Origin: Thermanaerosceptrum fracticalcis
GTDB taxonomy: Bacteria > Bacillota > Peptococcia > DRI-13
Direction: 5' to 3'
Assembly (NCBI RefSeq): GCF_000746025.2
Contig: NZ_CP045798.1
Location: 1,164,501-1,228,500 of the forward strand
Length of the DNA stretch: 64,000 nt
The notes below the pieces were generated by a model that was not told the DNA's origin, searched no databases, and saw nothing but the letters and a program-made list of their open reading frames with translations. The translations under genes and the position numbers were made by a program. This document shows positions 1-64,000 of the stretch, piece after piece (positions within the stretch are counted from its first letter, which is position 1; each line of letters opens with the position of its first letter).

Positions 1-293
1 TAAGCCCCGTATTTTTCCTGGATGCTTTCTAATCTTTCCTGCACCTGTTTCAATATTTCTGTGTTATCGTTGTGTTTTCTCACCAGTCCCAGTTTGTTTT
101 CGTACTCTTCCAAGGTCTCTTCCGTTCTTCTTAAGAGGTCATAGATGGCCTGCCGGGAAACCCTGTGCAGTTCCGCAATTTCTCCCAGGGACAAGTCTTG
201 CTGGAAATAAAGGTCGTAGATTTCCTGCTGTTTTTTTGTTAACAGTTGACCGTAAAAATCAAACAATAAGGACCGCCGGGCGATATCCTGCAC
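1..293 (-). CDS. ylxM: YlxM/UPF0122 family helix-turn-helix protein, 3' end cut by window edge
   Basis: The minus-strand frame reads a protein with the YlxM pattern: a [11 protein letters not shown] start, then [19 protein letters not shown], a sigma-factor-like helix-turn-helix, then a charged helical tail ending QEKYGA. About 97 codons are visible; the last codon is truncated to TA at the window edge, so it is a stop or Tyr. The GTG at 293 is chosen because [16 protein letters not shown] aligns with the usual length before the conserved LLYDFYGQ; a GGGAG lies just upstream but very close, so GTG at 302 or 305 is possible. In Firmicutes ylxM sits between ftsY and ffh and is thought to modulate the SRP pathway; here four salvage genes separate it from ftsY. 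Identification is from family knowledge plus motif; function is inferred. Confidence 0.85.
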
Positions 294-530
294 AACTCCC
301 ACCACCCATGCTGTTAAGGATATTTACTTAACAGGCTTTATTCTACACTTTTCCCTCACCAGTGTCAACTCGTAATCTTAGTTTAAGTTTAAGATATTGT
401 TTTTAAGTATTTGATAAACATACTCCGGGGCCGTTCCTTTAGGAATATTCTCTTCAATCACTAAATTCAAACTAAACACATCTTCAATATATTACTATAC
501 TAGTATGTACGTTATGAAGGGTGAAATTTA

Positions 531-560
531 AAAGACCTGCAAAAAAATATGCAGGTCTTT
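531..560 (-). terminator. Intrinsic terminator after the salvage cluster
   Basis: An 11-bp perfect inverted repeat (531-541 with 550-560) lies directly past the stop of the deaminase gene at 570. On the minus strand it is followed by TTTT and an AT-rich stretch. The rest of 294-569 holds no gene that I can support. Confidence 0.75.
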
Positions 561-569
561 ATCACGCAT

Positions 570-1865
570 TTATTGTCTGGTCACCAGGTCCTGCCCGCGT
601 TTCCGGGCTTCATAAATGACCCTTTCTTCATCCATGGTTACCATGTGACGGTCCTTCATGACAAGCTTGCCGTCTATAATAACATTTTTTACATCCGAAG
701 ACTGGGCGGCATAAACCAGATTGGCCACGGGATCATGGAGGGGGGTTAGGTGGGGTTTATGTAGATCCACCATAATCAGGTCAGCTTTCTGACCTGGCGC
801 AATCAAACCCACTTTTTCCAGGCCCAGAACTTGGGCACCATTTCGTGTAGCCATTTCTAAAACCTGATAAGCAGGAAGCACAGTAGGGTCCTGGGTAGTT
901 ACTTTATGCAGGAGGGCACAGGTTCTCATTTCTTCCAGGAGATCCAGGTTATTGTTGCTGGCAGCGCCATCGGTGCCCAGTCCTACACGGGCTCCTTCCT
1001 TGACCAGCTCCGGGATGGGAGCCACACCACTGGCCAGTTTCATATTGCTTTCGGGGTTATGGGCGATCCCAACCTGGTGTTTGATTAAGATGGCCCGCTC
1101 TTCCGGGGTCAGGTGCACGCAGTGAGCGGCCAAAACATGGCGGCCTGTAAACAAGCCTAAGGAATCCATGAGCTTTACGGGGGTCATACCGTACTGTTTT
1201 TGGATATCTTCCACTTCCGTACGTGTTTCAGCTAAATGAATATGTAACCCCACCCCTAGCTTATCGGCCAGTGCCATGACCTCTTTCAGGTAATCGGGAG
1301 GACAGGTGTAGGGGGCGTGGGGCCCCAGTAAACAGGTGATTCGCCCCTGGGCCTTGCCATGCCACTTTTGCACAAACTCTTCACTTTCCCGCAAAGCTAA
1401 TTCCGCCTTATCACCAAGACCAATCATTCCCCGGGAAAGAGAAGCCCGGATACCCGTCTCTTCCACAGCCTGGGCCACCTGATCCATATAAAAGTACATA
1501 TCGGCAAAACAAGTGGTGCCTGATTTAATCATTTCCAGGATGGAGAGCATAGTACCCCAGTAAATGTCTTCCTCCGTAAGATGGGCTTCCCGGGGCCAGA
1601 TGCGCTGGGAGAGCCAGACCATCAGGGGCATATCGTCCCCATAACTCCTGAGCAAAGTCATGGCCGCATGGGTATGACAATTAACAAACCCCGGCAGCAC
1701 TACCGTATCCTGCCCATCCAGGATAGTAATATTGGGTGTGTCCGGCGAAAGCTCTTTACCGACCTCTTTGATTGAGTTTCCCTCAACGTAAATATCACCT
1801 TGAAACCACGTTGTTTCCTTATTCATAGGCAGTATTAAGGCATTCTTAATTAACAAGCCGGTCAT
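570..1865 (-). CDS. mtaD: 5'-methylthioadenosine/S-adenosylhomocysteine/5'-deoxyadenosine deaminase family amidohydrolase
   Basis: Amidohydrolase of 431 residues. Metal-binding motifs of the MtaD/DadD branch are visible: HTHAAM (His64, His66), HIHLAET near residue 210, AAHCVHL near 245 and GTDGAASNN near 297. The family deaminates methylthioadenosine, SAH or 5'-deoxyadenosine to the inosine product. The start ATG follows AAAGGAGGAGAAGTAA. It is the last gene of a tight run ftsY-mtnP-mtnA-aldolase-deaminase (0-1 base between it and the aldolase), so it likely works on the same nucleoside by-products as MtnP. Which nucleoside it prefers cannot be read from sequence. Confidence 0.88.
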   Translation of the reverse strand: MTGLLIKNALILPMNKETTWFQGDIYVEGNSIKEVGKELSPDTPNITILDGQDTVVLPGFVNCHTHAAMTLLRSYGDDMPLMVWLSQRIWPREAHLTEEDIYWGTMLSILEMIKSGTTCFADMYFYMDQVAQAVEETGIRASLSRGMIGLGDKAELALRESEEFVQKWHGKAQGRITCLLGPHAPYTCPPDYLKEVMALADKLGVGLHIHLAETRTEVEDIQKQYGMTPVKLMDSLGLFTGRHVLAAHCVHLTPEERAILIKHQVGIAHNPESNMKLASGVAPIPELVKEGARVGLGTDGAASNNNLDLLEEMRTCALLHKVTTQDPTVLPAYQVLEMATRNGAQVLGLEKVGLIAPGQKADLIMVDLHKPHLTPLHDPVANLVYAAQSSDVKNVIIDGKLVMKDRHMVTMDEERVIYEARKRGQDLVTRQ

Positions 1866-2522
1866 TTACTTCTCCTCCTTTTGTCCGTAGTGAAATAAAT
1901 AAGCCTGGCGCATGATTCTTTTCTCATTGTCACTCAAAAGAACAGGTTCTCCCAGCATTTTGGCCATGATGCCTATCTGGGCCGTCTTTTCAATTAACTG
2001 GCATACCCTTAAAGCTTCGGTGATATCCCTGCCCACACCGATGACCCCATGATTGGCCAGTAATACGCCCATTTTGCCGGCCAGAGCGTTAACGGCATGA
2101 TCGGCCAGTTCCTGGGTCCCCGGGCTGGCATAAAGGGCTACATCAACGTCCCCGCCCACAATCTGGGCCAGGTCTTCCACCAGGGCGGGAATGGGCTTTC
2201 TCACTACGGCATAAGCCGTGGCATAGGGGCTGTGGGTATGCACAACGGCCTGGACATCGGGACGATGCCGGTAAATAGTAAGGTGCAGGAGTTTTTCACT
2301 GGAAGGTTTACGCTCCCCCTCCAGCACCTTTCCCTGAAGATCTAAGACTACCAGGTCTTCCGGGTTGATATTGTAGTAATCCATGCCGCTGGGGGTGATG
2401 AGTACCCCTTGATTTTTCGGCAAACGGATACTGATGTTTCCCCAGGTGGCTGCTACCAATCCCAGGTCTACCAGCTCTTTGCCGGTATGTATGAGTTCTT
2501 CTTTATAAACTCTCCAGTTCAC
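1866..2522 (-). CDS. Class II aldolase, probable 5-(methylthio/deoxy)ribulose-1-phosphate aldolase
   Basis: 218-residue class II (zinc) aldolase of the fuculose-phosphate aldolase/adducin family. Visible: TWGNISIRL and SGMDYYNI phosphate-site motifs, the zinc ligands in HTHSPYATAY, and the third histidine in LANHGV. The GTG start overlaps the mtnA stop as GTGA, implying translational coupling. Because MtnP and MtnA immediately upstream produce methylthioribulose-1-phosphate or 5-deoxyribulose-1-phosphate, the natural substrate is inferred to be one of these, giving DHAP plus methylthioacetaldehyde or acetaldehyde, as in the DHAP shunt known from Rhodospirillum, Bacillus thuringiensis and some E. 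coli. MtnB dehydratase, a homologue of similar fold, is the main alternative, but no mtnC/mtnD/mtnK genes are nearby. Confidence 0.8.
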   Translation of the reverse strand: MNWRVYKEELIHTGKELVDLGLVAATWGNISIRLPKNQGVLITPSGMDYYNINPEDLVVLDLQGKVLEGERKPSSEKLLHLTIYRHRPDVQAVVHTHSPYATAYAVVRKPIPALVEDLAQIVGGDVDVALYASPGTQELADHAVNALAGKMGVLLANHGVIGVGRDITEALRVCQLIEKTAQIGIMAKMLGEPVLLSDNEKRIMRQAYLFHYGQKEEK

Positions 2523-3562
2523 TTACCTGCCCCCTTAAACAGCTTAGCCAGGTTTTCTTCATAGGGTGCCTTCACAATTCCCTGGTCTGTAATAATAGCT
2601 TCTATGAGGGAGGATGGTGTAACATCAAAAGCTGGATTATAAACCTTCACATCCTTGGGTGCCAGCTGGAGATTGCCTAAACGTCTGATCTCATCATGGT
2701 GCCGCTCCTCTATCGGGATCTCTCTACCTGTCCGTAAATCCATATCGATGGTGGAAAGAGGAGCTGCCACGCAAAAAGGTATCTTGTGATAATTGGCCAG
2801 GACGGCCAGGCTGTATGTACCTATTTTGTTGGCTACGTCCCCGTTGGCTGTAATGCGGTCTGCTCCTACGATGACTAAATCTATTTTGCCCTGCTGCATC
2901 AAATACCCGGCCATACTGTCCGTGATCAGGGTAACGGGAATATTATCCTGCATTAACTCCCAGGCCGTAAGCCTGGCTCCCTGCAGGAGAGGCCGGGTTT
3001 CATCGGCATAAACCTGTACCTCTTTACCTGCTTCTTGCGCGGCCCTGATGACCCCTAAAGCCGTACCGTAACCTGCTGTAGCCAGGGCTCCGGCATTACA
3101 GTGGGTTAAGATACGGGCTTTAGCGGGAATTAGCTCTTTGCCAAAATCCCCTATGCGCCTGTTCATGGCCTGGTCTTCCTCGTCAATGGCCCGGGCCTCA
3201 TTTTCCAGGACTGCTTTTAAGGTCTTTACATCTTTATCCCGGTGGTCCTGCCAAACCCTTTCCATCCGTGCCAGGGCCCAGAAAAGGTTAACTGCCGTGG
3301 GCCTGGTCCGGGCCAGAACTTCTTTGGCCCTCCTCAATTCTTCTATCATTTTCCCGGTTTCCGTACCCGCAAAGTGTATAGCCGCTAAGGCCAGACCGTA
3401 CGCCGCCGCCACACCGATAGCAGGGGCGCCTCTTACTTTCATGGTTTTAATGCTGTCGGCCACTTCCTGGTAGGTATGGCATTCTACTATTTTTAGTTCA
3501 GCGGGTAAAAGGGTCTGGTCAATAAGATGCAAGACCTGGTCCTTCCATTCCACAGACTTCAC
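2519..3562 (-). CDS. mtnA: S-methyl-5-thioribose-1-phosphate isomerase
   Basis: 347 residues, full family length. It converts methylthioribose-1-phosphate (or 5-deoxyribose-1-phosphate) to the ribulose form. The catalytic cysteine is in THCNAGALATAGYGTAL (Cys155) and the catalytic aspartate in VGADRITANGDVANKIGT (Asp235); RGAPAIGVAAAYG near the N-terminus is also typical. The GTG start is preceded by AGGAGGATGATGAC. The gene is 12 bases from mtnP and overlaps the aldolase by 4. eIF2B-alpha-like proteins share this fold, but the motifs are those of MtnA. Confidence 0.93.
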   Translation of the reverse strand: MKSVEWKDQVLHLIDQTLLPAELKIVECHTYQEVADSIKTMKVRGAPAIGVAAAYGLALAAIHFAGTETGKMIEELRRAKEVLARTRPTAVNLFWALARMERVWQDHRDKDVKTLKAVLENEARAIDEEDQAMNRRIGDFGKELIPAKARILTHCNAGALATAGYGTALGVIRAAQEAGKEVQVYADETRPLLQGARLTAWELMQDNIPVTLITDSMAGYLMQQGKIDLVIVGADRITANGDVANKIGTYSLAVLANYHKIPFCVAAPLSTIDMDLRTGREIPIEERHHDEIRRLGNLQLAPKDVKVYNPAFDVTPSSLIEAIITDQGIVKAPYEENLAKLFKGAGK

Positions 3563-3574
3563 GTCATCATCCTC

Positions 3575-4369
3575 CTAAAACTTGCCCGCTTCGCCCGGTC
3601 CCTTGCCGCATGTGCAGTTTCCTTCCAGGGGTATGGTTTCCAGCACGGTCATAATCAGCTGTGAGATATTGGCACTTAGTTCATTCATGACCTGCAGGAC
3701 CTCACCATGGGTTAAAGGGTCCGGCGAGATGCCGGCAGCGAAATTCGTCACCATAGCCACAGTGGCATAACATAAACCGGCCTCCCGGGCCAACACCACT
3801 TCCGGAACACTGGTCATGCCTACCAGGTCACCACCGAGCACTTTAAACATTTTAATTTCTGCCGGCGTTTCGAAACGGGGGCCTTCCGTACAGACATAAG
3901 AGCCCCCGTCATGGACCCTGAAATTTAACTCCCGGGCTTTTTGCAGGAGAAATTGACGGACTTCCCGGCAATAGGGGTCGGTAACGTCCACATGTAAAAC
4001 GCCCTGGGGTCCCCCCTCAAAAAAAGTTTGCGGTCGGCTTTTCGTAAAATCCAAAAACTGATCTACGATCACAAAATCCTTAGGACCCATCTTTTCATTG
4101 AGGGAACCTACTGCTGCCGTGGCAATAACCCTCTTGGCTCCCAGCTTTTTCAGGGCCATGATATTAGCCCTGTAATTCACCAGATGAGGCGGTACGGAAT
4201 GGCCTTTGCCGTGGCGCGCCAGAAAGGCCACACTTCTCCCTTTATAAAAGCCGGCAATGAGATTCACCTTACCATAAGGAGTTTCTACCTCCACATCTTT
4301 TACCTGTTCCAGCATATCCGCTTTATACACACCGGTCCCGCCGATAACGGCTAAATCCACTTTCAACAT
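3575..4369 (-). CDS. mtnP: S-methyl-5'-thioadenosine phosphorylase
   Basis: 264-residue PNP/MTAP-family phosphorylase that cleaves methylthioadenosine (and usually 5'-deoxyadenosine) with phosphate to adenine and the 1-phosphate sugar. Seen: GGTGVY at residues 10-15, ARHGKGHSVPPH phosphate-binding segment, CTEGPRFETPAEI, and GMTSVPEVVLAREAG. The ATG overlaps the ftsY stop as TAATG, so it is probably translated with ftsY. A close relative, purine nucleoside phosphorylase, has the same fold; the mtnA neighbour favours MTAP. Confidence 0.9.
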   Translation of the reverse strand: MLKVDLAVIGGTGVYKADMLEQVKDVEVETPYGKVNLIAGFYKGRSVAFLARHGKGHSVPPHLVNYRANIMALKKLGAKRVIATAAVGSLNEKMGPKDFVIVDQFLDFTKSRPQTFFEGGPQGVLHVDVTDPYCREVRQFLLQKARELNFRVHDGGSYVCTEGPRFETPAEIKMFKVLGGDLVGMTSVPEVVLAREAGLCYATVAMVTNFAAGISPDPLTHGEVLQVMNELSANISQLIMTVLETIPLEGNCTCGKGPGEAGKF

Positions 4370-5298
4370 TATTCTTCCTCCTCACTCTTACCAAATAGCG
4401 CTTGGGCAAAGGCCTGGGGTTCAAAATCCCGTAAATCCTCCATCTTTTCCCCTACACCGATGAATTTCACGGGAAATTTATATTCGTTCTGAATGCCTAA
4501 AATGACCCCGCCTTTGGCGGTCCCGTCCAGTTTGGTCAGGATGACCCCGCTAACCTGCACCACCTCACCGAAAATCCTGGCCTGGGATAAGGCATTCTGT
4601 CCCGTAGTGGCATCCAGGACCAGGAGCACTTCGTGGGGACCGTCAGGAATCTCCCGTTCCACCACACGCCGTATCTTCCGCAGTTCCTCCATGAGATTAG
4701 TCTTATTCTGCAAACGTCCTGCCGTATCAATAACCAGCACGTCGGCTTTCCGTGACCTGGCCGCCTGGATCCCGTCGTAAACCACGGCAGCAGGGTCTGA
4801 GCCCTCTTTCTGGTGAATAATGTCTACCCCGGCCCGCTGGCACCAGACTTCCAGCTGGTCAATGGCCGCCGCCCTAAAGGTATCCCCGGCGGCCACCAGT
4901 ACTTTGTAGCCGTCCTGTTTCAGTTTATGGCTGAGTTTGCCGATGGAAGTGGTTTTGCCTACGCCATTGACACCCACGATTAAAATGACATTAATCCTTC
5001 CTTTTTGTATGTTGAGGGTGTGCTCACCCTCTTCCAGCATGCGGGTGATCTCTTCTTCCAGGAGGCCTCTTAATTCGTGTGCTTCCTCCAGTTTGTTTTC
5101 CTTGGCTTTTTTACGTAAGGTTTCCACCAGTTTCAGGGAGGTAGTCACCCCTACATCAGCCTGGATCAAGGCTTCTTCCAGCTCATCAAAAAGTTCCTCA
5201 TCAATAGGCTTTCTTCCGGTAACTACTTGGGTAACCTTTTCCACAAAAGCTTCCTTGGTTTTTACCAGGCTTTCTTTCAGTTTGCTAAAAAATCCCAT
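4369..5298 (-). CDS. ftsY: Signal recognition particle receptor FtsY
   Basis: SRP GTPase receptor that docks SRP-ribosome complexes at the membrane. The start at 5298 (MGFFSKLKESL) is chosen over the longer frame to 5385 because GGGAGGACAGAAATA precedes it and the protein then begins with the usual amphipathic helix; length 309. Domains in order: helical N domain, then G domain with P-loop GVNGVGKTTSIGKL, RAAAIDQLEVW, DTAGRLQNK and TKLDGTAKGG. It lies downstream of smc, the normal Firmicutes order, but is separated from it by a heptamer-repeat region. Confidence 0.95.
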   Translation of the reverse strand: MGFFSKLKESLVKTKEAFVEKVTQVVTGRKPIDEELFDELEEALIQADVGVTTSLKLVETLRKKAKENKLEEAHELRGLLEEEITRMLEEGEHTLNIQKGRINVILIVGVNGVGKTTSIGKLSHKLKQDGYKVLVAAGDTFRAAAIDQLEVWCQRAGVDIIHQKEGSDPAAVVYDGIQAARSRKADVLVIDTAGRLQNKTNLMEELRKIRRVVEREIPDGPHEVLLVLDATTGQNALSQARIFGEVVQVSGVILTKLDGTAKGGVILGIQNEYKFPVKFIGVGEKMEDLRDFEPQAFAQALFGKSEEEE

Positions 5299-5385
5299 TA
5301 TTTCTGTCCTCCCATCTTTTGTCTCATATTTATCTTTCCTTATCCAGCCCTGCCTTACAACGCCACGCGATATCTTTTTATACAA

Positions 5386-5507
5386 CTTCCGATATCCGCT
5401 TTCCGATATTCCGAGTTTAATTTATTTCTAGTCCATGTTCTAGCACAGCATTGTAGGAAGTCGTCCAGTAGGCGGTCGGTTGTCGGAAATCGGTTAACGG
5501 TTCACGT
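5386..5507. repeat. Degenerate heptamer repeat element (copy 1)
   Basis: Two heptamer arms flank a core. Left: TTCCGAT 5387, ATCCGCT 5394, TTCCGAT 5401, ATTCCGA 5408. Right: CAGTAGG 5466, CGGTCGG 5473, TTGTCGG 5480, AAATCGG 5487, TTAACGG 5494. The arms are roughly reverse complements. The core 5412-5462 is about 80% identical to 22501-22551. It lies between ftsY and smc. Confidence 0.8.
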
Positions 5508-5546
5508 TTTTATTAAAAAAAGAATAGAGAGAAAACCCCCTCCCTA

Positions 5547-8500
5547 TTAACTGGCTTCTCTTCTCACATCTGCAAGTTTTACCGATAATAAACGGGAGAC
5601 CCCAGTTTCTTCCATGGTAACACCGTAAAGAACATCGGCCACTTCCATGGTTCCTTTGCGGTGGGATATCACAATAAACTGTGTTGTCTCGGCGAATTCC
5701 CGGAGGAATTGGGCAAAACGCGCTACATTGGCTTCATCCAGCGCGGCTTCAATTTCATCCAGCACGCAGAAGGGACTTGGTTTAACCTTCAAAATGGCCA
5801 ATAGGAGGGCAATGGCTGTAAGGGCCCGTTCTCCCCCGGATAAGAGGGATAAAGACTGGGTCTTTTTCCCCGGGGGCTGGGCGATAATCTCCACCCCGGT
5901 TTCCAGGATATTCTCGGGGGAATTTAAGATGAGCTGCGCACGGCCTCCCCCGAAGAGCTGGCGAAAAACCTCCTGGAAAGCCGTATCTACTTGGACAAAG
6001 GTCTCCTTGAATCTCCTGGTCATGATCTGGTCCATTTCCCGGATAACCTGCTCCAGGCGTTCTTTGGCTTCCAGCATATCCCGAACCTGGTGTGTAAGAA
6101 ATTCCAAGCGTTCTTTTAAACGGGCATATTCTTCAATAGCCGCCAGGTTAACGCTGCCCAGGGCATTAATTTCTTCTTTGAGTTCATTGATGCGCTGCAG
6201 GGTTTTCCGGCGTTCCTGGATCTGGGCGCCTTTATGCTTAGCCTGGTGAAATTCCAGGGAAAACTGTTCCGTCAAGCGTCTCACCGCCGCCTCCAGGGCT
6301 GTCTCTATTTTGGATTGCTGCACCTGCCATTGGTGGATTTTGTCTTCTTTTTCCTTAATCTTACTCTGTAGTTGTTTAAGTTCTTGCCCAACCTCCAGCA
6401 AAATATCCTGGATGTTTTGTTTTTCAATTCTTAAAGCGGAAAGTTTCATCTCCAGTTCTTTTAGGGCGACCTGTACTTTGCCCTGTTCTTCTTCCAGAGT
6501 ACGCTGGGTGTTCAGCAGTTCCTGTCTTTTTTCCTTCAGGAAAGTCAATTCCTGTTCTTTCCCGGCTTTTTGCTGTTCCAGATTCCTTAGCTGTTGTATG
6601 TACTGCTGCTCTTCTTTCTGGTGGACCGACAATTTTTCTTCACAAGTGGCTACCTGTACCCTTAACTGGGACAACTGTTCATTTTTGCTGAGCTGTTCCT
6701 GTTGGGTGTTTTTGATTCTCTCCTGAAGCTCCTGGATTTTTGCCTGATACACTGCTGTTTTTTCGCGCAGAATTCCTTTCTCTTCCTCCAGGGACAGTAT
6801 CTTCTTTTGCAGTTGTGCTTTTTCTTCCCGGGTTTCCTCATGCTGCCACTTTAAGCTTTCCAACTCCCGTACAAGGCGTTGAATTTCGCCTTCCCAGCGG
6901 GCCAAACGGTTCTTTAATTCCACATCTTTCAAAGAACACTCCTGCATCCTTTGTTTACAGCCCTCAATATCAACCTGCAGGGACTGGAGTAATTTTTCCT
7001 TTTTCCCTTCCTGCTCTTGACCAAGGGTTATTTTATCTTCCAATACCGCTGCCTTACCGGCCAGTTCCTCGATATGGCGCTTACGGCTTAAGATTCCAGT
7101 CTGGTTGGCTTTAACACTTCCTCCCGTTAAAGATCCGCCTGCATTCACTAATTGTCCGTCTAAAGTAACCATCCGGTATTTAAAGCCCGTTTCTTTAGCC
7201 TTTTTAACGGCAGTAGGTAAATCCTCCACGAGAAAAACCCGGCCTAAGAGGTACTCGATGATACCGGCAAATTTTTTATCAAAACTTACCAGTTCACTGG
7301 CGCGGCCGATGATGCCTTTTCCCTGAGGCAAGAGGTCATTGGGTTTACTCCCTTTAATTGTATTTAAAGGCAGGAAAGTAGCCCGGCCCTTATCTTTGTT
7401 TTTCAGGTAGTGAATAGCCTCCTGGGCACACTGGTCGTCCTCGGTAACAATAAACTGCAGTGAACCGCCCAAAACCTCTTCTATGGCTGTTTCATAGGCC
7501 TTGGGAACAATAATAAGCTGGGCGACGGTGCCTAAAATTCCTTTGAGCTGATGATGGTGACTGGCCTGCAGCAGTTCCCGGACACCTTGTGCATATCCCT
7601 GCCCATCCCTCTCCATTTCTATTAAGACTTTCCGGCGGGAGAGAATGTTATTTTTTTCGTCCATTAAACAACGGTTTTGCTGCAATAATTCCTGGTGGAG
7701 GACCGTTTCCCGCTTCAACCTTTCCTCATGGGCTTTGAATTCCTTTTCCAACTGAGCCAGGGTTTCCTGGTTCTCGCTCAAAGACCGTTTTAGCTCGGTA
7801 ACTTTGGCCGCGACTTCCAGTTTTTCCCGGTACAACATTTCCTTTTTGCTTTTTAGCTGTTCCCATTGTCTTTCCAGTCCGGCTATTTGCTGCTTGGCAC
7901 CGGCAATTTCGTTGTTTATTTTGGTTTCTTCCTGTAAGGACTCAAAGTGTTCTGTTTTTAAGGTTTCCAAATCTGCGCTGTCTTTTAAATGACGACTGTA
8001 TTCCTGGTGAATCAGGTTTTCAAACTCTTTTAAACTGGTCTTGGCCAATTGCAAGTTTACTTTGAGTTGTTCCCCTTCCTTTTGATGTCGGGAAATTTCC
8101 TCCAGTAAACAGGCGGCATTTTCCGTTACCAGGGCCAACTCCCGTTCCAGGGCTAATTCCTCTCTGTCCAGGGAGGATAACCGCTCTGCACTGAGTTTCT
8201 TTTCCCCTTCATATTTCTCCAGCAGGATATTTTCCTGGTACACCTTTTCCTGAAACCTGGCTACATCCTCTTCCTTCTGCTGCAGCTTCAGCTTTTGCTC
8301 TTCTTCCTGGGCCTGCAGTCCATGAAACCGTGAGGTAAGGGCCTCGCACTCCCGTTCTTCCTGGTTGATGTCGTTTTTGAGAAGCTCCAGTCTATTTTGG
8401 GCGTTTTGGGCTTCATCGATTAAGAGGCCAATTTCCAGGGAATCAAGCTCTTCTTTGTATTGCTGGTAGATGGAAGCTATTCTGGCCTGTTCCGCCAGGG

Positions 8501-9110
8501 GTTCCTCCTGCTGGGAAAGTTCACTGATGATATCACTTAGCCTGATGAGACTTGCTTCCGTATCTTCCAGTTTTCTGACGGCTTCTCGCTTACGATGCCG
8601 GTATTTAACAATGCCTGCAGCCTCTTCAAGCAAACCACGCCGTTCCTCCGGCTTGGCGGAAAGAATCTCGTCAACCTTTCCCTGGCCAATAATGGAAAAA
8701 CCTTCCCTCCCTACACCCGTATCCATGAAAAGTTCGTGTACATCCTTTAAACGGCAGGGTACCCGGTTAATCAGATAATCACTTTCCCCTGAACGGTATA
8801 ACCGCCTGGTGACGGTCACTTCATTAAATTCCAAGGGAAAGATCCCTGAAGAATTATCAATGGTTAAGGAAACCTCAGACATCCCCAGAGGACGCCGCTT
8901 ATCACTGCCCGCAAAAATAACATCTTCCATTTTTCCGCCGCGCAGGGATTTTACACTTTGTTCCCCCAGAACCCAGCGGATGGCATCGGCAATATTGGAT
9001 TTGCCGCTGCCGTTGGGACCTACCACCAGTGTAATCCCCGGATTAAATTCCAGATTTGTTTTATCGGCAAAAGATTTAAATCCTTGTATCTCCAAGCGTT
9101 TCAGGTACAC
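5547..9110 (-). CDS. smc: Chromosome segregation protein SMC
   Basis: SMC ATPase of about 1187 residues that compacts and segregates chromosomes with ScpA/ScpB. Walker A GPNGSGKS at residues 31-38, a long first coiled coil, a hinge region around residues 505-640 containing LKGILGTVAQLI and LVNAGGSLTGGS, a second coiled coil, then signature LSGGERALTAIALL and Walker B CVLDEIEAALDEANV. The start is taken as GTG at 9110, because AAGGAGGGG sits 9 bases before it and the protein then begins VYLKRLEIQGFKSFAD as in other SMCs; the GTG at 9134 has no ribosome binding site. Complete, no frameshift seen. Confidence 0.96.
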   Translation of the reverse strand: MYLKRLEIQGFKSFADKTNLEFNPGITLVVGPNGSGKSNIADAIRWVLGEQSVKSLRGGKMEDVIFAGSDKRRPLGMSEVSLTIDNSSGIFPLEFNEVTVTRRLYRSGESDYLINRVPCRLKDVHELFMDTGVGREGFSIIGQGKVDEILSAKPEERRGLLEEAAGIVKYRHRKREAVRKLEDTEASLIRLSDIISELSQQEEPLAEQARIASIYQQYKEELDSLEIGLLIDEAQNAQNRLELLKNDINQEERECEALTSRFHGLQAQEEEQKLKLQQKEEDVARFQEKVYQENILLEKYEGEKKLSAERLSSLDREELALERELALVTENAACLLEEISRHQKEGEQLKVNLQLAKTSLKEFENLIHQEYSRHLKDSADLETLKTEHFESLQEETKINNEIAGAKQQIAGLERQWEQLKSKKEMLYREKLEVAAKVTELKRSLSENQETLAQLEKEFKAHEERLKRETVLHQELLQQNRCLMDEKNNILSRRKVLIEMERDGQGYAQGVRELLQASHHHQLKGILGTVAQLIIVPKAYETAIEEVLGGSLQFIVTEDDQCAQEAIHYLKNKDKGRATFLPLNTIKGSKPNDLLPQGKGIIGRASELVSFDKKFAGIIEYLLGRVFLVEDLPTAVKKAKETGFKYRMVTLDGQLVNAGGSLTGGSVKANQTGILSRKRHIEELAGKAAVLEDKITLGQEQEGKKEKLLQSLQVDIEGCKQRMQECSLKDVELKNRLARWEGEIQRLVRELESLKWQHEETREEKAQLQKKILSLEEEKGILREKTAVYQAKIQELQERIKNTQQEQLSKNEQLSQLRVQVATCEEKLSVHQKEEQQYIQQLRNLEQQKAGKEQELTFLKEKRQELLNTQRTLEEEQGKVQVALKELEMKLSALRIEKQNIQDILLEVGQELKQLQSKIKEKEDKIHQWQVQQSKIETALEAAVRRLTEQFSLEFHQAKHKGAQIQERRKTLQRINELKEEINALGSVNLAAIEEYARLKERLEFLTHQVRDMLEAKERLEQVIREMDQIMTRRFKETFVQVDTAFQEVFRQLFGGGRAQLILNSPENILETGVEIIAQPPGKKTQSLSLLSGGERALTAIALLLAILKVKPSPFCVLDEIEAALDEANVARFAQFLREFAETTQFIVISHRKGTMEVADVLYGVTMEETGVSRLLSVKLADVRREAS

Positions 9111-9137
9111 CTTTTCCGTCCCCTCCTTGTTCACGCT

Positions 9138-10220
9138 TTACTTAATTCGATATTTTTCCAAAAACTCCTGTCTCGCTAAAATGAGAGGATGGCATGAAGA
9201 TGATACCAAAATCCCTATGTCCTGATTGGGAATGGCGGGGTCAGGGACAACCTTGATTTCCCTTATTTTTAAATGTTCCTTAAAGAAGCCGATATTACAG
9301 CGTTTCTGGCCCACCACCTTGGAATAGTCCCGGGGATTAATATATAAAATTAACTCCTTCTCCCGGAAGTTTATCTTTTTTAAAAAACAAAGAATCTGCT
9401 CCCGCATCAAATAACCTTCTACCAGTTCACCAAAGGCAGGATGATAAGGCCCGGCCAGCAAATCCCGTGTAAAGGAAAGGTTTTCCGCGGCCTGGAGACC
9501 TATGCGAATAACGGGGATGTCATACAGGGAAAAAGTTGCTAACCAGTGGGCAGCATAAGTTACCGCTGCGGAAAGACTTAAGGGATGATAGATCCCTTGT
9601 TCATACCACTGGGCCAAAAGCGTACCTTTAAGAACCACAGTGGGATAGATGCGGATAAAATCAGGCCTGGCTTCCACTGCTCTCCTGGCCGTAAGAAAAA
9701 TATACTCTTCCTTATCTCCCGGCAATCCCAGCATGAGCTGGTAACCCAGTTGGACCGGGTATTTCCTGATGATTTCTGTGGCTCGCAAAATGTCTTCATA
9801 GGTATGCCCTCTCCTGGTTTCCAACAAGACTTCATTAACCAGGGACTGTACCCCCAGTTCAATGGTGGTAACACCGTGAGCCAAGAGCCTCCGCAATATC
9901 CCGTCATCAACATAATCGGGGCGCGTAGAAAGGCGTAAGCCCGCTATCTTCCCCTTTTGGATGGCGTTTAACCCTTCTTTTAACCACTTGAGCTGGACTT
10001 CCACCGGCAGCCCGGTAAAACTCCCCCCGAAAAAAGCTGCCTCTACCCTGGTATCTTCAGTAACCTGGGCCGTAGCCAAAAAACTTTGTACCCGCCTGCT
10101 GAATGCTTCAGGCTGCAGTTCTTCACTTTGCCCGCTGATCTCCCACTGATTACAAAATACACAGGTGAAAGGACATCCCCCATGGGGTATAAAAAAGGGG
10201 ATAATCATTGTTTTTCCCAC
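9138..10220 (-). CDS. Elp3-like radical SAM protein
   Basis: 360-residue radical SAM protein. The cluster motif CPFTCVFCNQ (CX3CX2C) lies within the first 25 residues after IIPFFIPHGG, followed by the FFGGSFTGLP strand, RLSTRPDYVDD and a GLPGDKEEY motif typical of the Elp3/YhcC/HemN-like class. The C-terminal 100 residues are a family extension. The GTG start overlaps the rnc stop as TAGTG; an ATG 12 bases later is an alternative. The order rnc-radical SAM-smc-ftsY recurs in Clostridia, and the substrate is unknown; tRNA or another nucleic acid is plausible from the neighbours but unproven. Confidence 0.85.
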   Translation of the reverse strand: MGKTMIIPFFIPHGGCPFTCVFCNQWEISGQSEELQPEAFSRRVQSFLATAQVTEDTRVEAAFFGGSFTGLPVEVQLKWLKEGLNAIQKGKIAGLRLSTRPDYVDDGILRRLLAHGVTTIELGVQSLVNEVLLETRRGHTYEDILRATEIIRKYPVQLGYQLMLGLPGDKEEYIFLTARRAVEARPDFIRIYPTVVLKGTLLAQWYEQGIYHPLSLSAAVTYAAHWLATFSLYDIPVIRIGLQAAENLSFTRDLLAGPYHPAFGELVEGYLMREQILCFLKKINFREKELILYINPRDYSKVVGQKRCNIGFFKEHLKIREIKVVPDPAIPNQDIGILVSSSCHPLILARQEFLEKYRIK

Positions 10221-10930
10221 TACTGGAGGACCCCCAGTTTGAGGAGTGCTAGCCTTGCGGCCTGCTGTTCCGCTTCTTTTTTCGTACGTCCCTGGCCACG
10301 GGCCATTTCTTCATCATTGCAGTAGACCGCTGCCAGGAACAGCTTGTCGTGATCCGGCCCTGTCTCCGCCAGGATCTGGTAACTCACGCGGCTTTCCGGC
10401 GCCCTCTGGATATATTCTTGCAACTGGGTCTTAAAATCACCATAATTGCCCTGGGCCGCCTGTATGATATCATGATGTAACACCCTGAGAATAAGGTTCC
10501 GCACAAAATCCAACCCCACTGTAAGATAAAGAGCCCCGGCAAAGGCCTCAAAACAATCGGCCAGATTGGAGGGACGTTTTGCACCGCCCATCATTTCTTC
10601 TCCCCGACCCAAAAGAAGATACTGGCCTAAATTGAGCTGCTGGGCCGCCCGAGCCAAAGCCGGTTCACATACTACGGCTGCCCTCATTTTTGTCAGTTCT
10701 CCCTCAGTTTTGTGAGGATACTTTTCAAAAAGAAACTGGCCGATGACCAGACCCACCACGGCATCACCCAGAAACTCCAGGCGCTGATTATGCTCACCCG
10801 CTGCGGCTCCTCCTTCATAAACATAAGAGGGGTGAATTAAAGCCTGGTGCACCAGGGTAAGGTCAACCTTATCTTTTATACCCACCTCTTCCAGCAACTG
10901 TTCTAACTGTTTTTTGCGATTTCCGTTCAT
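10220..10930 (-). CDS. rnc: Ribonuclease III
   Basis: 236 residues. It cleaves double-stranded RNA for rRNA maturation and mRNA turnover. N-terminal nuclease domain with the signature QRLEFLGDAVVGLVIG near residues 46-61 and a second acidic patch DCFEAFAGALYLTVG; C-terminal double-stranded RNA binding domain with GQGRTKKEAEQQAARLAL. It lies downstream of fabF, with a terminator and repeat region between. Confidence 0.95.
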   Translation of the reverse strand: MNGNRKKQLEQLLEEVGIKDKVDLTLVHQALIHPSYVYEGGAAAGEHNQRLEFLGDAVVGLVIGQFLFEKYPHKTEGELTKMRAAVVCEPALARAAQQLNLGQYLLLGRGEEMMGGAKRPSNLADCFEAFAGALYLTVGLDFVRNLILRVLHHDIIQAAQGNYGDFKTQLQEYIQRAPESRVSYQILAETGPDHDKLFLAAVYCNDEEMARGQGRTKKEAEQQAARLALLKLGVLQ

Positions 10931-10955
10931 TGCTTACATCCTCCTGACATGTGAA

Positions 10956-11169
10956 GACCGACATCCGATATCCGATATCCGACTTCCGAGCATCAGATTT
11001 GGGTGACCAGAGACCAGTGTCCGGAGTCCGGCTCCTGTATGAGTGACCAGAGCCCAGTGTCCAGTGTCCGGTTAATTTACTGGTCACGGGTCACCGGTCA
11101 CTGATATCTGCCAACTACCAACTGCGAACTCAATTCTACTAATAACTAAGAACTAGTAACTACCAACTA
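10956..11169. repeat. Long mixed heptamer repeat region (copy 2)
   Basis: The clearest mixed array. In exact 7-base steps: GACCGAC 10956, ATCCGAT 10963, ATCCGAT 10970, ATCCGAC 10977, TTCCGAG 10984. Then a GACCAGA/GTCCGGA type near 11004-11032 and again 11043-11071, a GGTCACG/GGTCACC/GGTCACT type near 11082-11103, CCAACTA/CCAACTG near 11111, and AATAACT/AAGAACT/AGTAACT/ACCAACT to about 11169. At least five unit families stand side by side, all with period 7. No coding potential seen. Confidence 0.8.
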
Positions 11170-11173
11170 AGAA

Positions 11174-11190
11174 GGAGGCTTATCGCCTCC
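11174..11190 (-). terminator. Hairpin terminator after fabF
   Basis: GGAGGC (11174-11179) pairs with GCCTCC (11185-11190), directly beyond the fabF stop at 11197; on the minus strand it is followed by TTCTTAG. The U-tract is weak, so termination may be partial and allow read-through to rnc. Confidence 0.5.
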
Positions 11191-11196
11191 CTCTTA

Positions 11197-12438
11197 TTAT
11201 GCCTTAAATTTTCCAATTACAACAGTAGCATTATGTCCACCAAAGCCCAAAGAATTACTGAGGGCATAATCCACGGTCATCTTCCGGGCTTGGTTGGGTA
11301 CATAGTCCAGATCACATTCGGGGTCTGGGGTTTCGTAGTTTATGGTGGGTGGTACGATATCGTTATAAACCGCCAGAGCTGTTGCCACCATTTCGATACC
11401 ACCGGCAGCGCCCAGGAGGTGCCCGGTCATGGATTTGGTAGAACTGATAGCCAGCTTATAGGCATGCTCACCAAAAACTTGTTTGATGGCCATAGTTTCG
11501 TACTTATCGTTAAGGTCGGTAGATGTACCGTGGGCATTAATATAGTCGATGTTCTCGGGTTTGAGCCCTGCATCCCTGATAGCTTCGGCCATGGCTTTGG
11601 CTGCACCGGCACCGCCAGGAGCAGGAGCTGTGATATGATGGGCATCAGCGGTAGTGCCATAACCCAGGACCTCTGCATATATCCTGGCCCCTCTTTTTTG
11701 GGCATGTTCAAAACTCTCCAGGATAAGTATACCGCTTCCTTCACCCATGACAAAACCGTCACGGTTGGCGTCAAAGGGACGGCTGGCTTTTTGCGGTTCA
11801 TCGTTATGGGTGGACATGGCTTTCATGGAACAGAATCCGGCAAAGGCCAAGGGGGTAATAGAAGCTTCCGTACCACCGGTTATAACGACTTCCGCCCCTC
11901 CCCTTTGGATTAACTTAAAGGCATCGCCAATGGCATTGGTGGCCGAAGCACAGGCCGTTACCACCGTAATATTGGGACCAGTAACACCTAAAGCGATGGC
12001 TACTTGCCCGGCGGCCATGTTCCCAATCATCATGGGGACAAAGAAGGGACTCACCCGTCCCGGTCCTTTTTCCCTGAGGATTCTCGCCTGTTCCTCTAAG
12101 GTCTCCATCCCGCCAATTCCGGAACCCAGGATAACGCCGACTTTTTCTTTGTCGAGACCTTCCATGTCCATTTTTGCGTCTTCTAAAGCCACCTTGGCCC
12201 CGGCTACCGCAAATTGGGTAAAGCGGTCCATGCGTTTAGCCTCTTTTTTATCCATGTAAAGTCCGGGATCAAAGTCTTTTACTTCACCAGCAATCTTAGT
12301 AGGAAATTCCGTAACATCGAAACGCGTCACCAAGTCAATACCAGACTTTCCTTCCAGGAGACCCTGCCAAAATTTCTCCACACCTGTCCCCAGGGGGGAA
12401 ATGGCGGCAAGGCCAGTAATCACTACTCTTCTTGTCAT
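11197..12438 (-). CDS. fabF: Beta-ketoacyl-ACP synthase II
   Basis: 413 residues; condenses malonyl-ACP with acyl-ACP in fatty acid elongation. The catalytic Cys-His-His triad is visible: [12 protein letters not shown] (Cys163), [11 protein letters not shown] near residue 303 and [12 protein letters not shown] near 339. Last gene of the fapR-fab operon; full length. The C-terminus [15 protein letters not shown] is typical. Confidence 0.95.
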
Positions 12439-12473
12439 ATTACACCCCTCTTTTGACTTACTCCTCTTAATCC

Positions 12474-13427
12474 TTATGGTAAAGCCTCTACTTCTTTAAG
12501 CAGAGTGCGAATGATCTCTTTCACAGGTAAAATCTCTTTTATTTTTCCTATAAATTCACCGGAAAAAGCTAAACCGTCTTCCAGGTTTCCTTGCTGGGCA
12601 TTGACAAGAGCTTCCATAATACAGAAATTACGGGCGCATTCTTTTAAGCAGTTCACACAGTTACTGGGGGGAATAACCTTATCACCGGCAATTTTTTCAG
12701 TAAATTCATTACGAATGGCCCTCCCGGGTAAGCCTACGGGGCTGTTGATCAAAACAATATCTTCGTCGGTAGCCTTCACATATAATTCCTTTAAACTATC
12801 TGCGGCATTTGATTCTTCACTGGCTGCAAACCGAATACCAAGCTGCACGCCATCAGCGCCTAATCTAAAAGCTTCCGCCATATCTTTACCGTCTACAATA
12901 CCGCCTGCAGCAATCACCGGTATATTGACGGTACTCTTAACCTCCGGCACCAGTTTCCGCATGGATTCATCAGTTCCCAGGTGTCCGCCCGCTTCTTTTC
13001 CCTCCACGATGACGGCGGCAGCCCCAAGCTTTTCCGAAATCTTAGCCAATTTTGCTGTAGAGACAATGGGAACTACAGGAATGTTGGCCTCTTTTCCCAG
13101 TACAAACATATCCCGGGAAAAACCTGCTCCTGAGACAATCAGGTCAATACCTTCGGAGATAGCCGTTTTTACCATTTGGGTAAAGGCGGATACTGCAAAC
13201 ATAATATTAATACCAATTATCCCGGAGGAAAGTGAACGGGCAGTACGTATCTCCTGTCTCAGTTCGTCAGGAGACATGCCGCTGGCAGCGATCAGGCCAA
13301 TACCGCCTTCATTGGCCACAGCCGCCGCTAAACGCGCTGTTGATATACGGACGGCCATTCCGCCCTGAATAATAGGTATTTGGGGAGCTAAATTTCCAAT
13401 ACGTAGTGTAGGCAACTTCACGTTCAT
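12474..13427 (-). CDS. FabK-like / nitronate monooxygenase family FMN oxidoreductase with a C-terminal cysteine cluster
   Basis: 317-residue TIM-barrel flavoprotein of the FabK/nitronate monooxygenase family: [12 protein letters not shown] at the start, [38 protein letters not shown] and [13 protein letters not shown]. It is a paralogue of the true FabK at 15468. It differs by a C-terminal segment with cysteines in [13 protein letters not shown] (about residues 264-276), which could ligate metal or an Fe-S cluster. It sits inside the fatty acid operon between acpP and fabF, so a lipid-linked reductase role is plausible, but the substrate is unknown. Confidence 0.75.
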
Positions 13428-13463
13428 TCCTCCAGTATTTGACCAGCTAACAGGTTTCTTAAG

Positions 13464-13493
13464 AAGGTCCCGCAGAGATGACTACGGGACCTT
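13464..13493 (-). terminator. Intercistronic hairpin between acpP and the flavin oxidoreductase gene
   Basis: A 9-bp perfect stem AAGGTCCCG/CGGGACCTT (13464-13472 with 13485-13493) with a 12-base loop. No strong U-tract follows on the minus strand, so it may be a partial terminator or an mRNA-stabilising hairpin that keeps acpP transcript abundant. Confidence 0.5.
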
Positions 13494-13510
13494 GAAAAAT
13501 TTTGTGTCGA

Positions 13511-13738
13511 TTACTGTCTCTCTTTTATGTAATCAACAGCATCACCAACAGTTCTAATCTTCTCAGCATCCTCATCGGGAATTTCAATATCAAATTCCTC
13601 TTCTAAGGCCATAATGAGTTCCACCACATCTAAGGAATCGGCATTCAGATCATCAAAACTTGTCTCCAGAGTTATTTCAGCCGCATCAACTCCTAATTGT
13701 TCAGCGACGATAGATTTTACCTTTTCAAATATGTTCAT
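13511..13738 (-). CDS. acpP: Acyl carrier protein
   Basis: 75 residues, acidic. The 4'-phosphopantetheine attachment serine is in [13 protein letters not shown] (Ser35). The ATG at 13738 follows GGAAGGAGGTGAAACT, a near-ideal site, so the longer frame to 13756 is discarded. Carries growing acyl chains for the surrounding Fab enzymes. Confidence 0.96.
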
Positions 13739-13769
13739 AGTTTCACCTCCTTCCACAAGATACTAAAAA

Positions 13770-14510
13770 TTACATAGACATACCGCCATCCACGGCAATA
13801 ACCTGTCCTGTTATGTAATCAGCCCCTGGTCCGGCCAAGAAAACCACAATGTGTGCTACATCCTCAGGATTACCCAAGCGTTCTAATGGTATTCCCGCAG
13901 CAATCTTTTCTTTTACCTCGTCTGATAGTTTATCTGTCATATCTGTAGTGATATAACCAGGAGCAACAGCATTCACGGTGATCCCCCGAGAAGCAAGTTC
14001 CCTGGCGGCAGACTTAGTCAAGCCGATGACGCCCGCTTTAGCTGAAGCATAATTGATCTGCCCCGCATTGCCCATGATTCCCACAACGGAAGTGATATTA
14101 ATAATTTTTCCCCCGCGCTGTTTCATCATGGGACGGGTGACAGCTCTCACACAGTTGAAGACACCGGTAAGATTGACTTTGAGAACCTTTTCCCATTCTT
14201 CATCCTTCATACGCATAATCAGACCGTCTTGTGTGATACCTGCATTATTCACAAGAATATCAATGCGCCCATACTTGTCTACTATCTCTTTTATCATAAC
14301 ATCGACTTGTTGAGAAGAGGAGACGTCAGCTTTTTTTATTTCACCTGAACCGCCATTTTGTAAAATAAAGTCCAGTGTCTCCTGGGCCGCCTGTTCGTTA
14401 CCGGCATAATTGACGATAACTGTGGCCCCTTCCTTGGCCAAGGCTATAGCCACCGCCCTGCCGATACCCCTAGAGGCCCCGGTTACCACAGCCACCTTTT
14501 CTTTTAACAC
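13770..14510 (-). CDS. fabG: 3-oxoacyl-ACP reductase
   Basis: 246-residue short-chain dehydrogenase, NADPH-dependent. TGASRGIGRA at the N-terminus, NNAGITQDG, catalytic Ser in NITSVVGIMG and YASAKAG, and C-terminal ADYITGQVIAVDGGMSM are all typical of FabG. Its start follows the fabD stop by one base or less. Confidence 0.95.
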   Translation of the reverse strand: MLKEKVAVVTGASRGIGRAVAIALAKEGATVIVNYAGNEQAAQETLDFILQNGGSGEIKKADVSSSQQVDVMIKEIVDKYGRIDILVNNAGITQDGLIMRMKDEEWEKVLKVNLTGVFNCVRAVTRPMMKQRGGKIINITSVVGIMGNAGQINYASAKAGVIGLTKSAARELASRGITVNAVAPGYITTDMTDKLSDEVKEKIAAGIPLERLGNPEDVAHIVVFLAGPGADYITGQVIAVDGGMSM

Positions 14511-15452
14511 CTACATCCCCTCCTTAAGCTTAAGTATAGTCTCGCCCAAGGAAGCCATATCTTCAATATTATATATTTCTGCCTCTTTGGCAATCTTCTT
14601 GATCAAACCGCTGAGTACTTTTCCAGGCCCTATCTCCACAAAGACTGATGCACCTAAATCTATCAACTTAAGGATAGACTGCTCCCAACGCACAGACCCG
14701 CTGACCTGGTCTATTAAATTCTGGCGAATTTCCGCCGGATCGGTTGTGATTTCAGCGGTGATATTGGCTACCACAGGTATCCGCGCAGGTGATATTTGTA
14801 CTTTTTCTAATACTTCTTTTAATTTTACAGAAGCCGGTCTCAAGAGGCTAGAATGAAAAGGACCGCTTACCGGGAGCAGAACGGCTCTTTTCGCCCCATA
14901 GGTTTTAGCAAGTATCAAAGCTTTTTGTACGGCTGGAGTGGCTCCGGCAATAGCAATCTGTCCTGGGCAATTATAGTTAGCTGGCTCCACAACGCCTACA
15001 TCTGACACTTCCCGGCAAAGAGCTTCTACCTTATCCTGGTCCAACCCCATGATGGCAGCCATAGTGCCTTCTCCAGGGGGAACGGCTTCCTGCATAAAAA
15101 CTCCCCTCTGTCTTACTAACCAGGCTGCGTCTGTATAGGAGAGAGATCCTGCAGCTACCAAGGCTGAATATTCCCCCAGACTGTGACCGGCCACAAAATC
15201 AGGCTTAATTCCTTCCTTCTCCACCACTTTGAGAATGGCCACACTGGTCGTTAAGATAGCCGGCTGGGTATTGATGGTCAGCTTTAATTCTTCCTCCGGA
15301 CCGCTAAAGCAAATTTCACTGAGGGATACCCCTAGTCTTTCATCGACTTGTTCAAATACCTCCCGGGAAAGGGGGAAATGATTATAAAACTCTTTTCCCA
15401 TACCTACATATTGAGAACCCTGTCCAGGAAATACAAAGGCTGTTTTCTTCAT
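14511..15452 (-). CDS. fabD: Malonyl-CoA:ACP transacylase
   Basis: 313 residues. FPGQGSQYVGMG at residues 8-19 and the nucleophile in AGHSLGEYSALVA (Ser91), with GPFHSSLL carrying the catalytic histidine. Loads malonyl groups on to the ACP encoded two genes downstream. Confidence 0.95.
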   Translation of the reverse strand: MKKTAFVFPGQGSQYVGMGKEFYNHFPLSREVFEQVDERLGVSLSEICFSGPEEELKLTINTQPAILTTSVAILKVVEKEGIKPDFVAGHSLGEYSALVAAGSLSYTDAAWLVRQRGVFMQEAVPPGEGTMAAIMGLDQDKVEALCREVSDVGVVEPANYNCPGQIAIAGATPAVQKALILAKTYGAKRAVLLPVSGPFHSSLLRPASVKLKEVLEKVQISPARIPVVANITAEITTDPAEIRQNLIDQVSGSVRWEQSILKLIDLGASVFVEIGPGKVLSGLIKKIAKEAEIYNIEDMASLGETILKLKEGM

Positions 15453-15467
15453 GTTATTCCCCTTACC

Positions 15468-16403
15468 TTAAAATAATTTCATTTTTTCTTTCAGGACTTG
15501 TTCTGCCTCAGCAATAATCTCCTCGATTATCTCCCGGGCGGGCTGGATTTTGTTCACCATCGCTGCCACCTGTCCGGCCATGAGGGACCCCATCTGGTCG
15601 TCTCCATCTATGACCGCCGCCCGCAGGCGTCCTGCCCCCAGTTTATCAAACTCCTCAGCGGGTGCCCCCTCTCTGGTGAGCCGTTCGAACTCTTTGGTGA
15701 GCTTATTCTGAATAACCCGGACAAAATGCCCATGATAACCGGTCAGCGTAGTATCCCGGTCTTTGGCCCTGAGGACCGCATTTTTATAGTTCATATGTAC
15801 CTGGCATTCTTCTGCACAGATAAACCTGGTGCCCATCTGCACGCCCTGGGCCCCCAGGCAGAGGGCCGCTGCCAGCTGCCTGCCGTCGGCGATGCCCCCG
15901 GCCGCAATCACCGGTACCTTTACTGCATCTACAATTTGGGGTACCAGGGCCATGGTGGTTAAATCACCGGTATGACCGCCGCATTCCATGCCTTCTGCAA
16001 TCATGGCATCTACCCCGGTCCGTTCCAGGCGTTTAGCCAGGGCGACGGCGGAAACCACAGGGATGACCTTGATTCCAATCTCTTTTAGCTTGGGAATATG
16101 CTTCCCAGGGTTACCCGCCCCCGTTGTGATCACACTTACTTTTTCTTCTAAGATTACCTGGATCACATCTTCCACAAAAGGGGATAAATAATAAACATTG
16201 ACGCCAAAAGGCTTGTCGGTTAAGGTTTTGGCCTTTCTGATCTGTTCCCGTACTACCTCACCGGGAGCATTACCGGCACCGATAATCCCTAAACCACCGG
16301 CATTGGATACGGCAGCAGCCAGCTCTGCCGTGGCTACCCAGGCCATACCACCCTGTATCACAGGATATTTGATACCTAAAAGCTCACATAAAACCGTATG
16401 CAT
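15468..16403 (-). CDS. fabK: Enoyl-ACP reductase II (FMN)
   Basis: 311-residue FMN-dependent enoyl-ACP reductase. [72 protein letters not shown] and GVQMGTRFI follow the FabK pattern closely. It replaces FabI for the last step of each elongation cycle, between fabH and fabD. Confidence 0.93.
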
Positions 16404-16417
16404 CCCAATTACCCCCT

Positions 16418-17416
16418 TTATTTAGACCACTTCATAACGCAGGAACCCCAGGTGAGACCGGCGCCAAATCCCACCAGTACCACATGATCACCTTTTTTAA
16501 TTTTTCCTTCCTTGACGGCTTCATCAAGAGCCACGGGGATAGAGGCACCAGACATGTTACCGTACTTGTGCAGGTTTACATAAACCTTATCCGGTGATAA
16601 CCCCAGTCTTTTTACTGCCGAATCGATGATACGGGTATTGGCCTGATGGGGAACAAGATAATCCACATCCTCCTTACTGAGGCCTGCCTTTTCCAATGCC
16701 TTTAAGGCTGCATCCCCCATCACCTTCACAGCAAATTTGAAGACTTCGTTTCCGCTCATCTGGATAAAATGCTCTTTATTCTCCACAGTTTCTTTTGTAG
16801 CAGGTTTACGGGAACCTCCGGCCGGCAATTTCAAAAGTTCTCCCCCTGAACCGTCGGCACCCAGGTAAAAAGATAAGAACCCTTCACCTTCCTCTACGGG
16901 TTTCAGGACTGCCGCACCCGCACCATCCCCAAAGAGAATACAGGTGGTTCTATCTTCCATGTTCATGATTTTCGTCAGTGTTTCTGAGGCAATCACCAGA
17001 ACCGTATCATACATACCTGTAGCGACAAACTGGCTTCCCATGGCCAGCCCATATAAGAAACCGGAACAGGCTGCCGAAGCATCAAAAGCTGCCGCGTTCA
17101 CTGCCCCGATGTTGTTTTGGATTATACAGGCGGTAGAGGGGAAAAACATGTCAGGCGTAACCGTAGCCACAATAATCAGGTCAACTTCCTCATGCTTCGT
17201 TTTAGCGTCTTCCAGGGCTTTTAAAGCCGCCTGGGTACCTAAATCGGAAGCTGCTTCAGCAACCGAGGCCCTGCGTCTTTCCCCAATTCCTGTTCTCTGT
17301 AAAATCCATTCTTCAGTAGTATCAACAATCTTGGTTAAATCGGCATTGGTAACTCTCTCCTCCGGTAAGTAGGAACCTAACCCTACTATACCCACGGGTC
17401 GAAGTGTTATGGTCAT
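16418..17416 (-). CDS. fabH: Beta-ketoacyl-ACP synthase III
   Basis: About 332 residues; condenses acetyl-CoA with malonyl-ACP to start fatty acid synthesis. The catalytic Cys is in [12 protein letters not shown], His in PHQANTRI and Asn in [11 protein letters not shown]. Start chosen as ATG 17416, with GGTGA six bases before, directly after the plsX stop; a GTG at 17428 overlapping plsX is an alternative. Confidence 0.94.
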
Positions 17417-17417
17417 G

Positions 17418-18422
17418 CTATTCACCAACTTTCTCAGTTTTCACACAGGTTTTAAGGGTTTCTACAATGTTATTCTGCACACACTCCATAGCCACACGGA
17501 TGGCATTCTTGATGGCAGGTGCCTTGGAACTGCCGTGACAGATAATACTTATGCCCTTAACACCTAAAAGAGGTGCACCGCCATATTCGGCATAATCCAG
17601 GCGTGATTTCAGAGCTCTTAAACCAGGAGCCAGAAGGGCCGCTCCCATTTTACTGGTTAAATTTTTACTAAACTCCTGTTTCAGCAGGCTGAAAATGGCC
17701 CCCGCCGTTCCTTCTATGACCTTAAGGATAGTATTGCCAACAAAACCGTCACAAACCATCACATCTGCTTTACCAGCAGGGATATCCCGTCCCTCAATAT
17801 TTCCTATAAAATTAAGTTCAGTGACTTTACTTAATAAGTCATAAGCCTGAAGGGTCAACTCATTACCTTTGCTAGGTTCTTCTCCAATATTGACTAATCC
17901 CACGCGCGGCCGGGTATATTCCAGAATTTTTTCTGCATAAATACTGCCCATTAGGGCAAACTGGACCAGATGGTCAGGTTTACAGTCAGCATTAGCCCCT
18001 GCATCAAGTAACAGTTTAGGGCCTGCCAGGGTAGGAATCACCGTGCCAATAGCCGGTCTGTCAATACCGGGAATCCTCCCCAAACCAAAAAGGGCTGCTA
18101 CCATCTGGGCCCCTGTACTGCCCGCTGAGACAACGGCATCGGCTTTTTGTTCTTTCACCAGGCGTGTAGCCACGCTGATGGAGGCATCTTTTTTCTTGCG
18201 ATAGGCAATAGCGGGATGTTCATCCATGGCTATAACTTCTTCACAATGGCAGATGGAAATTCTACCTTCCTTACCATGCTCAGCCAAACATTTTTTGATG
18301 ATATCTTCTTTGCCCACCAGGACAATATGTAAGTCTTTATTAAGGTTTAATGCAGCTAGCGCACCTTTAACGATCTCTTCCGGTGCATAATCGCCACCCA
18401 TAGCATCCAGGGCAATCCTCAT
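17418..18422 (-). CDS. plsX: Phosphate acyltransferase PlsX
   Basis: 334 residues; makes acyl-phosphate from acyl-ACP for phospholipid synthesis. MRIALDAMGGDYAPEEIVKGAL start, AGSTGAQM, GANADCKPDHLVQFA and SKGNEL are family motifs. Located between fapR and fabH, the classic FapR operon order. Confidence 0.95.
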   Translation of the reverse strand: MRIALDAMGGDYAPEEIVKGALAALNLNKDLHIVLVGKEDIIKKCLAEHGKEGRISICHCEEVIAMDEHPAIAYRKKKDASISVATRLVKEQKADAVVSAGSTGAQMVAALFGLGRIPGIDRPAIGTVIPTLAGPKLLLDAGANADCKPDHLVQFALMGSIYAEKILEYTRPRVGLVNIGEEPSKGNELTLQAYDLLSKVTELNFIGNIEGRDIPAGKADVMVCDGFVGNTILKVIEGTAGAIFSLLKQEFSKNLTSKMGAALLAPGLRALKSRLDYAEYGGAPLLGVKGISIICHGSSKAPAIKNAIRVAMECVQNNIVETLKTCVKTEKVGE

Positions 18423-18433
18423 GGTATCTCCTC

Positions 18434-18988
18434 CTATCTTGCAACCACCACGAACTTGGCTACAAAAACTTCTTCTGCCCCCACCTTGGAAACAACCTTA
18501 ACCAGGTATTTATTCGTTTTTTTTCTAGCCAGCACCGCCCTAGCCACAATTTTTTCATTTAAATATACAGGTCTGCGATAACGAATCCGGGCACTGCCGG
18601 TTAAAACCACATCAGCATCGATGAGGGCCACAGCCAGCGTATTAGCCTGAGAAAAAATATAGTCTCCCCGGCAAACTTTACTTTTTTCCGCCACCATATC
18701 AGAAGTTACTTCCATGACCGAAGTAGCATGCTGACCTAATTCCAACTCCAGGAGTTCCCCAACCAATTCCCCGCCGCTAATGGAGCGGACTTTGGCAAAA
18801 GTTTGCTCAGCCACTTGTTTGAGCCTCTGGCGCAATTCAGGAATGGCCATTTCCATACGGTCTAAGCGGATAGTCTGGATACTCACATTAAAATACTTAG
18901 CCAGTTCTTCATCAGTAGTAAAAGGATTTTCCTGAAGTAATTCCACTAAACGGGCCTGGCGCTGAGCTTTACTCAACTGGCGTACCAT
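18434..18988 (-). CDS. fapR: Fatty acid biosynthesis transcriptional repressor FapR
   Basis: About 184 residues. N-terminal DeoR-like helix-turn-helix (TTDEELAKYFNVSIQTIRLDRME) is followed by a linker helix and a C-terminal hot-dog malonyl-CoA-binding domain (SGGELVGELLELELGQHATS). In Bacillus it represses fab/pls genes until malonyl-CoA binds; here it leads the operon it would control. The ATG at 18988 is preferred; an upstream TTG at 19000 directly abuts AAGGGG and is less likely. Confidence 0.92.
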   Translation of the reverse strand: MVRQLSKAQRQARLVELLQENPFTTDEELAKYFNVSIQTIRLDRMEMAIPELRQRLKQVAEQTFAKVRSISGGELVGELLELELGQHATSVMEVTSDMVAEKSKVCRGDYIFSQANTLAVALIDADVVLTGSARIRYRRPVYLNEKIVARAVLARKKTNKYLVKVVSKVGAEEVFVAKFVVVAR

Positions 18989-19012
18989 GGCACTCTTCAA
19001 CCCCTTGCAAAA

Positions 19013-19063
19013 TTAATACCAGGTCTCATAACCTAGTATAAAGTCCCATCATTATTTTGGCAA
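19013..19063 (-). promoter_or_regulatory. Sigma-A promoter overlapping a FapR-like operator
   Basis: On the minus strand TTGCCA (19063-19058), a 17-base spacer and TATACT (19040-19035). An imperfect palindrome, TTAATACCAGGT (19013-19024) facing ACCTAGTATAA (19031-19041), covers the -10 and the expected start point and resembles the FapR box with TTAGTACC half-sites. Autoregulation of the fapR operon is inferred. Confidence 0.7.
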
Positions 19064-19103
19064 GTAAAAATCTGGTTTAATTTTCATATAGAGTTAAAAT
19101 CAC

Positions 19104-19130
19104 AAAAAAAGAAAGCTGAAAACAGCTTTC
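19104..19130 (-). terminator. Intrinsic terminator after rpmF
   Basis: GAAAGCTG (19111-19118) and CAGCTTTC (19123-19130) form a stem with a four-base loop; the minus strand continues with seven T. It separates yceD-rpmF from the fapR promoter. Confidence 0.9.
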
Positions 19131-19145
19131 TTTTCGCGGCTAAAC

Positions 19146-19328
19146 TTATTCAGCTTTAGCAATAACTACCCGGTTCTTATAATAACCACATGCAGGGCAT
19201 ACGGCATGGGGCTTTTTAAGCTCATGGCACTGAGGACACTCCATGAATTTAGGTGCTTCAAGTTTCATGATTTCAGCTCTTCTTCTACGATTTCTCGCTT
19301 TGGAACGGCGGTGTTGTTGTACTCCCAC
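19146..19328 (-). CDS. rpmF: Ribosomal protein bL32
   Basis: 60 residues if started at the GTG at 19328, which has GGAGGTGG seven bases upstream and gives [19 protein letters not shown]; the GTG at 19337 abuts the Shine-Dalgarno. Four cysteines in CPQC and CPAC form the zinc-ribbon version of L32. It follows yceD as in many bacteria. Confidence 0.93.
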
Positions 19329-19374
19329 TGGTACCACCTCCTCCTTATTCTTTCTAACTTTATTTCCACCCGGG

Positions 19375-19878
19375 TTATTTTTTTAATTTGGCCAGTACTG
19401 CTAAACGCGGATCAACGTTATCCTTGTGGCATTCACAGGTTCCTTCTTTTAGATTCCGGCCACATTGAGGACAAAACCCAGGGCAGTCCGGCTCACAAAG
19501 GGTGCGCATCGGTAAAGAGAGTATGAGATTTTCCTGTACTGCCTCGGTAATATCAATGAAATCACTGTCAAAAACAATAACAGCAGAATCGTCAAGGCCT
19601 TGTTTTTGCAAACAATCACTGGCATGGCAGTACTCTTCAGCAAAAGTGATTTCTACCGGTACTTTTACTTCATCCAAACAACGACTACATGTGGTGAGAG
19701 CAGATGTCTTAAGGTTAACATTCAGTTCCAGGACATTTCCTGTATTGGTGATTTTACCTTTTACCTTGATGGGCTCTACAAAGGAGAATTCACTAATAGC
19801 GGGAACCTCTTGCAAGACAAACTCAAACTGTTCCTCGGCACCTGGATGTTTTCTTAAATCACCGACATTTATTTTCAT
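19375..19878 (-). CDS. yceD: YceD family (DUF177) protein
   Basis: 167 residues. Family motif [20 protein letters not shown] mid-protein, and a C-terminal cysteine-rich end ([15 protein letters not shown]) that probably binds zinc. DUF177 proteins are widely linked to rpmF and large-subunit rRNA accumulation. ATG preceded by AAGGTGATTTCTC. Confidence 0.88.
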
Positions 19879-19981
19879 GAGAAATCACCTTGCCATTTAA
19901 GGCTGACCAAAGAATGCCTTGAATAAAAACCTGCATTTCATTATACAAAGATAAATATTCCTTGTCAAGAAAACACAGAGT

Positions 19982-20977
19982 TTAAGCTAAGTCCTGACAT
20001 GCCGTGATGGCTGTGGTATTTACTATATCGTCGACACTGCAGCCCCTGGACAAATCGTTGACAGGTTTGGCCATTCCTTGCAAGACCGGTCCTACAGCTT
20101 CTGCCCCGGCCAGGCGCTGTACCAGTTTATACCCGATATTGCCCGCTTGCAGGTCGGGGAAAACCAGGACATTGACTTTACCGGCCACAGGGCTTCCCGG
20201 TGCTTTAGACTGGCCTACTTTAGGCACGATGGCGGCATCAGCCTGCAGTTCACCATCGACCATCAAGTCAGGATATTTTTCTTTAGCAATGGCAGTGGCT
20301 TTTACTACCTTATCGACCAGTTCGTGGGAGGCACTTCCCTTGGTCGAGAAAGATAACATACCCACTCTTGGTTCAAAACCCACCAGGGCCTTAGCCGTTT
20401 TGGCCGATGCATAGGCAATTTCCGCCAGCTGTTCCGCAGTAGGATTGGGGTTTACGGCACAGTCGGCAAAAACCATAATACCGTTTTCACCGTATTCTGT
20501 CTTGGGCGTAATCATGATAAAGGCACCAGAAACCACAGAAATACCCGGCGCGGTTTTAATGATTTGTAGAGCAGGACGTAAAACATCACCCGTAGTATTT
20601 TGCGCCCCCGCCACCATACCATCGGCGTCACCTTTGTAGACCATCATGGAACCAAAATATAAGGTGTTTTTCATTTGGGTTTGGGCTTCTTCTAAAGAAA
20701 GGCCTTTTTTCTTACGCAGTTCACAAAATTCTTCACTGTAGGCTTTATATTTCGGTGATTTTATAGGATCTATGACGGTTACGCCGGTTAGGTCAGCTCC
20801 TACCCTGGCAGCTACCTGCCGTACTTCATTTTCCTCCCCCAGTAAAATTATTTTGGCCAGGCCTTCTTTTGTGATAATCCCGGCAGCTTTTACAGTACGT
20901 TCTTCTGTTCCTTCCGCCAGAACGATGGTCCTGTTATTCTGTTTAGCCTTGGCTTTAATTTGTTCAATGAGATTCAT
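19982..20977 (-). CDS. pta: Phosphate acetyltransferase
   Basis: 331 residues, the short single-domain Pta. It interconverts acetyl-CoA and acetyl phosphate. [53 protein letters not shown] and [20 protein letters not shown] are typical. ackA, usually the next gene in relatives, is not present between pta and yceD. A paralogous phosphate butyryltransferase is less likely given these motifs. Confidence 0.92.
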
Positions 20978-21151
20978 TAGTATATCCCCCTCTGGTATAA
21001 TTTACATAACTAGAAAATGATTCTCCAAAAATCGCAGAATTCCTATTCCTTTAGCAGTATTTTTTTATAAAAATAACATCTTTATGTAAATCCCCGGATT
21101 AAATATTTCACCTGAGTCAGCTTTTCATAATAAGGAGGTCACAATAAAATC

Positions 21152-22423
21152 ATGAATATTGCCGGTATTATTGCCGAATACAACCCCTTCCACCTGGGTC
21201 ATTTGTATCACCTGCAAGAAACAAGAAAAAAGACGGCCGCCGAAGGGATTATTTGTGTAATGAGCGGTCATTTTGTGCAGCGTGGTGAACCTTCTCTTGT
21301 CAATAAATGGGCCAGAGCCGAAATGGCCCTGGCCCACGGCGCAGATCTGGTCCTGGAATTACCCGCCCTTTATGCCACGAGGAGCGCCTACTGGTTTGCC
21401 AGGGGCGGGGTGGAAACCCTGGCCCATACCGGCATAGTGACCCACCTCTCCTTCGGGGTAGAAGCATTAGAACCGGAAGTTCTGGAAAAGGCCGCCGGGT
21501 TGTTAGCCCAGGAAACTTCCGACTTCCAGGCGAACTTAAAGAACTTTCTAGACGAAGGCCTGTCCTTTCCGAAAGCCAGAGCCCAGGCTTTGTCCTTAAA
21601 AATACCCGAGGGAGAAGGAATTTGGCATCAGCCCAACATCATCTTAGCCCTCTCCTATTTACGAACCATCAAAGAAAAAAAACTGGCCATCAAACCAGTG
21701 ATCATTGAGCGTCAGGGGGCAGGTTACCATGATAAAAACTTAATCCCCGGAAAATATGCCAGTGCTTCAGCTATACGGGAAGAGCTGTTTAAGGCCCCAG
21801 AGCCTAAGGAGGTTTCCCTTAAAAAAGTGGAGGAATTTTTACCCCAGGCCGCAATCACAATTCTCCACAGGGAATTCGCTGCAGGCCGGGGCCCCCTTTC
21901 CCTGGAAGATTTTGCTCCTCAACTGCTGACCCTTTTGAGGCGAAGTGAATTACTGGAACTACAAAGGATTATTGATATCAAAGAAGGATTGGAGAACCGT
22001 ATCCGGTCAGCAGCTAATACTGCTACAAGTATCCGGGATTTTTTAACTAAACTTAAAACCAAAAGGTATACCTATACCCGTTTACAGCGTTTTCTCATCC
22101 ATCTTCTATTGAATTACACCATGGATAAAGAAGCATACCTGGCAGAAGGGCCCCCTTATCTCCGTGTACTAGGTTTTACCTCCCAGGGACGTAAGCTTTT
22201 AAAAATAATAAAAGGGAACTCCCCGCTACCCGTTATCACCAAAGGGGGCCATGCCCAAAAATATCTTACAAACTGTAAAAATTTCAGCACCTTCTGGGAA
22301 ATGGAGATAAAGGCCACCAATCTCTACACTCTACTCTATTCAGAGCCCAAACAAAGATTGGGAAATTTAGATTATCTGAAAGGCCCCGTTTATATCCCCG
22401 ACAACCGCCATCCGATATCTTAA
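21152..22423 (+). CDS. tmcAL: tRNA(Met) cytidine acetate ligase
   Basis: 423 residues (YlbM). Makes acetyl-AMP from acetate and acetylates the wobble cytidine of elongator tRNA-Met. N-terminal nucleotidyltransferase motifs EYNPFHLGHLYHL and MSGHFVQRGEPSLVNKWARAEMAL; GTDLVLELP-like GADLVLELP follows. Divergent from pta across 174 bases. AAGGAGGTC lies 13 bases before the ATG, an unusually long spacing. The final codons RHPIS and stop are made of heptamer repeat sequence, so the C-terminus appears to have been rewritten by a repeat. Confidence 0.9.
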   Translation: MNIAGIIAEYNPFHLGHLYHLQETRKKTAAEGIICVMSGHFVQRGEPSLVNKWARAEMALAHGADLVLELPALYATRSAYWFARGGVETLAHTGIVTHLSFGVEALEPEVLEKAAGLLAQETSDFQANLKNFLDEGLSFPKARAQALSLKIPEGEGIWHQPNIILALSYLRTIKEKKLAIKPVIIERQGAGYHDKNLIPGKYASASAIREELFKAPEPKEVSLKKVEEFLPQAAITILHREFAAGRGPLSLEDFAPQLLTLLRRSELLELQRIIDIKEGLENRIRSAANTATSIRDFLTKLKTKRYTYTRLQRFLIHLLLNYTMDKEAYLAEGPPYLRVLGFTSQGRKLLKIIKGNSPLPVITKGGHAQKYLTNCKNFSTFWEMEIKATNLYTLLYSEPKQRLGNLDYLKGPVYIPDNRHPIS

Positions 22424-22607
22424 TACGATTTCCGATATCCGTTTTCGTTATCCGATGTCTTTTTTTGACGAATACGACTTCGCCTCCCGCATCCGACGTC
22501 CGAGTTTAATTGCTTCCTAGTTCATGCTCTAGCAAAACATTATCGGAAGTCGGCAGTCGGAGAGCGGAAGTCGGTTAACAGTTCACTGTTCACGGTTAAC
22601 GGTTAAC
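22409..22607. repeat. Composite heptamer repeat element (copy 3)
   Basis: Fills the convergent gap between tmcAL and ylbK and overlaps both stop codons. Left arm CCGATAT-type units from 22410; then a non-heptamer block at 22457-22489 that is almost identical to 47071-47102; a core at 22501-22551 shared with copy 1; then right-arm CGG units (CGGAAGT, CGGCAGT, CGGTTAA, CGGTTAA) to 22607. Confidence 0.85.
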
Positions 22608-23394
22608 AATTATGCTTTGGGGCAAAACCTTCAATTACTCTTTTGATTAACTCTATTTTATTTTCCGCAGCAAGCCTGCCTCTTTTTATACATTCCCCGG
22701 CTTTGGAAAAATCAGCAGTAGAAATATCGCTAACATCAGGGTTGATGATAACATCACACAACTCAAGACAGGGTTTACAGGCTTCTCTCTCCATAATTTC
22801 AATGGACTGCATAATGACGGCATAGATATTATTAATTTCTATTTTTTGAGGTGACCAGAGCTTTACATCAACGCCGATAATAATATCCGCTCCCATTTCT
22901 TTCAAAATACCCACAGGAAGCCTTTCCGTCACGGCGCCGTCTACCAATAGTCTATCATTGATACAAACAGGGTTGAAAACACCGGGTACTGACATGCTGG
23001 CCCGTACAGCGGAGGCCACATCCCCTTCACGGAAAATGACCTTTTCACCTCTTTCGATATCTGTAGCCACGATGGCCAAGGGTATATTCAGTTCGGAAAA
23101 TTTTTTGTTGTGGGTGAGTAAACGAATAATGGCCATAGCATTATCCCCTTTTAAGAGACCGAGCCTGGGCAAGTTTACATCAAGAAAAAGTGCCTGGTTG
23201 AGGTTAAGAGCCAGTTTCTCCATTAATTGCAAATCTGCCCCGGCTGCATAGGCGGCACCGATGATGGCGCCCATACTGGAACCTGCAATCATATCGATAG
23301 GAATATTCTCATTGGTTAAAACCTGTAAAACCCCTATATGGGCTAATCCCTTGGCTCCACCAGCCCCCAAAGCCAGCCCGATTTTTGGACGCAT
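22603..23394 (-). CDS. Patatin-like phospholipase/esterase (RssA/YlbK type)
   Basis: 263 residues. Catalytic dyad motifs of patatins: glycine-rich LALGAGGAKGLAHIG, nucleophile GSSMG, and the aspartate in LLVDGAV. Bacterial YlbK/RssA proteins are cytosolic and their substrate is not known. The ATG at 23394 (MRPKIGLAL) is preferred because AGGTGA lies six bases before it. The stop codon lies in repeat sequence. Divergent from ylbJ, as in Bacillus where ylbK and ylbJ are neighbours. Confidence 0.85.
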   Translation of the reverse strand: MRPKIGLALGAGGAKGLAHIGVLQVLTNENIPIDMIAGSSMGAIIGAAYAAGADLQLMEKLALNLNQALFLDVNLPRLGLLKGDNAMAIIRLLTHNKKFSELNIPLAIVATDIERGEKVIFREGDVASAVRASMSVPGVFNPVCINDRLLVDGAVTERLPVGILKEMGADIIIGVDVKLWSPQKIEINNIYAVIMQSIEIMEREACKPCLELCDVIINPDVSDISTADFSKAGECIKRGRLAAENKIELIKRVIEGFAPKHNC

Positions 23395-23522
23395 GGGCAT
23401 CACCTGTTACTTTTAGTCTGGTAAGATTTTACTTCTTTTAAGGTTGTTTCGTCAATCTCATGGTCTAGCTGCCTCTCTTGACCAATATACTCTATAGAGA
23501 GTGACTGTCAGGGAGGAAAGAT

Positions 23523-24752
23523 ATGCTCACCCTTTGGTTAAAAATAAAAAGAAATATTCTCTCTCTTCTCTATGCTTTAGGCGCCGTGGTCTTGGTAAGC
23601 GCCATGATGATCTGGCCCCAGCAGACTTATGAGGGTGCACGTTTTGGTTTAAATATCTGGCTAACCATTTTGGTCCCTTCCCTTTTTCCTTTTTTTATCA
23701 TTGCCGAGATCCTTTTAAATCTGGGAGTGGTCAATTTTTTGGGTGTTTTATTGGAACCTGTTATGCGTCCCTTGTTTAATCTTCCCGGCACTGCTTCCTT
23801 CGTCATCGCCATGGGTTTTACTTCCGGTTTTCCTATGGGAGCGGTAATGACCAAACGTTTATGTGAAGAAAAGTGCTGTACACTGGCTGAAGGTGAACGC
23901 CTGGTAGCTTTCACCAATAATTCGAGTCCCCTTTTTATTCTTGTGGCAGTAGCCGTGGGAATGTTCAATAATCCAGGTTTAGGACTGGTATTGGCCGTTT
24001 CCCATTACACCGCCAATATTATTTTAGGAATTATTTTAGGATTCTTATCCCCCAGAACCCGTGTACAAAGCACAGGAAGCGGGAACATCATGCTTAAGAG
24101 CATCCGGGCACTCCTTCACGTGCAAAGAACCCGAAAACCCTGGGGACAACTGTTGGGGGATTCTATCAGAAACAGTATTAATACCATGGCTTTAATTGGT
24201 GGCTTTGTCATCATCTTCGCCGTCATCATCAAGGTTTTGACTGTTTCCATGCTCATCCGGTATTTGACGTCGATTTTGATCCTGCCCTTGAAGATGGTAG
24301 GATTTGATCCCTCAGCTGGATTAGCCTTAGCTACAGGCTTCTTTGAAATGACTCTTGGTCTCAAGGAAAGCTCCCTGCTGGCCTCATCTATACAGGAAAA
24401 AGCGGCGGTAGCCGGTATGCTCCTGGGGTGGAGCGGTCTTTCCATTCAAGCGCAGGTTACCAGTATCCTGTCAGGCTCGGGTATTCTCCCTTACCTTTAT
24501 TACTGGGGGCGAATCTTCCAAAGCCTCTTAGGAGGAGTCCTGGCCTATTTCCTGGCTGCTACACCTCTCTTATTATCGCAAGTATCCGTACCGGCTTTTT
24601 CCTGGGAAGTGGGGCAAAGCAATCTTGTGTTTACAGCTTTTCATCATTTTACCGGCGCAGTATATATGCTGGTATTTGTACTCTCTGCCTTGTTTATTCT
24701 TTCGCTTCTCGTAATCATTTGGGACCTAATCCGCCGTCTGGTCTTTTCATAA
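23523..24752 (+). CDS. ylbJ: Sporulation integral membrane protein YlbJ
   Basis: 409-residue polytopic membrane protein with about eight hydrophobic segments and two gate-like (nucleoside recognition) motifs: ILVPSLFPFFIIAEIL and GFTSGFPMGAVMTKRLCEE, then TNNSSPLFIL. In Bacillus YlbJ is a sigma-E product needed for spore cortex. Start ATG after GGAGGAAAGAT. A sigma-E promoter was looked for in 23404-23522 but no convincing match was seen. Confidence 0.9.
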   Translation: MLTLWLKIKRNILSLLYALGAVVLVSAMMIWPQQTYEGARFGLNIWLTILVPSLFPFFIIAEILLNLGVVNFLGVLLEPVMRPLFNLPGTASFVIAMGFTSGFPMGAVMTKRLCEEKCCTLAEGERLVAFTNNSSPLFILVAVAVGMFNNPGLGLVLAVSHYTANIILGIILGFLSPRTRVQSTGSGNIMLKSIRALLHVQRTRKPWGQLLGDSIRNSINTMALIGGFVIIFAVIIKVLTVSMLIRYLTSILILPLKMVGFDPSAGLALATGFFEMTLGLKESSLLASSIQEKAAVAGMLLGWSGLSIQAQVTSILSGSGILPYLYYWGRIFQSLLGGVLAYFLAATPLLLSQVSVPAFSWEVGQSNLVFTAFHHFTGAVYMLVFVLSALFILSLLVIIWDLIRRLVFS

Positions 24753-24778
24753 ATTTCTGCATTGTACTACATTCAGAA

Positions 24779-24813
24779 AAAAGCCCAATCACTCCAATGT
24801 GACCAGGCTTTTC
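24779..24813 (+). terminator. Terminator after ylbJ
   Basis: AAAAGCC (24779-24785) pairs with GGCTTTT (24806-24812), with an inner TCAC/GTGA stem. T-rich on both sides, so it could act on both strands. Confidence 0.7.
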
Positions 24814-24878
24814 TTATTGCAAAATATAACGACTCTATAGTATGTTACAGCAAAGAACATTAATATATGTTATATGTT

Positions 24879-24913
24879 CGGTGATCGGGACACGGTGATC
24901 GGAGAACGGAGTT
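24879..24913. repeat. Five-unit heptamer array (copy 4)
   Basis: Five uninterrupted units in frame: CGGTGAT 24879, CGGGACA 24886, CGGTGAT 24893, CGGAGAA 24900, CGGAGTT 24907. It ends one base before the stop codon of the next gene. Confidence 0.8.
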
Positions 24914-24914
24914 G

Positions 24915-25376
24915 TCAGCTTTTCTTCTCTCTGATATTATGCCTTAATTCTTCCCGCCCTTTTTTAACGACCTGCAGGGTTTTTTCCAGTTCCATCTGTA
25001 ATTGAGCCATAACCTCGTCAGCATAGGAGAATGCCCCCTGGGTAACTTCCCGGGCCACATTCTTAGCACTGTCTATGATTTCATCCCCCTGGGCTTTGGC
25101 CAGCTTCACAATTTCACTTTCCCCGGCAATTCTCTGGAGTTTATTTTTGGCAGTTTCAATAATGGCTTCCCCTTCTTTTTCCGCATCCTTCAGGATACGC
25201 TCTCTCTCCCTGATAATCCACTCCGCCTCACGTACCGCTTCCGGCAGCATGGCCCGGAATTTATCCAAAAAGTTATAAAGCGTATCTTCATGGATGATGA
25301 CCTTCCCTGTCATGGGAATACGAGAGCATTCTTCCACAACTACCTCAAATTCTTCTAATAAACGTACAATCTCCAT
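24915..25376 (-). CDS. Coiled-coil protein of unknown function (ATPase-subunit-like)
   Basis: 153 residues, rich in Glu, Lys and Ala, with heptad-like hydrophobic spacing through most of its length. After a short N-terminal region, MLPEAVREAEWIIRERERIL starts a long helix resembling the stalk subunits of F/V-type ATPases or DivIVA-like proteins. Good start: AGGAGGAATAAGGT before ATG. Similar proteins lie near rsmD/coaD/ylbJ in Clostridia, so it may have a role in the cell envelope or sporulation, but no function is established. Confidence 0.7.
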   Translation of the reverse strand: MEIVRLLEEFEVVVEECSRIPMTGKVIIHEDTLYNFLDKFRAMLPEAVREAEWIIRERERILKDAEKEGEAIIETAKNKLQRIAGESEIVKLAKAQGDEIIDSAKNVAREVTQGAFSYADEVMAQLQMELEKTLQVVKKGREELRHNIREKKS

Positions 25377-25397
25377 ACCTTATTCCTCCTACCCACA

Positions 25398-25952
25398 TCA
25401 GTTAGGTTGATAATACCAGACAAGGGTATCTCCATAACTGCTTTTTTTGACAAGTTCTAACTTACCATAACTCTTCTCAAGGGGTGTATTACGGTCACTT
25501 TCAACGACCACAGCAGTGTTTGTTTTCAGAAGAGTAGAAATTCCCAGCTTGCTTAATACCGGTTCATACAAACCTTTGTCATACGGGGGGTCCAGAAAGA
25601 TAATATCAAGGCTGAAAGCAGGTTCCTCTTCTAACATACCTAGCAAAGAACCAGCATTCATATTAAAGACCCTGGCCTTTTCCGCTAAACGGCAATGCAT
25701 TAAATTTTCTTTAATGATAGAGCAGGCCTTGTTATTAATGTCGTTAAACAAACAAAATTTGCTGCCCCGGCTTAGCGCTTCAATACCTAAAGCACCCGTC
25801 CCCGCGAACAAATCGAGAACAACCGCATCAATCGTTTTCGCACCCAGGACGTTAAAAATCGCTTCCCGGACCCTGTCCAGGGTGGGCCTGGTGGTTAAGC
25901 CTTTCAGGCACTTGAGTTTATGGCCTTTGGCCTCCCCGGCAATAATCCGCAT
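25398..25952 (-). CDS. rsmD: 16S rRNA (guanine966-N2)-methyltransferase
   Basis: 184-residue SAM-dependent methyltransferase. SAM-binding VLDLFAGTGALGIEALSRG and the catalytic IIFLDPPYDKG (DPPY) motif identify RsmD. coaD, the usual partner downstream, is not here; the coiled-coil gene follows after 21 bases. Confidence 0.92.
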   Translation of the reverse strand: MRIIAGEAKGHKLKCLKGLTTRPTLDRVREAIFNVLGAKTIDAVVLDLFAGTGALGIEALSRGSKFCLFNDINNKACSIIKENLMHCRLAEKARVFNMNAGSLLGMLEEEPAFSLDIIFLDPPYDKGLYEPVLSKLGISTLLKTNTAVVVESDRNTPLEKSYGKLELVKKSSYGDTLVWYYQPN

Positions 25953-26056
25953 ATGTAAAATTCACTTCCCTTATAATAACAAATTATAACACATATATAC
26001 ATTATTCACGATATCTTTCATGCTAAACCTCATATTACCTACTTTCGTCAAACATA

Positions 26057-26164
26057 TTGATACTCCTTTTTGTTCATACTATAAAAGGAGACTATTCCCG
26101 GACAAATTCTTCCTTCCTCATCTATCCCACTCATGAATGCTCACGCTAAGTGAGCATTTTTTTT
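26057..26164 (+). ncRNA. Candidate small RNA with promoter, inverted repeat and terminator
   Basis: On the plus strand TTGATA (26057-26062), 17 bases, then TATAAA (26080-26085). An inverted repeat CTCCTTTT/AAAAGGAG (26063-26070, 26083-26090) spans the spacer and -10. A perfect 9-bp stem AATGCTCAC/GTGAGCATT (26136-26158) with eight T closes the unit. No gene reads into it, so a transcript of about 70 nt is inferred, with pyrimidine-rich CTTCCTTCCTC that could pair with Shine-Dalgarno sequences. Not matched to any known family. Confidence 0.4.
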
Positions 26165-26170
26165 AAGCAT

Positions 26171-26190
26171 AAAAAAAGCCCAAAAAGGGC
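26171..26190 (-). terminator. Terminator of the small 26200 gene
   Basis: GCCC/GGGC stem (26178-26181, 26187-26190) followed on the minus strand by seven T. Confidence 0.75.
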
Positions 26191-26199
26191 CTAAAGAAT

Positions 26200-26376
26200 T
26201 CATTCGCCAGGATATACTTCATAGGTGCCAGGCCGTTCAGTGAGGTTACCTTTAACACCTGAAATTTTGAAGAATTGTTTTTCAGTTTTCCTGGTGACCA
26301 TCTCTGAGGCAAACTCGGTACTAGCGGTTCTCTTATTAATCTTTCCCATTAATCTTGAGGATTTATTGTTCATCAC
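26200..26376 (-). CDS. Small basic protein of unknown function
   Basis: 58 residues if the GTG at 26376 is used (AAGGGGG nine bases upstream), or 57 from the adjacent ATG. It begins MNNKSSRLMGKINKRTAST and ends RPGTYEVYPGE, is Lys/Arg/Ser/Thr rich and has no hydrophobic segment. It has its own ribosome binding site and a strong terminator right after the stop, which argues that it is real. It lies between rsmD and gpr, beside spore genes, so a spore role is possible. I do not recognise the family. Confidence 0.6.
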   Translation of the reverse strand: MMNNKSSRLMGKINKRTASTEFASEMVTRKTEKQFFKISGVKGNLTERPGTYEVYPGE

Positions 26377-26500
26377 TAATTTATTCCCCCTTTATTTTTA
26401 TATTTTATTGTGCCCTTAAACAGCACTGTTAATGTATGAAACATAAATTCTCGAGAGCGGGGAAAACTTTAAGTGAAGTTTGTGAAGGAGGTTAAAAAGC

Positions 26501-27487
26501 ATGCAAAAAAGCGAACTTTATAAATTAATGGGTATTAAACTGGACCTTGCCGTGGAAGCCCATGAAATCCTTAGGGGTGAAGTGGGCAGGGAAATCCCCG
26601 GCGTAAAAATGGACGAAGAGCGTTATGAAAATGCTGTGGTCAAGACCATTACCATTTTAGACGAGCAAGGCGCCCAGATTATGGGCCGGGCTCCCGGTAC
26701 TTATGTAACTCTGGAGTCAAGGGAAATTCGTGACAACAATAAAATGGTACATAAACAGATAGGTGAAATTCTCGCTAATAAACTAAAAGAAATCCTTCCT
26801 TTAAGAGAAGATTCTACCGTATTAATTGTAGGCTTGGGTAACTGGAACGCCACACCCGATGCTTTGGGGCCAAAAGTAGTAGAATTGTCTATGGCCACAC
26901 GTCATCTATTCCATTATGCCCCGGAAGAACTGCGGCAGGGCTTGCGTTCCGTATGCGTGTTAGCTCCCGGAGTTTTAGGCTTAACGGGTATTGAAACGGC
27001 AGAAATTATCAAAGGTACCGTGGACCGCGTCCAGCCTGACCTTGTGATTTGCATAGACGCCCTGGCAGCAGGAAGTGTGGAGCGAATAAATTCTTCTCTC
27101 CAGGTAGCTACTACCGGTATCAACCCTGGGTCGGGCGTAGGCAATAAACGCATAGGTATTAATCAGGAAACCATGGGTGTACCTGTGGTGGCTATTGGTG
27201 TACCGACGGTAGTTCATGCCGGTATTATCGCCCACCAGGCAATGGAGAAATTATTTAATCATTTACAAACCACGCCTGCCTTACAAGATGTCTATCATGC
27301 CCTGAGACCAGTAGCTGTTAATGAAATGATTAATGATGTTTTGGAACCTTTCGGCGGCCAACTCATGGTTACACCTAAAGAGATCGATGAACAAATCAGC
27401 AACACGGCAAGAATTATTGCCATGGCCTTGGCGATGGCCTTACACCCGGGAATGCCTGAAGATGAGGTAGAACATTACTTGCACTGA
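26501..27487 (+). CDS. gpr: Germination protease GPR
   Basis: 328-residue aspartic-type endoprotease that degrades SASPs at germination. The self-processing region LDLAVEAHE at residues 14-22, VVKTITILDE, NWNATPDALGPKVV and CIDALAAGSVERI follow the GPR pattern. Preceded by GAAGGAGGTTAAAAAGC. It converges on genes for its own substrates, the SASPs at 27613 and 27866, which share a bidirectional terminator with it. The stop codon is the first part of a heptamer array. Confidence 0.95.
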   Translation: MQKSELYKLMGIKLDLAVEAHEILRGEVGREIPGVKMDEERYENAVVKTITILDEQGAQIMGRAPGTYVTLESREIRDNNKMVHKQIGEILANKLKEILPLREDSTVLIVGLGNWNATPDALGPKVVELSMATRHLFHYAPEELRQGLRSVCVLAPGVLGLTGIETAEIIKGTVDRVQPDLVICIDALAAGSVERINSSLQVATTGINPGSGVGNKRIGINQETMGVPVVAIGVPTVVHAGIIAHQAMEKLFNHLQTTPALQDVYHALRPVAVNEMINDVLEPFGGQLMVTPKEIDEQISNTARIIAMALAMALHPGMPEDEVEHYLH

Positions 27488-27518
27488 ACCGATCACCGTG
27501 ACCCGTGACCAGTAACAA
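27484..27518. repeat. Heptamer array starting in the gpr stop codon (copy 5)
   Basis: CTGAACC 27484, GATCACC 27491, GTGACCC 27498, GTGACCA 27505, GTAACAA 27512, all in 7-base register. The TGA of gpr (27485-27487) is within the first unit. Confidence 0.7.
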
Positions 27519-27566
27519 AATTTCCTTACAGTAAAAGAAGGGTAACTCCAGTTTTAACGGTCTTAA

Positions 27567-27608
27567 CAAAAAAACAAGCAGAGGAATGTCCCCTGCTTGT
27601 TTTTTTAT
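27567..27608. terminator. Bidirectional terminator between gpr and SASP genes
   Basis: ACAAGCAG (27574-27581) and CTGCTTGT (27593-27600) with A-tract on one side and T-tract on the other, serving both convergent transcripts. Confidence 0.9.
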
Positions 27609-27612
27609 TTAC

Positions 27613-27828
27613 TTAGAATTGTTGACCTTTAGCCAGAGCCTCTTCGGCGAACTGGACCATCTTTCTGGTCATATAACCTCCCACATAACCGTTTTGACGG
27701 GAAGTGAGCTGGCCTTTGTCGATTTGTGCATAGTTGGTCAAACCTAATTCACTGGCAATTTCAAACTTTAGTCTGTCCAGACCTTGAGCAGCGCCTTGAA
27801 CAGCAGGAGTATTGGTGTTTCTTGGCAT
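27613..27828 (-). CDS. Alpha/beta-type small acid-soluble spore protein 1
   Basis: 71 residues. Protects spore DNA. The GPR cleavage region KFEIASELGL and the second conserved block NGYVGGYMTRKMVQFAEEAL are complete. Lies 37 bases downstream of a near-identical paralogue, probably in one transcript. Confidence 0.95.
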   Translation of the reverse strand: MPRNTNTPAVQGAAQGLDRLKFEIASELGLTNYAQIDKGQLTSRQNGYVGGYMTRKMVQFAEEALAKGQQF

Positions 27829-27865
27829 TGATTATTCACCTCCTTTCAAGCGTAAAACACACCAA

Positions 27866-28081
27866 TTAAAATTGCTGACCCTTAGCCAGAGCCTCTTCGG
27901 CGAACTGAACCATCTTTCTGGTCATATAGCCACCAACATAACCGTTTTGACGGGAAGTGAGTTGACCTTTATCAATTTCGGCATAGTTGGCGAGTCCTAA
28001 TTCACTGGCAATTTCATACTTTAATCTGTCTAATCCGGGAGCGGCACCTTGCACAGCGGGTTTATTTCTATTACGTGGCAT
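27866..28081 (-). CDS. Alpha/beta-type small acid-soluble spore protein 2
   Basis: 71 residues from the ATG at 28081, which has AAGGAGGTGA eight bases upstream; the longer frame to 28093 is unlikely. Contains KYEIASELGL and the same C-terminal half as SASP 1, from which it differs mainly in the first 35 residues. A tandem duplication. Confidence 0.95.
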   Translation of the reverse strand: MPRNRNKPAVQGAAPGLDRLKYEIASELGLANYAEIDKGQLTSRQNGYVGGYMTRKMVQFAEEALAKGQQF

Positions 28082-28114
28082 TGCTGGTGTCACCTCCTTC
28101 TCTTTGACTAGTCT

Positions 28115-28145
28115 TAGTATAAGCAGGGGAAAAATTTTTTATACA
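28115..28145 (-). promoter_or_regulatory. Probable sigma-G promoter of the SASP pair
   Basis: Minus strand TGTATA (28145-28140), an 18-base spacer, then TATACTA (28121-28115), close to the forespore sigma-G pattern TGMATA and CATACTA. The transcript would begin about 30 bases before SASP 2. Confidence 0.6.
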
Positions 28146-28185
28146 TTCATACAAACCTTGTTATTATGAAAGTTTTCCCATATTT

Positions 28186-28329
28186 TTATTTGTCGTTTTT
28201 TTCATTTTCTGTTGCAAATTTTGTCCATTTTCTCTCATTGTGTAAACCAAATTCTTGGGCAACTTCATATTTAAAATGTTCTAAATTGGGATTTACCTGT
28301 TTTGTAGAGGTTTTTCCGTTCTTTTTCAA
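28186..28329 (-). CDS. Half-length SASP-like protein
   Basis: 47 residues from a TTG start with AGGAGGTGA six bases before it. The segment NLEHFKYEVAQEFGL aligns with LDRLKYEIASELGL of the neighbouring SASPs, including the GPR cleavage region, but the second DNA-binding block GGYMTRKMVQ is absent and replaced by a Lys/Asn/Glu-rich tail. The strong ribosome binding site and position upstream of the SASP pair suggest a real gene. It may be a minor spore protein or a decaying SASP copy. Confidence 0.65.
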   Translation of the reverse strand: MKKNGKTSTKQVNPNLEHFKYEVAQEFGLHNERKWTKFATENEKNDK

Positions 28330-28433
28330 GATTTCACCTCCTGTTAGTAGTGTGAGCAGGCATAAAAAAAGGATACTAGGATTTGCCTGGCAATAAAGCC
28401 AAATATCTTTAGTAAGCTTTTAAGCAAAATCAA

Positions 28434-28455
28434 AAAAGTGGGCTGCCCCACTTTT
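28434..28455. terminator. Terminator after recG
   Basis: AAAAGTGGG (28434-28442) and CCCACTTTT (28447-28455), followed by T-rich sequence on both strands; the minus orientation serves recG. Confidence 0.85.
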
Positions 28456-28483
28456 ATTACGAATAGGAAACTTAAATGCTTTT

Positions 28484-30532
28484 TTAATATTTAACCATTT
28501 TTTTGATTAAAGACCACACTTTATCGTGCAGATTTTTGTAAGAGAGTTCTCGCAAGTAAGGATCCTTTTGTAAAACCTTTAATGCCATATGGCGGGCTCT
28601 CAGTAAAATTTCGCCGTCTCGCGCCAGATCCCCCACTTTAAACTCAGGTAACCCGTGCTGCCGCATACCAAAGAATTCTCCCGGCCCCCGCAGTTTTAAA
28701 TCTTCTTCAGCCAGTTTAAAACCATCCTGGGTTTTGCTTAAGATACGGAGCCGTTCCAGGACAGCAGGATTTCGACTTGAAGAAATAAGGATACAATAAG
28801 ACTGGGCATTCCCTCTGCCTACCCGGCCCCGCAGCTGATGCAACTGAGCCAGACCAAACCTTTCTGCATCTTCAACAATCATCACCGTGGCATTGGGAAC
28901 ATTAACACCAACTTCAATGACAGTAGTACTTACTAGAATATGCACTCTGCCATGCTGAAAGTCCTGCATAATTTTTTCCTTTTCTTTTGCCTTCATCTGG
29001 CCGTGTAAAAGCCCAATATTGTAGGAAGGAAACTCCCTTTTTATGTTTTCCGCCAGAGTCGTCGCATTCTTAATATCCAGCGTTTCCGACTCTTCCACCA
29101 AAGGGCAGACAATATAGGCTTGAGAGCCTAAACTAAGCTGCTTTGCTAAAAACATTTTCAATTTACCGCGCGATTCTTCCCTAATACAATAAGTTTCCAC
29201 GGGTTTCCTACCAGGGGGAAGCTCGTCCAGAAGAGAGATGTCCAGATCCCCGTATACAGTCAAAGCCAGAGTCCTGGGGATTGGGGTAGCCGACATTACC
29301 AGTACATCGGGCTGCTGCCCCTTCTCTTCTAACAAGGACCTTTGTTTTACACCAAAACGGTGCTGCTCATCAATCACGACCAGTCCGAGATCGGCAAATT
29401 CCACATTTTCCTGAATAAGCGCATGTGTACCCACAAGTACATCAATTTCCCGATTCATCACCCGCTCTATGAGTAAATCCTTTTCCCTGCGATTTAGACT
29501 GCCTTTTAACAGGGCAGTCTTTACCCCTAGCGGCGCAAACCAGCCGGTTAAGGTATGATAATGCTGTTGAGCCAATATTTCGGTGGGGGCCATCAATGCT
29601 CCCTGATATCCCCCCTCTACAGCTTTTAATAAGCCCCAGGCGGCAATAACTGTTTTACCGGAACCTACATCCCCCTGAATGAGGCGCTGCATGGGATACG
29701 AAGATTCCATATCACCATTGATTTCCGCAAGGACCCGTCTTTGTGCCCCGGTTAGGGGAAAGGGCAGGTTTTGTACAAAACGTTCCGGCAGCTTATTTTC
29801 TTTTTGATGGGCTATCCCTTTCGCACTTTTCTGAGAATTACCTCTTAGCACCAGAAGGGCCAGCTGGAGGAGATAGAACTCCTCAAAGACCAGGCGATAA
29901 CGGGCTTTTTCCATCTGGGTATAGCTGGAAGGAAAGTGAATTTCCCGTAAAGCTTCTTTAACAGGAAGAAGATCCAGTTGTTGGAGTTCCTCAGGCGTAA
30001 AAATCTCCCTGAACTCCTCCGCATTCCTCGCTAAGGCCTGGTGTTGAATTTCCCTCCAAAAACGCTGGTTTAAACCCTCTGTACTGGGATAAAAGGGTAC
30101 AATGCGACCGGTATGTAACGACGTTTTACCAGATACCAGCTCATATTCGTTAACAGCAATTTCTTTCTGTCCAAATCTATAATCTACCTTACCGGTTATG
30201 ATCAACTGAGCGCCCAATGCCAACTGCTTTTTGAGATAAGACTGGTTATACCAGAGGGCTATGGCTGATCCGGTATTATCCTGAATATAGACCTTAGTAA
30301 TCAAAAGCCCTTTGCGAGGATTTAATTCTTCTATGCGCCGAATATAAGCTATGGTTGTTTCTGTTTCTCCTACCCGCAATTGGCTGATGGTCTTTAGGTT
30401 TGAACGGTCCTCGTATCTGCGCGGCAAATGATATAACAAATCTTCCTCAGTTTCTATTCCTAACTTTGCCAGTATCTTAACCCGCCGGGGACCTACGCCT
30501 TTCAGATATTGTAAAGGAGACTTTGTTTCCAT
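28484..30532 (-). CDS. recG: ATP-dependent DNA helicase RecG
   Basis: 682 residues. Remodels stalled replication forks and Holliday junctions. N-terminal wedge/OB domain (ETTIAYIRRIEELNPRKG), helicase motifs GDVGSGKTVIAAW (Walker A), VIDEQHRFG (DEQH box), VMSATPIPRT, VLVSTTVIEVGVNVPNA and QLRGRVGRG. The family is slightly longer in some species because of an extra N-terminal helix; otherwise complete. Confidence 0.95.
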   Translation of the reverse strand: METKSPLQYLKGVGPRRVKILAKLGIETEEDLLYHLPRRYEDRSNLKTISQLRVGETETTIAYIRRIEELNPRKGLLITKVYIQDNTGSAIALWYNQSYLKKQLALGAQLIITGKVDYRFGQKEIAVNEYELVSGKTSLHTGRIVPFYPSTEGLNQRFWREIQHQALARNAEEFREIFTPEELQQLDLLPVKEALREIHFPSSYTQMEKARYRLVFEEFYLLQLALLVLRGNSQKSAKGIAHQKENKLPERFVQNLPFPLTGAQRRVLAEINGDMESSYPMQRLIQGDVGSGKTVIAAWGLLKAVEGGYQGALMAPTEILAQQHYHTLTGWFAPLGVKTALLKGSLNRREKDLLIERVMNREIDVLVGTHALIQENVEFADLGLVVIDEQHRFGVKQRSLLEEKGQQPDVLVMSATPIPRTLALTVYGDLDISLLDELPPGRKPVETYCIREESRGKLKMFLAKQLSLGSQAYIVCPLVEESETLDIKNATTLAENIKREFPSYNIGLLHGQMKAKEKEKIMQDFQHGRVHILVSTTVIEVGVNVPNATVMIVEDAERFGLAQLHQLRGRVGRGNAQSYCILISSSRNPAVLERLRILSKTQDGFKLAEEDLKLRGPGEFFGMRQHGLPEFKVGDLARDGEILLRARHMALKVLQKDPYLRELSYKNLHDKVWSLIKKMVKY

Positions 30533-30549
30533 TTTGGCAAATTCAGCTC

Positions 30550-30744
30550 CTATTTATTCTCCACCTCATTCAATTCAGCCAATAGTTTGGTCAAATCTAC
30601 CTTATGGATTTTTGCACCCTTTTCCAATGACTCCAAAGAGGCTCCTAGACAAGCTCCACAACCCATGCCATAGCGCACCAGGATCTCCCGGGCACGGGGA
30701 TAATTTTGTACTATTTCCATGATGGACATATCTTTCGTAATCAT
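30550..30744 (-). CDS. DUF1858 disulfide-oxidoreductase-like small protein
   Basis: 64 residues from the ATG at 30744. Matches the DUF1858 / hybrid-cluster-associated pattern: ITKDMSIMEIVQNYP, then YGMGCGACLGA with the two cysteines, then a helix. Such proteins are common in anaerobes; proposed redox role only. Seventeen bases upstream of recG and probably co-transcribed. Confidence 0.8.
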   Translation of the reverse strand: MITKDMSIMEIVQNYPRAREILVRYGMGCGACLGASLESLEKGAKIHKVDLTKLLAELNEVENK

Positions 30745-30803
30745 GGTCATCACACTCCTTACCTTACAATATTCTACGTTAGAGGAGTTGTTCCTGCAGA
30801 GTG

Positions 30804-30907
30804 AGTTACTAGTTACTAGTTATTAGTTATTAGTGGTTTAAGGTCTTCTGACCCCAAAGAATACGTTTAAAAAACACTAGTAACTAGGAACTAATAACTA
30901 GTAACTA
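30804..30907. repeat. Heptamer element with inverted arms (copy 6)
   Basis: Left arm AGTTACT 30804, AGTTACT 30811, AGTTATT 30818, AGTTATT 30825. Right arm CACTAGT 30875, AACTAGG 30882, AACTAAT 30889, AACTAGT 30896, AACTA 30903, the reverse complement type. A 40-base middle separates them, so the whole could fold into a long hairpin like a miniature inverted-repeat element. Confidence 0.85.
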
Positions 30908-30933
30908 AAAAAAGAGCCCGAAGGCTCTTTTTT
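30907..30933 (-). terminator. Terminator after the decarboxylase beta-subunit gene
   Basis: GAGCC/GGCTC stem (30914-30918, 30923-30927) between an A-tract and a T-tract; the minus-strand T-tract is seven long. It slightly overlaps the stop codon. Confidence 0.85.
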
Positions 30934-32110
30934 AATGGGTTCCAAAGAGTGACAGCAGAACACCGGCAGCAACGGCAGAACCGATAACACCGGCCACGTT
31001 GGGACCCATAGCATGCATCAGGAGGAAGTTCCTGGGGTTATCTTTCTGGCCCACTACCTGGGATACCCGGGCCGCCATAGGCACAGCCGATACACCGGCA
31101 GAACCGATGAGGGGGTTAACCTTACCCCCGGAGAGAACATACATCAGGTTGCCAAGGAGCACGCCACCGGCCGTACCCATTGCAAATGCTGCTAAACCCA
31201 GGAGAATAATCGAGATAGTTTGAAAGTTGAGGAAGTTTTCGGCACTGGCTGTGGCACCAACGGTTGTACCTAAGAAGATGGTGACGATGTTGATGAGGGC
31301 GTTTTGCGCTGTATCATTCAAACGTCCCACCACACCTGATTCTCTAAAGAGGTTACCCAGCATGAGCATACCAATGAGCGGAGCCGCATCGGGTAATAAC
31401 AGGGTTACAATAACCGTTACCACAATGGGGAAAATGATTTTTTCCGTCTGGGAAACGGGACGAAGCTGTTCCATCACTGTCATCCGGGCCTTCTTGGTGG
31501 TTAATGCCCGCATAATAGGCGGCTGGATAATGGGTACCAGAGCCATGTAGGAATATGCAGCCACAGCAATGGCGCCTAAGAGGTGGGGCGCTAGCTTCGA
31601 GGTTAAAAAGATAGCGGTAGGACCGTCAGCACCGCCGATAATACCGATAGAAGCAGCTTCCTGGGGATTAAACCCTAAGAAGAGGGCCCCGATAAAGGTG
31701 GTGAAGATACCTAACTGGGCAGCAGCACCTAAAAGCAGGGTCTTAGGGTTGGCAATGAGGGGACCGAAGTCGGTCATGGCTCCTATTCCCAGGAAGATCA
31801 GGGGTGGATAGATTCCCATTTTTACCCCTTGATAGAGGTACCATAAAAGGCCGCCGGGCACGATCTTTTCTTTACCGGTAATGGGATCAATGGCAGTTCC
31901 CTGGGGTGCCATAATGCCGGTATCAGGCAGGTTCGCTAAAAGCATACCAAAGGCAATTGGTAATAAAAGAAGCGGTTCAAAGCCTTTGACGATGGCCAGG
32001 TACAGCAGAGTAAAGGAAATGAAGAGCATAACAATTTGCTGCCAGGTTATGGTGACAAAGCCGGTACTCATGGCCAAATCGTAAAGGGCCTGGGTCAGAT
32101 TAAGTTCCAT
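30932..32110 (-). CDS. mmdB: Sodium-translocating decarboxylase beta subunit
   Basis: 392-residue membrane protein (OadB/MmdB/GcdB family) that couples decarboxylation of carboxybiotin to Na+ export. Many hydrophobic helices; the conserved Asp motif [13 protein letters not shown] (about residue 162) and [13 protein letters not shown] are visible. ATG at 32110 chosen over the TTG at 32122, which abuts AGAGGGG. Last gene of the cluster mcmA...mmdB. Confidence 0.92.
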
Positions 32111-32150
32111 TGGTGAGTTCAACCCCTCTCGTATTTTTAAACACTCACGC

Positions 32151-32540
32151 TTAGCCGATCACTACAAGTACGTCCCCTGGGTTAACAGCCGCACCTTCGG
32201 ATACTCTGATTTCTTTAACGCTACCAGTTGCGCCGGAGAAGATTTCGTTTTCCATTTTCATGGCTTCAAGGGTTAAAACGAGATCACCCTCTTTCACGGC
32301 TTGGCCTACCTTCACTTTAATGGACATAATTTTACCGGGCATGGGAGCAGTAATGACTTCAGCGCCGGCAGCTACAGGAGCAGGGGCAGCCTTGGGAGCC
32401 GGGGCAGGTGCAGCTTGAGGTGCAGGAACAGATGCTGCTGCAGGAGCGGCAGGCCTTTGCGCAGGGGCTGCACTACCGCCAATTTCTTCTACTTCCACTT
32501 CATAGGTCTTACCATTCACTGTGATATTAAATTTTTTCAT
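32151..32540 (-). CDS. Biotin carboxyl carrier subunit of the decarboxylase
   Basis: 129 residues. N-terminal strand ([19 protein letters not shown]), a flexible Ala/Pro linker (residues 23-58), then a biotinyl domain with the biotinylated lysine in EAMKMEN (Lys95). Start ATG 32540 follows AAAGGAGAGACAAAAA. Carries CO2 from the carboxyltransferase to the membrane beta subunit. Confidence 0.94.
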
Positions 32541-32570
32541 TTTTTGTCTCTCCTTTCCCACATCAACCAA

Positions 32571-32915
32571 TTAAAATTGTCTTAAGTTCATTGTTTCCTG
32601 ACGACCAGCCAGGCTCCAGGAGGGAGCATGGCCGCCAGGCACACGGGTTATGGTCTTTATGCTCATCCGGCCCTGGGTTAAGAAAGCCACAGTGGCAGCG
32701 ATAACAGCTATGACGTCACTGTCGTCTTCCTTTTTCACAGCCGCTGCCGGGTCTGCTCCTTTTGTTACAGGCGCAGCTACCTTAGGAGTTTTTTTTACCT
32801 CTCTATTTCCTGTGGCTACTGCCATTACCTTAATAACACCAATCAGGAAAGTTAAGGCTACAAAAACGATACCCAGGCCAATGAGTGCCACCTGTAAACC
32901 AAATGTTAGTAACAT
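32571..32915 (-). CDS. Sodium pump decarboxylase gamma subunit (OadG family)
   Basis: 114 residues: one N-terminal transmembrane helix (QVALIGLGIVFVALTFLIGV), a charged/Ala linker, then DDSDVIAVIAATVAFLTQG and a C-terminal RVPGGHAPSWSLAGRQ motif. Gamma/delta subunits tether the carboxyltransferase to the beta subunit. A paralogue lies at 41566. Confidence 0.85.
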   Translation of the reverse strand: MLLTFGLQVALIGLGIVFVALTFLIGVIKVMAVATGNREVKKTPKVAAPVTKGADPAAAVKKEDDSDVIAVIAATVAFLTQGRMSIKTITRVPGGHAPSWSLAGRQETMNLRQF

Positions 32916-32943
32916 TTATGTTCCTCCTTTGGTCTCGTTATCC

Positions 32944-34494
32944 TTAGAGCGGAATGTTGCCGTGTTTCTTAGCGGGACGACTTTCACGCTTGGTAGCCAG
33001 CATCTCTAAGGCATTGGCCAGACGAGGTCTGGTTTCTTTAGGTTCGATAACCATATCCACGAAACCTCTCTCAGCAGCCACATAAGGGGTAGCAAAACGA
33101 TCACGGTATTCTTGAATCTTTTCAGCACGCTTTTCGGCGGGGTTGGCCGCACTTTCGATCTCTTTACGGAAGATGATGTTAGCGGCACCTTCGGCACCCA
33201 TAACGGCAATTTCTGCTGTAGGCCAGGCAATAACCTGATCAGCACCTAAATCACGGGAGCACATAGCGAGATATGCTCCACCGTAAGCTTTACGGGTTAC
33301 GATAGTGATTTTGGGAACAGTGGCTTCAGAATATGCATACAGCATCTTGGCGCCGTGACGGATAATACCGCCGTACTCCTGGTTGGTTCCGGGTAAGAAG
33401 CCGGGAACGTCAACGAAGTTGACGATAGGAATGTTGAAGGCATCACAGAAACGAATAAAACGTGCGGCTTTATCGGAAGCATTGATATCCAGGCAGCCGG
33501 CCATGACTTTGGGCTGGTTAGCAATAATACCAATAACGCGACCGTTAATCCGCGCAAAACCGGTAAGAATGTTTGGTGCATATAAAGGTTGAGTCTGGAA
33601 GAATTCGCCATTATCCACGACTTTTTGGATAAGTTCAACCATGTCATAAGCAGCATTGGGGTTATCGGGAATGATATCGTTTAATGATTCATCCATGCGG
33701 CCGGGATCATCACCGGTATCATAGATGGGAGCATCTTCTAAGTTGTTGGACGGGAGGAAGCTTAATAATTTCTTGATTTGGGCAAAGCAGTCGTCTTCAT
33801 TTTCAGCGGCAAAATGGGCAACACCACTGGTACGGTTATGGGTAATGGCACCACCAAGTTGTTCTGCAGATACTTCTTCACCGGTTACAGCTTTAATAAC
33901 CTGGGGACCGGTAATAAACATCTGGGAATTGTTCTTCACCATGAAGATAAAGTCGGTTAGAGCAGGAGAATAAACGGCTCCGCCGGCACAAGGTCCCATA
34001 ATGACGGAAATTTGGGGAATAACCCCTGAAGCCAGGGTATTGCGGTAGAAAATCTGACCGTAACCGGAAAGGGCATCTACCGCTTCCTGGATACGGGCCC
34101 CTCCGGAGTCGTTAAGCCCTATACAGGGTGCACCCATTTTTACCGCCAGGTCCATTACTTTACAGATCTTGGCGGCATGCATTTCCCCCAGAGAACCGCC
34201 CAGTACTGTAAAGTCTTGGGCAAAGACATAAACCAGACGGCCATCAATGGTGCCATATCCCGTTACTACGCCTTCACCGGGGGCTTCTTTGCCGGCCATG
34301 TCAAAGTTTACGCAGCGATGGGCAACAAACTTGTCCAGTTCAGTAAAGGTCCCCGGATCCAGGAGTTTCTCGATGCGCTCACGGGCAGTGAATTTACCGC
34401 TCTGGTGCTGCTTATCGATGGCTTTTTGACCGCCGCCTAATTCAATCTTTTTACTACGGGCCAGAAGATCATCAATTTTAGCTCTGGTACTCAT
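32944..34494 (-). CDS. mmdA: Methylmalonyl-CoA decarboxylase alpha (carboxyltransferase) subunit
   Basis: 516 residues, acyl-CoA carboxyltransferase fold. [63 protein letters not shown] and [16 protein letters not shown] are conserved. PccB and MmdA are close; the adjacent beta and gamma membrane subunits make it the Na+-pump decarboxylase, and the mutase/epimerase genes point to methylmalonyl-CoA. Confidence 0.93.
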
Positions 34495-34527
34495 TTTGTA
34501 ACTCCCCTCTTTCTGTTGGTTATATCA

Positions 34528-34932
34528 CTACTTCCGCTCAGAGAGCTCCAGTAAAACTCCCTTTGTGGCTTTAGGATGCACGAAGGCGATGGAAGCGCCG
34601 CCAGCACCATAACGGGGCTTTTCATCGATGAGACGGACACCTTTCTCTTTTAGTTCAGCCAGGGCTTCTTCAATGTTCTCTACTCTGAGGGCAATGTGCT
34701 GGATCCCTTCACCGTTCTTTTCGATAAATTTAGCAATGGGGCCATCAGGAGAAGTGGACTCTAACAGTTCAAGCTCACTGTCGCCACAGGGCAGGAAGGC
34801 AACTTTAACCTTTTGCTCTTCCACGACTTCTGTACCTTCTGCCTTTAAGCCTAAAACTTCCGTATAGAACTTTAAGGATTCTTCCAGGTTGCTGACAGCA
34901 ATACCAATATGGTCTACTTTTAAAACTTTCAT
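34528..34932 (-). CDS. mce: Methylmalonyl-CoA epimerase
   Basis: 134-residue vicinal-oxygen-chelate protein. Metal-binding residues in [19 protein letters not shown] and [25 protein letters not shown] is also typical. Converts (R)- to (S)-methylmalonyl-CoA between mutase and decarboxylase. ATG 34932 with AAAGGGGGG nine bases ahead; longer frame rejected. Confidence 0.95.
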
Positions 34933-35008
34933 TCTTATAAACCCCCCTTTTACCTTGTGCTCATGTGGAATATAATACCACACATGTCCCGATTTTGGTA
35001 TTATTAAA

Positions 35009-35947
35009 TTATTTTAAAGTTTCTTGGAAAATTTTATTCACTACTGTGTAGGGATCTACTTCCCTCCGCATAATGCGATCTAATTCTTTATTCAGCCTTC
35101 CCTCTTGGCCCACTTTTTCCGTGATATAGTTCGATATTTTTTGTACCACCAGGTCTAACACTTCGTTTTCCAGTCTTTCCCGGCGGCGTTTTTCCAAAAG
35201 GCCGGATTTTTCCAGAAACTCTTTATGGTTCATGATTGTATCTAATAATTCTGTGATGCCTTTACTTTGAGCAGCAACGGTCAAAAGTATAGGCGGACGC
35301 CAGTTCGACTTTTCCGGGTCAAGGTCTAACATCATTTCCAGCTCAACCACAACCCTGTTGGCACCATCACGGTCGGCCTTGTTGACCGCGAAGATGTCGC
35401 CTATTTCCAGAATTCCCGCCTTAATGGCCTGGATATCATCCCCTAACCCCGGAACCGTAATGACCAGTACGGTATCAGCAGTTTTTACGATATCCACTTC
35501 AGACTGGCCAACACCAACAGTCTCGATAAGGATATAATCAAAGCCACAGGCATCCAGAATCTTGATGGTATAATGGGTTGCTTTGGATAGGCCACCTAAG
35601 CTGCCCCGTGTACCCATACTGCGGATATATACGCCCTCATCAAGGGCTAAATCCGCCATCCGCACCCGGTCGCCCAGGATAGCCCCACCTGTGAAAGGGC
35701 TGGTAGGGTCGACTGCAATAACCCCTACTGTTTTACCGCGCTTACGTAGTTCCTTCACCAATTTGTCCGTTAATGTACTTTTACCAGAACCAGGGGGACC
35801 CGTTATACCAATGATATGGGCCCCTCCTGTATATTGGTAAAGTTCTTGTAAGGCCGCAGTGGCTTCAGGTGCTTCATTTTCCGCCAGGCTGATGAGCCGG
35901 GCAATGGCACGGCGATCGCCCTGGCGAGCACGCTGAACTAATTCCAT
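35009..35947 (-). CDS. meaB: MeaB/ArgK GTPase chaperone of methylmalonyl-CoA mutase
   Basis: 312 residues. P-loop [36 protein letters not shown] and NKADRDGAN. It gates cobalamin loading and protects the mutase encoded just upstream. ATG at 35947 chosen because the GTG at 35956 has no spacing to a ribosome binding site. Confidence 0.94.
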
Positions 35948-35980
35948 GCTTACCACCGCCTTTTATAATTCTTTGTAAAT

Positions 35981-36379
35981 TTACCGTTTTACGTTATTCT
36001 TAATGAACTCTATAGATACACTGGTGGGAGTTCCGGGAGTGAAGATTTCTGCAACGCCCTTTTCCTTCAAGAAAGGAATGTCGGCATCAGGAATTACGCC
36101 GCCCCCTACTACCAGGACGTCGTCAGCACCTTTTTCCTTTAAGAGTTCTACTACTCTGGGGAACAGGTGATTGTGAGCACCAGACAAGATACTCATAGCC
36201 ACAACATCAACGTCTTCCTGAATGGCAGCAGCGACTATTTGTTCAGGGGTTTGACGCAGCCCTGTATAAATTACTTCCATACCAGCATCCCGTAAGGCAC
36301 GGGCAACAACTTTGGCCCCGCGGTCATGCCCGTCCAGGCCAGGCTTAGCAACTAAAACCCTAATCCGTTTCTCAGTCAT
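35981..36379 (-). CDS. Methylmalonyl-CoA mutase, cobalamin-binding small subunit
   Basis: 132 residues. B12-binding domain with the DGHDRG motif (His18 as lower axial ligand), SILSGAHNH and GGGVIPD. Separate from the catalytic chain, the split arrangement common in Clostridia and archaea. Ribosome binding site GAGGAGGTTAGTGAA. Confidence 0.95.
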
Positions 36380-36414
36380 TTCACTAACCTCCTCGTAAGT
36401 ATTTCTACTTCATA

Positions 36415-38094
36415 TTAGAGAATTTCCACGGGTCTGTACTCACCGAATACTTCTCTCAGTACGTTGCAGATTTCACCCTCGGTACTATATACCCGAACAG
36501 CATCTAAGATGTAAGGCATGAGGTTGGCATCAGTTTTGGCAGCTTCACGCAGGGCGTCCAGTTTGGTCTTTACAGCCACGTTGTCACGGGAAGCCTTCAT
36601 AGCTTGCAGTTTCTTAACCTGGGCTTCTCCTACGGCTGGGTCAACCCTTAAGAGGCCTTCCACAGGCTTCTCTTTGATTTGGAATTTGTTCATACCAACG
36701 ACGATGCGCTTGCCTGACTCAACTTCCTTCTGGTAAGCATAGGAGCTATCAGCAATTTCCTTCTGGATGTAGCCTTGCTCAATAGCTTTAGCAGCGCCAC
36801 CCATAGCATCAATCTTTTCAATATACTTCATGGCTTCATCTTCAATCTTCTTAGTGAGGGCTTCTACATAGTAAGAACCAGCTAAAGGATCGATAGTTTC
36901 ACAAACGCCAGATTCATATGCCACGATTTGCTGGGTTCTAAGGGCAATACGTACAGAATCTTCAGTAGGCAGAGCCAGAGCCTCGTCTTTGGAGTTAGTA
37001 TGGAGAGACTGAGTTCCACCTAATACGGCTGCTAAGGTCTGAATAGCAACACGTACGATGTTATTGTCAGGCTGCTGGGCAGTTAAGGTAGAACCACCGG
37101 TTTGGGTATGGAAACGCAACATCCAGGAGCGAGGATCTTTGGCGCCGAAACGCTCCTTCATAATTCTGGCCCAGAGCTTACGGGCAGCGCGGAACTTGGC
37201 CACTTCCTCCAGGAGGTCATTGTGAGCATTAAAGAAGAAGGACAGACGGCCAGCAAAGGTATCAACGTCCATACCGGCTTTGATAGCAGCATCTACATAA
37301 GCAATCCCATCAGCTAAGGTAAAGGCAACTTCCTGGACGGCGGTGGCACCGGCTTCCCGAATATGGTAACCGGAAATGGAGATGGTGTTCCAGTTAGGAA
37401 CATGCTGAGAGCAGAATTCGAAGATATTAGTGATCAATCTCATGGACGGGCCGGGCGGGAAAATGTAGGTACCACGAGCCGCATACTCTTTGAGAATATC
37501 GTTTTGGATCGTACCGTTAAGTTTATCGGAAGAAATACCTTGTTTCTCTGCCACGGCAATATACATAGCCAGAAGAACAGAGGCAGGAGCATTGATGGTC
37601 ATAGACGTACTTACTTTGTCCAGAGGAATACCTTTGAACAGGATTTCCATATCGGCTAAGGAGTCGATAGCAACCCCTACTTTACCGATTTCACCCTGGG
37701 CAATGGGGTCATCAGAGTCATAACCAATCTGAGTGGGCAGGTCAAAGGCTACGGATAAGCCAGTCTGACCCTGGTCTAACAGGTATCTGTAACGGGCGTT
37801 GGATTCCTCAGCAGTGGCGAAACCGGCGTACTGGCGCATAGTCCAGAAACGGCCACGGTACATGGTAGGTTGTACCCCACGGGTAAATGGATACTTGCCG
37901 GGGAAGCCCAGGTCTTTTTCGTAGTCAAAATCTGCCAGATCAAGGGGAGTGTAGAGCCGTTCCACGGGTACACCGGAACCGGTTACAAATTGTTCTTTAC
38001 GCTCAGGGTTCTTGGCCAGGGTTTTGGCAATGGGACCGTTTTCCCAGGCTTCTTTTGCCCTTGCCAGTTGTTGAAGCTTTTCTTTGTCAAACAT
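36415..38094 (-). CDS. Methylmalonyl-CoA mutase, catalytic large subunit
   Basis: 559 residues, lacking the fused B12 domain. [20 protein letters not shown] (Tyr79) and PPGPSMRL (Arg219) carry the residues that distinguish methylmalonyl- from isobutyryl-CoA mutases; [15 protein letters not shown] holds the catalytic His. Isomerises succinyl-CoA and (R)-methylmalonyl-CoA. First gene of the run mutase-B12 subunit-meaB-mce-mmdA-gamma-carrier-mmdB. Confidence 0.94.
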
Positions 38095-38151
38095 TCTTTC
38101 TACTCTCCTTCCATCTTTTTATATATTTTTTGAAGCTGTAAGGTTTAGAGG

Positions 38152-38188
38152 GTTCCTAGGCAGGAGTAGGCATTCCTGCCCAGGGAAC
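38152..38188 (-). other. Leader hairpin upstream of the mutase gene
   Basis: GTTCC/GGAAC (38152-38156, 38184-38188) plus GGCAGGA/TCCTGCC (38159-38165, 38174-38180) form a 12-bp interrupted stem about 60 bases before the mutase start. No U-tract follows, so it is not a simple terminator. No B12-box motif was seen. Confidence 0.5.
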
Positions 38189-38235
38189 TCCAAATCTTAA
38201 CTGCTCAGCTCCGCAGGTTTGGAAAAAACTGTTGA

Positions 38236-38264
38236 ATTTTACCTTTAAACAGGTGTTTGACCAA
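38236..38264 (-). promoter_or_regulatory. Possible promoter for the methylmalonyl cluster
   Basis: Minus strand TTGGTC (38264-38259), 17-base spacer, TAAAAT (38241-38236). The -35 is poor; a GGTGTTT/AAACACC inverted repeat overlaps it and might bind a regulator. Confidence 0.35.
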
Positions 38265-38306
38265 AAACACCAAATGACTGTAAAACTGACCCTCCAATGA
38301 ATAACT

Positions 38307-38559
38307 CTAATTTCCGTATAATTTTAGAAGAATGGTCATACGATAGGAATAATCACTATAGACTAGGATAAAACAAATTATGATTAATGGAATTCCTACC
38401 TGGACATAATCCATAAAGCGGTAATTACCAGGACCAAAAACCAGGGTGTTAGGAGATGTACCAACAGGTGTAGCAAAGGCACAGGATGCTGCTACTGCGA
38501 TGGCCCCGGGGGTCTGCACCAAGTCCTTTGGCAATGGCAATACCAATAGGCGCTAAAAG
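38307..38559 (-). pseudogene. Remnant of a DASS dicarboxylate transporter gene
   Basis: Translates as the C-terminal end of the intact transporter at 42000: APIGIAIAKGLGADPR, then after a frameshift AASCAFATPVGTSPNTL and GPGNYRFMDYVQVG. About 11 bases (equivalent to the codons AVLM) are missing at the break near 38509, and everything upstream of LLAP is gone. The C-terminal tail also differs. A duplicated symporter gene between the mutase and CoA-transferase genes has decayed. The rest of the 38095-38781 gap holds the leader hairpin and a heptamer array. Confidence 0.85.
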
Positions 38560-38679
38560 TCTTCAAAGAGAAGCGACACTGAGCAACCTGCTCTATTTAA
38601 ACCGGCTGTTAAACCAGTTTAAATCTCCTACAGGGGGACCCGGTTATGCTGCTTATCTTTTATTGGGTACCCCTCAATT

Positions 38680-38710
38680 AGTTGGCAGTCCGCAGTTGGC
38701 AGTCGACAGT
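38680..38710. repeat. Heptamer array (copy 7) beside the transporter remnant
   Basis: AGTTGGC 38680, AGTCCGC 38687, AGTTGGC 38694, AGTCGAC 38701 in strict register, followed by AGT. Confidence 0.7.
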
Positions 38711-38781
38711 ATTATTACTATCAGTACTGCACCATGTCTTGCGTCCTGTCCATTTTTCTAAAATCTGCCGCAACCTCTAAG

Positions 38782-40293
38782 CTATTTGATTTTCATGGAG
38801 CCGGTTTCGATAAAACGCTGATGCCAGGAGAGAGCTTCTTTTAAAAGATGGGGTGTATGGGCTTGCTTGCCTAAAGTTTTAAGGGCTCTTTCATAGTAAT
38901 CTAAAAGCATTGGTCTGAAATCGGGATGGGCACAGTTGTTGATGATTTCCAGGGCCCTTTCTCTGGGAGACTTGTTCCGCAGGTCAGCCACGCCGATTTC
39001 TGTGACAATGACGTTAACATCATGTTCTGTATGGTCAATGTGGGAGCACATGGGCACAATGCTGGAGATTTCTCCATTTTTCGCTGTAGAGGCGGTAGTG
39101 AAGATGGAGAGGTAAGCATTTCTGGTGAAGTCTCCGGAACCGCCTATACCGTTCATCATCCGGGTTCCCATAATGTGTGTGGAATTAACATGCCCATAAA
39201 TATCCACTTCTATTGCAGTATTCATACTAATGACGCCGAGACGGCGGGCAACTTCGGGGTTGTTGCTGATTTCCTGGGGACGAAGAATGATAGTCTTCTT
39301 ATAATTCTCAATATTGGCGTAGAATCTCTTTAAGCCTTCAGCCGAGGGTGTCAAGGAGGTACCGGAGCAGACTTTGAATTTTCCGGCATCAATCAAGTCG
39401 AGGGCAGAATCCTGGATAACTTCAGAGTAGAATTCCAGGTCGGTGAAATCGGATTCTAAAAGACCTGCCAGTACAGCGTTGGCTACACTGCCTACCCCCG
39501 ACTGTAAGGGAAGAAGGTTTTGGGGGAGACGGCCGGCTTCTACTTCTTTCTTTAGAAAACCGATAAGGTTCTTCGCCATAGCCCGGGATTCATCATCAAG
39601 GGGGGCCAGGGGACGAACATTGTCAGGAATATCTGTGACGACAATGGCAGCGATCTTTTCAGGGTTACACTCAATGTAAGGAGTACCTATTCTCTGTCCC
39701 GCTTTGGTAATGGGAATAGGTTCCCGGTTGGGGGGATCATGGGGAATATAAACATCATGCATTCCCTCTAGCTCAAGGGGCTGACTGGTATTCAATTCAA
39801 CAATAACTTTTTTGGCTACTTTTACAAAAGTAGGAGAGTTGCCTAAAGAAGTCGTAGGAACAATATGTCCATCCTCAGTAATCGCACAGGCTTCAACAAT
39901 AGCAAAGTCAATATCACCAAAGTATCCGTAGCGCACCTGCTGGGGAGTATGGCTCAAGTGCTGGTCCTGATACTGGACCCCATTAGGATCATTTAAGGCT
40001 TTACGCATCTCATTACTGGTCTGATAGGGCAGGCGCTTATGCACCACACCGGCACGGGCCAGTGCTCCGTCTAATTCATCACCAACTGAGGCACCGGTTA
40101 ACAAATTAATTTTCAGTTTTTCACCTGTCTCCTGAACACGCTTGGCCAGGGCCAAAGGTACGGCTTTAGGATAACCAGACGGGGTAAAACCGCTTGTACC
40201 GATATTCATACCGTCTTTGATCATGGCGGCCGCCTGCTCTGCAGACATGATTTTGTCAAGAAGCTTTTTGTTTCTAATACGCTCTTGATACAT
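38782..40293 (-). CDS. Acetyl-CoA hydrolase/transferase family CoA-transferase (Cat1/ScpC type)
   Basis: 503 residues, class I CoA-transferase of the succinyl-CoA:acetate / propionyl-CoA:succinate type. MNIGTSGFTPSGYPKAVP at the start, GVGSVANAVLAGL, the active-site glutamate in FYSEVIQDSALDL, SSIVPMCSHIDHTEHDV and GVADLRNKSPRERA. In E. coli the homologue ScpC sits with the mutase and MeaB. Here it would pass CoA from propionyl-CoA (or acetyl-CoA) to succinate, closing the cycle. Substrate choice is inferred from neighbours. Confidence 0.9.
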   Translation of the reverse strand: MYQERIRNKKLLDKIMSAEQAAAMIKDGMNIGTSGFTPSGYPKAVPLALAKRVQETGEKLKINLLTGASVGDELDGALARAGVVHKRLPYQTSNEMRKALNDPNGVQYQDQHLSHTPQQVRYGYFGDIDFAIVEACAITEDGHIVPTTSLGNSPTFVKVAKKVIVELNTSQPLELEGMHDVYIPHDPPNREPIPITKAGQRIGTPYIECNPEKIAAIVVTDIPDNVRPLAPLDDESRAMAKNLIGFLKKEVEAGRLPQNLLPLQSGVGSVANAVLAGLLESDFTDLEFYSEVIQDSALDLIDAGKFKVCSGTSLTPSAEGLKRFYANIENYKKTIILRPQEISNNPEVARRLGVISMNTAIEVDIYGHVNSTHIMGTRMMNGIGGSGDFTRNAYLSIFTTASTAKNGEISSIVPMCSHIDHTEHDVNVIVTEIGVADLRNKSPRERALEIINNCAHPDFRPMLLDYYERALKTLGKQAHTPHLLKEALSWHQRFIETGSMKIK

Positions 40294-40336
40294 CTTTTTC
40301 CCTCCCTGTAATTTTTATATATCTTAAACCTGAGGC

Positions 40337-40666
40337 TTAAGTGACACTGGGGTGGGCATTACGCCAAGCAAGGTAATCCCGGTATATTTTCTTAATTCCC
40401 ACGACCAGGGCCTTTCTCACTTCACCTTTATATCTTTTTTCAATACTTTCCAGGATATTCTGTATATCATCCAGCAGGTTTTTCTGTACAACAAGTTTGC
40501 TAAAAAAAGTCCTGGCCACAGCAGTACTGAAAGTGCATTCTGCATCTAGTATACGTGAATCTTCTGGGTCAATCTCCATGGCAATGGTTAAAACACCATA
40601 GAGTTTTTCCACCGTTAGCCCTGCGGCGGGTTTGGTTTGGGCGCTAAAAAACAAGGTATCCGCCAT
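40337..40666 (-). CDS. DUF3870 protein, copy A
   Basis: 109 residues from ATG 40666 (GGAGGTGACAAA before it). Conserved DUF3870 features: DTLFFSAQTKP start, the acidic/Cys motif LDAECTFSTAVARTFFSKL, and KRYKGEVRKALVVGIKKIYRDY at the end. No catalytic assignment exists for the family. It lies 43 bases upstream of the CoA-transferase and downstream of a leader region with a terminator. Confidence 0.8.
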   Translation of the reverse strand: MADTLFFSAQTKPAAGLTVEKLYGVLTIAMEIDPEDSRILDAECTFSTAVARTFFSKLVVQKNLLDDIQNILESIEKRYKGEVRKALVVGIKKIYRDYLAWRNAHPSVT

Positions 40667-40796
40667 TTTGTCACCTCCGTAGGAACGGTTACCACCACTT
40701 CTATCCTTAAACGGAAAGGGGATTGAAAATGATTTCACGAAAAACACGGCAAATTTAGATAGTTATATATTATTATTGCTTTAAAATTGCAATAAA

Positions 40797-40854
40797 AAAA
40801 CCTGGCAAGATATGCGGCTAAAATAGAACTAAGCAGCATAACCAGCCAGGTTTT
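40797..40854 (-). terminator. Terminator/attenuator before DUF3870 copy A
   Basis: AAAACCTGGC (40797-40806) pairs with GCCAGGTTTT (40845-40854); inner TATGC/GCATA stem. Minus strand continues with seven T. It lies 130 bases before copy A and could either end the upstream transcript or attenuate the downstream one. Confidence 0.8.
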
Positions 40855-40856
40855 AC

Positions 40857-40952
40857 TTACTTTCTGCCGGTGATGGTATTCACCCTGCCATAAGCAAAAT
40901 GGTAGTTCCAATCAAGTAGCGACCCGCCTCTAGAGGGGCGTCGATCATACTC
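40857..40952 (-). ncRNA. Candidate structured leader RNA 1
   Basis: Read on the minus strand, this stretch between the two DUF3870 genes has successive pairings: CCTCTAGAGG (a 10-base palindrome flanked by CGCC and CGGG), CCAT/ATGG, and GGTGA/TCACC, immediately before a terminator. Such aptamer-then-terminator layout suggests a riboswitch or attenuator for the CoA-transferase transcript. I cannot assign it to a known class. Confidence 0.4.
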
Positions 40953-40957
40953 TTTTA

Positions 40958-41332
40958 TTATTTATTTACACATGAAACCTGGGACCTGTTTTCATAGTAA
41001 GTAAGCCATTTTTCGTACATAATCTTAAGACCTGTGACAATGGCTTTTCGTGCACTGCCATAATACCTCTTTTCAAAACGTTCCACCAGATTTTCAATCC
41101 CATCAGTTAAGCGGTACCCTATGACCAGCTTTCGGAAGAAATTCTTCCCCACGTTCGTAGCAAGGGTACAATCAGCATCGATAATTGTTCCATCATAGGG
41201 ATTTACTTCCACACCCACCGCTATCACTTCATATAGTTTCTCAGCAGTAATCGAGGAAGGTAGTTTGGCATAGCCTGTAAAAAATAAAGTTTCTACAACT
41301 TCAGCCTGCCCAGAGCTTTCTGGACTTTTCAC
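40958..41332 (-). CDS. DUF3870 protein, copy B
   Basis: 124 residues, GTG start. ETLFFTGYAKLPSSITAEKLYE, IIDADCTLATNVGKNFFRKLVIG, KRYYGSARKAIVTGLKIMYEKW. Clearly homologous to copy A across the whole length, with about ten extra residues at each end. Function unknown; the DADCT motif is the most conserved part. Confidence 0.8.
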   Translation of the reverse strand: MKSPESSGQAEVVETLFFTGYAKLPSSITAEKLYEVIAVGVEVNPYDGTIIDADCTLATNVGKNFFRKLVIGYRLTDGIENLVERFEKRYYGSARKAIVTGLKIMYEKWLTYYENRSQVSCVNK

Positions 41333-41539
41333 CTATCCCCCCTCCTCCCCATAGTCCTATTCTTCAATAACATTATATAGTAGTGTGAAATAATGTTCAA
41401 TGGTACAAAATTGCTATTATTATCTCAATGTTAACTCATCGTTTGCCAATTGTACATATTCGCTATTTAACGACAAAATCCTCTTATAAAAAATTTTTTA
41501 TAAAATATCTATCCGGTAAACATTCATATAAAAATTAGA

Positions 41540-41560
41540 AAAGGGGGGAAATCCCCCTTT
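41540..41560 (-). terminator. Terminator after the second gamma-subunit gene
   Basis: AAAGGGGG (41540-41547) and CCCCCTTT (41553-41560), followed on the minus strand by T-rich sequence. The gap 41333-41539 is AT-rich and otherwise featureless. Confidence 0.75.
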
Positions 41561-41565
41561 CTAAG

Positions 41566-41916
41566 TTAATACATACTTAAACGTTCCTGGATAACCTGGT
41601 TTCTTCCGGCGGAACTCCAGGCCGCTGCGGGCTGCACAGGCAAACGGCGAATAGAGGTAATGGTGTAACCTGATCCCATAAAGGCAGCCAGGGCAGCTGC
41701 GATGACAGCGGAAATCTCATCTTCATCATCTTGTGCTTTAACAGCCACAGGCTCCACGGTCTCAACTACAGGGGCCTGGGCTTCAGGTTTTTTTCCTGCT
41801 GGTTTCCCAACCGCCAGTTCGATGGCTCTGATGACAAAAGTCAGAAAATACAGGGCTACAAATACTACTCCCATGCCGATGATTGAAACTTGTAACCCGA
41901 ACAGTAGTTTATCCAC
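41566..41916 (-). CDS. Second OadG-family gamma-type subunit
   Basis: 116 residues, GTG start after GGAGGCGCATTACAA. One N-terminal membrane helix (VSIIGMGVVFVALYFLTFVI), a Pro/Val/Ala linker, then DDEDEISAVIAAALAAFMGSG and RRLPVQPAAAWSSAGRN. Paralogue of the gamma subunit at 32571, but it stands alone next to the DASS transporter rather than beside alpha and beta subunits. It may be an alternative tether for the same pump. Confidence 0.8.
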   Translation of the reverse strand: MDKLLFGLQVSIIGMGVVFVALYFLTFVIRAIELAVGKPAGKKPEAQAPVVETVEPVAVKAQDDEDEISAVIAAALAAFMGSGYTITSIRRLPVQPAAAWSSAGRNQVIQERLSMY

Positions 41917-41999
41917 TTGTAATGCGCCTCCATTATTTTACATCTTTTGTATTTAAAATGTAGAGTTTAAGAGTCAAGACAATTTCTTAAGAGTATTTT

Positions 42000-43280
42000 T
42001 TATTTAAAGAATGGCCAGATCATAGGAATCAGAGCTACAGAAACCACAAACATAACGACGATGAGCGGAGTACCTACTTTAACATAATCCATGAACTTGT
42101 AATTGCCAGGTCCTAGGACAAGGGTGTTAGGCGGTGTTCCTACAGGAGTGGCAAAGGCGCATGACGCAGCAATGGCAATGGCCATTAATACCGCTCTGGG
42201 ATCGGCGCCAAGGCCTTTGGCAATAGCAATACCAATAGGTGCCAGAAGCGCTGTGCTGGCAGTATTTGACATAAACTGAGTTAAACTGCAAGCCAGTAAG
42301 AACAGGCCGGCAGTAATGACATAAGGACTGGCGTTTTTGCCAATCAGGCCAATAACTACATCGGCAATCATTTTACCGGCACCGGTTTTATCCAGAGCCT
42401 GGGCCAAAGGCAACATACCAGCGAAGAGGAAGATAGTGGTCCAGTCAATGGCTCTGTAAGCCTGCTTGTCAGTCATTACACCGGTGATGACCAGAACCAG
42501 TGCACCGATCGTAGCGGAAACGTGAAGTCCTACACCCAGTTGTTTCTCGAATATCATGGCTAACACAGTACCAATCATAACAAGGATAGAAATCATCTGC
42601 TTAGTAGAATTAGCCGTCTTATTTCCCGCTTCCGCTTTAACAGCTGCGGCCACTTCCTCCTGGTCTACACCCCGATCGGGGATAAGCTTATAACCGATAG
42701 TAAGCATATAAATAATGCCCGCAATAGTAAGAGGAATACCAATAAGACCAAATTCAAAGAAACCGAAAGTTCCTAACCCGGCTTTCTCAATGGCACCTTT
42801 AACTACCAGGTTTGGTGGAGTACCTACCAGGGTAATCATACCACCCAGACCTGCAGCCAGGGCCAAAGGCATTAATAGTTTACCGCGGCTGAAACCGGCG
42901 GCAGCAGCAATACTGATGGTCACAGGCATTAAGACAGCCGTGGTACCTGTATTGGAAAGTACAGAAGAAAGACCAGCAGCTACGATCATCACTGCAGCGA
43001 GCAAAGCCTTTTCGCTCTTCCCCGCTATCTTTACAACACTATTACCAAGTTTGGTAGCCACCCCTGTTTCAAATAGCGCCTGACCAACAACAAACATACC
43101 GGCAAAAAGAATAACGTTACTGTCCATAAGTCCGCTGAAAGCTGCTTTGGCATCCAGCACACCTGTAAGGGTTAAAACTACCGCCACGGACATGGCTGTA
43201 ACAGCCAGAGGAATCACCTCAGTAACAAAGAGCACTGCGGCAGCAGCCAGAATGAGCAAAGTAATAGTTGCAGCTGTCAT
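42000..43280 (-). CDS. DASS (SLC13) family sodium:dicarboxylate symporter
   Basis: 426-residue membrane protein with about 11 hydrophobic segments. Both Ser-Asn-Thr signatures that bind Na+ and carboxylate are present: VLSNTGTTAVLMP in the first half and FMSNTASTALLAP in the second, with GTPPNLVVKG and GTPPNTLVLG. Probable substrate succinate or another C4 dicarboxylate, judged by the neighbouring succinate/propionate genes. GGAGGGTGATTTAA precedes ATG. The long leader carries a terminator. Confidence 0.9.
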   Translation of the reverse strand: MTAATITLLILAAAAVLFVTEVIPLAVTAMSVAVVLTLTGVLDAKAAFSGLMDSNVILFAGMFVVGQALFETGVATKLGNSVVKIAGKSEKALLAAVMIVAAGLSSVLSNTGTTAVLMPVTISIAAAAGFSRGKLLMPLALAAGLGGMITLVGTPPNLVVKGAIEKAGLGTFGFFEFGLIGIPLTIAGIIYMLTIGYKLIPDRGVDQEEVAAAVKAEAGNKTANSTKQMISILVMIGTVLAMIFEKQLGVGLHVSATIGALVLVITGVMTDKQAYRAIDWTTIFLFAGMLPLAQALDKTGAGKMIADVVIGLIGKNASPYVITAGLFLLACSLTQFMSNTASTALLAPIGIAIAKGLGADPRAVLMAIAIAASCAFATPVGTPPNTLVLGPGNYKFMDYVKVGTPLIVVMFVVSVALIPMIWPFFK

Positions 43281-43379
43281 TTAAATCACCCTCCAAAAAT
43301 ATTGTTGTTTTCTGTTCTTCTACTTCTCTTTTCTTAAGTTGGGGTAACCTGTCTTTTCATCATCACCTCCTTATCTAAT

Positions 43380-43478
43380 TTAGGGGACTCCGTCCCCTAA
43401 CACCCCTAATATCAGAAAGTTATACTTTCTGATATTATAAAAAAAACCGACTGACTACTTGTTTAAGTAGCTGGTCGG
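43380..43478 (-). terminator. Terminator and two further hairpins in the transporter leader
   Basis: Three stems in series on the minus strand: CCGAC/GTCGG with CTACTT/AAGTAG (43447-43478), followed by eight T, a strong terminator; a perfect 13-bp hairpin AATATCAGAAAGT (43408-43436); and TTAGGGGAC/GTCCCCTAA (43380-43400). All precede the transporter start, so the terminator must be bypassed for expression from an upstream promoter. A tiny frame MKRQVTPT with AAGGAGGTG follows at about 43363-43337. Confidence 0.75.
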
Positions 43479-43489
43479 GATTTTTACAA

Positions 43490-43670
43490 AACAGGTGCAC
43501 ACAACAAATGTAACCTGTGGGGCCTACTGTTGACCCGAGCCAAGCTATTTAAACATACAAGCACTTATTAAAATAAGCACTCCCATGTTACTTAGCCGGG
43601 TCTTGCTCCTTAGGCGCCGCACAGGGTCGCTTGGGGCAGAACTCGTCTACCTCGCAAGGGGTGTATGGAA
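43490..43670 (-). ncRNA. Candidate structured leader RNA 2
   Basis: Immediately 5' of the terminator. A 71-base hairpin 43532-43602 is closed by GACCCG/CGGGTC with inner ACAT/ATGT and CTTATT/AATAAG; a separate ACAGGT/ACCTGT stem lies at 43490-43517. The minus-strand stretch 43618-43602 resembles the conserved GCGCCGAAGGAGCAA core of glycine riboswitches, but the partner segments are not convincingly present. Probably a cis-regulatory RNA; class unknown. 43681-43886 is AT-rich without a gene I can support. Confidence 0.45.
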
Positions 43671-43886
43671 TTTAGAATAATTATTCGTCATCTTTTTGTG
43701 AAATCCTTCTCTATCCATACTATAATCTACATTATTTTTTAACCTTTTTACAAGACATGATTCTGCTGCAAAAAGTCGAGATTTACGAAGTCTTGTGCTA
43801 TATATAGATAAACCTTTCTTTTGTAAATCGATATATAGTGTCTGTGCTTTAAAAATATGGTTTTTGTACTAGAATCAAGACATAAA

Positions 43887-44876
43887 TTAGAGGTAATGTC
43901 CCTCTTTGCCACGGAGGGAAACATCTCCCACCATGACAGAGCGCACATTTCCATCCTCTGTTCTTACCAGGAGGCAGCCTTCTCCGTTGATATCTTCCGC
44001 CACTCCGGTAAAGGTTTCATCTGTAGATGACACCATTACCTCTTGTCCAAGGGTGGAAGTTAAGCTTCGCCAGTGCTTTAGTACCGCCGGAAAACCCTCG
44101 GTGAGATATATTTCGTATTCCTTTTCCAATTCTTTTAAGATGGCCTTCAAGAGCCCAACCCTGTTATATTTGGTGTTTCCGGCTACAGCCAGGGAAATGG
44201 CTTTTTCCTGTAATTCAGGGGGAAAGTCAGCCATCTCCTGGTTCACATTAATGCCAATACCTATAACGACATAATTAATGATGTCTATTTCGGCACTTAG
44301 CTCAGTCAATATACCACAAACTTTTTTACCCGAGAAGAGGATATCATTAGGCCATTTTATGGTGACCGGAAGCCCCGTATAATCCCGGATAGCATGGCAA
44401 ACAGCCACAGCTGAGACAAAGATTAGCTGTGGGGCAAGAAATGGTTTAAGAGGAGGGCGCAATACCACGGAAAACCAAAGACCAGTGCCCGGAGGAGAAG
44501 CCCAGGGACGGCCTAAACGGCCCCTGCCGCTGAGCTGCTGATCAGCTACTACCACCGTACCGTGAGATGCTCCTTCGGCAGCCTTTTTTTTCGCTAAATC
44601 ATTCGTAGAATTAACCTGTTCAAAAACATAAAGTTCCCGGCCTAAAATTTCCGTCGCTAAGCCGATTTTTATCTCTTCCGGCTTAAGAATATCGGGACGG
44701 GAGAGCAGGCGGTAGCCCAAGCGGGGCGAAGAATCAATCTCATATCCTTCTTGTTTTAAATTTTTTATTTGCTTCCAGATAGCCGTTCTTGTTACATGAA
44801 GCGTTTTACTGATTTGTTCCCCGGAAACATATTCCCCCTGGTTCTCGATGAGCATTTGTAATATGGCTTGTTTCAT
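43887..44876 (-). CDS. birA: Biotin-[acetyl-CoA-carboxylase] ligase / biotin repressor
   Basis: 329 residues, bifunctional type. N-terminal helix-turn-helix (SGEQISKTLHVTRTAIWKQI), ligase core with GRGRLGRPWASP (biotinyl-AMP loop), TIKWPNDILF and GIGINVNQE, C-terminal SH3-like domain. It would charge the biotin carrier at 32151, giving a functional reason for its place beside the decarboxylase module, and may also repress biotin genes. Confidence 0.94.
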   Translation of the reverse strand: MKQAILQMLIENQGEYVSGEQISKTLHVTRTAIWKQIKNLKQEGYEIDSSPRLGYRLLSRPDILKPEEIKIGLATEILGRELYVFEQVNSTNDLAKKKAAEGASHGTVVVADQQLSGRGRLGRPWASPPGTGLWFSVVLRPPLKPFLAPQLIFVSAVAVCHAIRDYTGLPVTIKWPNDILFSGKKVCGILTELSAEIDIINYVVIGIGINVNQEMADFPPELQEKAISLAVAGNTKYNRVGLLKAILKELEKEYEIYLTEGFPAVLKHWRSLTSTLGQEVMVSSTDETFTGVAEDINGEGCLLVRTEDGNVRSVMVGDVSLRGKEGHYL

Positions 44877-44937
44877 GTCTTTTTCCCCTTGTCTTGTACT
44901 TATTTCCTAAAACCAGCTTATCCTAAGAGAGAAATTG

Positions 44938-44966
44938 TTGCAATAGCGTAGTGTTTCTGATAAAAT
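44938..44966 (+). promoter_or_regulatory. Promoter of rpmB
   Basis: TTGCAA (44938-44943), 17-base spacer, TAAAAT (44961-44966), about 55 bases before the rpmB start. Confidence 0.6.
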
Positions 44967-45022
44967 AACAAGAGTGATGCGTATTTCTAGGTATTTCCAC
45001 AGGCTTAAAGGAGGTGGATTCT

Positions 45023-45214
45023 ATGTCATTCAAATGCGACGTTTGCGGCAAAGGTAAAGCTACCGGTATGCAGGTTAGTCACTCCCACATCAGAACAAAA
45101 AAGACCTGGTCACCTAACCTTCAACCTGTGCGGGCTATCGTTAACGGTACTCCTAAAAAATTAAGAGTGTGCACTCGCTGCCTCCGTTCCGGTAAGATAC
45201 AAAGGGCCATCTAA
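45023..45214 (+). CDS. rpmB: Ribosomal protein bL28
   Basis: 63 residues from ATG 45023, eight bases after AAGGAGGTGG. MSFKCDVCGKGKATGMQVSHS start; paired cysteines CDVC and CTRC make this the zinc-containing form. The stop codon lies in a heptamer unit. Confidence 0.95.
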   Translation: MSFKCDVCGKGKATGMQVSHSHIRTKKTWSPNLQPVRAIVNGTPKKLRVCTRCLRSGKIQRAI

Positions 45215-45280
45215 TAGTTGTTAGTTGGCAGTAGGCAGTGATTTGTGAGTTACTAGTTACTAGTTATTAGTTTCTAGTGA
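45212..45280. repeat. Heptamer array starting at the rpmB stop codon (copy 8a)
   Basis: TAATAGT 45212, TGTTAGT 45219, TGGCAGT 45226, AGGCAGT 45233, GATTTGT 45240, then one extra base and AGTTACT 45248, AGTTACT 45255, AGTTATT 45262, AGTTTCT 45269. Gradual change of unit sequence along one array. Confidence 0.8.
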
Positions 45281-45313
45281 AATTAAATTTAAGTATTTTT
45301 ATTACTTCTAAAT

Positions 45314-45340
45314 AAAGAAGCGGGATTGTCCCGCTTCTTT
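45314..45340. terminator. Bidirectional terminator between rpmB and hslO
   Basis: Perfect 12-bp stem AAAGAAGCGGGA/TCCCGCTTCTTT with a three-base loop, then T-rich on the plus strand. Confidence 0.9.
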
Positions 45341-45370
45341 TATTTGTTCTCCCATTCACGCTACTAACAC

Positions 45371-45412
45371 GTCGGAATTCGGAAAGCGGACGTCGGATAT
45401 CGCTAATAGCTT
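45371..45412. repeat. Heptamer array running into the hslO stop codon (copy 8b)
   Basis: GTCGGAA 45371, TTCGGAA 45378, AGCGGAC 45385, GTCGGAT 45392, ATCGCTA 45399, ATAGCTT 45406. The stop and last two codons of hslO (45403-45411) are repeat sequence. Confidence 0.75.
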
Positions 45413-46287
45413 CTAATTTCCTCCAGCAAAGCCTCAATCTCCTCCCGGGAAAAGTGATACTGCTTGTTGCAAAAATGGCAGCGCAGCTCGGCGCCCTGCT
45501 CTTTCTCCAGCATATCTTTCAATTCTTCGGGCCCCAGGCTGATTAAGATTTTTTCCAGGCGTTCTTTCCCGCAGCGACACAAGAAACGCCAGTCTTCTTC
45601 CGCCAGTACTTCAAAAGGGATGTTGCCAAAAACCTTCTGTAAAATCTCAACTTCCTGGAACCCATCGGCAATGAGATTGGTAACAGGTGGTACCTCCCCA
45701 ATGTTTTTTTCGAGCTGAGCGAGGGTGTCTTCTTGGGCTCCGGGAAAGGCCTGGATAAAATATCCCCCTGCTGCAATGCAAGTATGGTCCCGGTCAATTA
45801 ACACTCCCAGAGCAACGACAGCAGGAGTTTGTTCCGACTGGTGAAGAAAATAGGCAAAGTCTTCGGCAATTTCCCCACTGACCAGTGGGCTGCTCCCTGT
45901 ATAAGGTTCTTTAAGACCTAAGTCTTTGGTAACATAGATAAATCCATCCTTGCCCACAGCTCTTCCCACATCCAGTTTGCCCTGGGATGTAGGCGGCAGA
46001 TGGACATGGGGTTCCTGCACATATCCACGTACGGAGTAATTGGCATCGGCCTGGGTAATAATGCCTCCCAGGGGACCATCGCCGAAAATGCGGACTGTAA
46101 GGGTATCCTCACCTTTAAGATTCAGTCCCAAAAACATTGTCCCAATCAGTGCCCTTCCCAAGGCCGCGGTAGCCGTTGGCGAGGTCTCATGGCATCGTCT
46201 TGCCGTTTCTACCAGTTCTGTGGCTATACAGGCCGCTGCTCTTATGGAACCGTCCCGGGTAGCGGCCCGGATCAACCTGTTATGCAA
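45403..46287 (-). CDS. hslO: Redox-regulated chaperone Hsp33
   Basis: 294 residues, TTG start seven bases after AAGGAGGGT. The C-terminal redox switch has CRCGKERL and CHFCNKQY (CXC and CXXC) that bind zinc when reduced. N-terminal substrate-binding region with GRALIGTMFLGLNLKGE. The last residues RSY come from repeat DNA. Confidence 0.94.
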   Translation of the reverse strand: MHNRLIRAATRDGSIRAAACIATELVETARRCHETSPTATAALGRALIGTMFLGLNLKGEDTLTVRIFGDGPLGGIITQADANYSVRGYVQEPHVHLPPTSQGKLDVGRAVGKDGFIYVTKDLGLKEPYTGSSPLVSGEIAEDFAYFLHQSEQTPAVVALGVLIDRDHTCIAAGGYFIQAFPGAQEDTLAQLEKNIGEVPPVTNLIADGFQEVEILQKVFGNIPFEVLAEEDWRFLCRCGKERLEKILISLGPEELKDMLEKEQGAELRCHFCNKQYHFSREEIEALLEEIRSY

Positions 46288-46315
46288 AATAGACCCTCCT
46301 TAGTACAAAATAATT

Positions 46316-46969
46316 TTAAATCTTTTCCTCCCTCAGCCTGATTATTAGCAGTAACCCCTCTCCGATTTCAATACTCACGCGATTTTCCGCAAAGACATTA
46401 CTGATCCCGTTAGGGACCCCCATGGTAAAAGTTCCTCCCGGTACCTGGTAGAGAAGGCCTTCAGTGCGAATGCCTTTGACAACCTCACTGAGAGGTAAAA
46501 GTGATACCTGACTCCCCCGCTCCCCCTCTAAAACCATGCTCCGGGAAACCAGCATAATTTCCTGGGTTTCATCCAAAATCCGGATTTTAGCGTGTCTGGC
46601 TTGGGGTAAAGCCAGTAATATGACATTGGCATAAGCATGGTCAAAACGCCCACCCAGGCAGCCCAACAAATCCACCTGTGTGTATCCCATTTCCATAGCT
46701 TTTAGAAGGGCCAGGTGAGTATCGGTAAAATCTTTCTCCCGGGGATATTGCTCGGTTTTAACACCGGCTACCCGTAATTCCTCCAGTTCTAGCTCGGTTA
46801 GGGTATCAAAGTCTCCCACTACCAAATCGGGTAAAATACCCATTCTTTTAGCGTGTCTGGCCCCCCCATCGGCACAGATCAGGAAGTCAGCCTCGGCCAC
46901 AATTTCTTTATGAAACTCCACATCGTTAAGTGAGCCGCCGGCTATGATTACACATTTTTTTTCAGACAT
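46316..46969 (-). CDS. thiN: Thiamine pyrophosphokinase
   Basis: 217 residues. Transfers pyrophosphate to thiamine. ICADGGARHAKRMGILPDLVVGDFDTL and YPREKDFTDTHLAL are family signatures, with the C-terminal beta-sandwich domain. In Firmicutes it follows rpe and rsgA, as here. Confidence 0.93.
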   Translation of the reverse strand: MSEKKCVIIAGGSLNDVEFHKEIVAEADFLICADGGARHAKRMGILPDLVVGDFDTLTELELEELRVAGVKTEQYPREKDFTDTHLALLKAMEMGYTQVDLLGCLGGRFDHAYANVILLALPQARHAKIRILDETQEIMLVSRSMVLEGERGSQVSLLPLSEVVKGIRTEGLLYQVPGGTFTMGVPNGISNVFAENRVSIEIGEGLLLIIRLREEKI

Positions 46970-46985
46970 GTTTTCACCCCGTTTT

Positions 46986-47297
46986 AGTTGATAGTTGTTA
47001 AGTAAGTTACTAGTTACTATTTATTAGTTGCTATTTGCTAGTAAATCAATATCCGCTTTCCGATATCCGATGTCTTTTTTGACGAATACGGCTTCGCCTC
47101 CCGATATCCGACTTCCGACGTCCCAAGAATTAATATTATGTATCTTTGAAGTAGAACTATCATTATCGGCGGTTGGTTGTCAGAAATCGGTTAACGGTTC
47201 ACGGTTTACGGTTAACGATTATGCTTAGGTGGCAAAACCTTCATTCTGATTGATAATTTCAGGGTATTTTCGGAAAGCGGATGTCGGAAATCGTATA
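46986..47297. repeat. Largest composite heptamer element (copy 9)
   Basis: Fills the thiN-rpe gap. Segment 1 (46986-47042): GTTACTA/TTTATTA/GTTGCTA/TTTGCTA units. Segment 2 (47048-47125): TCCGCTT/TCCGATA units, interrupted by a block 47071-47102 nearly identical to 22457-22489. Segment 3 (47165-47217): TCAGAAA TCGGTTA-type and CGGTTCA, CGGTTTA, CGGTTAA units. Segment 4 (47218-47246): a copy of the 3' end of ylbK. Segment 5 (47270-47293): CGGAAAG, CGGATGT, CGGAAAT. Confidence 0.85.
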
Positions 47298-47301
47298 GTC
47301 G

Positions 47302-47324
47302 AAAAAAGCCGCACAAGGCGGCTT
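47302..47324 (-). terminator. Terminator after rpe
   Basis: AAGCCGC (47306-47312) and GCGGCTT (47318-47324); minus strand ends with six T. Confidence 0.85.
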
Positions 47325-47326
47325 AT

Positions 47327-47983
47327 TTACGTCTGGGCGGATTCCATGAGCTGGGCCACGGCCTGAGCAGGATTAGGATGATTAAACACAAAAGAACCAG
47401 CGACCAAAACATTGGCTCCCGCTTCTACCACCAGGGGAGCAGTTTCTTTATTGATACCACCGTCCACCTGTATATACAGTTCCGGATTTCTCTCCTTAGC
47501 CCATTCCTTGAGCAGGCTAATCTTTGGCAAAACATTGGGAATGAAACTCTGGCCGCCGAAACCGGGATTGACACTCATTAACAGCACCATATCCAGGTCC
47601 TCCAATACGTACTTGATAATATCAAGAGGTGTATGAGGATTTAGCGCTACGCCGGCTTTAGCTCCTGTTTCTTTTATGGCCTGGATAACCCGGTGCAAAT
47701 GAGGGCAAACCTCGGCGTGTACGGTTAACAAGTCCGCACCTGCAGCCCGGAAATCCCGGAGGTACAGTTCAGGGCGCTCCACCATCAAATGCACATCAAA
47801 TAAAAGCTGGCTTTTGGGTCTTAAGGCTTTTACCACTCCGGGGCCGATGGTGATATTGGGGACAAAGTGACCGTCCATCACATCGATATGGAGCCAGTGG
47901 GCACCAGCCTTTTCTACATAGGCCACAGCCTCACCTAAACGGCTGAAATCAGCGGATAGGATAGATGGGGCCAGTAAAACCAT
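47327..47983 (-). CDS. rpe: Ribulose-phosphate 3-epimerase
   Basis: 218 residues from ATG 47983 (GGAGGTACTAAC before it). [47 protein letters not shown] and [11 protein letters not shown] carry the metal ligands and catalytic aspartates. Pentose phosphate pathway. Confidence 0.95.
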
Positions 47984-47984
47984 G

Positions 47985-48872
47985 TTAGTACCTCCTCTCC
48001 TGTTCAATAACCTCTTCTAAAATACCTATATACCTCTCGTATCTCATTTTATCCAGATTCCCCAAGGCTACTGCTTCTTTGACGGCACATTGGGGTTCAT
48101 CACGGTGCAAACAGGTCGTAAAACGGCACAGTTGTTGATACTCAAGAAAATCGGGATAATATTTGATCAACTCTTCCCGCTTTAATTCTTTAGGCAGGTA
48201 AATACTGCTAAAACCGGGAGTATCAGCAATGAAGCCGCCTGAAGACAAATGAATCAATTCCACATGCCGGGTAGTATGTTTTCCCCGTCCCATTTTTTCG
48301 CTGATTTCTCCTGTTTTTAAAGAAAGACCGGGTTCTAAAGCATTGAGCAAACTTGACTTGCCCACTCCCGAGGACCCGGCAAAAACTGAGATTTTATCTT
48401 TGAGAACCTCTTTTAGCTGGTCCAGCCCCCAGCCTTTTTTGGCACTGGCCAAAATAGAGGGGAACCCAGCTTTTTCATATACTTCTTTTACCCTTTGGGA
48501 CTCAGCGGGAGATACCATATCACATTTATTAAAACACAGTACAGGAACAACTAAACTGAACTGGACCATCACCAGCAGTCTGTCCAGAAGCCGGAAATCC
48601 GGGTTCGGATTGGCCAGGGCAGTAACAATCACAGCCTGGTCCACATTGGCAACAGTTGGACGCACCAGTTCCGTCTTCCGGGGTAATACCTGTTCTATGA
48701 CTGCCTTTTTCCGGTCTTCATCGAGGACGTTAATGATGACACGGTCCCCTGGAAGAAACGTCTGCTTCTTTACCCGGAATTTACCCCGTAAGGAACATTC
48801 CCAGAGGCTGTTCCCATCCCACACATAGTAAAAACCGCTGTAACCTTTAGTTATAATTCCTTCTCTGGTCAT
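47985..48872 (-). CDS. rsgA: Ribosome small subunit GTPase RsgA
   Basis: 295 residues. Circularly permuted GTPase: N-terminal OB fold, NKCD motif in [11 protein letters not shown]-loop [20 protein letters not shown], then a zinc motif with [16 protein letters not shown]. Acts late in 30S assembly. Follows prkC as in most Firmicutes. Confidence 0.95.
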
Positions 48873-48881
48873 CACCATCAC

Positions 48882-50729
48882 CTAGCTTACCGGGACCGGT
48901 TTTCGTTCCACCAGTCTGTTATTCACATAAACTTCGATAAAGCCGGAGCCGAAATAACTGATACGCCGCTTTACAACTTCCCCCCCGCTGTGGGATTTCT
49001 CATAAGCTACATTAACTCCCCGGTCATCGTTGACAACAATTCGCACAAGACCATCGCTGGGGAGCGTCACCGTAACATTGGCCTGTTCTCCTGCGGGACC
49101 CGGTCCTGCACTGACCACCAGGTTGACAGTGGAACCCTGCAATATTTCGCTTTCCGGCCCGGGATCCTGGCGAATAACCTGGTCTTTGGGGTATTTATAG
49201 TTGGTTTCCGGTTGGATAAAGCCAGGAATCAATTTGTTAGTTTCCAGGATAACCTTGGCCTGGTAAAGGGGCAGGCCAGTGAGATTCGGCATCTTAATCC
49301 AGATGGGCTCCGGCCCTTTACTGACAACAAGGTTCACGGCTGTGCCTTCCACTACCTGTTTATCTTTGGCAGGATCCTGGTGAATCACTTCACCGGCGGG
49401 AATCTGTTTATGATAGACCCTGGTCACTTCCCCTACTACTAGTTTTTGATTGTCCAGGGTAACTTGAGCTACGGCAAAAGAACTGTTCACGACGTTGGGA
49501 ACAGTGACCATGGTAGGTCCTTCACTGACCAGCACATCGACGGTTCGGTTTTTTTTCACAATTTCACTGGCACCGGGGGATTGGGAAGTAATTAGTCCTT
49601 TGGCAATGGTGGGATGGTTAACGGATTGTACCTCACCAAGGCTTAAACCCGCTTTTTCCAGCTTTTCTCTCCCTTCCTCTACACTCAATTCCACTATGTT
49701 AGGAACAGTCACGTCGCCTCTGGCCAAGACGGTAGCCGATAAATACATGCCAATGGCAAAACCCAAAATAAGGAGGACAATCATGACCCAGGTCCACAGC
49801 TTCAAGGGGGCGGCCAGGTCATCTTTCCTGGGCTGCTCCCTATTCAACCTGGGTATGGTAATGGTATCCTCGGTTACGGTTTTGTCCACCGGTTTATGCT
49901 CCAGCCGGTTGTAAAGAAGCGCGGATATAAGATCCTGGCGCAGTTCCCTCACGGAAGGGTAACGGTGAAGGGGCTCCTTGTCCATGGCTCTCAGGATCAC
50001 CTGTTCTATGGCCTCACCGATAGCCGGGTTTATCTTACGGGGAGGGACAGGGTCAGATTGCAACTTCTTCAAGGCAATACTGATAGGGGACTCGCCTTCG
50101 AAAGGCAGTACACCTGTCAGCATCTCATAAAGCACAACTCCCAGGGAATAAATATCGGATTTTTCATCGGCAATTTCTCCCTTGGCCTGTTCCGGGGAAA
50201 AGTAATGAACAGAGCCCATGATACTGCCGGTATGGGTCACCGTCGCCGTGGTCATGGCCCGCGCAATACCAAAATCCGTGACCTTCACTTTTCCCTGGGC
50301 AGTAATGATAATGTTATGGGGTTTTATATCACGATGAATAATCTGGTTGTCATGGGCGTGTTCCAAAGCATCACAAATCTGCTTAGCAATATCAACAGCA
50401 TCTTTAGGTGAAAGAGACCCTTCTTCTTTAATAATCTCTTTAAGATTTCGCCCCTGAATGAATTCCATCACCAGGTAATAGGTTTCTTTTTCTTGCCCTA
50501 CATCATATATGCTGACGATATTGGCATGAGAGAGACTGGCGACAGCCTGGGCTTCCCGCCTAAAACGAGCCACAAATTCTTCATCACTGGTAAATTGCTC
50601 CCGCAAAACTTTAACAGCTACCAACCTATTCAGATAAATATCTCTTGCCCGGTAAACCAGGGACATACCCCCGCCACCGATTTGTTCTAATATTTCATAA
50701 CGGTTACCCAACAGCCGACCAATCACCAT
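48882..50729 (-). CDS. prkC: PASTA-domain Ser/Thr protein kinase
   Basis: 615 residues from ATG 50729 (AAAGGGGTGAG before it). Kinase domain: IGGGGMSLVYRARD, HRDIKPHNIII, TDFGIARAM. A single transmembrane helix (TWVMIVLLILGFAIGMYL, about residue 335). Three extracellular PASTA domains, each starting VPNIVE, VPNVVN or MPNLTG, then a 60-residue C-terminal beta-rich tail without PASTA motifs. Senses muropeptides in related species and promotes spore germination. Confidence 0.95.
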   Translation of the reverse strand: MVIGRLLGNRYEILEQIGGGGMSLVYRARDIYLNRLVAVKVLREQFTSDEEFVARFRREAQAVASLSHANIVSIYDVGQEKETYYLVMEFIQGRNLKEIIKEEGSLSPKDAVDIAKQICDALEHAHDNQIIHRDIKPHNIIITAQGKVKVTDFGIARAMTTATVTHTGSIMGSVHYFSPEQAKGEIADEKSDIYSLGVVLYEMLTGVLPFEGESPISIALKKLQSDPVPPRKINPAIGEAIEQVILRAMDKEPLHRYPSVRELRQDLISALLYNRLEHKPVDKTVTEDTITIPRLNREQPRKDDLAAPLKLWTWVMIVLLILGFAIGMYLSATVLARGDVTVPNIVELSVEEGREKLEKAGLSLGEVQSVNHPTIAKGLITSQSPGASEIVKKNRTVDVLVSEGPTMVTVPNVVNSSFAVAQVTLDNQKLVVGEVTRVYHKQIPAGEVIHQDPAKDKQVVEGTAVNLVVSKGPEPIWIKMPNLTGLPLYQAKVILETNKLIPGFIQPETNYKYPKDQVIRQDPGPESEILQGSTVNLVVSAGPGPAGEQANVTVTLPSDGLVRIVVNDDRGVNVAYEKSHSGGEVVKRRISYFGSGFIEVYVNNRLVERKPVPVS

Positions 50730-50770
50730 CTCACCCCTTTCTGTCTGACAGTTCATTGTTCCACAGGGTT

Positions 50771-51481
50771 TTATTCATACTGGACAAGCACAACTGTAAT
50801 ATTATCGTTTCCACCGCGTTCCAAGGCCAGGTTCACCAAATGCTTGACTTTTTGTTTTAAATTGCTTTCCTCACTAAGGACCGTCTTAATTTCCTGGTCC
50901 GTCACGTGGTTGGACAGTCCGTCTGTGCATAAAAGCAACATATCCCCCGGTAAAGCCGGTGTTGTGGTAAAGTCAATCTGGGGCAGCACCTGGGTTCCCA
51001 AAGCTCTCGTTAAGATATTACGCTGCGGATGATACTGGGCTTCTTCCACGGTGATACCTCCTTTTTGCAGGAGTTCGTTCACCAGGGAATGGTCCTGGGT
51101 CAAGAGAGTAAGAGCCTGGTCACGGTATAAATAAGCTCGACTATCACCGATATGGGCGATGTAAATTGAGCCTTTTTGAAACAAAGCCGCCGTGACGGTA
51201 GTTCCCATTCCGCAAAGATTCTCACTCTGACCTTGCTGCAAAATTAAGGAATTGGCTTTTAACAGCGCCGTGTGGAGTAAACGGCTGGGGTTCTCCTCCA
51301 GATGGGGTTCCCGTATTTCTTCATCTATCACTTTAATCGCCATACTGCTGGCCACAGCCCCTCCCAAATGGCCGCCCATACCGTCGGCCACAACAAAGAG
51401 GCCTCTGTCAGCAGAGACCAGATAGTTATCCTCATTATCTTTACGGACAAGTCCTACATCTGTTAAAGCATTCACATGCAT
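50771..51481 (-). CDS. PP2C-type protein phosphatase, partner of PrkC
   Basis: 236 residues. DVGLVRKDNEDNYLV, VADGMGGHLGGAVAS, HIGDSRAYLYRD, LTRALGTQ and LLLCTDGLSNHVTDQEI contain the metal-binding aspartates. Soluble. Dephosphorylates PrkC and its targets in relatives. Confidence 0.95.
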   Translation of the reverse strand: MHVNALTDVGLVRKDNEDNYLVSADRGLFVVADGMGGHLGGAVASSMAIKVIDEEIREPHLEENPSRLLHTALLKANSLILQQGQSENLCGMGTTVTAALFQKGSIYIAHIGDSRAYLYRDQALTLLTQDHSLVNELLQKGGITVEEAQYHPQRNILTRALGTQVLPQIDFTTTPALPGDMLLLCTDGLSNHVTDQEIKTVLSEESNLKQKVKHLVNLALERGGNDNITVVLVQYE

Positions 51482-51496
51482 ACTCTCACCTCACAC

Positions 51497-52588
51497 CTAC
51501 CGAGGTGCAACATTGACGGGATAAGTCCCTGCCAATTGTCCACACGCAGCCTGGATATCGCTACCTTTTTCTTCACGGATGACAGCTTTGATACCGTTAT
51601 CCTCCAGAGCTTTTACAAACCTGTACACTTCCGTTAAGGCCGGGCGCTGGTAAACATTATTGTCTGTAGTATTCACAGGAATAATATTGACATTGGCTTC
51701 CAGGCCCCGGAGAAGTTTCACCAGAGCATGGACTTCCTTAAGCCCGTCATTAAATCCTTTTACCAAAGCATATTCAAAGGTGATTCTTCGCCCCGTGAGT
51801 TCTATGTATTCACGGCAGGCCTTAATTAGTTCCTCTAAAGGATATTTTTGATTAACGGGCATGATCTGATTGCGCAGCTCATTGGTGGGTGCATGGAGGG
51901 AGACAGCCAGGACAATATCCAGTTTCTCCCGGGCTAATTCTCTAATCTGGGGTACCAAACCACAAGTAGATATGGTAAAGCGGCGGATGCCGATATTTTG
52001 TCCTTGTTCATGATTTAAAATACGGATGCTTTTTAATACAGCCGCTAAGTTAAGGAGTGGTTCTCCCATCCCCATATAGACCACGTTATTGATTTTAAAG
52101 TCATTCTCGACTTTGCGCCTGTGATAAGTAATATCCAGGACCTGCCCAGCAATTTCACCGGCCGTGAGATTCCTGGTAAACTTTAGTTTACCCGTGGCAC
52201 AGAAACCGCATCCCATGGGACAACCCACTTGTGTGGAAAGGCAAACTGTATAGCGTGTCTTCGTGATATCGCCCGTATGGTGTAGCAACACGCTTTCGAT
52301 ATTCCGTCCATCTTTTAACTCCCACAGAAATTTTCGTGTGCCATCATGGCTTATCCGTTCTGTAAGCAGTTTATGAGGTGTAAATTCAGCATATTGTTCC
52401 AGCTTTGTTTTTGTTTCTTGACCGATATTGCGCATTTCCGTCCAGTTCTGGACTGCTTTATCCTGGACCCACTGAAATATTTGCTGACCTCGAAAAGATT
52501 TTTCCCCCAAAGAAGTTAATAACTCTTTCATTTCCTCTAATGTCAGTCCCCGGATGTCAGCTTTAGCTTCCTTCATGGCCCTCTCCAT
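51497..52588 (-). CDS. rlmN: Dual-specificity rRNA/tRNA adenine-C2 methyltransferase RlmN
   Basis: 363 residues. Radical SAM motif GCPMGCGFCATG (CX3CX2C), N-terminal accessory domain, and the methyl-carrying cysteine near the C-terminus in IQAACGQLAG. Two possible ATGs (52588 and 52576); the second has GGAGAGG close by. Confidence 0.95.
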   Translation of the reverse strand: MERAMKEAKADIRGLTLEEMKELLTSLGEKSFRGQQIFQWVQDKAVQNWTEMRNIGQETKTKLEQYAEFTPHKLLTERISHDGTRKFLWELKDGRNIESVLLHHTGDITKTRYTVCLSTQVGCPMGCGFCATGKLKFTRNLTAGEIAGQVLDITYHRRKVENDFKINNVVYMGMGEPLLNLAAVLKSIRILNHEQGQNIGIRRFTISTCGLVPQIRELAREKLDIVLAVSLHAPTNELRNQIMPVNQKYPLEELIKACREYIELTGRRITFEYALVKGFNDGLKEVHALVKLLRGLEANVNIIPVNTTDNNVYQRPALTEVYRFVKALEDNGIKAVIREEKGSDIQAACGQLAGTYPVNVAPR

Positions 52589-52615
52589 TATCTTTACTCG
52601 GGTTTACTAATATTA

Positions 52616-53971
52616 TCAACTTGGTAAAGGCTTTTCTAAACCTGCGATAAAGAAACCGTCCATCCCATCCTCAAAGGGTAAAAACTGCCTCATTCCCTGT
52701 TCCAATTGAGCTGTTTCCTCACTGCCGGCAGGTTCATAGGGAAGGTACGGTTTAAGATTGATGCTTTTGAGTTCAGGATGAGAGGCTTTAATGGCTTCAA
52801 TGACGCCAAAATTTTCTTCCGGTTCTATAGTACAGGTGCTGTAGATAAGGCGTCCCCCCGGTGCCAATACCTTTAATACACTCTCTAAAATTGCCTTCTG
52901 CAGGCTCACAAGTGTCGCAATATCCTCAGGCTTCTTCCGCCAGCGGGCATCGGGGCGCCGGCGGATGACACCCAGACCGGAACAGGGGGCGTCAACCAAA
53001 ATCAGCGGATAATGGGCTTTTGCTATTTCACCGATTTTGGTGGCATCTTGCAGTTGTGTCCTAATGATCGTAATTCCTAACCGCCTGGCATTTTCGTTTA
53101 TCAAATTAAGACGGTGCTCATGGACATCACAGGCCACAATGAGTCCTTTATCCTCCATGAGCTGAGCCAAATGGGTAGTCTTGCCGCCTGGGCCTGCGCA
53201 CACGTCCAAAACCGTCTGATGAGGCTGGGGTTTTAACATGTGGGCCACTAACATAGAACTTTCGTCTTGTACTGTAAACAATCCTGCTTGAAAGGAGGAC
53301 AATTTACTTAAGGGGGGCGCTGATTTTAAAAGAAGCCCTTCCGGAACTTTATGGCTTACAGCCACCTCACACCCTTCCGCGATCAAACGTTCCTGTAGTG
53401 ACTCTCTGATTGTCCGCAGAGTATTTGTCCTGATCCATAAATCGGCCGGAGCGTTGTTAAATTCACAAAGCTTAATGGTGTTCTCCAGCCCGTAACGATC
53501 TAACCAGCGCCGTACCATCCAGCGGGGATGAGAATAAACCACTTCCAAATATAAAAGAGGGTCGTCCTCTTGGCGGGGGAGTTTGATCTTTTTAGGATTA
53601 CGCAGATAGTTACGTAAAACACCATTGATTAAACCGGCTACCCCCGTATGAAACAACTTTTTGGCCAGTTTAACGGCCTCATCGGTGACGGCGGCCTGCG
53701 GCACTCTGTCCATGTGGTTCAATTGATAAAAAGCCAAGCGCAGTAAAAGGCGGGGGCCTGTTTCCAGTTTACCCGCTTTTTTTACCAGTTGATCAATGAA
53801 CCAATCCAGCCTGGCCTGGTATTTGATGGTACCATACACCAGTTCGGTAACAAAAGCCCGGTCCAGGGAGGAAAGTTCATACCTGTTTAAATAATCATCG
53901 AGGAGGATGTTGGCATAGCCACCCTCCTCGACTTTTAAAAGAACCCTATAAGCTAGTTCTCTAGCTTTCAT
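52616..53971 (-). CDS. rsmB: 16S rRNA (cytosine967-C5)-methyltransferase
   Basis: 451 residues. N-terminal NusB-like RNA-binding domain, then a methyltransferase with DVCAGPGGKTTHLAQLM, the catalytic cysteines in VDAPCSGLGV and YSTCTIEPEEN. Confidence 0.94.
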   Translation of the reverse strand: MKARELAYRVLLKVEEGGYANILLDDYLNRYELSSLDRAFVTELVYGTIKYQARLDWFIDQLVKKAGKLETGPRLLLRLAFYQLNHMDRVPQAAVTDEAVKLAKKLFHTGVAGLINGVLRNYLRNPKKIKLPRQEDDPLLYLEVVYSHPRWMVRRWLDRYGLENTIKLCEFNNAPADLWIRTNTLRTIRESLQERLIAEGCEVAVSHKVPEGLLLKSAPPLSKLSSFQAGLFTVQDESSMLVAHMLKPQPHQTVLDVCAGPGGKTTHLAQLMEDKGLIVACDVHEHRLNLINENARRLGITIIRTQLQDATKIGEIAKAHYPLILVDAPCSGLGVIRRRPDARWRKKPEDIATLVSLQKAILESVLKVLAPGGRLIYSTCTIEPEENFGVIEAIKASHPELKSINLKPYLPYEPAGSEETAQLEQGMRQFLPFEDGMDGFFIAGLEKPLPS

Positions 53972-53977
53972 CCTCTA

Positions 53978-54679
53978 CTATTCGTCCCTTCGTCCTAATA
54001 ATCCCGATAACAGTAATAGTCTAACCAAATTCAAGACGGCTACTAAAGCTGCTGCCACATAGGTAAGGGCGGCGGCATCCAGTACAGCCTTAGTCCCCGG
54101 CACTTCCCCACGGGAAATAAAACCGCGTCCCTCCAGGACAGCCAGGGCCCGGCTGGAAGCATTAAATTCTACAGGGAGAGTAATTAACTGGAAAAGAACT
54201 ACGGCAGAAAAGAGATACACCCCAAACTTAACCAGAGTAGGACTGGCCAGGATCAGTCCCAGGATGAAAAGGGGCAGGGCCAGGTTAGAGCCGAAAGAGG
54301 CTACAGGCAACAGGCTGTGCCTGATATTCAGGGGCAAATAGCCCACATCATGCTGGATGGCATGACCCGTTTCGTGGGCAGCCACACCTAAGGCGGCCAG
54401 GGAAGTACCACGGTAGACCTGGGGTGACAGTCTTACTACTTTCGTTCGGGGATCATAGTGGTCACTGAGATGCCCCTCGGTCATCTCCACTTCCACATGG
54501 TCCAAGCCCTGCTGTCTTAAAATTTCCCTGGCCACTTGAGCGCCCGTCATACCACAGGCTGAGGCCACACGAGCGAAATAATCAAAGGTGGACGATACTT
54601 TGTACTGGGCATACATGGCCAAAAGGATACCCGGGATCAAAATAATCATGGTAGGATCAAAAAATGGACCGTAAAACAT
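53978..54679 (-). CDS. Zinc-dependent membrane peptidase (YugP type)
   Basis: 233 residues. Metal site HETGHAIQH mid-protein, preceded by DHYDPRTKVVRLSP, with four hydrophobic segments (N-terminal and three in the second half). YugP-like proteases lie next to rsmB/fmt/def in many Clostridia; target unknown. Confidence 0.85.
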   Translation of the reverse strand: MFYGPFFDPTMIILIPGILLAMYAQYKVSSTFDYFARVASACGMTGAQVAREILRQQGLDHVEVEMTEGHLSDHYDPRTKVVRLSPQVYRGTSLAALGVAAHETGHAIQHDVGYLPLNIRHSLLPVASFGSNLALPLFILGLILASPTLVKFGVYLFSAVVLFQLITLPVEFNASSRALAVLEGRGFISRGEVPGTKAVLDAAALTYVAAALVAVLNLVRLLLLSGLLGRRDE

Positions 54680-54682
54680 ACT

Positions 54683-55462
54683 CTAACCTCCTTCTTGAAA
54701 GAACTTGATGGCTTCCTCTACTTTACCAAGATCAACCAGGGTATTACAACAAGGCCCTTCGGGACGTTGATTGACCACACCCATGACAGGTAAACCCACT
54801 GTATCCTGGAGACCACTGGTCAAATCCCGTTCACAGGCAATGGCCACTACAGCTTCCGGCCTGTATTCTTTAATAAACTTGCGGGCAAAGGTGCCGCCTG
54901 TGGCTACCACCAGGTTCACCTGATACTGTCGGGCAATCTTTAAGAGACTCTCCACCGGGCATTTACCACATTCTCTGCAGTTATTGACGTCAATAGTAAT
55001 TTTATGCGGGCACTCCACCCATTGTAAACAGTGGGGAGCCAGGATCAGAATGCGCTTTTTCGGTTGAGATTTTACGGTTGTCTTGACAAGCTGGTTGGAT
55101 ACCTGGATATAGGAATTTTTAATTTTATCCTCATCCACACCCAGCCATTTGCCAAACTGGAGGGCAAAGGGGAATAGGACATTGGTGGCTGTGTACATGA
55201 CATTTTCCAAAGAGGGAATGGTTTTGGCGTGCCAAATGCTCCAGACCAGGGCAACCAGTCCCAGGCCCAGCACCAGGAAAAAACAGATAATAACCGCCAC
55301 GACCACAGTAAGAATGACTTTGTTCAGCAATAGCCCCTGGCGTGACACAATCCACCAGGCCAGAAATAGAATGAATAATAAAGTGGTAAGGCTAAGACCC
55401 AAAAGACCAATATATAGTCTTTTCTTGATATGCTGGTCAATTTTAAGATGTTCCGAAAACAT
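54683..55462 (-). CDS. DUF116 membrane protein with cysteine-rich cytosolic domain
   Basis: 259 residues. Two N-terminal membrane helices (residues about 17-38 and 48-72), then a domain with cysteines in HCLQWVECPHK, CRECGKCPVE, ACERDL and GPCCNTL, enough for an Fe-S or zinc centre. DUF116 has no proven function. Overlaps the end of fmt by 20 bases and is 3 bases from the peptidase gene. Confidence 0.85.
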   Translation of the reverse strand: MFSEHLKIDQHIKKRLYIGLLGLSLTTLLFILFLAWWIVSRQGLLLNKVILTVVVAVIICFFLVLGLGLVALVWSIWHAKTIPSLENVMYTATNVLFPFALQFGKWLGVDEDKIKNSYIQVSNQLVKTTVKSQPKKRILILAPHCLQWVECPHKITIDVNNCRECGKCPVESLLKIARQYQVNLVVATGGTFARKFIKEYRPEAVVAIACERDLTSGLQDTVGLPVMGVVNQRPEGPCCNTLVDLGKVEEAIKFFQEGG

Positions 55463-56384
55463 AGCCTACCTCGAGATGATAACCATTACAAAAACTTGTG
55501 GCAGCCATAGTCTGTTTGCCAAAGGGCTGTACTTTTGTAACTAAAATACTCCCTTCCCCTGTTTGCACAACGAACCCCCGATCCTTCACAATCTTAAGAA
55601 CTGTACCAGGCTGGGCTTTTTGTTCCGTCTGGTGATAAATTTGGGCTCCCCTTATTTTCAGAATACTGCCTTTATGCATGGTATATGCCCCCGGCCAAGG
55701 TTCCAGACCCCTAATCTGGTTAAAGATGGTCTCAGCCGTCTTTTCCCACTGTATTAATTCATGCTCCCTTTTTAAAAGAGGAGCATAGCTAAAGGCTAAC
55801 CCATTTTGCGAGATAGGTGAAATCTTTTTATCCTGCCAGAGTTCAATGGTTTTTACCAGAAGACCGGCACCAACCTGGGCTAAAAGGTCATGGAGTTCCC
55901 CTGTGGTCATGTCCGGAGAAATAGGAACCTCTTCCTTTAAGAGCATATCTCCTGTATCCAGACCCGTATCCATCAGCATAGTCGTAATCCCGGTAACCTT
56001 TTCACCGTTCATAATCGCCCAATGAATGGGAGCAGGACCACGATAAGCAGGCAAAAGTGAAGCATGAACATTAATACAGCCGTAAGGCGGCATACTTAAA
56101 ATATTTGGGGGTAAAATCTGTCCAAAAGCCACCACAACGATTAAATCCGGTGAAAGATCCTCCAGTATCTCCACAAACCCTTGTTCTCTGATTTTATGGG
56201 GTTGATAAATGTTTAATCCCAAGGCTAAAGCAGCCTCTTTTACCGGTGGTAAACTTAGTTTTTGCCCCCTCCCTCTGGGACGATCCGGCTGAGTGATTAC
56301 CGCAATAATCTCATGTCCCGCCTCATATAAGGCTTTAAGGGAAGGCACGGCAAACTCCGGTGTTCCCATGAAAACTATGCGCAT
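55443..56384 (-). CDS. fmt: Methionyl-tRNA formyltransferase
   Basis: 313 residues. FMGTPEFAVPSLKAL start and the formyl-folate site NVHASLLPAYRGPAPIHWA, MDTGLDTGDML. Formylates initiator tRNA. Followed closely by the DUF116 gene. Confidence 0.95.
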   Translation of the reverse strand: MRIVFMGTPEFAVPSLKALYEAGHEIIAVITQPDRPRGRGQKLSLPPVKEAALALGLNIYQPHKIREQGFVEILEDLSPDLIVVVAFGQILPPNILSMPPYGCINVHASLLPAYRGPAPIHWAIMNGEKVTGITTMLMDTGLDTGDMLLKEEVPISPDMTTGELHDLLAQVGAGLLVKTIELWQDKKISPISQNGLAFSYAPLLKREHELIQWEKTAETIFNQIRGLEPWPGAYTMHKGSILKIRGAQIYHQTEQKAQPGTVLKIVKDRGFVVQTGEGSILVTKVQPFGKQTMAATSFCNGYHLEVGYVFGTS

Positions 56385-56392
56385 TGTGCCTC

Positions 56393-56851
56393 CTACTCCA
56401 CAGTTCGTAAATTTTGCGCTTTATCAATAAAGAGAATACCATCCAAATGATCCATCTCATGCTGAAAGGCCCTGGCCAATAAGTCTTCGGCTTCAATTTC
56501 TACGGTTTTTCCTTGACGGTTGAGACCCTTTATTTTAATCTTTTTTGCCCTGGCTACCTCTCCCACTATACCAGGTACACTGAGACACCCTTCTGTATCC
56601 GTTTCCAGGCCCTCGCTAAAGACAATTTGCGGGTTAATCAGCTCGAATAATTCTTCATCTCCGATATCCACAACGATGACACATTTGGAAACACCTATCT
56701 GGGGTGCAGCCAAACCCACACCGTTAGCGGCATACATGGTCTCTTTCATATTGTCTAATAATTTTAGGATGCTGTCATTGATCTCTTTCACTTCTTTGGC
56801 TTTTTCCCTCAGAATGGGATCACCTTTTTTTACAATCTGATAGACGGCCAT
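56393..56851 (-). CDS. def: Peptide deformylase
   Basis: 152 residues. The three motifs [18 protein letters not shown] and HEMDHLDG (a variant of HExxH) with the metal-binding Cys and two His. Removes the formyl group added through Fmt. Confidence 0.95.
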
Positions 56852-56862
56852 TCTTACACTCC

Positions 56863-59286
56863 TTACAGTATACTTTGGGGTTCAATATCGATAATTGTCC
56901 TGGGTTCCAGGGGTAACTCCCCGGCTTTATCCTTAATTAGCCGGGCAAGCTTTTGTAGAAAGGTGAGGTTTTCGCTTTTGAGCAGGAGATGATAGCGGTA
57001 GCGCCCCCTAATGATAGCAATGGGAGCAGGCGTAGGCCCTAACAATTCAGTTTTATACCGGGAGCTATTTATCTCTATTTTAAGCATTTTCGCAAAAAAT
57101 TCCACCCTTTCTACTACTTTTTTCTCAACAAATCCACTTATTAAGACGCGTGTCAGGTAATGATAAGGGGGATATTGGAGAATTAGGCGATTCTGCATTT
57201 CCTGTTGAAAGAACAGCCTGTAATCATTTTGCACAATCGTTGGAAAAAGGAAATGTTCCGGGTAATGGGTTTGCACCAGGACTTCTCCCTTTTTCTCGCC
57301 CCGCCCGGCCCTGCCCGCTACCTGGGTCAGAAGCTGGAAAGTTCTCTCTGCCGCCTGGAAATCCGGCATATTGAGGAGTGTATCGGCATTGATCACTCCC
57401 ACCAGGGTCACAGCGGGAAAATCAAAACCTTTCGCTACCATCTGGGTGCCTATAAGAATCTGGGCTTTCCCCTCGGCAAACTCTTTGAGAATGGCAGCAT
57501 GACTCCCCTTGTTTTGGGTAGTATCCGTGTCCATCCGCACATAACGGGTCTGGGGGAAGAGTTTACTGCACTCCCGCTCTACCCTTTCCGTTCCTGTACC
57601 AAAAAAACGGATAAAGCCGCTGCCACAGGCAGGACAACTGCGCGGCACCGCCCGCTTAAAGCCGCAGTAGTGGCAGGTTAACACTTGTCCGGTAGCATGA
57701 TAGGTTAAGGTAATGCTGCAGTGAGGACACATCAGGGGATGCCCGCACTCCCGGCATAAAACAAAAGTATGATATCCCCGCCTATTGATAAAAAGTATGG
57801 CCTGTTCCCCGGAAGCCAAGACCCTTTTCAGAGAACCAATCAGGACGCTGCTGAAAAGGCTCGTATTTCCCTCCTTAATTTCTTTTTTCATATCAATAAT
57901 TGTGATATCCGGTAAGGGATGTTGGCCCGCTCTTTGGGGAAGTTCCAGCAGCCGGTATTGTCCTTCGGTGGCTTTATAAAAGCCCTGCAGGGAAGGCGTG
58001 GCCGATCCGAAAACCAGTGTAGCCTGATAATACTTTGCCAACTCTAAGGCAACCTGCCTGGCATCATAGCGGGGATCTGGTTCATTCTGTTTGTAGGTAT
58101 TCTCATGTTCTTCATCTATAATAATCAGGCCTAAGTCGGAAAAAGGCGCGAACACAGCAGATCGGGGACCTAAAATCACCCGGGCCTCTCCCCGGCGAAT
58201 CCTCATCCATTCATCATATCTTTCCCCGGCCGATAAGGCACTATGTAGCACAGCTACCTCGGGCCCAAAGGCGTCTAGCAAGATTGAGGTTATCTGCGGC
58301 GTCAGGGCTATTTCAGGGACAAGATATAAGGTTTGCTTGCCCAGACTCAGGGCCTCCTCCACTGCTTTGAGATAGACCTCTGTCTTCCCACTGCCCGTAA
58401 CCCCAAATAGATAAAAGGTTTGAGCATCCTGCTTTCTGATAGACTCACAGATGGCCTGGCAGGCGGCCTGCTGGTACCCGTTAAGCATGAGCGGTCTTTT
58501 TGTCTCCAGGATCACGCTTTTGGGATCCCGTCCAGCTTCTACCTCAAATGTTTCAACCCATCCTTTTTCTTTTAAAGCTTTTAATACAGGGCTTACACTT
58601 TTACCGTCCTTTTGCAGTTCGGAAATAAGTTTCGGGCCTGCCTTTAGCATTTCTATAATTTCAGCCTGGCGCGGCGCCTTTCTCCTGATGGTCTCCCCAT
58701 CCTTACACTGGCCAGTTAAACGGACAGCCCTTATCTTTTTGGCAAGAACCCTTGGAGCAAAGACTTTGTTTACCTGCAAACAGCCGGCTTTCTTAAGGCT
58801 TTCCAGGGCAGCTTTAGCCTCTATCCCGTACTTCTCCACGATCTGCCGGCGGGTAATTCCCCGAGCCTCATTATCCATTACTTCTTGAAAGATAGCTTTC
58901 TCTATTTCGCTAAAAAACAAATGCGCCTCCGGTTTAGCCGGCCCGGGCAGCAAAATCTCCTTTTCTTTCTGCCGGACAGGGGGGGGCAAAAAAACTTGCA
59001 CCGCTTTATTTAAGGAACATACATAATAATCTGAAAGCCAGGAAGCCAGCTTAAGCCCAGAAGAACTGAGGGTAGGTTCGTCACTCAATACTTCTTTAAG
59101 GGGCTTTATCATCTTGAGCTGGGGTTTTTCTTCGTAAATCTTCAGGATAAGGCCCTGCAGCAAGTGCTGGCGCACGGGTACGGAAACAAGAGAACCTACT
59201 TGAGCTTCCGCTTTTTCCGGGAGAAGGTAGGTGTAAATCTGATCATGGTTGCTTTCCGGTTGTAAGATTAAGACATCGCAGAACAT
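56863..59286 (-). CDS. priA: Primosomal replication protein N' (PriA helicase)
   Basis: 807 residues. N-terminal 3'-DNA-binding domain, winged helix, Walker [25 protein letters not shown], and the zinc cysteine cluster [22 protein letters not shown], then [12 protein letters not shown] and [10 protein letters not shown]. Restarts replication. TATAAT on the minus strand at 59328-59323, next to a heptamer array, may be the -10 of its own promoter. Confidence 0.95.
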
Positions 59287-59331
59287 ACCTTTTCTCCCTT
59301 TATTGAGATTAATTCTTAGTTAATTATAACA

Positions 59332-59380
59332 TAGTTGCTAGTTATTAGTTACTAGTTACTAGTTATTAGTTATTAGATAA
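59332..59380. repeat. Seven-unit heptamer array (copy 10)
   Basis: TAGTTGC 59332, TAGTTAT 59339, TAGTTAC 59346, TAGTTAC 59353, TAGTTAT 59360, TAGTTAT 59367, TAGATAA 59374. The most regular array in the window, between metK and priA. Confidence 0.9.
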
Positions 59381-59412
59381 ACCTGATTGTGGATATCGTC
59401 ATGGGTTCGACT

Positions 59413-59443
59413 AAAAAAGCATGGCTATTGGCCATGCTTTTTT
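59413..59443 (-). terminator. Terminator after metK
   Basis: 13-bp stem AAAAAAGCATGGC/GCCATGCTTTTTT (59413-59425, 59431-59443) with a five-base loop. Confidence 0.9.
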
Positions 59444-59446
59444 TTT

Positions 59447-60637
59447 TTAAAGATTAAAGTAATTCTTCAAGGCTTCCACTTTGTCTAAGCGTTCCCAGGG
59501 GAGGTCCAGATCAAGGCGGCCAAAGTGCCCGTAAGCGGCAGTCTGCTTATAAATGGGCCTGCGCAGGTCTAATTCCTTAATGATTCCGGCAGGACGAAGA
59601 TCAAATATTTCTTTGATGGCAGCCACAATTTTTTCTTCATCTACCTTGCCTGTCCCCTGGGTATCCACCATAATGCTGACAGGATGGGCCACACCGATGG
59701 CGTAAGCCAACTGAATTTCACATTTATCGGCAAGACCGGCGGCGACAATATTTTTAGCTACGTGCCGCGCGGCATAAGCAGCAGAACGGTCCACCTTGGT
59801 GGGGTCTTTCCCGGAAAAAGCTCCACCGCCGTGACGGGCCATACCGCCGTATGTATCCACAATAATTTTTCTCCCGGTTAAGCCTGCATCGCCCTGGGGC
59901 CCGCCAATCACAAATCTTCCTGTGGGGTTAATAAAGTAGCGGGTCTTCCGGTCAATGAGTTCACCTGGTACTATGGGGAGAATGACTTCCTCCATGATAT
60001 CGTCCCTTATTTCCTCAGTTTCCACATTAGGGCTGTGCTGGGTAGAGATGACGATGGTATCAACTCTAACGGGTTTCCCGTCCGCGTATTCTACGGTAAC
60101 CTGGGACTTTCCATCAGGACGCAGGTAAGGTATAATTGCTTTCTTTCTGACCTCGGCCAGGCGGCGAGTTAATTTATGGGCCAGGGAAATGGTCAGGGGC
60201 ATGTATTCCGGTGTTTCGTTGGTAGCATAACCAAACATCATACCCTGGTCGCCGGCACCGATGGCTTCGATCTGGGCATCGCTCATTTCCCCTGTTTTAG
60301 CTTCCAGAGCTTTATCCACTCCCATGGCAATGTCCGGAGATTGTTCATCAATAGAGGTTAGGACAGCACAAGTATCGCCATCAAACCCATATTTAGCTCT
60401 GGTATACCCGATATCCTTGATGGTCTGGCGTACCAGCTTGGGAATATCCACATAACACTTGGTGGTTATTTCGCCCATGACCAGGACAAGACCGGTAGTA
60501 ACAGAAGTTTCACAGGCGACCCTGGCCATAGGGTCTTCGGCAATGATGGCATCAAGCACAGCATCTGATATCTGGTCGGCAATTTTATCGGGATGGCCTT
60601 CCGTAACAGATTCAGAGGTAAATAATTTTTTCACCAA
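59447..60637 (-). CDS. metK: S-adenosylmethionine synthetase
   Basis: 396 residues. [20 protein letters not shown] start, [12 protein letters not shown], and [22 protein letters not shown] start (60637) with AAGGAG nine bases upstream; GTG at 60634 is an alternative. No SAM riboswitch is present, since coaBC lies only 6 bases upstream. Supplies SAM whose by-products feed the 570-4369 cluster. Confidence 0.95.
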
Positions 60638-60643
60638 ACTTAC

Positions 60644-61849
60644 TCACTCCTTGGTTTTGTTTAAATGTTTTGCAGCTACCAGAAGAATCTCACGGGCTGC
60701 CTCTTCTTTATCCATTTGCGGGAAACTCTTTATTTGCCCATCAGGGAAGACCAGGGAAATAATATTGGTGTCCACACCAAACCCTGCGCCAGGTTGAGTC
60801 AGGTCGTTGGCCACTATAAAGTCCAGGTTTTTCCGTTTGGCTTTCTCTGCCGCATAGGCTAAAACATTATTAGTTTCCGCGGCAAATCCGATTAAAATAC
60901 GACTTCCCTTATTTTGACCCAACTCAGCCAGGATATCAGGATTCCGTTCCAGTTCCAGCACCATTTCGCCTGGCTGCTTTTTAATTTTGTGTTCTGCTGA
61001 ATTTTTCGGCCGGTAATCGGCTACGGCCGCCGCCTTGATGACGATATCCTGATTTTCATAAGTTTTTAGCACAATATCATGCATCTCCCGGGCCGATTCA
61101 ATATTAATCCGTTTTACCCCCGGAAAAGGCCGGAGAGTAGTAGGACCGCTGATTAATGTTACTTCAGCTCCCAAAAGATAAGCCTGTTTGGCCAGGGAAT
61201 AGCCCATCTTGCCCGAACTCCGGTTAGTAATATAACGTACGGGATCCAGGGTTTCCCGGGTAGGCCCCGCCGTGATTAGTACTTTCTTCCCTTTTAAAGG
61301 TTTGTCCCGGACCAGGAGTTCCTCGGCCTTAGCCAGGATGTCCTCCAGTTCAGCCAAGCGTCCCTGTCCCTGATAGCCGCAGGCTAAATCACCAAACCCC
61401 GGCTCGACAAAATGATAGTTTAATTCCTTTAATTTTTTAATATTTTCCTGGGTAATAGGATTTAAATACATATTCACATTCATGGCCGGGGCAATTAACA
61501 CGGGAGCCCTGGTGGCCATGACAGTTGTACTCAAAAAGTCATCGGCTATGCCGTGGCTGATTTTCCCGATCGTATTGGCGGAAGCGGGAACAATCATAAA
61601 CAAATCTGCCCTGTCAGCGAGGGAAATGTGCTCCACATTCCACTGACGGGGTTCTGCAAACATATCAGTATACACTGGATTACGGGAAAGGGTTTGTAAA
61701 GTGAGGGGCGTGATAAATTCCCGGGCCGACCTGGTCATAATACAGTAGACCTGGGCCCCTTTTTTACAGAGACGGCTTACCAAATCCGCCGCTTTATAAG
61801 CTGCGATCCCTCCCGTAATACCCACAATAATCACTTTATCTTGAAACAC
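60644..61849 (-). CDS. coaBC: Bifunctional phosphopantothenoylcysteine decarboxylase/synthase
   Basis: 401 residues. CoaC half: GITGGIAAYKAADLVSRL, catalytic His in NVEHISLADRAD, APAMNVNMY and FGDLACGYQGQGR; CoaB half begins KKVLITAGPTRETLDPVRYI. Coenzyme A synthesis. Confidence 0.95.
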   Translation of the reverse strand: MFQDKVIIVGITGGIAAYKAADLVSRLCKKGAQVYCIMTRSAREFITPLTLQTLSRNPVYTDMFAEPRQWNVEHISLADRADLFMIVPASANTIGKISHGIADDFLSTTVMATRAPVLIAPAMNVNMYLNPITQENIKKLKELNYHFVEPGFGDLACGYQGQGRLAELEDILAKAEELLVRDKPLKGKKVLITAGPTRETLDPVRYITNRSSGKMGYSLAKQAYLLGAEVTLISGPTTLRPFPGVKRINIESAREMHDIVLKTYENQDIVIKAAAVADYRPKNSAEHKIKKQPGEMVLELERNPDILAELGQNKGSRILIGFAAETNNVLAYAAEKAKRKNLDFIVANDLTQPGAGFGVDTNIISLVFPDGQIKSFPQMDKEEAAREILLVAAKHLNKTKE

Positions 61850-61861
61850 AACAAAACCTCC

Positions 61862-62077
61862 CTACTTGATACCACCTTTGGGAGATTCCACATTTATTTT
61901 ACCGGCAGCAATTTCCTCCAGAGCAATAGAGACCGGCTTGTTTGCTTCATTAGGTGTAACATTGATTAGTGTTTCAGCACCGTCTGTTAATAACCTGGCC
62001 CTTTTGGCGGCAGCCACCACAAGAGCATACTTGGATTCCATTTTTCCCATTAATATATCCAGCGAGGGTTGGCGCAT
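61862..62077 (-). CDS. rpoZ: RNA polymerase omega subunit
   Basis: 71 residues. SKYALVVAAAKRARLL and ANKPVSIALEEIAAGKI match omega. Between gmk and coaBC as usual in Firmicutes. Confidence 0.93.
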   Translation of the reverse strand: MRQPSLDILMGKMESKYALVVAAAKRARLLTDGAETLINVTPNEANKPVSIALEEIAAGKINVESPKGGIK

Positions 62078-62080
62078 CGT

Positions 62081-62689
62081 CTACACCTCCATATTAATTA
62101 GTTTACACATTCTTGATGAGCGGCATCTTTCCGCTACGATAATAGCGCGGACTTGTTCTACTGCGCTGGGTACTTCATCATTTACCACAATATAATCGTA
62201 GTCCTGCAGGTGGGACATTTCCTCAGAGACTTGACTCATACGTTTTTCTATTTCTGAAGGATCCTCTGTACCACGGCAAGTTATGCGCCTAATGAGTTCT
62301 TGCAGGGAGGGCGGCACCACAAAGATAAAGATTCCCTCAGGCATCTTTTGCTTAACCTGAAGAGCCCCCTGGATATCAATCTCCAAAATACAGTCTTTGC
62401 CCGCCTGAAGAATTTCCTCCACATACTGGCGGGGTGTGCCGTAATAGTTACCATAGACTTGGGCCCATTCTAAAAAAGCATCCTGGGCAATAAGTTTCTG
62501 AAATTCCTCTTCTGTGGTAAAAAAATAATGTTTGCCTTCTACCTCACCTGGCCGGGGTTTGCGGGTGGTGGTAGAAACAGAATAAATAATATCATCATAT
62601 TTGTTAAAAAGCTCGCGACAAATGGTACCTTTGCCCACTCCTGAGGGACCAGAGATGACAATCAATAAACCTTTTTCAGGGTCATGCAT
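62081..62689 (-). CDS. gmk: Guanylate kinase
   Basis: 202 residues. P-loop SGPSGVGKGT, STTTRKPRPGEVEGKHY and LEIDIQGALQVK. Makes GDP from GMP. Confidence 0.95.
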   Translation of the reverse strand: MHDPEKGLLIVISGPSGVGKGTICRELFNKYDDIIYSVSTTTRKPRPGEVEGKHYFFTTEEEFQKLIAQDAFLEWAQVYGNYYGTPRQYVEEILQAGKDCILEIDIQGALQVKQKMPEGIFIFVVPPSLQELIRRITCRGTEDPSEIEKRMSQVSEEMSHLQDYDYIVVNDEVPSAVEQVRAIIVAERCRSSRMCKLINMEV

Positions 62690-62700
62690 AATTTTTCCCC

Positions 62701-62973
62701 TTATAATGAAGCTTCCTCACCATGAGTTGTATCTTTAGCATTTAGCCGGTGAGCTACCGTTTCCGGCTGCACAGCCGAGAGTACCACGTGGTCACTGTCA
62801 GTGATTACAACAGCTCTGGTCCGGCGCCCGTATGTGGCATCGATGAGCATACCCCTGTCTCTTGCTTCTTGAATTATTCTTTTGATGGGAGCTGATTCTG
62901 GGCTAACGATAGCAACTATCCGGTTAGCCGAAACAATATTACCAAACCCAATATTAATCAACTTAATATCCAT
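62701..62973 (-). CDS. remA: RemA-family extracellular matrix regulator (DUF370)
   Basis: 90 residues. [19 protein letters not shown] start and [19 protein letters not shown] follow RemA, a DNA-binding regulator in Bacillus. Always between yicC and gmk in Firmicutes. Confidence 0.93.
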
Positions 62974-62991
62974 GATGATACCCTCCCGCTC

Positions 62992-63870
62992 TTACTCAAT
63001 ATTTTGTACCTGTTCACGCATCTTCTCCAGTTCACTTTTAACTTCCACCACATACTGGGTTATCTCCAGGTCATTGGCCTTAGAGCCGATGGTATTGATT
63101 TCCCTGTTTAATTCCTGGAGCAGGAAATCCAGCTTTCGACCAACGGGGTTGTTTTCCTGTAAAATGCCGGCAAATTGGGAAAGATGACTTTCCATTCTTA
63201 CCAGTTCTTCGTTAATACTGCTTCTATCGGCAAAAAGGGCTACTTCCATGGTTAGACGGTTCTCATCTATCTTAACGTCATCCAGTAGTTCCTTTAACCG
63301 GCTCTGCAGTTTTTCCCGGTACAGGATCACAACCTTGGGACTTTTTTCGCACAATTTTCCATGGAGGGCCTTGATATCCTTTAAGCGCTCGAGCAGGTCA
63401 AGGTGAAGTTTTTCCCCTTCCTTTTCCCGCATGCTCATTAAAGCATCGGCAGCCTGACTCAAAGCAGGCAACATATCCTGCCAGATAATTTCCAAATCCT
63501 CTTCTTCCTCTTCAACTTTTAAGACGTTAGGAAGCTGGGCCAGTTGAATAACACCCACATCCAGGAAGGTTTCAGTAATTCCTGCCAATTCCTTCAATGC
63601 TTTATAATACGCTAAGGCTAATTCTTTGTCAACCTGAACATCCCGGGGTTTGGTAACGGCCTCATCTACTTTCATAAATACTTCAATACGTCCCCGGGAA
63701 ACCCGGCTCAAAATGTACCTTCGAACGGCGTCCTCTAACAAATTATACTGCCGCGGCATTTTTACCAGCACTTCATTATACCGGTGATTCACTGATTTAA
63801 TTTCTACAACCACATGCTTTAATTTTCCCCCATGTTCACCGCGGCCGAAACCTGTCATACTCTTAATCAA
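62992..63870 (-). CDS. YicC/YloC family endoribonuclease
   Basis: 292 residues. MIKSMTGFGRGE start, VEIKSVNHRYNEVLVKMPR, a long helical middle and C-terminal PVGRKLDFLLQELNREINTIGSKA. Family members cleave RNA in E. coli. First gene of the yicC-remA-gmk-rpoZ-coaBC-metK run. Confidence 0.92.
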   Translation of the reverse strand: MIKSMTGFGRGEHGGKLKHVVVEIKSVNHRYNEVLVKMPRQYNLLEDAVRRYILSRVSRGRIEVFMKVDEAVTKPRDVQVDKELALAYYKALKELAGITETFLDVGVIQLAQLPNVLKVEEEEEDLEIIWQDMLPALSQAADALMSMREKEGEKLHLDLLERLKDIKALHGKLCEKSPKVVILYREKLQSRLKELLDDVKIDENRLTMEVALFADRSSINEELVRMESHLSQFAGILQENNPVGRKLDFLLQELNREINTIGSKANDLEITQYVVEVKSELEKMREQVQNIE

Positions 63871-63929
63871 TCAGTTCACCCTCGCTTTATATCCTTACTA
63901 TTATTAACCATTTTGGTACAAAGCAAACT

Positions 63930-63985
63930 TGGCTTGTGCCGAACATAGTGAAGGCAGAAGCCTTAGTTGCACTTGTGCCGACCCA
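63930..63985. other. Direct repeat at the right window edge
   Basis: CTTGTGCCGAM occurs at 63933 and 63972, 39 bases apart, around a GGCAGAAGCC inverted repeat. The element may extend beyond the window. No gene seen in 63871-64000. Confidence 0.35.
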
Positions 63986-64000
63986 AAGTTTTACTTTCAT

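Follow-up and report, generated by a model that had tools for sequence, protein, structure and literature searches.

Dispersed, modular heptamer repeats with a common inward polarity in the fabF-rnc gap and other intergenic gaps of Thermanaerosceptrum fracticalcis

How does a single intergenic gap come to hold what appear to be five heptamer families side by side? The question is raised by the gap between fabF and rnc in Thermanaerosceptrum fracticalcis DRI-13, the genome of which (G000) consists of a single contig of 3,805,411 bases. The gap lies in a stretch of 64,000 nucleotides that was analysed as a whole and is called the window here. A preliminary description had placed a region of 7-base periodicity at positions 10956-11169, and both the coordinates and the period proved correct, as 58.5% of the bases match the base seven positions further on, against 25.3 +/- 3.1% (maximum 38.6%) in 2000 Markov shuffles. 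Identity amounts to 49.5% and 38.9% at lags 14 and 21, while the remaining lags from 2 to 28 yield 17.6-31.2%. The 214-base period-7 region is real and lies far beyond chance. In our assessment it is probably one site of a genome-wide set of dispersed, modular heptamer repeats that are copied between gaps and resized unit by unit. The gap and its flanking genes comprise the following features, in coordinates of the window:

10220..10930, minus strand: rnc, ribonuclease III (TIGR02191, 238 bits)
10956..11169, no strand assigned: composite heptamer-array cluster of the fabF-rnc gap, defined by lag-7 identity and recurring elsewhere in the genome
10961..10988, plus strand: C block (TTCCGAN)n, inward-reading, at the rnc edge, beginning about 30 bp from the rnc start codon (TRF 10958-10994, period 7)
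11003..11070, plus strand: E block, the arm GTGACCAGAGNCCAGTGTCC twice with a linker between the copies
11042..11102, minus strand: E hairpin made of the arm GTGACCAGAGCCCAGTGTCC, a loop containing TTAATTTAC and an arm of GGTCAC repeats (RNA fold)
11081..11101, minus strand: opposite arm of E, (GGTCACS)n, the place of a unit gain in the sister species
11110..11130, minus strand: B block (CCAACTN)n, corresponding to AGTTGNN on the other strand
11138..11170, minus strand: A/B block (ACTAATA/AGTAACT/CCAACTA), inward-reading, at the fabF edge
11169..11195, minus strand: terminator-like hairpin GGGAGGCGATAAGCCTCC at the fabF stop (fold), beside which the array starts
11197..12438, minus strand: fabF, beta-ketoacyl-ACP synthase II (TIGR03150, 671 bits)

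Every heptamer named in the preliminary description is present in the region, either exactly or with one mismatch. The five families nevertheless reduce to three modules, a C block, an E hairpin and an A/B block: one hairpin has GACCAGA/GTCCGGA in one arm and GGTCACG in the opposite arm, and both CCAACTA and AGTAACT read as AGTTNNY on the complementary strand. From the rnc side, the C block comes first, followed by the E hairpin, one arm of which is present in a further copy, and by the A/B block. The periodicity, said not to be left for long, is genuine but its phase is interrupted by non-heptamer linkers (about 10991-11000, 11031-11040, 11071-11080, 11103-11107 and 11131-11137), so that the focal region is a chain of modules and not a single continuous array. 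Several of these linkers are found again at other loci.

Such tracts are not restricted to the fabF-rnc gap. In 848.5 kb of the same genome, composed of the window and 40 evenly spaced stretches, 72 period-7 tracts are present as opposed to none in one Markov-shuffled copy; the same sample contains 0-6 tracts at lags 2-6 and 8-13. Since 66 of the 72 are intergenic, the genome displays tandem 7-bp units at many, mainly intergenic loci, just as bacterial heptanucleotide repeats among the long simple repeats (STRR) do. Genes were taken as simple ORF calls of at least 90 aa. In total, 60 stretches of the genome were considered, of which 20 (L092-L111) had been chosen for AGTNACT arrays or matches to the focal region; rates from these 20 and from the sister contigs are therefore not genome averages. 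Stretch L050 overlaps the window and was trimmed or left out. Further features of this kind in the window are:

22428..22607, no strand assigned: C block, linker and a second C block fused in phase to CGGTTAA units
30804..30906, no strand assigned: A hairpin, an AGTTACT block facing an AGTAACT block
45216..45400, no strand assigned: B and A blocks on one side, a C block on the other
46986..47291, no strand assigned: B, A and C blocks in a cluster, interspersed with GTTAACC units
59332..59376, plus strand: lone A block

The focal region has 58 similar matches in its own genome, itself included, and the best of the others are 75-94% identical with the families in the same order, which indicates that this juxtaposition arose largely by the copying of a composite and not by slippage in place. 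Recurrence extends to the parts of the modules. A chimeric module joins about four AGTT units to about four CGGA units, usually through a linker of the AGTGGTTTTC type; 28 copies are present in the examined sequence of the genome, those in tandem included (four in L108, two in L110). The arms of G hairpins are of the GCCACCCGCTACCCG and TTTCCCGATTCCCG types, and those of E hairpins are GTGACCAGAGYCCAGTGTCC and GTGACCGGTGACC; both hairpins consist of two distinct arms and loops, all of which recur. As arms, linkers and loops recur jointly, the modules were evidently copied as wholes. The possibility that hairpin arms are fresh inverted copies of each other was rejected, as the arms of the same hairpin are less alike than arms from different loci for E, A, C and G, though not for B. 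The order of AGTT units carries information as well (mutual information 1.14 versus 1.02 +/- 0.03 in within-array shuffles), whereas the effect is weak for CGGA units (1.03 versus 0.97 +/- 0.04). AGTT chains comprise two units in 37 cases, three in 12, four in 20 and five in seven, with a second peak at four. Some heptamer modules have also been amplified in tandem, with about seven copies of a unit of about 109 bp in L107:9864-10550 and about four copies of a unit of about 123 bp in L108:12064-12540. Other repeats were seen in passing. An interspersed element of about 280 bp (L129:1016-1300, also in L051, L121 and L048) is 81-90% alike between copies and adjoins heptamer blocks; the copies in L129 and L048 have no Rfam match. 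At 27613-28099, the window contains nearly two tandem copies of a 253-bp unit with 83% identity, which probably represent two short duplicated genes. An Rfam search of the window and four stretches yielded no match at the gathering score.

The sister species G001, a metagenome-assembled genome of the same genus, allows following the fate of individual gaps. Its rnc locus resides on JAIHAN010000036.1 (stretch L009) with an rnc gene 98% identical to that of DRI-13, and 3.9% of the aligned positions differ between the two genomes in the compared stretches. The preliminary description had named unit-wise gain, loss and drift as the pattern to look for in the orthologous fabF-rnc gap, and base-for-base conservation as the finding that would speak against it. 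The former was seen and the latter was not found in the sister species: one 7-bp unit has been gained in one hairpin arm, one 7-bp unit has been lost in the other, and several AGTT units have changed mostly at letters 5-7, including four in the A/B block at 11138..11170. The further proposal that the families are variants of one process holds with respect to their common architecture of period 7, inward polarity and modular nesting; it does not hold in the sense of a graded series within one array, because the modules are distinct and recurring.

Turnover is extensive at other gaps, too. Orthologous gaps in which at least one of the two genomes has a tract number 36; of these, 19 are rearranged, 14 show small changes and 3 are the same, as assessed with our first family patterns, which counted CGGAC units inside E as C. 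Some of these gaps contain a different heptamer family between similar flanks. Gene-anchored gaps are rearranged in 14 of 28 cases when they carry arrays and in 5 of 36 when they do not (p 0.002). Indels of at least 7 bp in unrearranged array gaps measure 7 bp (seven times), 14 bp (twice), 28, 35, 8 (twice), 12 and 30 bp, so that 11 of 15 are multiples of seven, and the 7, 14, 28 and 35-bp cases amount to a change of copy number in unit steps between relatives as is typical of STRR; gaps without arrays contributed a single such indel of 11 bp. No fresh donor near 100% identity was detected for swapped arrays, the copies elsewhere in the examined sequence being 66-94% identical. One pair of a filled and an empty gap features CAACTA at both ends, as could result from duplication upon insertion or equally from the deletion of sequence between units. 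REP-like palindromes GGGGACA..TGTCCCC occur in one sister genome and are absent from the other (L114:2992-3557 versus L102; L130:4889-5096 versus L066:16694-16947), and one of them sits beside an AGTTACT array.

Within arrays, the letters of a unit are not equally variable. From neighbour to neighbour, AGTTNNY units change in 27% and 50% of the steps at letters 5 and 6 and in 11-15% at the other letters, and CGGANNN units change in 39-52% of the steps at letters 5-7 and in 15-28% at the others, unlike the flat profile resulting from a simulation of uniform substitution. Positional figures for family E were left unused because of an N run in the sequence. A constraint on core letters 1-4, suggested by this variation from unit to unit, was not upheld, as the differences between orthologs are not significant (6 of 256 core letters versus 8 of 192 variable letters, p 0.29, aligned units with gaps being dropped).

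The unit-sized indels and the presence of period 7 and its multiples only are what would be expected if the arrays were plain microsatellites, each arisen in place by polymerase slippage with the heptamer as the favoured slip length, and excerpts of two papers report a heptamer preference among long simple repeats along with a polymerase-footprint proposal (PMC4679880, PMC4692102). We regard such an origin as unlikely. The same composites with non-heptamer linkers are encountered at many loci, whole families have been replaced between similar flanks, AGTT chains have their second peak at four units, and the blocks obey a fixed polarity as described below. Slippage as sole origin is disfavoured by the shared linkers and recurring unit orders, and it stays as a source of unit-size changes.

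The most general property of the arrays concerns their direction. Same-family inverted neighbours within 200 bp exhibit one polarity per family without exception (A 6/6, C 8/8, E 6/6, G 4/4). Blocks were labelled L or R, with AGTT.., GTGACC.., TTCCG.. and TTCCCG.. as the inward forms on the strand running from the gene edge into the gap; the labels were derived from same-family inverted pairs, those of B following A by analogy, and were subsequently tested against the order of different families and on position in the gap. In 95 clusters of at least two blocks, counted with refined family patterns, the outermost pair is L..R in 78, L..L in 11, R..R in 5 and R..L in 1, where random strands would give about 24 L..R. 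The evenly spaced sample alone behaves similarly (L..R 26, L..L 3, R..R 3, R..L 1, n=33), as do the sister contigs (L..R 28, R..R 2, R..L 1, n=31), which are not independent of the clusters in DRI-13. Different-family neighbours taken alone are LR in 40 and RL in 7 cases (p 1e-6). By the first family patterns, with the CGGAC units of E counted as C, 50 of 67 L blocks lie in the left half of their gap and 51 of 55 R blocks in the right half, and block positions are alike in ++, -- and +- gaps. The polarity is therefore the same in co-directional and convergent gaps, and transcription does not set the rule. Divergent gaps are avoided: they make up 6 of 135 array gaps as compared with 87 of 413 other gaps (p 1e-6). 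Irrespective of transcription, each heptamer family thus keeps a single direction of reading from the gene edge into the gap, and this is the new element here. In another family of the class, two of the four repeat families that could be tested follow the rule as well: in G038 and G033, TAGTRRC is inward in 19 of 20 cases and GTGCCCA in 8 of 8, whereas no polarity is evident there for GTCTATG (5 inward, 4 outward) and ACATTCT (2 and 3), and two further patterns tested yielded 1 and 2 cases. In DRI-13 itself the polarity of TAGTRRC is weak (7 inward, 4 outward).

A rule of this kind could reflect polar writing at DNA ends, such that the two ends of a broken gap are each extended at the 3' strand with heptamers and then rejoined. 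Every block would then point from its gene edge into the gap, and different families could occupy the two sides, consistent with inward polarity in all gap types, with its persistence between different families, with the nesting of families from the gene edge inward and with the orientation of partnerless lone blocks, 35 of which are inward and 9 outward. The two sides are not independent, though, as central block pairs belong to the same family in 51 of 91 cases where 22 are expected, and shared linkers and unit order among modules point to copying. We know of no enzyme that adds a fixed heptamer. The end-joining protein Ku is encoded in 10 of 11 genomes with AGTNACT arrays (G000, G001, G029, G031, G036, G038, G099, G137, G153 and G205) versus 38 of 83 others tested (p 0.008, few lineages), and it was not found in array-bearing G033, a genome that is 89% complete. 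The eleven genomes are related, representing about five lineages, and Ku is widespread across the phylum, so that the association is a lead only. All in all, we consider writing at broken ends an improbable origin of the arrays.

The module types differ in how far they reach beyond DRI-13. AGTNACTAGTNACT has 80 matches in DRI-13, 42 in the sister species and 2-51 in each of the five genomes that belong to one other family of the class, and is absent from the remaining genomes among the 60 searched. Of 398 genomes from the phylum, 7 contain three units. TCCGANNTCCGANNTCCGA is frequent only within the genus itself, where it has 68 and 37 matches, as against 3 in G038 and 1 in G029, and the E composite was found 14 times in G000, 13 times in G001 and as one weak match in G038.

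Individual modules might act on neighbouring transcripts as functional RNA hairpins or protein-binding arrays, as has been proposed for the TAACTGA repeats of Beggiatoaceae. E, A and G hairpins do fold well: the E hairpin at 11042-11102 reaches -28.9 kcal/mol as RNA (z -4.5), and the A hairpin at 30804..30906 has a z of -7.9. Furthermore, blocks stop just short of ribosome-binding sites at several genes. The focal array of 214 nt, taken as a whole, gains little or nothing in fold stability over shuffles (z -1.1 as RNA and -0.2 as DNA). A function in the transcript is very unlikely in our view, since there is no strand preference at co-directional genes (same/opposite: A 9/12, E 9/8, C 21/12), the polarity holds in convergent gaps too, and gap contents have been replaced between the sister species. 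In addition, unit changes in the hairpin upstream of rnc are unmatched between its arms, and the first 16 pairs of 13 E hairpins lack two-sided compensatory changes, for which reason a conservation of E pairing as RNA was rejected. A regulatory role is not needed to explain the observations.

Heptamer repeats with a similar geometry have been described before. According to the sections consulted, Rehm et al. (2015) relate GGGAATC in Xanthomonas and GGGGA(C/T)T in Nostoc/Anabaena to gene edges by strand and distance, note that these G-rich heptamers are rare in divergent gaps and form inverted pairs in Xanthomonas, link them to quadruplexes and report the respective gaps as more conserved than controls (PMC4692102). 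As far as those sections go, inverted pairs and a fixed strand relative to the nearest gene edge are shared with DRI-13, where several families, mostly without G-runs, and chimeric modules take the place of one G-rich family per genome and the gaps are less stable than controls. The units here are AGTTNNY, GTGNCC and CGGANN and do not carry a G-run each. Quadruplex-forming repeats placed for regulation, as suggested for Xanthomonas and Nostoc, would account for the same geometry reported there (PMC4692102, in part), and the CGGG family of DRI-13 could form G-tracts; even so, we hold this explanation to be extremely improbable, as the AGTT, GTGACC and CGGA families keep the rule without runs of three G, the AGTT family in itself being inconsistent with quadruplexes, and the CGGG family reads inward with its C-rich strand, opposite to the G-rich strand in Xanthomonas and Nostoc.

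The P6b stem of the Nostoc trnL (UAA) intron, as presented in excerpts of Kaasalainen et al. (2015), contains Class I (TDNGATT) or Class II (NNTGAGT) 7-nt repeats that are swapped between relatives (PMC4476775). Judging from these, degenerate 7-nt repeats forming both stem arms, wholesale swaps of classes and 7-nt indels are common to both systems, whereas the Nostoc repeats are confined to a single locus inside a group I intron and those of DRI-13 occupy many intergenic loci. MacGregor (2015), again in the parts covered here, describes TAACTGA repeats in Beggiatoaceae, Cyanobacteria and Bacteroidetes, with 147 of 170 sets pointing to the start codon, and mixed heptamers in Microcystis (PMC4679880). 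Intergenic sets of two to six units are shared, and pointing at a start codon is the same inward reading; read on the complementary strand with its phase shifted, TAACTGA becomes AGTTATC, which belongs to the AGTTNNY family as a minor member. According to the same parts, heptamers related to TAACTGA are seldom in arrays and are read as translational signals (PMC4679880). The portions of the DRI-13 genome paper at hand contain no mention of heptamer arrays (PMC7988955). A CRISPR repeat given in that paper lies in G000 with an identical start coordinate, 638,577, by which G000 is DRI-13 or a genome practically indistinguishable from it. In open-licence papers, we found neither an account of such arrays in Peptococcaceae nor of a polarity common to several heptamer families.

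What moves the modules? REP, BIME and REPIN elements are mobilised by RAYT transposases and resemble the DRI-13 modules as short palindromic intergenic repeats in modular mosaics; they differ in that the arms here are heptamer arrays. Five Y1_Tnp loci are present in the genome, and no heptamer blocks flank the two RAYT-like ones examined (L099 and L080), for which reason RAYT was rejected as the mover. The gene in L099:11800-12900 is situated between short palindromes (GGTGCCTGGCACC or similar) that represent a second repeat system of the genome. A reverse transcriptase as the maker was likewise rejected, as RVT_1 was not found in G029, G031, G033 and G036, all of which contain AGTNACT arrays. 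Nor did we find a transposase, recombinase or target duplication linked to the modules. The lone blocks speak against a pure hairpin element, as they keep the polarity even though few have a complementary partner (mean z for complementarity to the rest of the gap 0.58, 12% above 2).

We return to dispersed modules copied between gaps as the probable explanation. A module is either a block in which a single heptamer type is repeated, as a rule two to five times, or a two-block hairpin or a fixed chimera of two types, and modules fill intergenic gaps up to stop codons, terminators and ribosome-binding sites in a fixed inward direction from each gene edge. Two motions change them. Whole modules are copied to, lost from and exchanged between gaps, as shown by shared linkers and refilled orthologous gaps, and single 7-bp units are gained and lost, the indels being observed and slippage being their presumed cause. 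Modules would most likely be copied through recombination or template switching where breaks or stalled forks occur at these palindromic sites. They would behave like non-autonomous interspersed repeats of the BIME or MITE sort that are microsatellite-like inside.

Repeats of this kind were already known, and what the genome of T. fracticalcis adds is a polarity common to several families, chimeric modules and fast refilling. It is conceivable, albeit doubtful, that heptamer arrays across phyla, in Bacillota as well as in Xanthomonas, Nostoc and Beggiatoa, are products of one polar DNA process, independent of unit letters and transcription, by which units of seven bases would be written or inserted at a broken or stalled intergenic site, starting at its edges and proceeding inward. 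If true, the strand bias near genes that has so far been read as regulation or quadruplexes would be the footprint of a polar DNA process. The observations bear on the reasons for the preference for seven-base repeats in bacteria and for the location of these repeats. The sister pair also provides a fast clock, with half of the tested array-bearing gaps differing between genomes that are about 4% apart in the compared stretches. Because unlike heptamer families obey one inward rule, geometry is separated from letters; explanations tied to one sequence, be it quadruplexes, one binding protein or one translational signal, become unlikely, and a process at the DNA level becomes testable.

Follow-up and report, generated by a model that had tools for sequence, protein, structure and literature searches.

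Tandem repeats with a 7-nt unit have been described in several bacterial groups. Direct repeats of TAACTGA are found in marine Beggiatoaceae, Cyanobacteria and Bacteroidetes, and the roles proposed for them in Beggiatoaceae include protein binding or RNA structures (PMC4679880). According to the summary of Mrazek et al. (2007) given in the same paper, heptanucleotides were the most abundant of the simple repeats with units of 5–11 nt in most genomes examined, and polymerase slippage was proposed as the cause (PMC4679880). Further examples are the STRR heptanucleotides of Calothrix and Nostoc and the GGGNATC/GGGGAYT repeats of Xanthomonas and Nostoc (PMC4692102). Our literature search, which covered sources outside subscription journals, found no description of heptamer repeats in Firmicutes.

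The segment analysed here, 46986–47297, lies in a 64,000-nt stretch of DNA (the window). In the original prediction this segment, 22409–22607 and 5386–5507 were three sites of one mobile unit of ∼ 200 bp. The underlying similarities were confirmed: 47071–47102 is near-identical to 22457–22489 (30 of 34 alignment columns), and 5412–5462, described as about 80% identical to 22501–22551, matches it at 42 of 51 positions (82%). The three loci are, however, pieces of a genome-wide, imperfect patchwork built almost entirely of 7-base units and not one 200-base jumping element. Segment 46986–47297 is a mosaic in which degenerate heptanucleotide arrays of the GTTACTA, CCGATAT/GGAAGTC and GGTTAAC types surround a short hairpin and a ∼ 40-nt spacer. 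Read in sevens, it runs from AGTTACT-type units through ATCCGCT TTCCGAT ATCCGAT, a T-run, the hairpin, CCGATAT units and the spacer to GGTTGTC...GGTTAAC GGTTCAC GGTTTAC GGTTAAC:

47005..47042, plus strand: degenerate heptamer array of the GTTACTA type, 5.4 units (TRF, lag-7 scan).
47050..47074, plus strand: left arm of ATCCGCT/TTCCGAT/ATCCGAT heptamers (sequence, family alignment).
47075..47098, plus strand: T-run and short hairpin module GACGAA-TACGGC-TTCGCC (same module in at least 12 loci).
47099..47122, plus strand: inner left arm, CCGATATCCGACTTCCGACGTC (sequence, family alignment).
47123..47164, no strand: spacer, a variant of type B, AATTAATRTGTATTATCTTTG... (comparison with loci L035, L040 and L044).
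47165..47217, plus strand: right arm or array of GGTTGTC, GGTTAAC, GGTTCAC and GGTTTAC heptamers (lag-7 scan, TRF).
47218..47266, plus strand: block D, the right end of a second interspersed repeat family (copies beside unrelated genes).
47267..47296, plus strand: further GGATGTC/GGAAATC heptamers, reaching the rpe terminator (sequence).

The T-run/hairpin module of this kind folds as a hairpin in related copies. The boundaries of the three loci are arbitrary, the true units being heptamer arrays that also occur elsewhere in the window:

5368..5507, plus strand: core copy between ftsY and smc that has spacer A but lacks the hairpin module.
10940..11180, no strand: near-continuous heptamer array across the rnc-fabF gap (lag-7 scan, TRF).
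22412..22609, plus strand: core-A copy between the convergent genes tmcAL and ylbK (sequence, family alignment).
22603..22634, plus strand: short block-D copy, which forms the last codons of ylbK (minus strand).
24863..24912, no strand: heptamer array with a 7-nt indel relative to the sister genome (−7 at 24864; lag-7 scan).
30790..30907, no strand: inverted pair of GTTACTA arrays giving a long hairpin, DNA fold z −5.4 (lag-7 scan, TRF, folding).
45211..45420, no strand: terminator-like hairpin with heptamer arrays to either side (lag-7 scan).
59313..59396, plus strand: TAGTTAC/TAGTTAT array lying upstream of priA and missing from the sister genome (lag-7 scan, TRF).

The 22412..22609 copy consists of a left arm, a hairpin (22460–22484), spacer A (22504–22542), a right arm and a GGTTAAC array; the units at 10940..11180 are of the types CCGATAT, CCAGTGT, GGTCACC, CAACTAC and ACTAATA.

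When the window was scanned for self-similarity at lags 3 to 30, lag 7 marked nine regions and every other lag two at most; ten Markov simulations produced no lag-7 region. All nine are intergenic, although some extend into the last codons of a neighbouring gene, and arrays often lie beside terminators or directly after stop codons. Two 20-kb stretches picked for density only contained no lag-7 regions, whereas two stretches picked as repeat-bearing had eight and twelve; the arrays are therefore unevenly spread. In arrays of 77 bp or more, the identity between units at lags 7 to 63 was 0.62, 0.55, 0.49, 0.44, 0.41, 0.38, 0.36, 0.32 and 0.31, compared with 0.16–0.29 at lags other than multiples of 7; after ∼ 8 units the per-position identity within arrays has fallen to the between-array level. 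A decay this smooth with distance is the mark of stepwise local duplication and would be expected had each unit arisen as a copy of its neighbour and later mutated; for a conserved binding site the curve would be flat.

The arrays share with LSSR and STRR repeats a head-to-tail arrangement of 7-nt units, as seen in the lag scans, TRF and the simulations, and a unit number that varies between close relatives, as seen in the 7-nt indels relative to the sister species. Adjacent units, at ∼ 62% identity in arrays of 77 bp or more, fall short of the near-perfect units of typical heptanucleotide tandem repeats, for which reason we treat the system as a variant rather than a plain member of that kind. 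A few arrays are nearly perfect, e.g. that at L123:4836–4888, which has 7.6 TAGTTAC units, lies beside a fructose-bisphosphate aldolase-like gene and possibly represents the youngest kind of array. The same locus contains, at L123:1332–2102 (G000:C1:2485831–2486601, G000 being the genome of the window), a 109-bp unit that is itself built of CCGAYNN/CGGATAG heptamers and is repeated seven times in tandem, the copies being 97% alike; they lie upstream of a DUF2062-like ORF, adjoin glpX and are a higher-order array grown out of heptamers.

Most units fit a single weight matrix, RNYWWCY, the commonest being AGTAACT, GTTAACC, ACCAACT, AACAACT and GACTTCC. The TAACTGA repeats, which are likewise intergenic heptamer tandem repeats with a patchy distribution over distant phyla, conform to the same pattern in the register GATAACT, a unit that is not among the 60 commonest here. 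They consist of one nearly invariant word, with related heptamers rarely repeated, whereas in this genome many degenerate words blend into one another, arms are opposed, and hairpin and spacer modules are embedded between them. With the STRR and GGGNATC repeats the arrays have in common the 7-nt unit, the genome-wide occurrence and the over-representation in non-coding DNA; the GGGNATC types are rich in G and capable of G-quadruplex formation, while the units described here contain no G-runs. The 7-nt unit as the commonest longer class and the proposal of slippage link them to the survey of Mrazek et al. as summarised elsewhere; that survey dealt with long simple repeats, a class that may or may not take in arrays as degenerate as these. 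Short length, intergenic position, opposed folding repeats and tens of copies also recall MITE and REP/BIME elements, but here neither fixed ends nor target duplication nor a linked Y1 transposase was seen, and the arms are tandem heptamers. Since the comparisons turned up neither target duplication nor a fixed right end nor a linked transposase, we class the system not with MITE or REP elements but as a variant of the known bacterial heptamer repeats (TAACTGA, STRR, GGGNATC).

Integron attC sites have the consensus RYYYAAC/GTTRRRY, which the heptamer units do not fit, and were rejected as a candidate. A known structured RNA family was rejected as well, since Rfam models matched nothing but tRNAs, in L121, when the window and six loci with repeats were scanned.

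The family is real and genome-wide. With the 312-bp segment as query, the genome (a single contig of 3.8 Mb) gave 52 places at E ≤ 0.001, far above chance, among them the 22409 locus (2e-21 over 195 positions) and the locus at 5.5 kb (1e-9); the 22409 stretch as query gave another 52. The core copies align over ∼ 150 columns with a mean column identity of 82% (core A, 12 copies) and share the order left CCGAYWT arm, T-run, hairpin GGCGAA-TACGGC-TTCGCC, inner arm, spacer, opposed TCGGAAG arm and GGTTAAC units, often followed by CAACTAA units. The same arms enclose at least three spacers that are unrelated to one another:

Spacer type A: GTTTAATTGCTTCCTAGTCCATGTTCTAGTACAGCATTG
Spacer type B: ATTAATGTGTATTATCTTTG...
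Spacer type C: ...AAATCTGCTAGCAAGATGTT...

The spacers also differ among the three loci of the original prediction, and the arms, being heptamer arrays, are present at sites devoid of a core; no single ∼ 200-bp element with fixed ends describes them. A covariance model of core A detected, at 60 bits or more, 23 matches in this genome and three in the sister genome, where incomplete assembly (an 80% complete draft) may explain part of the absence, and none in seven other heptamer-bearing Firmicutes genomes. Ten of the 23 strong matches fall within G000:C1:2230000–2580000, an interval picked after the fact that covers ∼ 350 kb (9% of the chromosome) and lies ∼ 100–450 kb from dnaA at 2.67 Mb.

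Among 398 sampled genomes of the phylum, three successive YRGTTRY units were found in 16, with 169 matches in the genome of the window and abundance in only three others (G195, G148 and G385). The corresponding CGGWWNW pattern was found in six, with 60 matches in the genome of the window, where neither reversed control had any. In stretches of six pattern-bearing genomes lag 7 was again the dominant period, with partly different words; having been fetched for a pattern hit, these stretches do not measure how frequent period-7 arrays are. In L072, from an unrelated genome of the phylum (G147), the stretch CCGTAAACAGTGACCAGAGACCGGTGACCGAAGCACTAGTAACTAATAACTAGTAAC shows a mixture of unit words almost as here. 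No period-7 arrays were found in the loci L010–L012 of three relatives.

The sister genome, G001, is a draft metagenome bin, 80% complete, which is ∼ 94–98% identical over most of the window, excluding the poorly matching 28–43 kb part; site-by-site comparisons with it do not depend on the completeness of the draft. Indels are about ten times as dense in arrays as elsewhere (∼ 9 vs ∼ 0.8 per kb), and a size of exactly 7 nt was seen for 5 of 17 indels in arrays but for 1 of 44 outside them (Fisher p about 0.005). The rnc-fabF array (10940..11180), for instance, shows −7 and +7, the ylbK site +7 and +7, and position 24864 shows −7. Some orthologous sites lack an entire array or core, and one of them carries a different heptamer array in its place. 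The sister lacks the core at 47040–47175, including the spacer 47123..47164, the 5386–5507 copy (its ftsY-smc site is 33 bp long) and the 59313–59396 array. The original reading was right that this is an interspersed repeat family, and its copies do differ between sister species; the 22409 copy is present in the sister.

Gain or loss at these sites can be polarised only where other families provide the empty state. In other families of the order the stop codons of tmcAL and ylbK are overlapping or adjacent (six genomes), whereas 179 bp of repeat separates them here, and the rpe-thiN gap measures 14 and 53 bp in two relatives vs ∼ 357 bp here. More distant relatives thus lack the family at the same sites, and its further copies within the genome are numerous, as the original reading had required. 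Since the neighbouring genes overlap or nearly touch in other families, the arrays are insertions, which have grown into gene gaps in this genus.

The original prediction took the stretch at 47218–47246 for a copy of the 3' end of ylbK. A stretch resembling that end is indeed present, but copying out of ylbK was rejected: block D also occurs beside unrelated genes (L053, L055, L064, L065, L119–L122 and L124), and the GFAPKHNC tail was not found in ylbK orthologues of other families, which align only to residue ∼ 253–263 of 266 and then differ. The last codons and stops of both tmcAL (...RHPIS) and ylbK (...GFAPKHNC) fall within repeat sequence. Given that the orthologues end differently, that the stops overlap or abut elsewhere and that the genes end in the repeat, we conclude that ylbK gained its end from the repeat, the tail belonging to the second repeat family. 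Apparent copied gene ends or shared blocks in such genomes may accordingly be recruited repeat sequence. The second interspersed repeat, ∼ 250 bp long in L120, L122 and L124, has its own hairpin, and short block-D forms adjoin GGTTAAC arrays at several sites. In L119–L122 and L124 (up to ∼ 250 bp) this repeat contains the hairpin CCCTCAACAGTCC...GGACTGTTGAGGG and the right end TTTCAGGGTA, which is block D; the L121 copy lies after five clustered tRNA genes.

We consider it probable that this is a locally amplified, degenerate heptamer system produced by 7-nt replication slippage together with exchange between dispersed arrays. Its basis is the 7-nt step, the greatest likeness between neighbouring units, the 7-nt indels between sister species and the gene gaps that are absent in distant relatives. 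Arrays would grow and shrink through slipped-strand replication in 7-nt steps and diverge by mutation, and would lie chiefly in non-coding gaps, since these tolerate them. Because dispersed arrays share arms, ectopic recombination or gene conversion could transfer the embedded hairpin and spacer modules (cores A, B and C, and block D) from array to array, which would yield composite loci such as 46986–47297, 22409–22607 and 5386–5507. The L019 and L030 sites speak for such module exchange: there the sister retains one arm but has other heptamer sequence in place of core A, and both junctions lie at one and the same point. The arrays probably have no function or an incidental one, as stop codons, spacers beside terminators or transcript hairpins. 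Slippage produces neither non-repetitive spacers nor ∼ 150-bp core copies that are 80–90% identical; these call for the second process, exchange, which we infer rather than observe directly. Nor does slippage alone predict the shared RNYWWCY grammar, and the excess of strong core copies over the sister genome (23 vs 3) would fit transposition as well.

Transposition of a non-autonomous element of ∼ 150 bp (MITE- or REP/BIME-like), with a transposase acting in trans and the arms as decayed terminal inverted repeats, is less likely. It would account for that excess, for the 82% per-column identity of the 12 core-A copies with their opposed, folding arms, and for the core missing at some orthologous sites. 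It also gains from the two sister comparisons, at L019 and L030, in which the left junction is at the same point, CCG^ACGTC. At L019, however, the sister retains one arm and has a different heptamer array in the middle instead of core A, and at L030 it retains the left arm and then diverges, the right flank not being homologous. Arms thus exist in the sister without the core, and they serve at least three unrelated spacers; opposed heptamer arms are present, but the right ends vary, exact 7-nt indels are enriched in the arrays, and the sister comparisons, which offered no precise empty site, showed no target-site duplication. A link to REP-associated tyrosine transposases was rejected, as neither a heptamer array nor a match to the element lies next to any of the five Y1_Tnp genes of this genome. 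At L030/L065 the left flank is orthologous and the right-hand genes differ between the sister genomes, which suggests that the heptamer array there marks a rearrangement breakpoint.

We think it improbable that the arrays are selected cis-elements that act on mRNA stability, termination or translation through a bound protein or an RNA structure. The intergenic position, often beside terminators or directly after stop codons, and the common RNYWWCY grammar of many units would agree with such a role, as would some strong hairpins: 30790–30907 was the strongest fold (z −5.4), and two core-A copies folded better than nearly all shuffles (z −3.2 and −2.9). A third copy did not (z −1.2), and the remaining tested loci were ordinary. 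Binding constraint would, moreover, have kept unit similarity flat instead of letting it decay within ∼ 8 units, and content turns over at the same sites between sister species.

A dedicated or shared molecular ruler is similarly doubtful. On that reading, copying in 7-nt steps would lead unrelated lineages to build period-7 intergenic arrays with overlapping unit words independently, because the geometry of one enzyme or polymerase would set the length of the unit as well as its grammar (a purine at the start, C plus a pyrimidine at the end), and such arrays would then serve as platforms for the exchange of hairpin modules. Assembly artefact or chance low-complexity similarity is scarcely credible, as, although assemblies commonly go wrong at repeats and the sister genome is a draft bin, the same arrays occupy orthologous sites with ∼ 94–98% identical flanks in two independent assemblies and the reversed patterns gave zero matches in this genome against 169 and 60 real ones.

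This genus offers a clear natural setting in which to ask why the copying of bacterial DNA stutters by sevens, with many stages side by side: perfect, drifting and hairpin-joined arrays, 7-nt steps gained or lost between sister species, and neighbouring genes moved apart relative to other families. As period 7 and overlapping words recur in a few unrelated Firmicutes, the 7-nt step is testable by genome comparison. Another repeat in the window consists of two tandem copies of ∼ 253 bp (83% identical) at 27613–28099, in the gap after an ORF ending at 27487 that we take, from its sequence, to be a GPR-like germination protease gene; the two copies are possibly tandem genes for small acid-soluble spore proteins.
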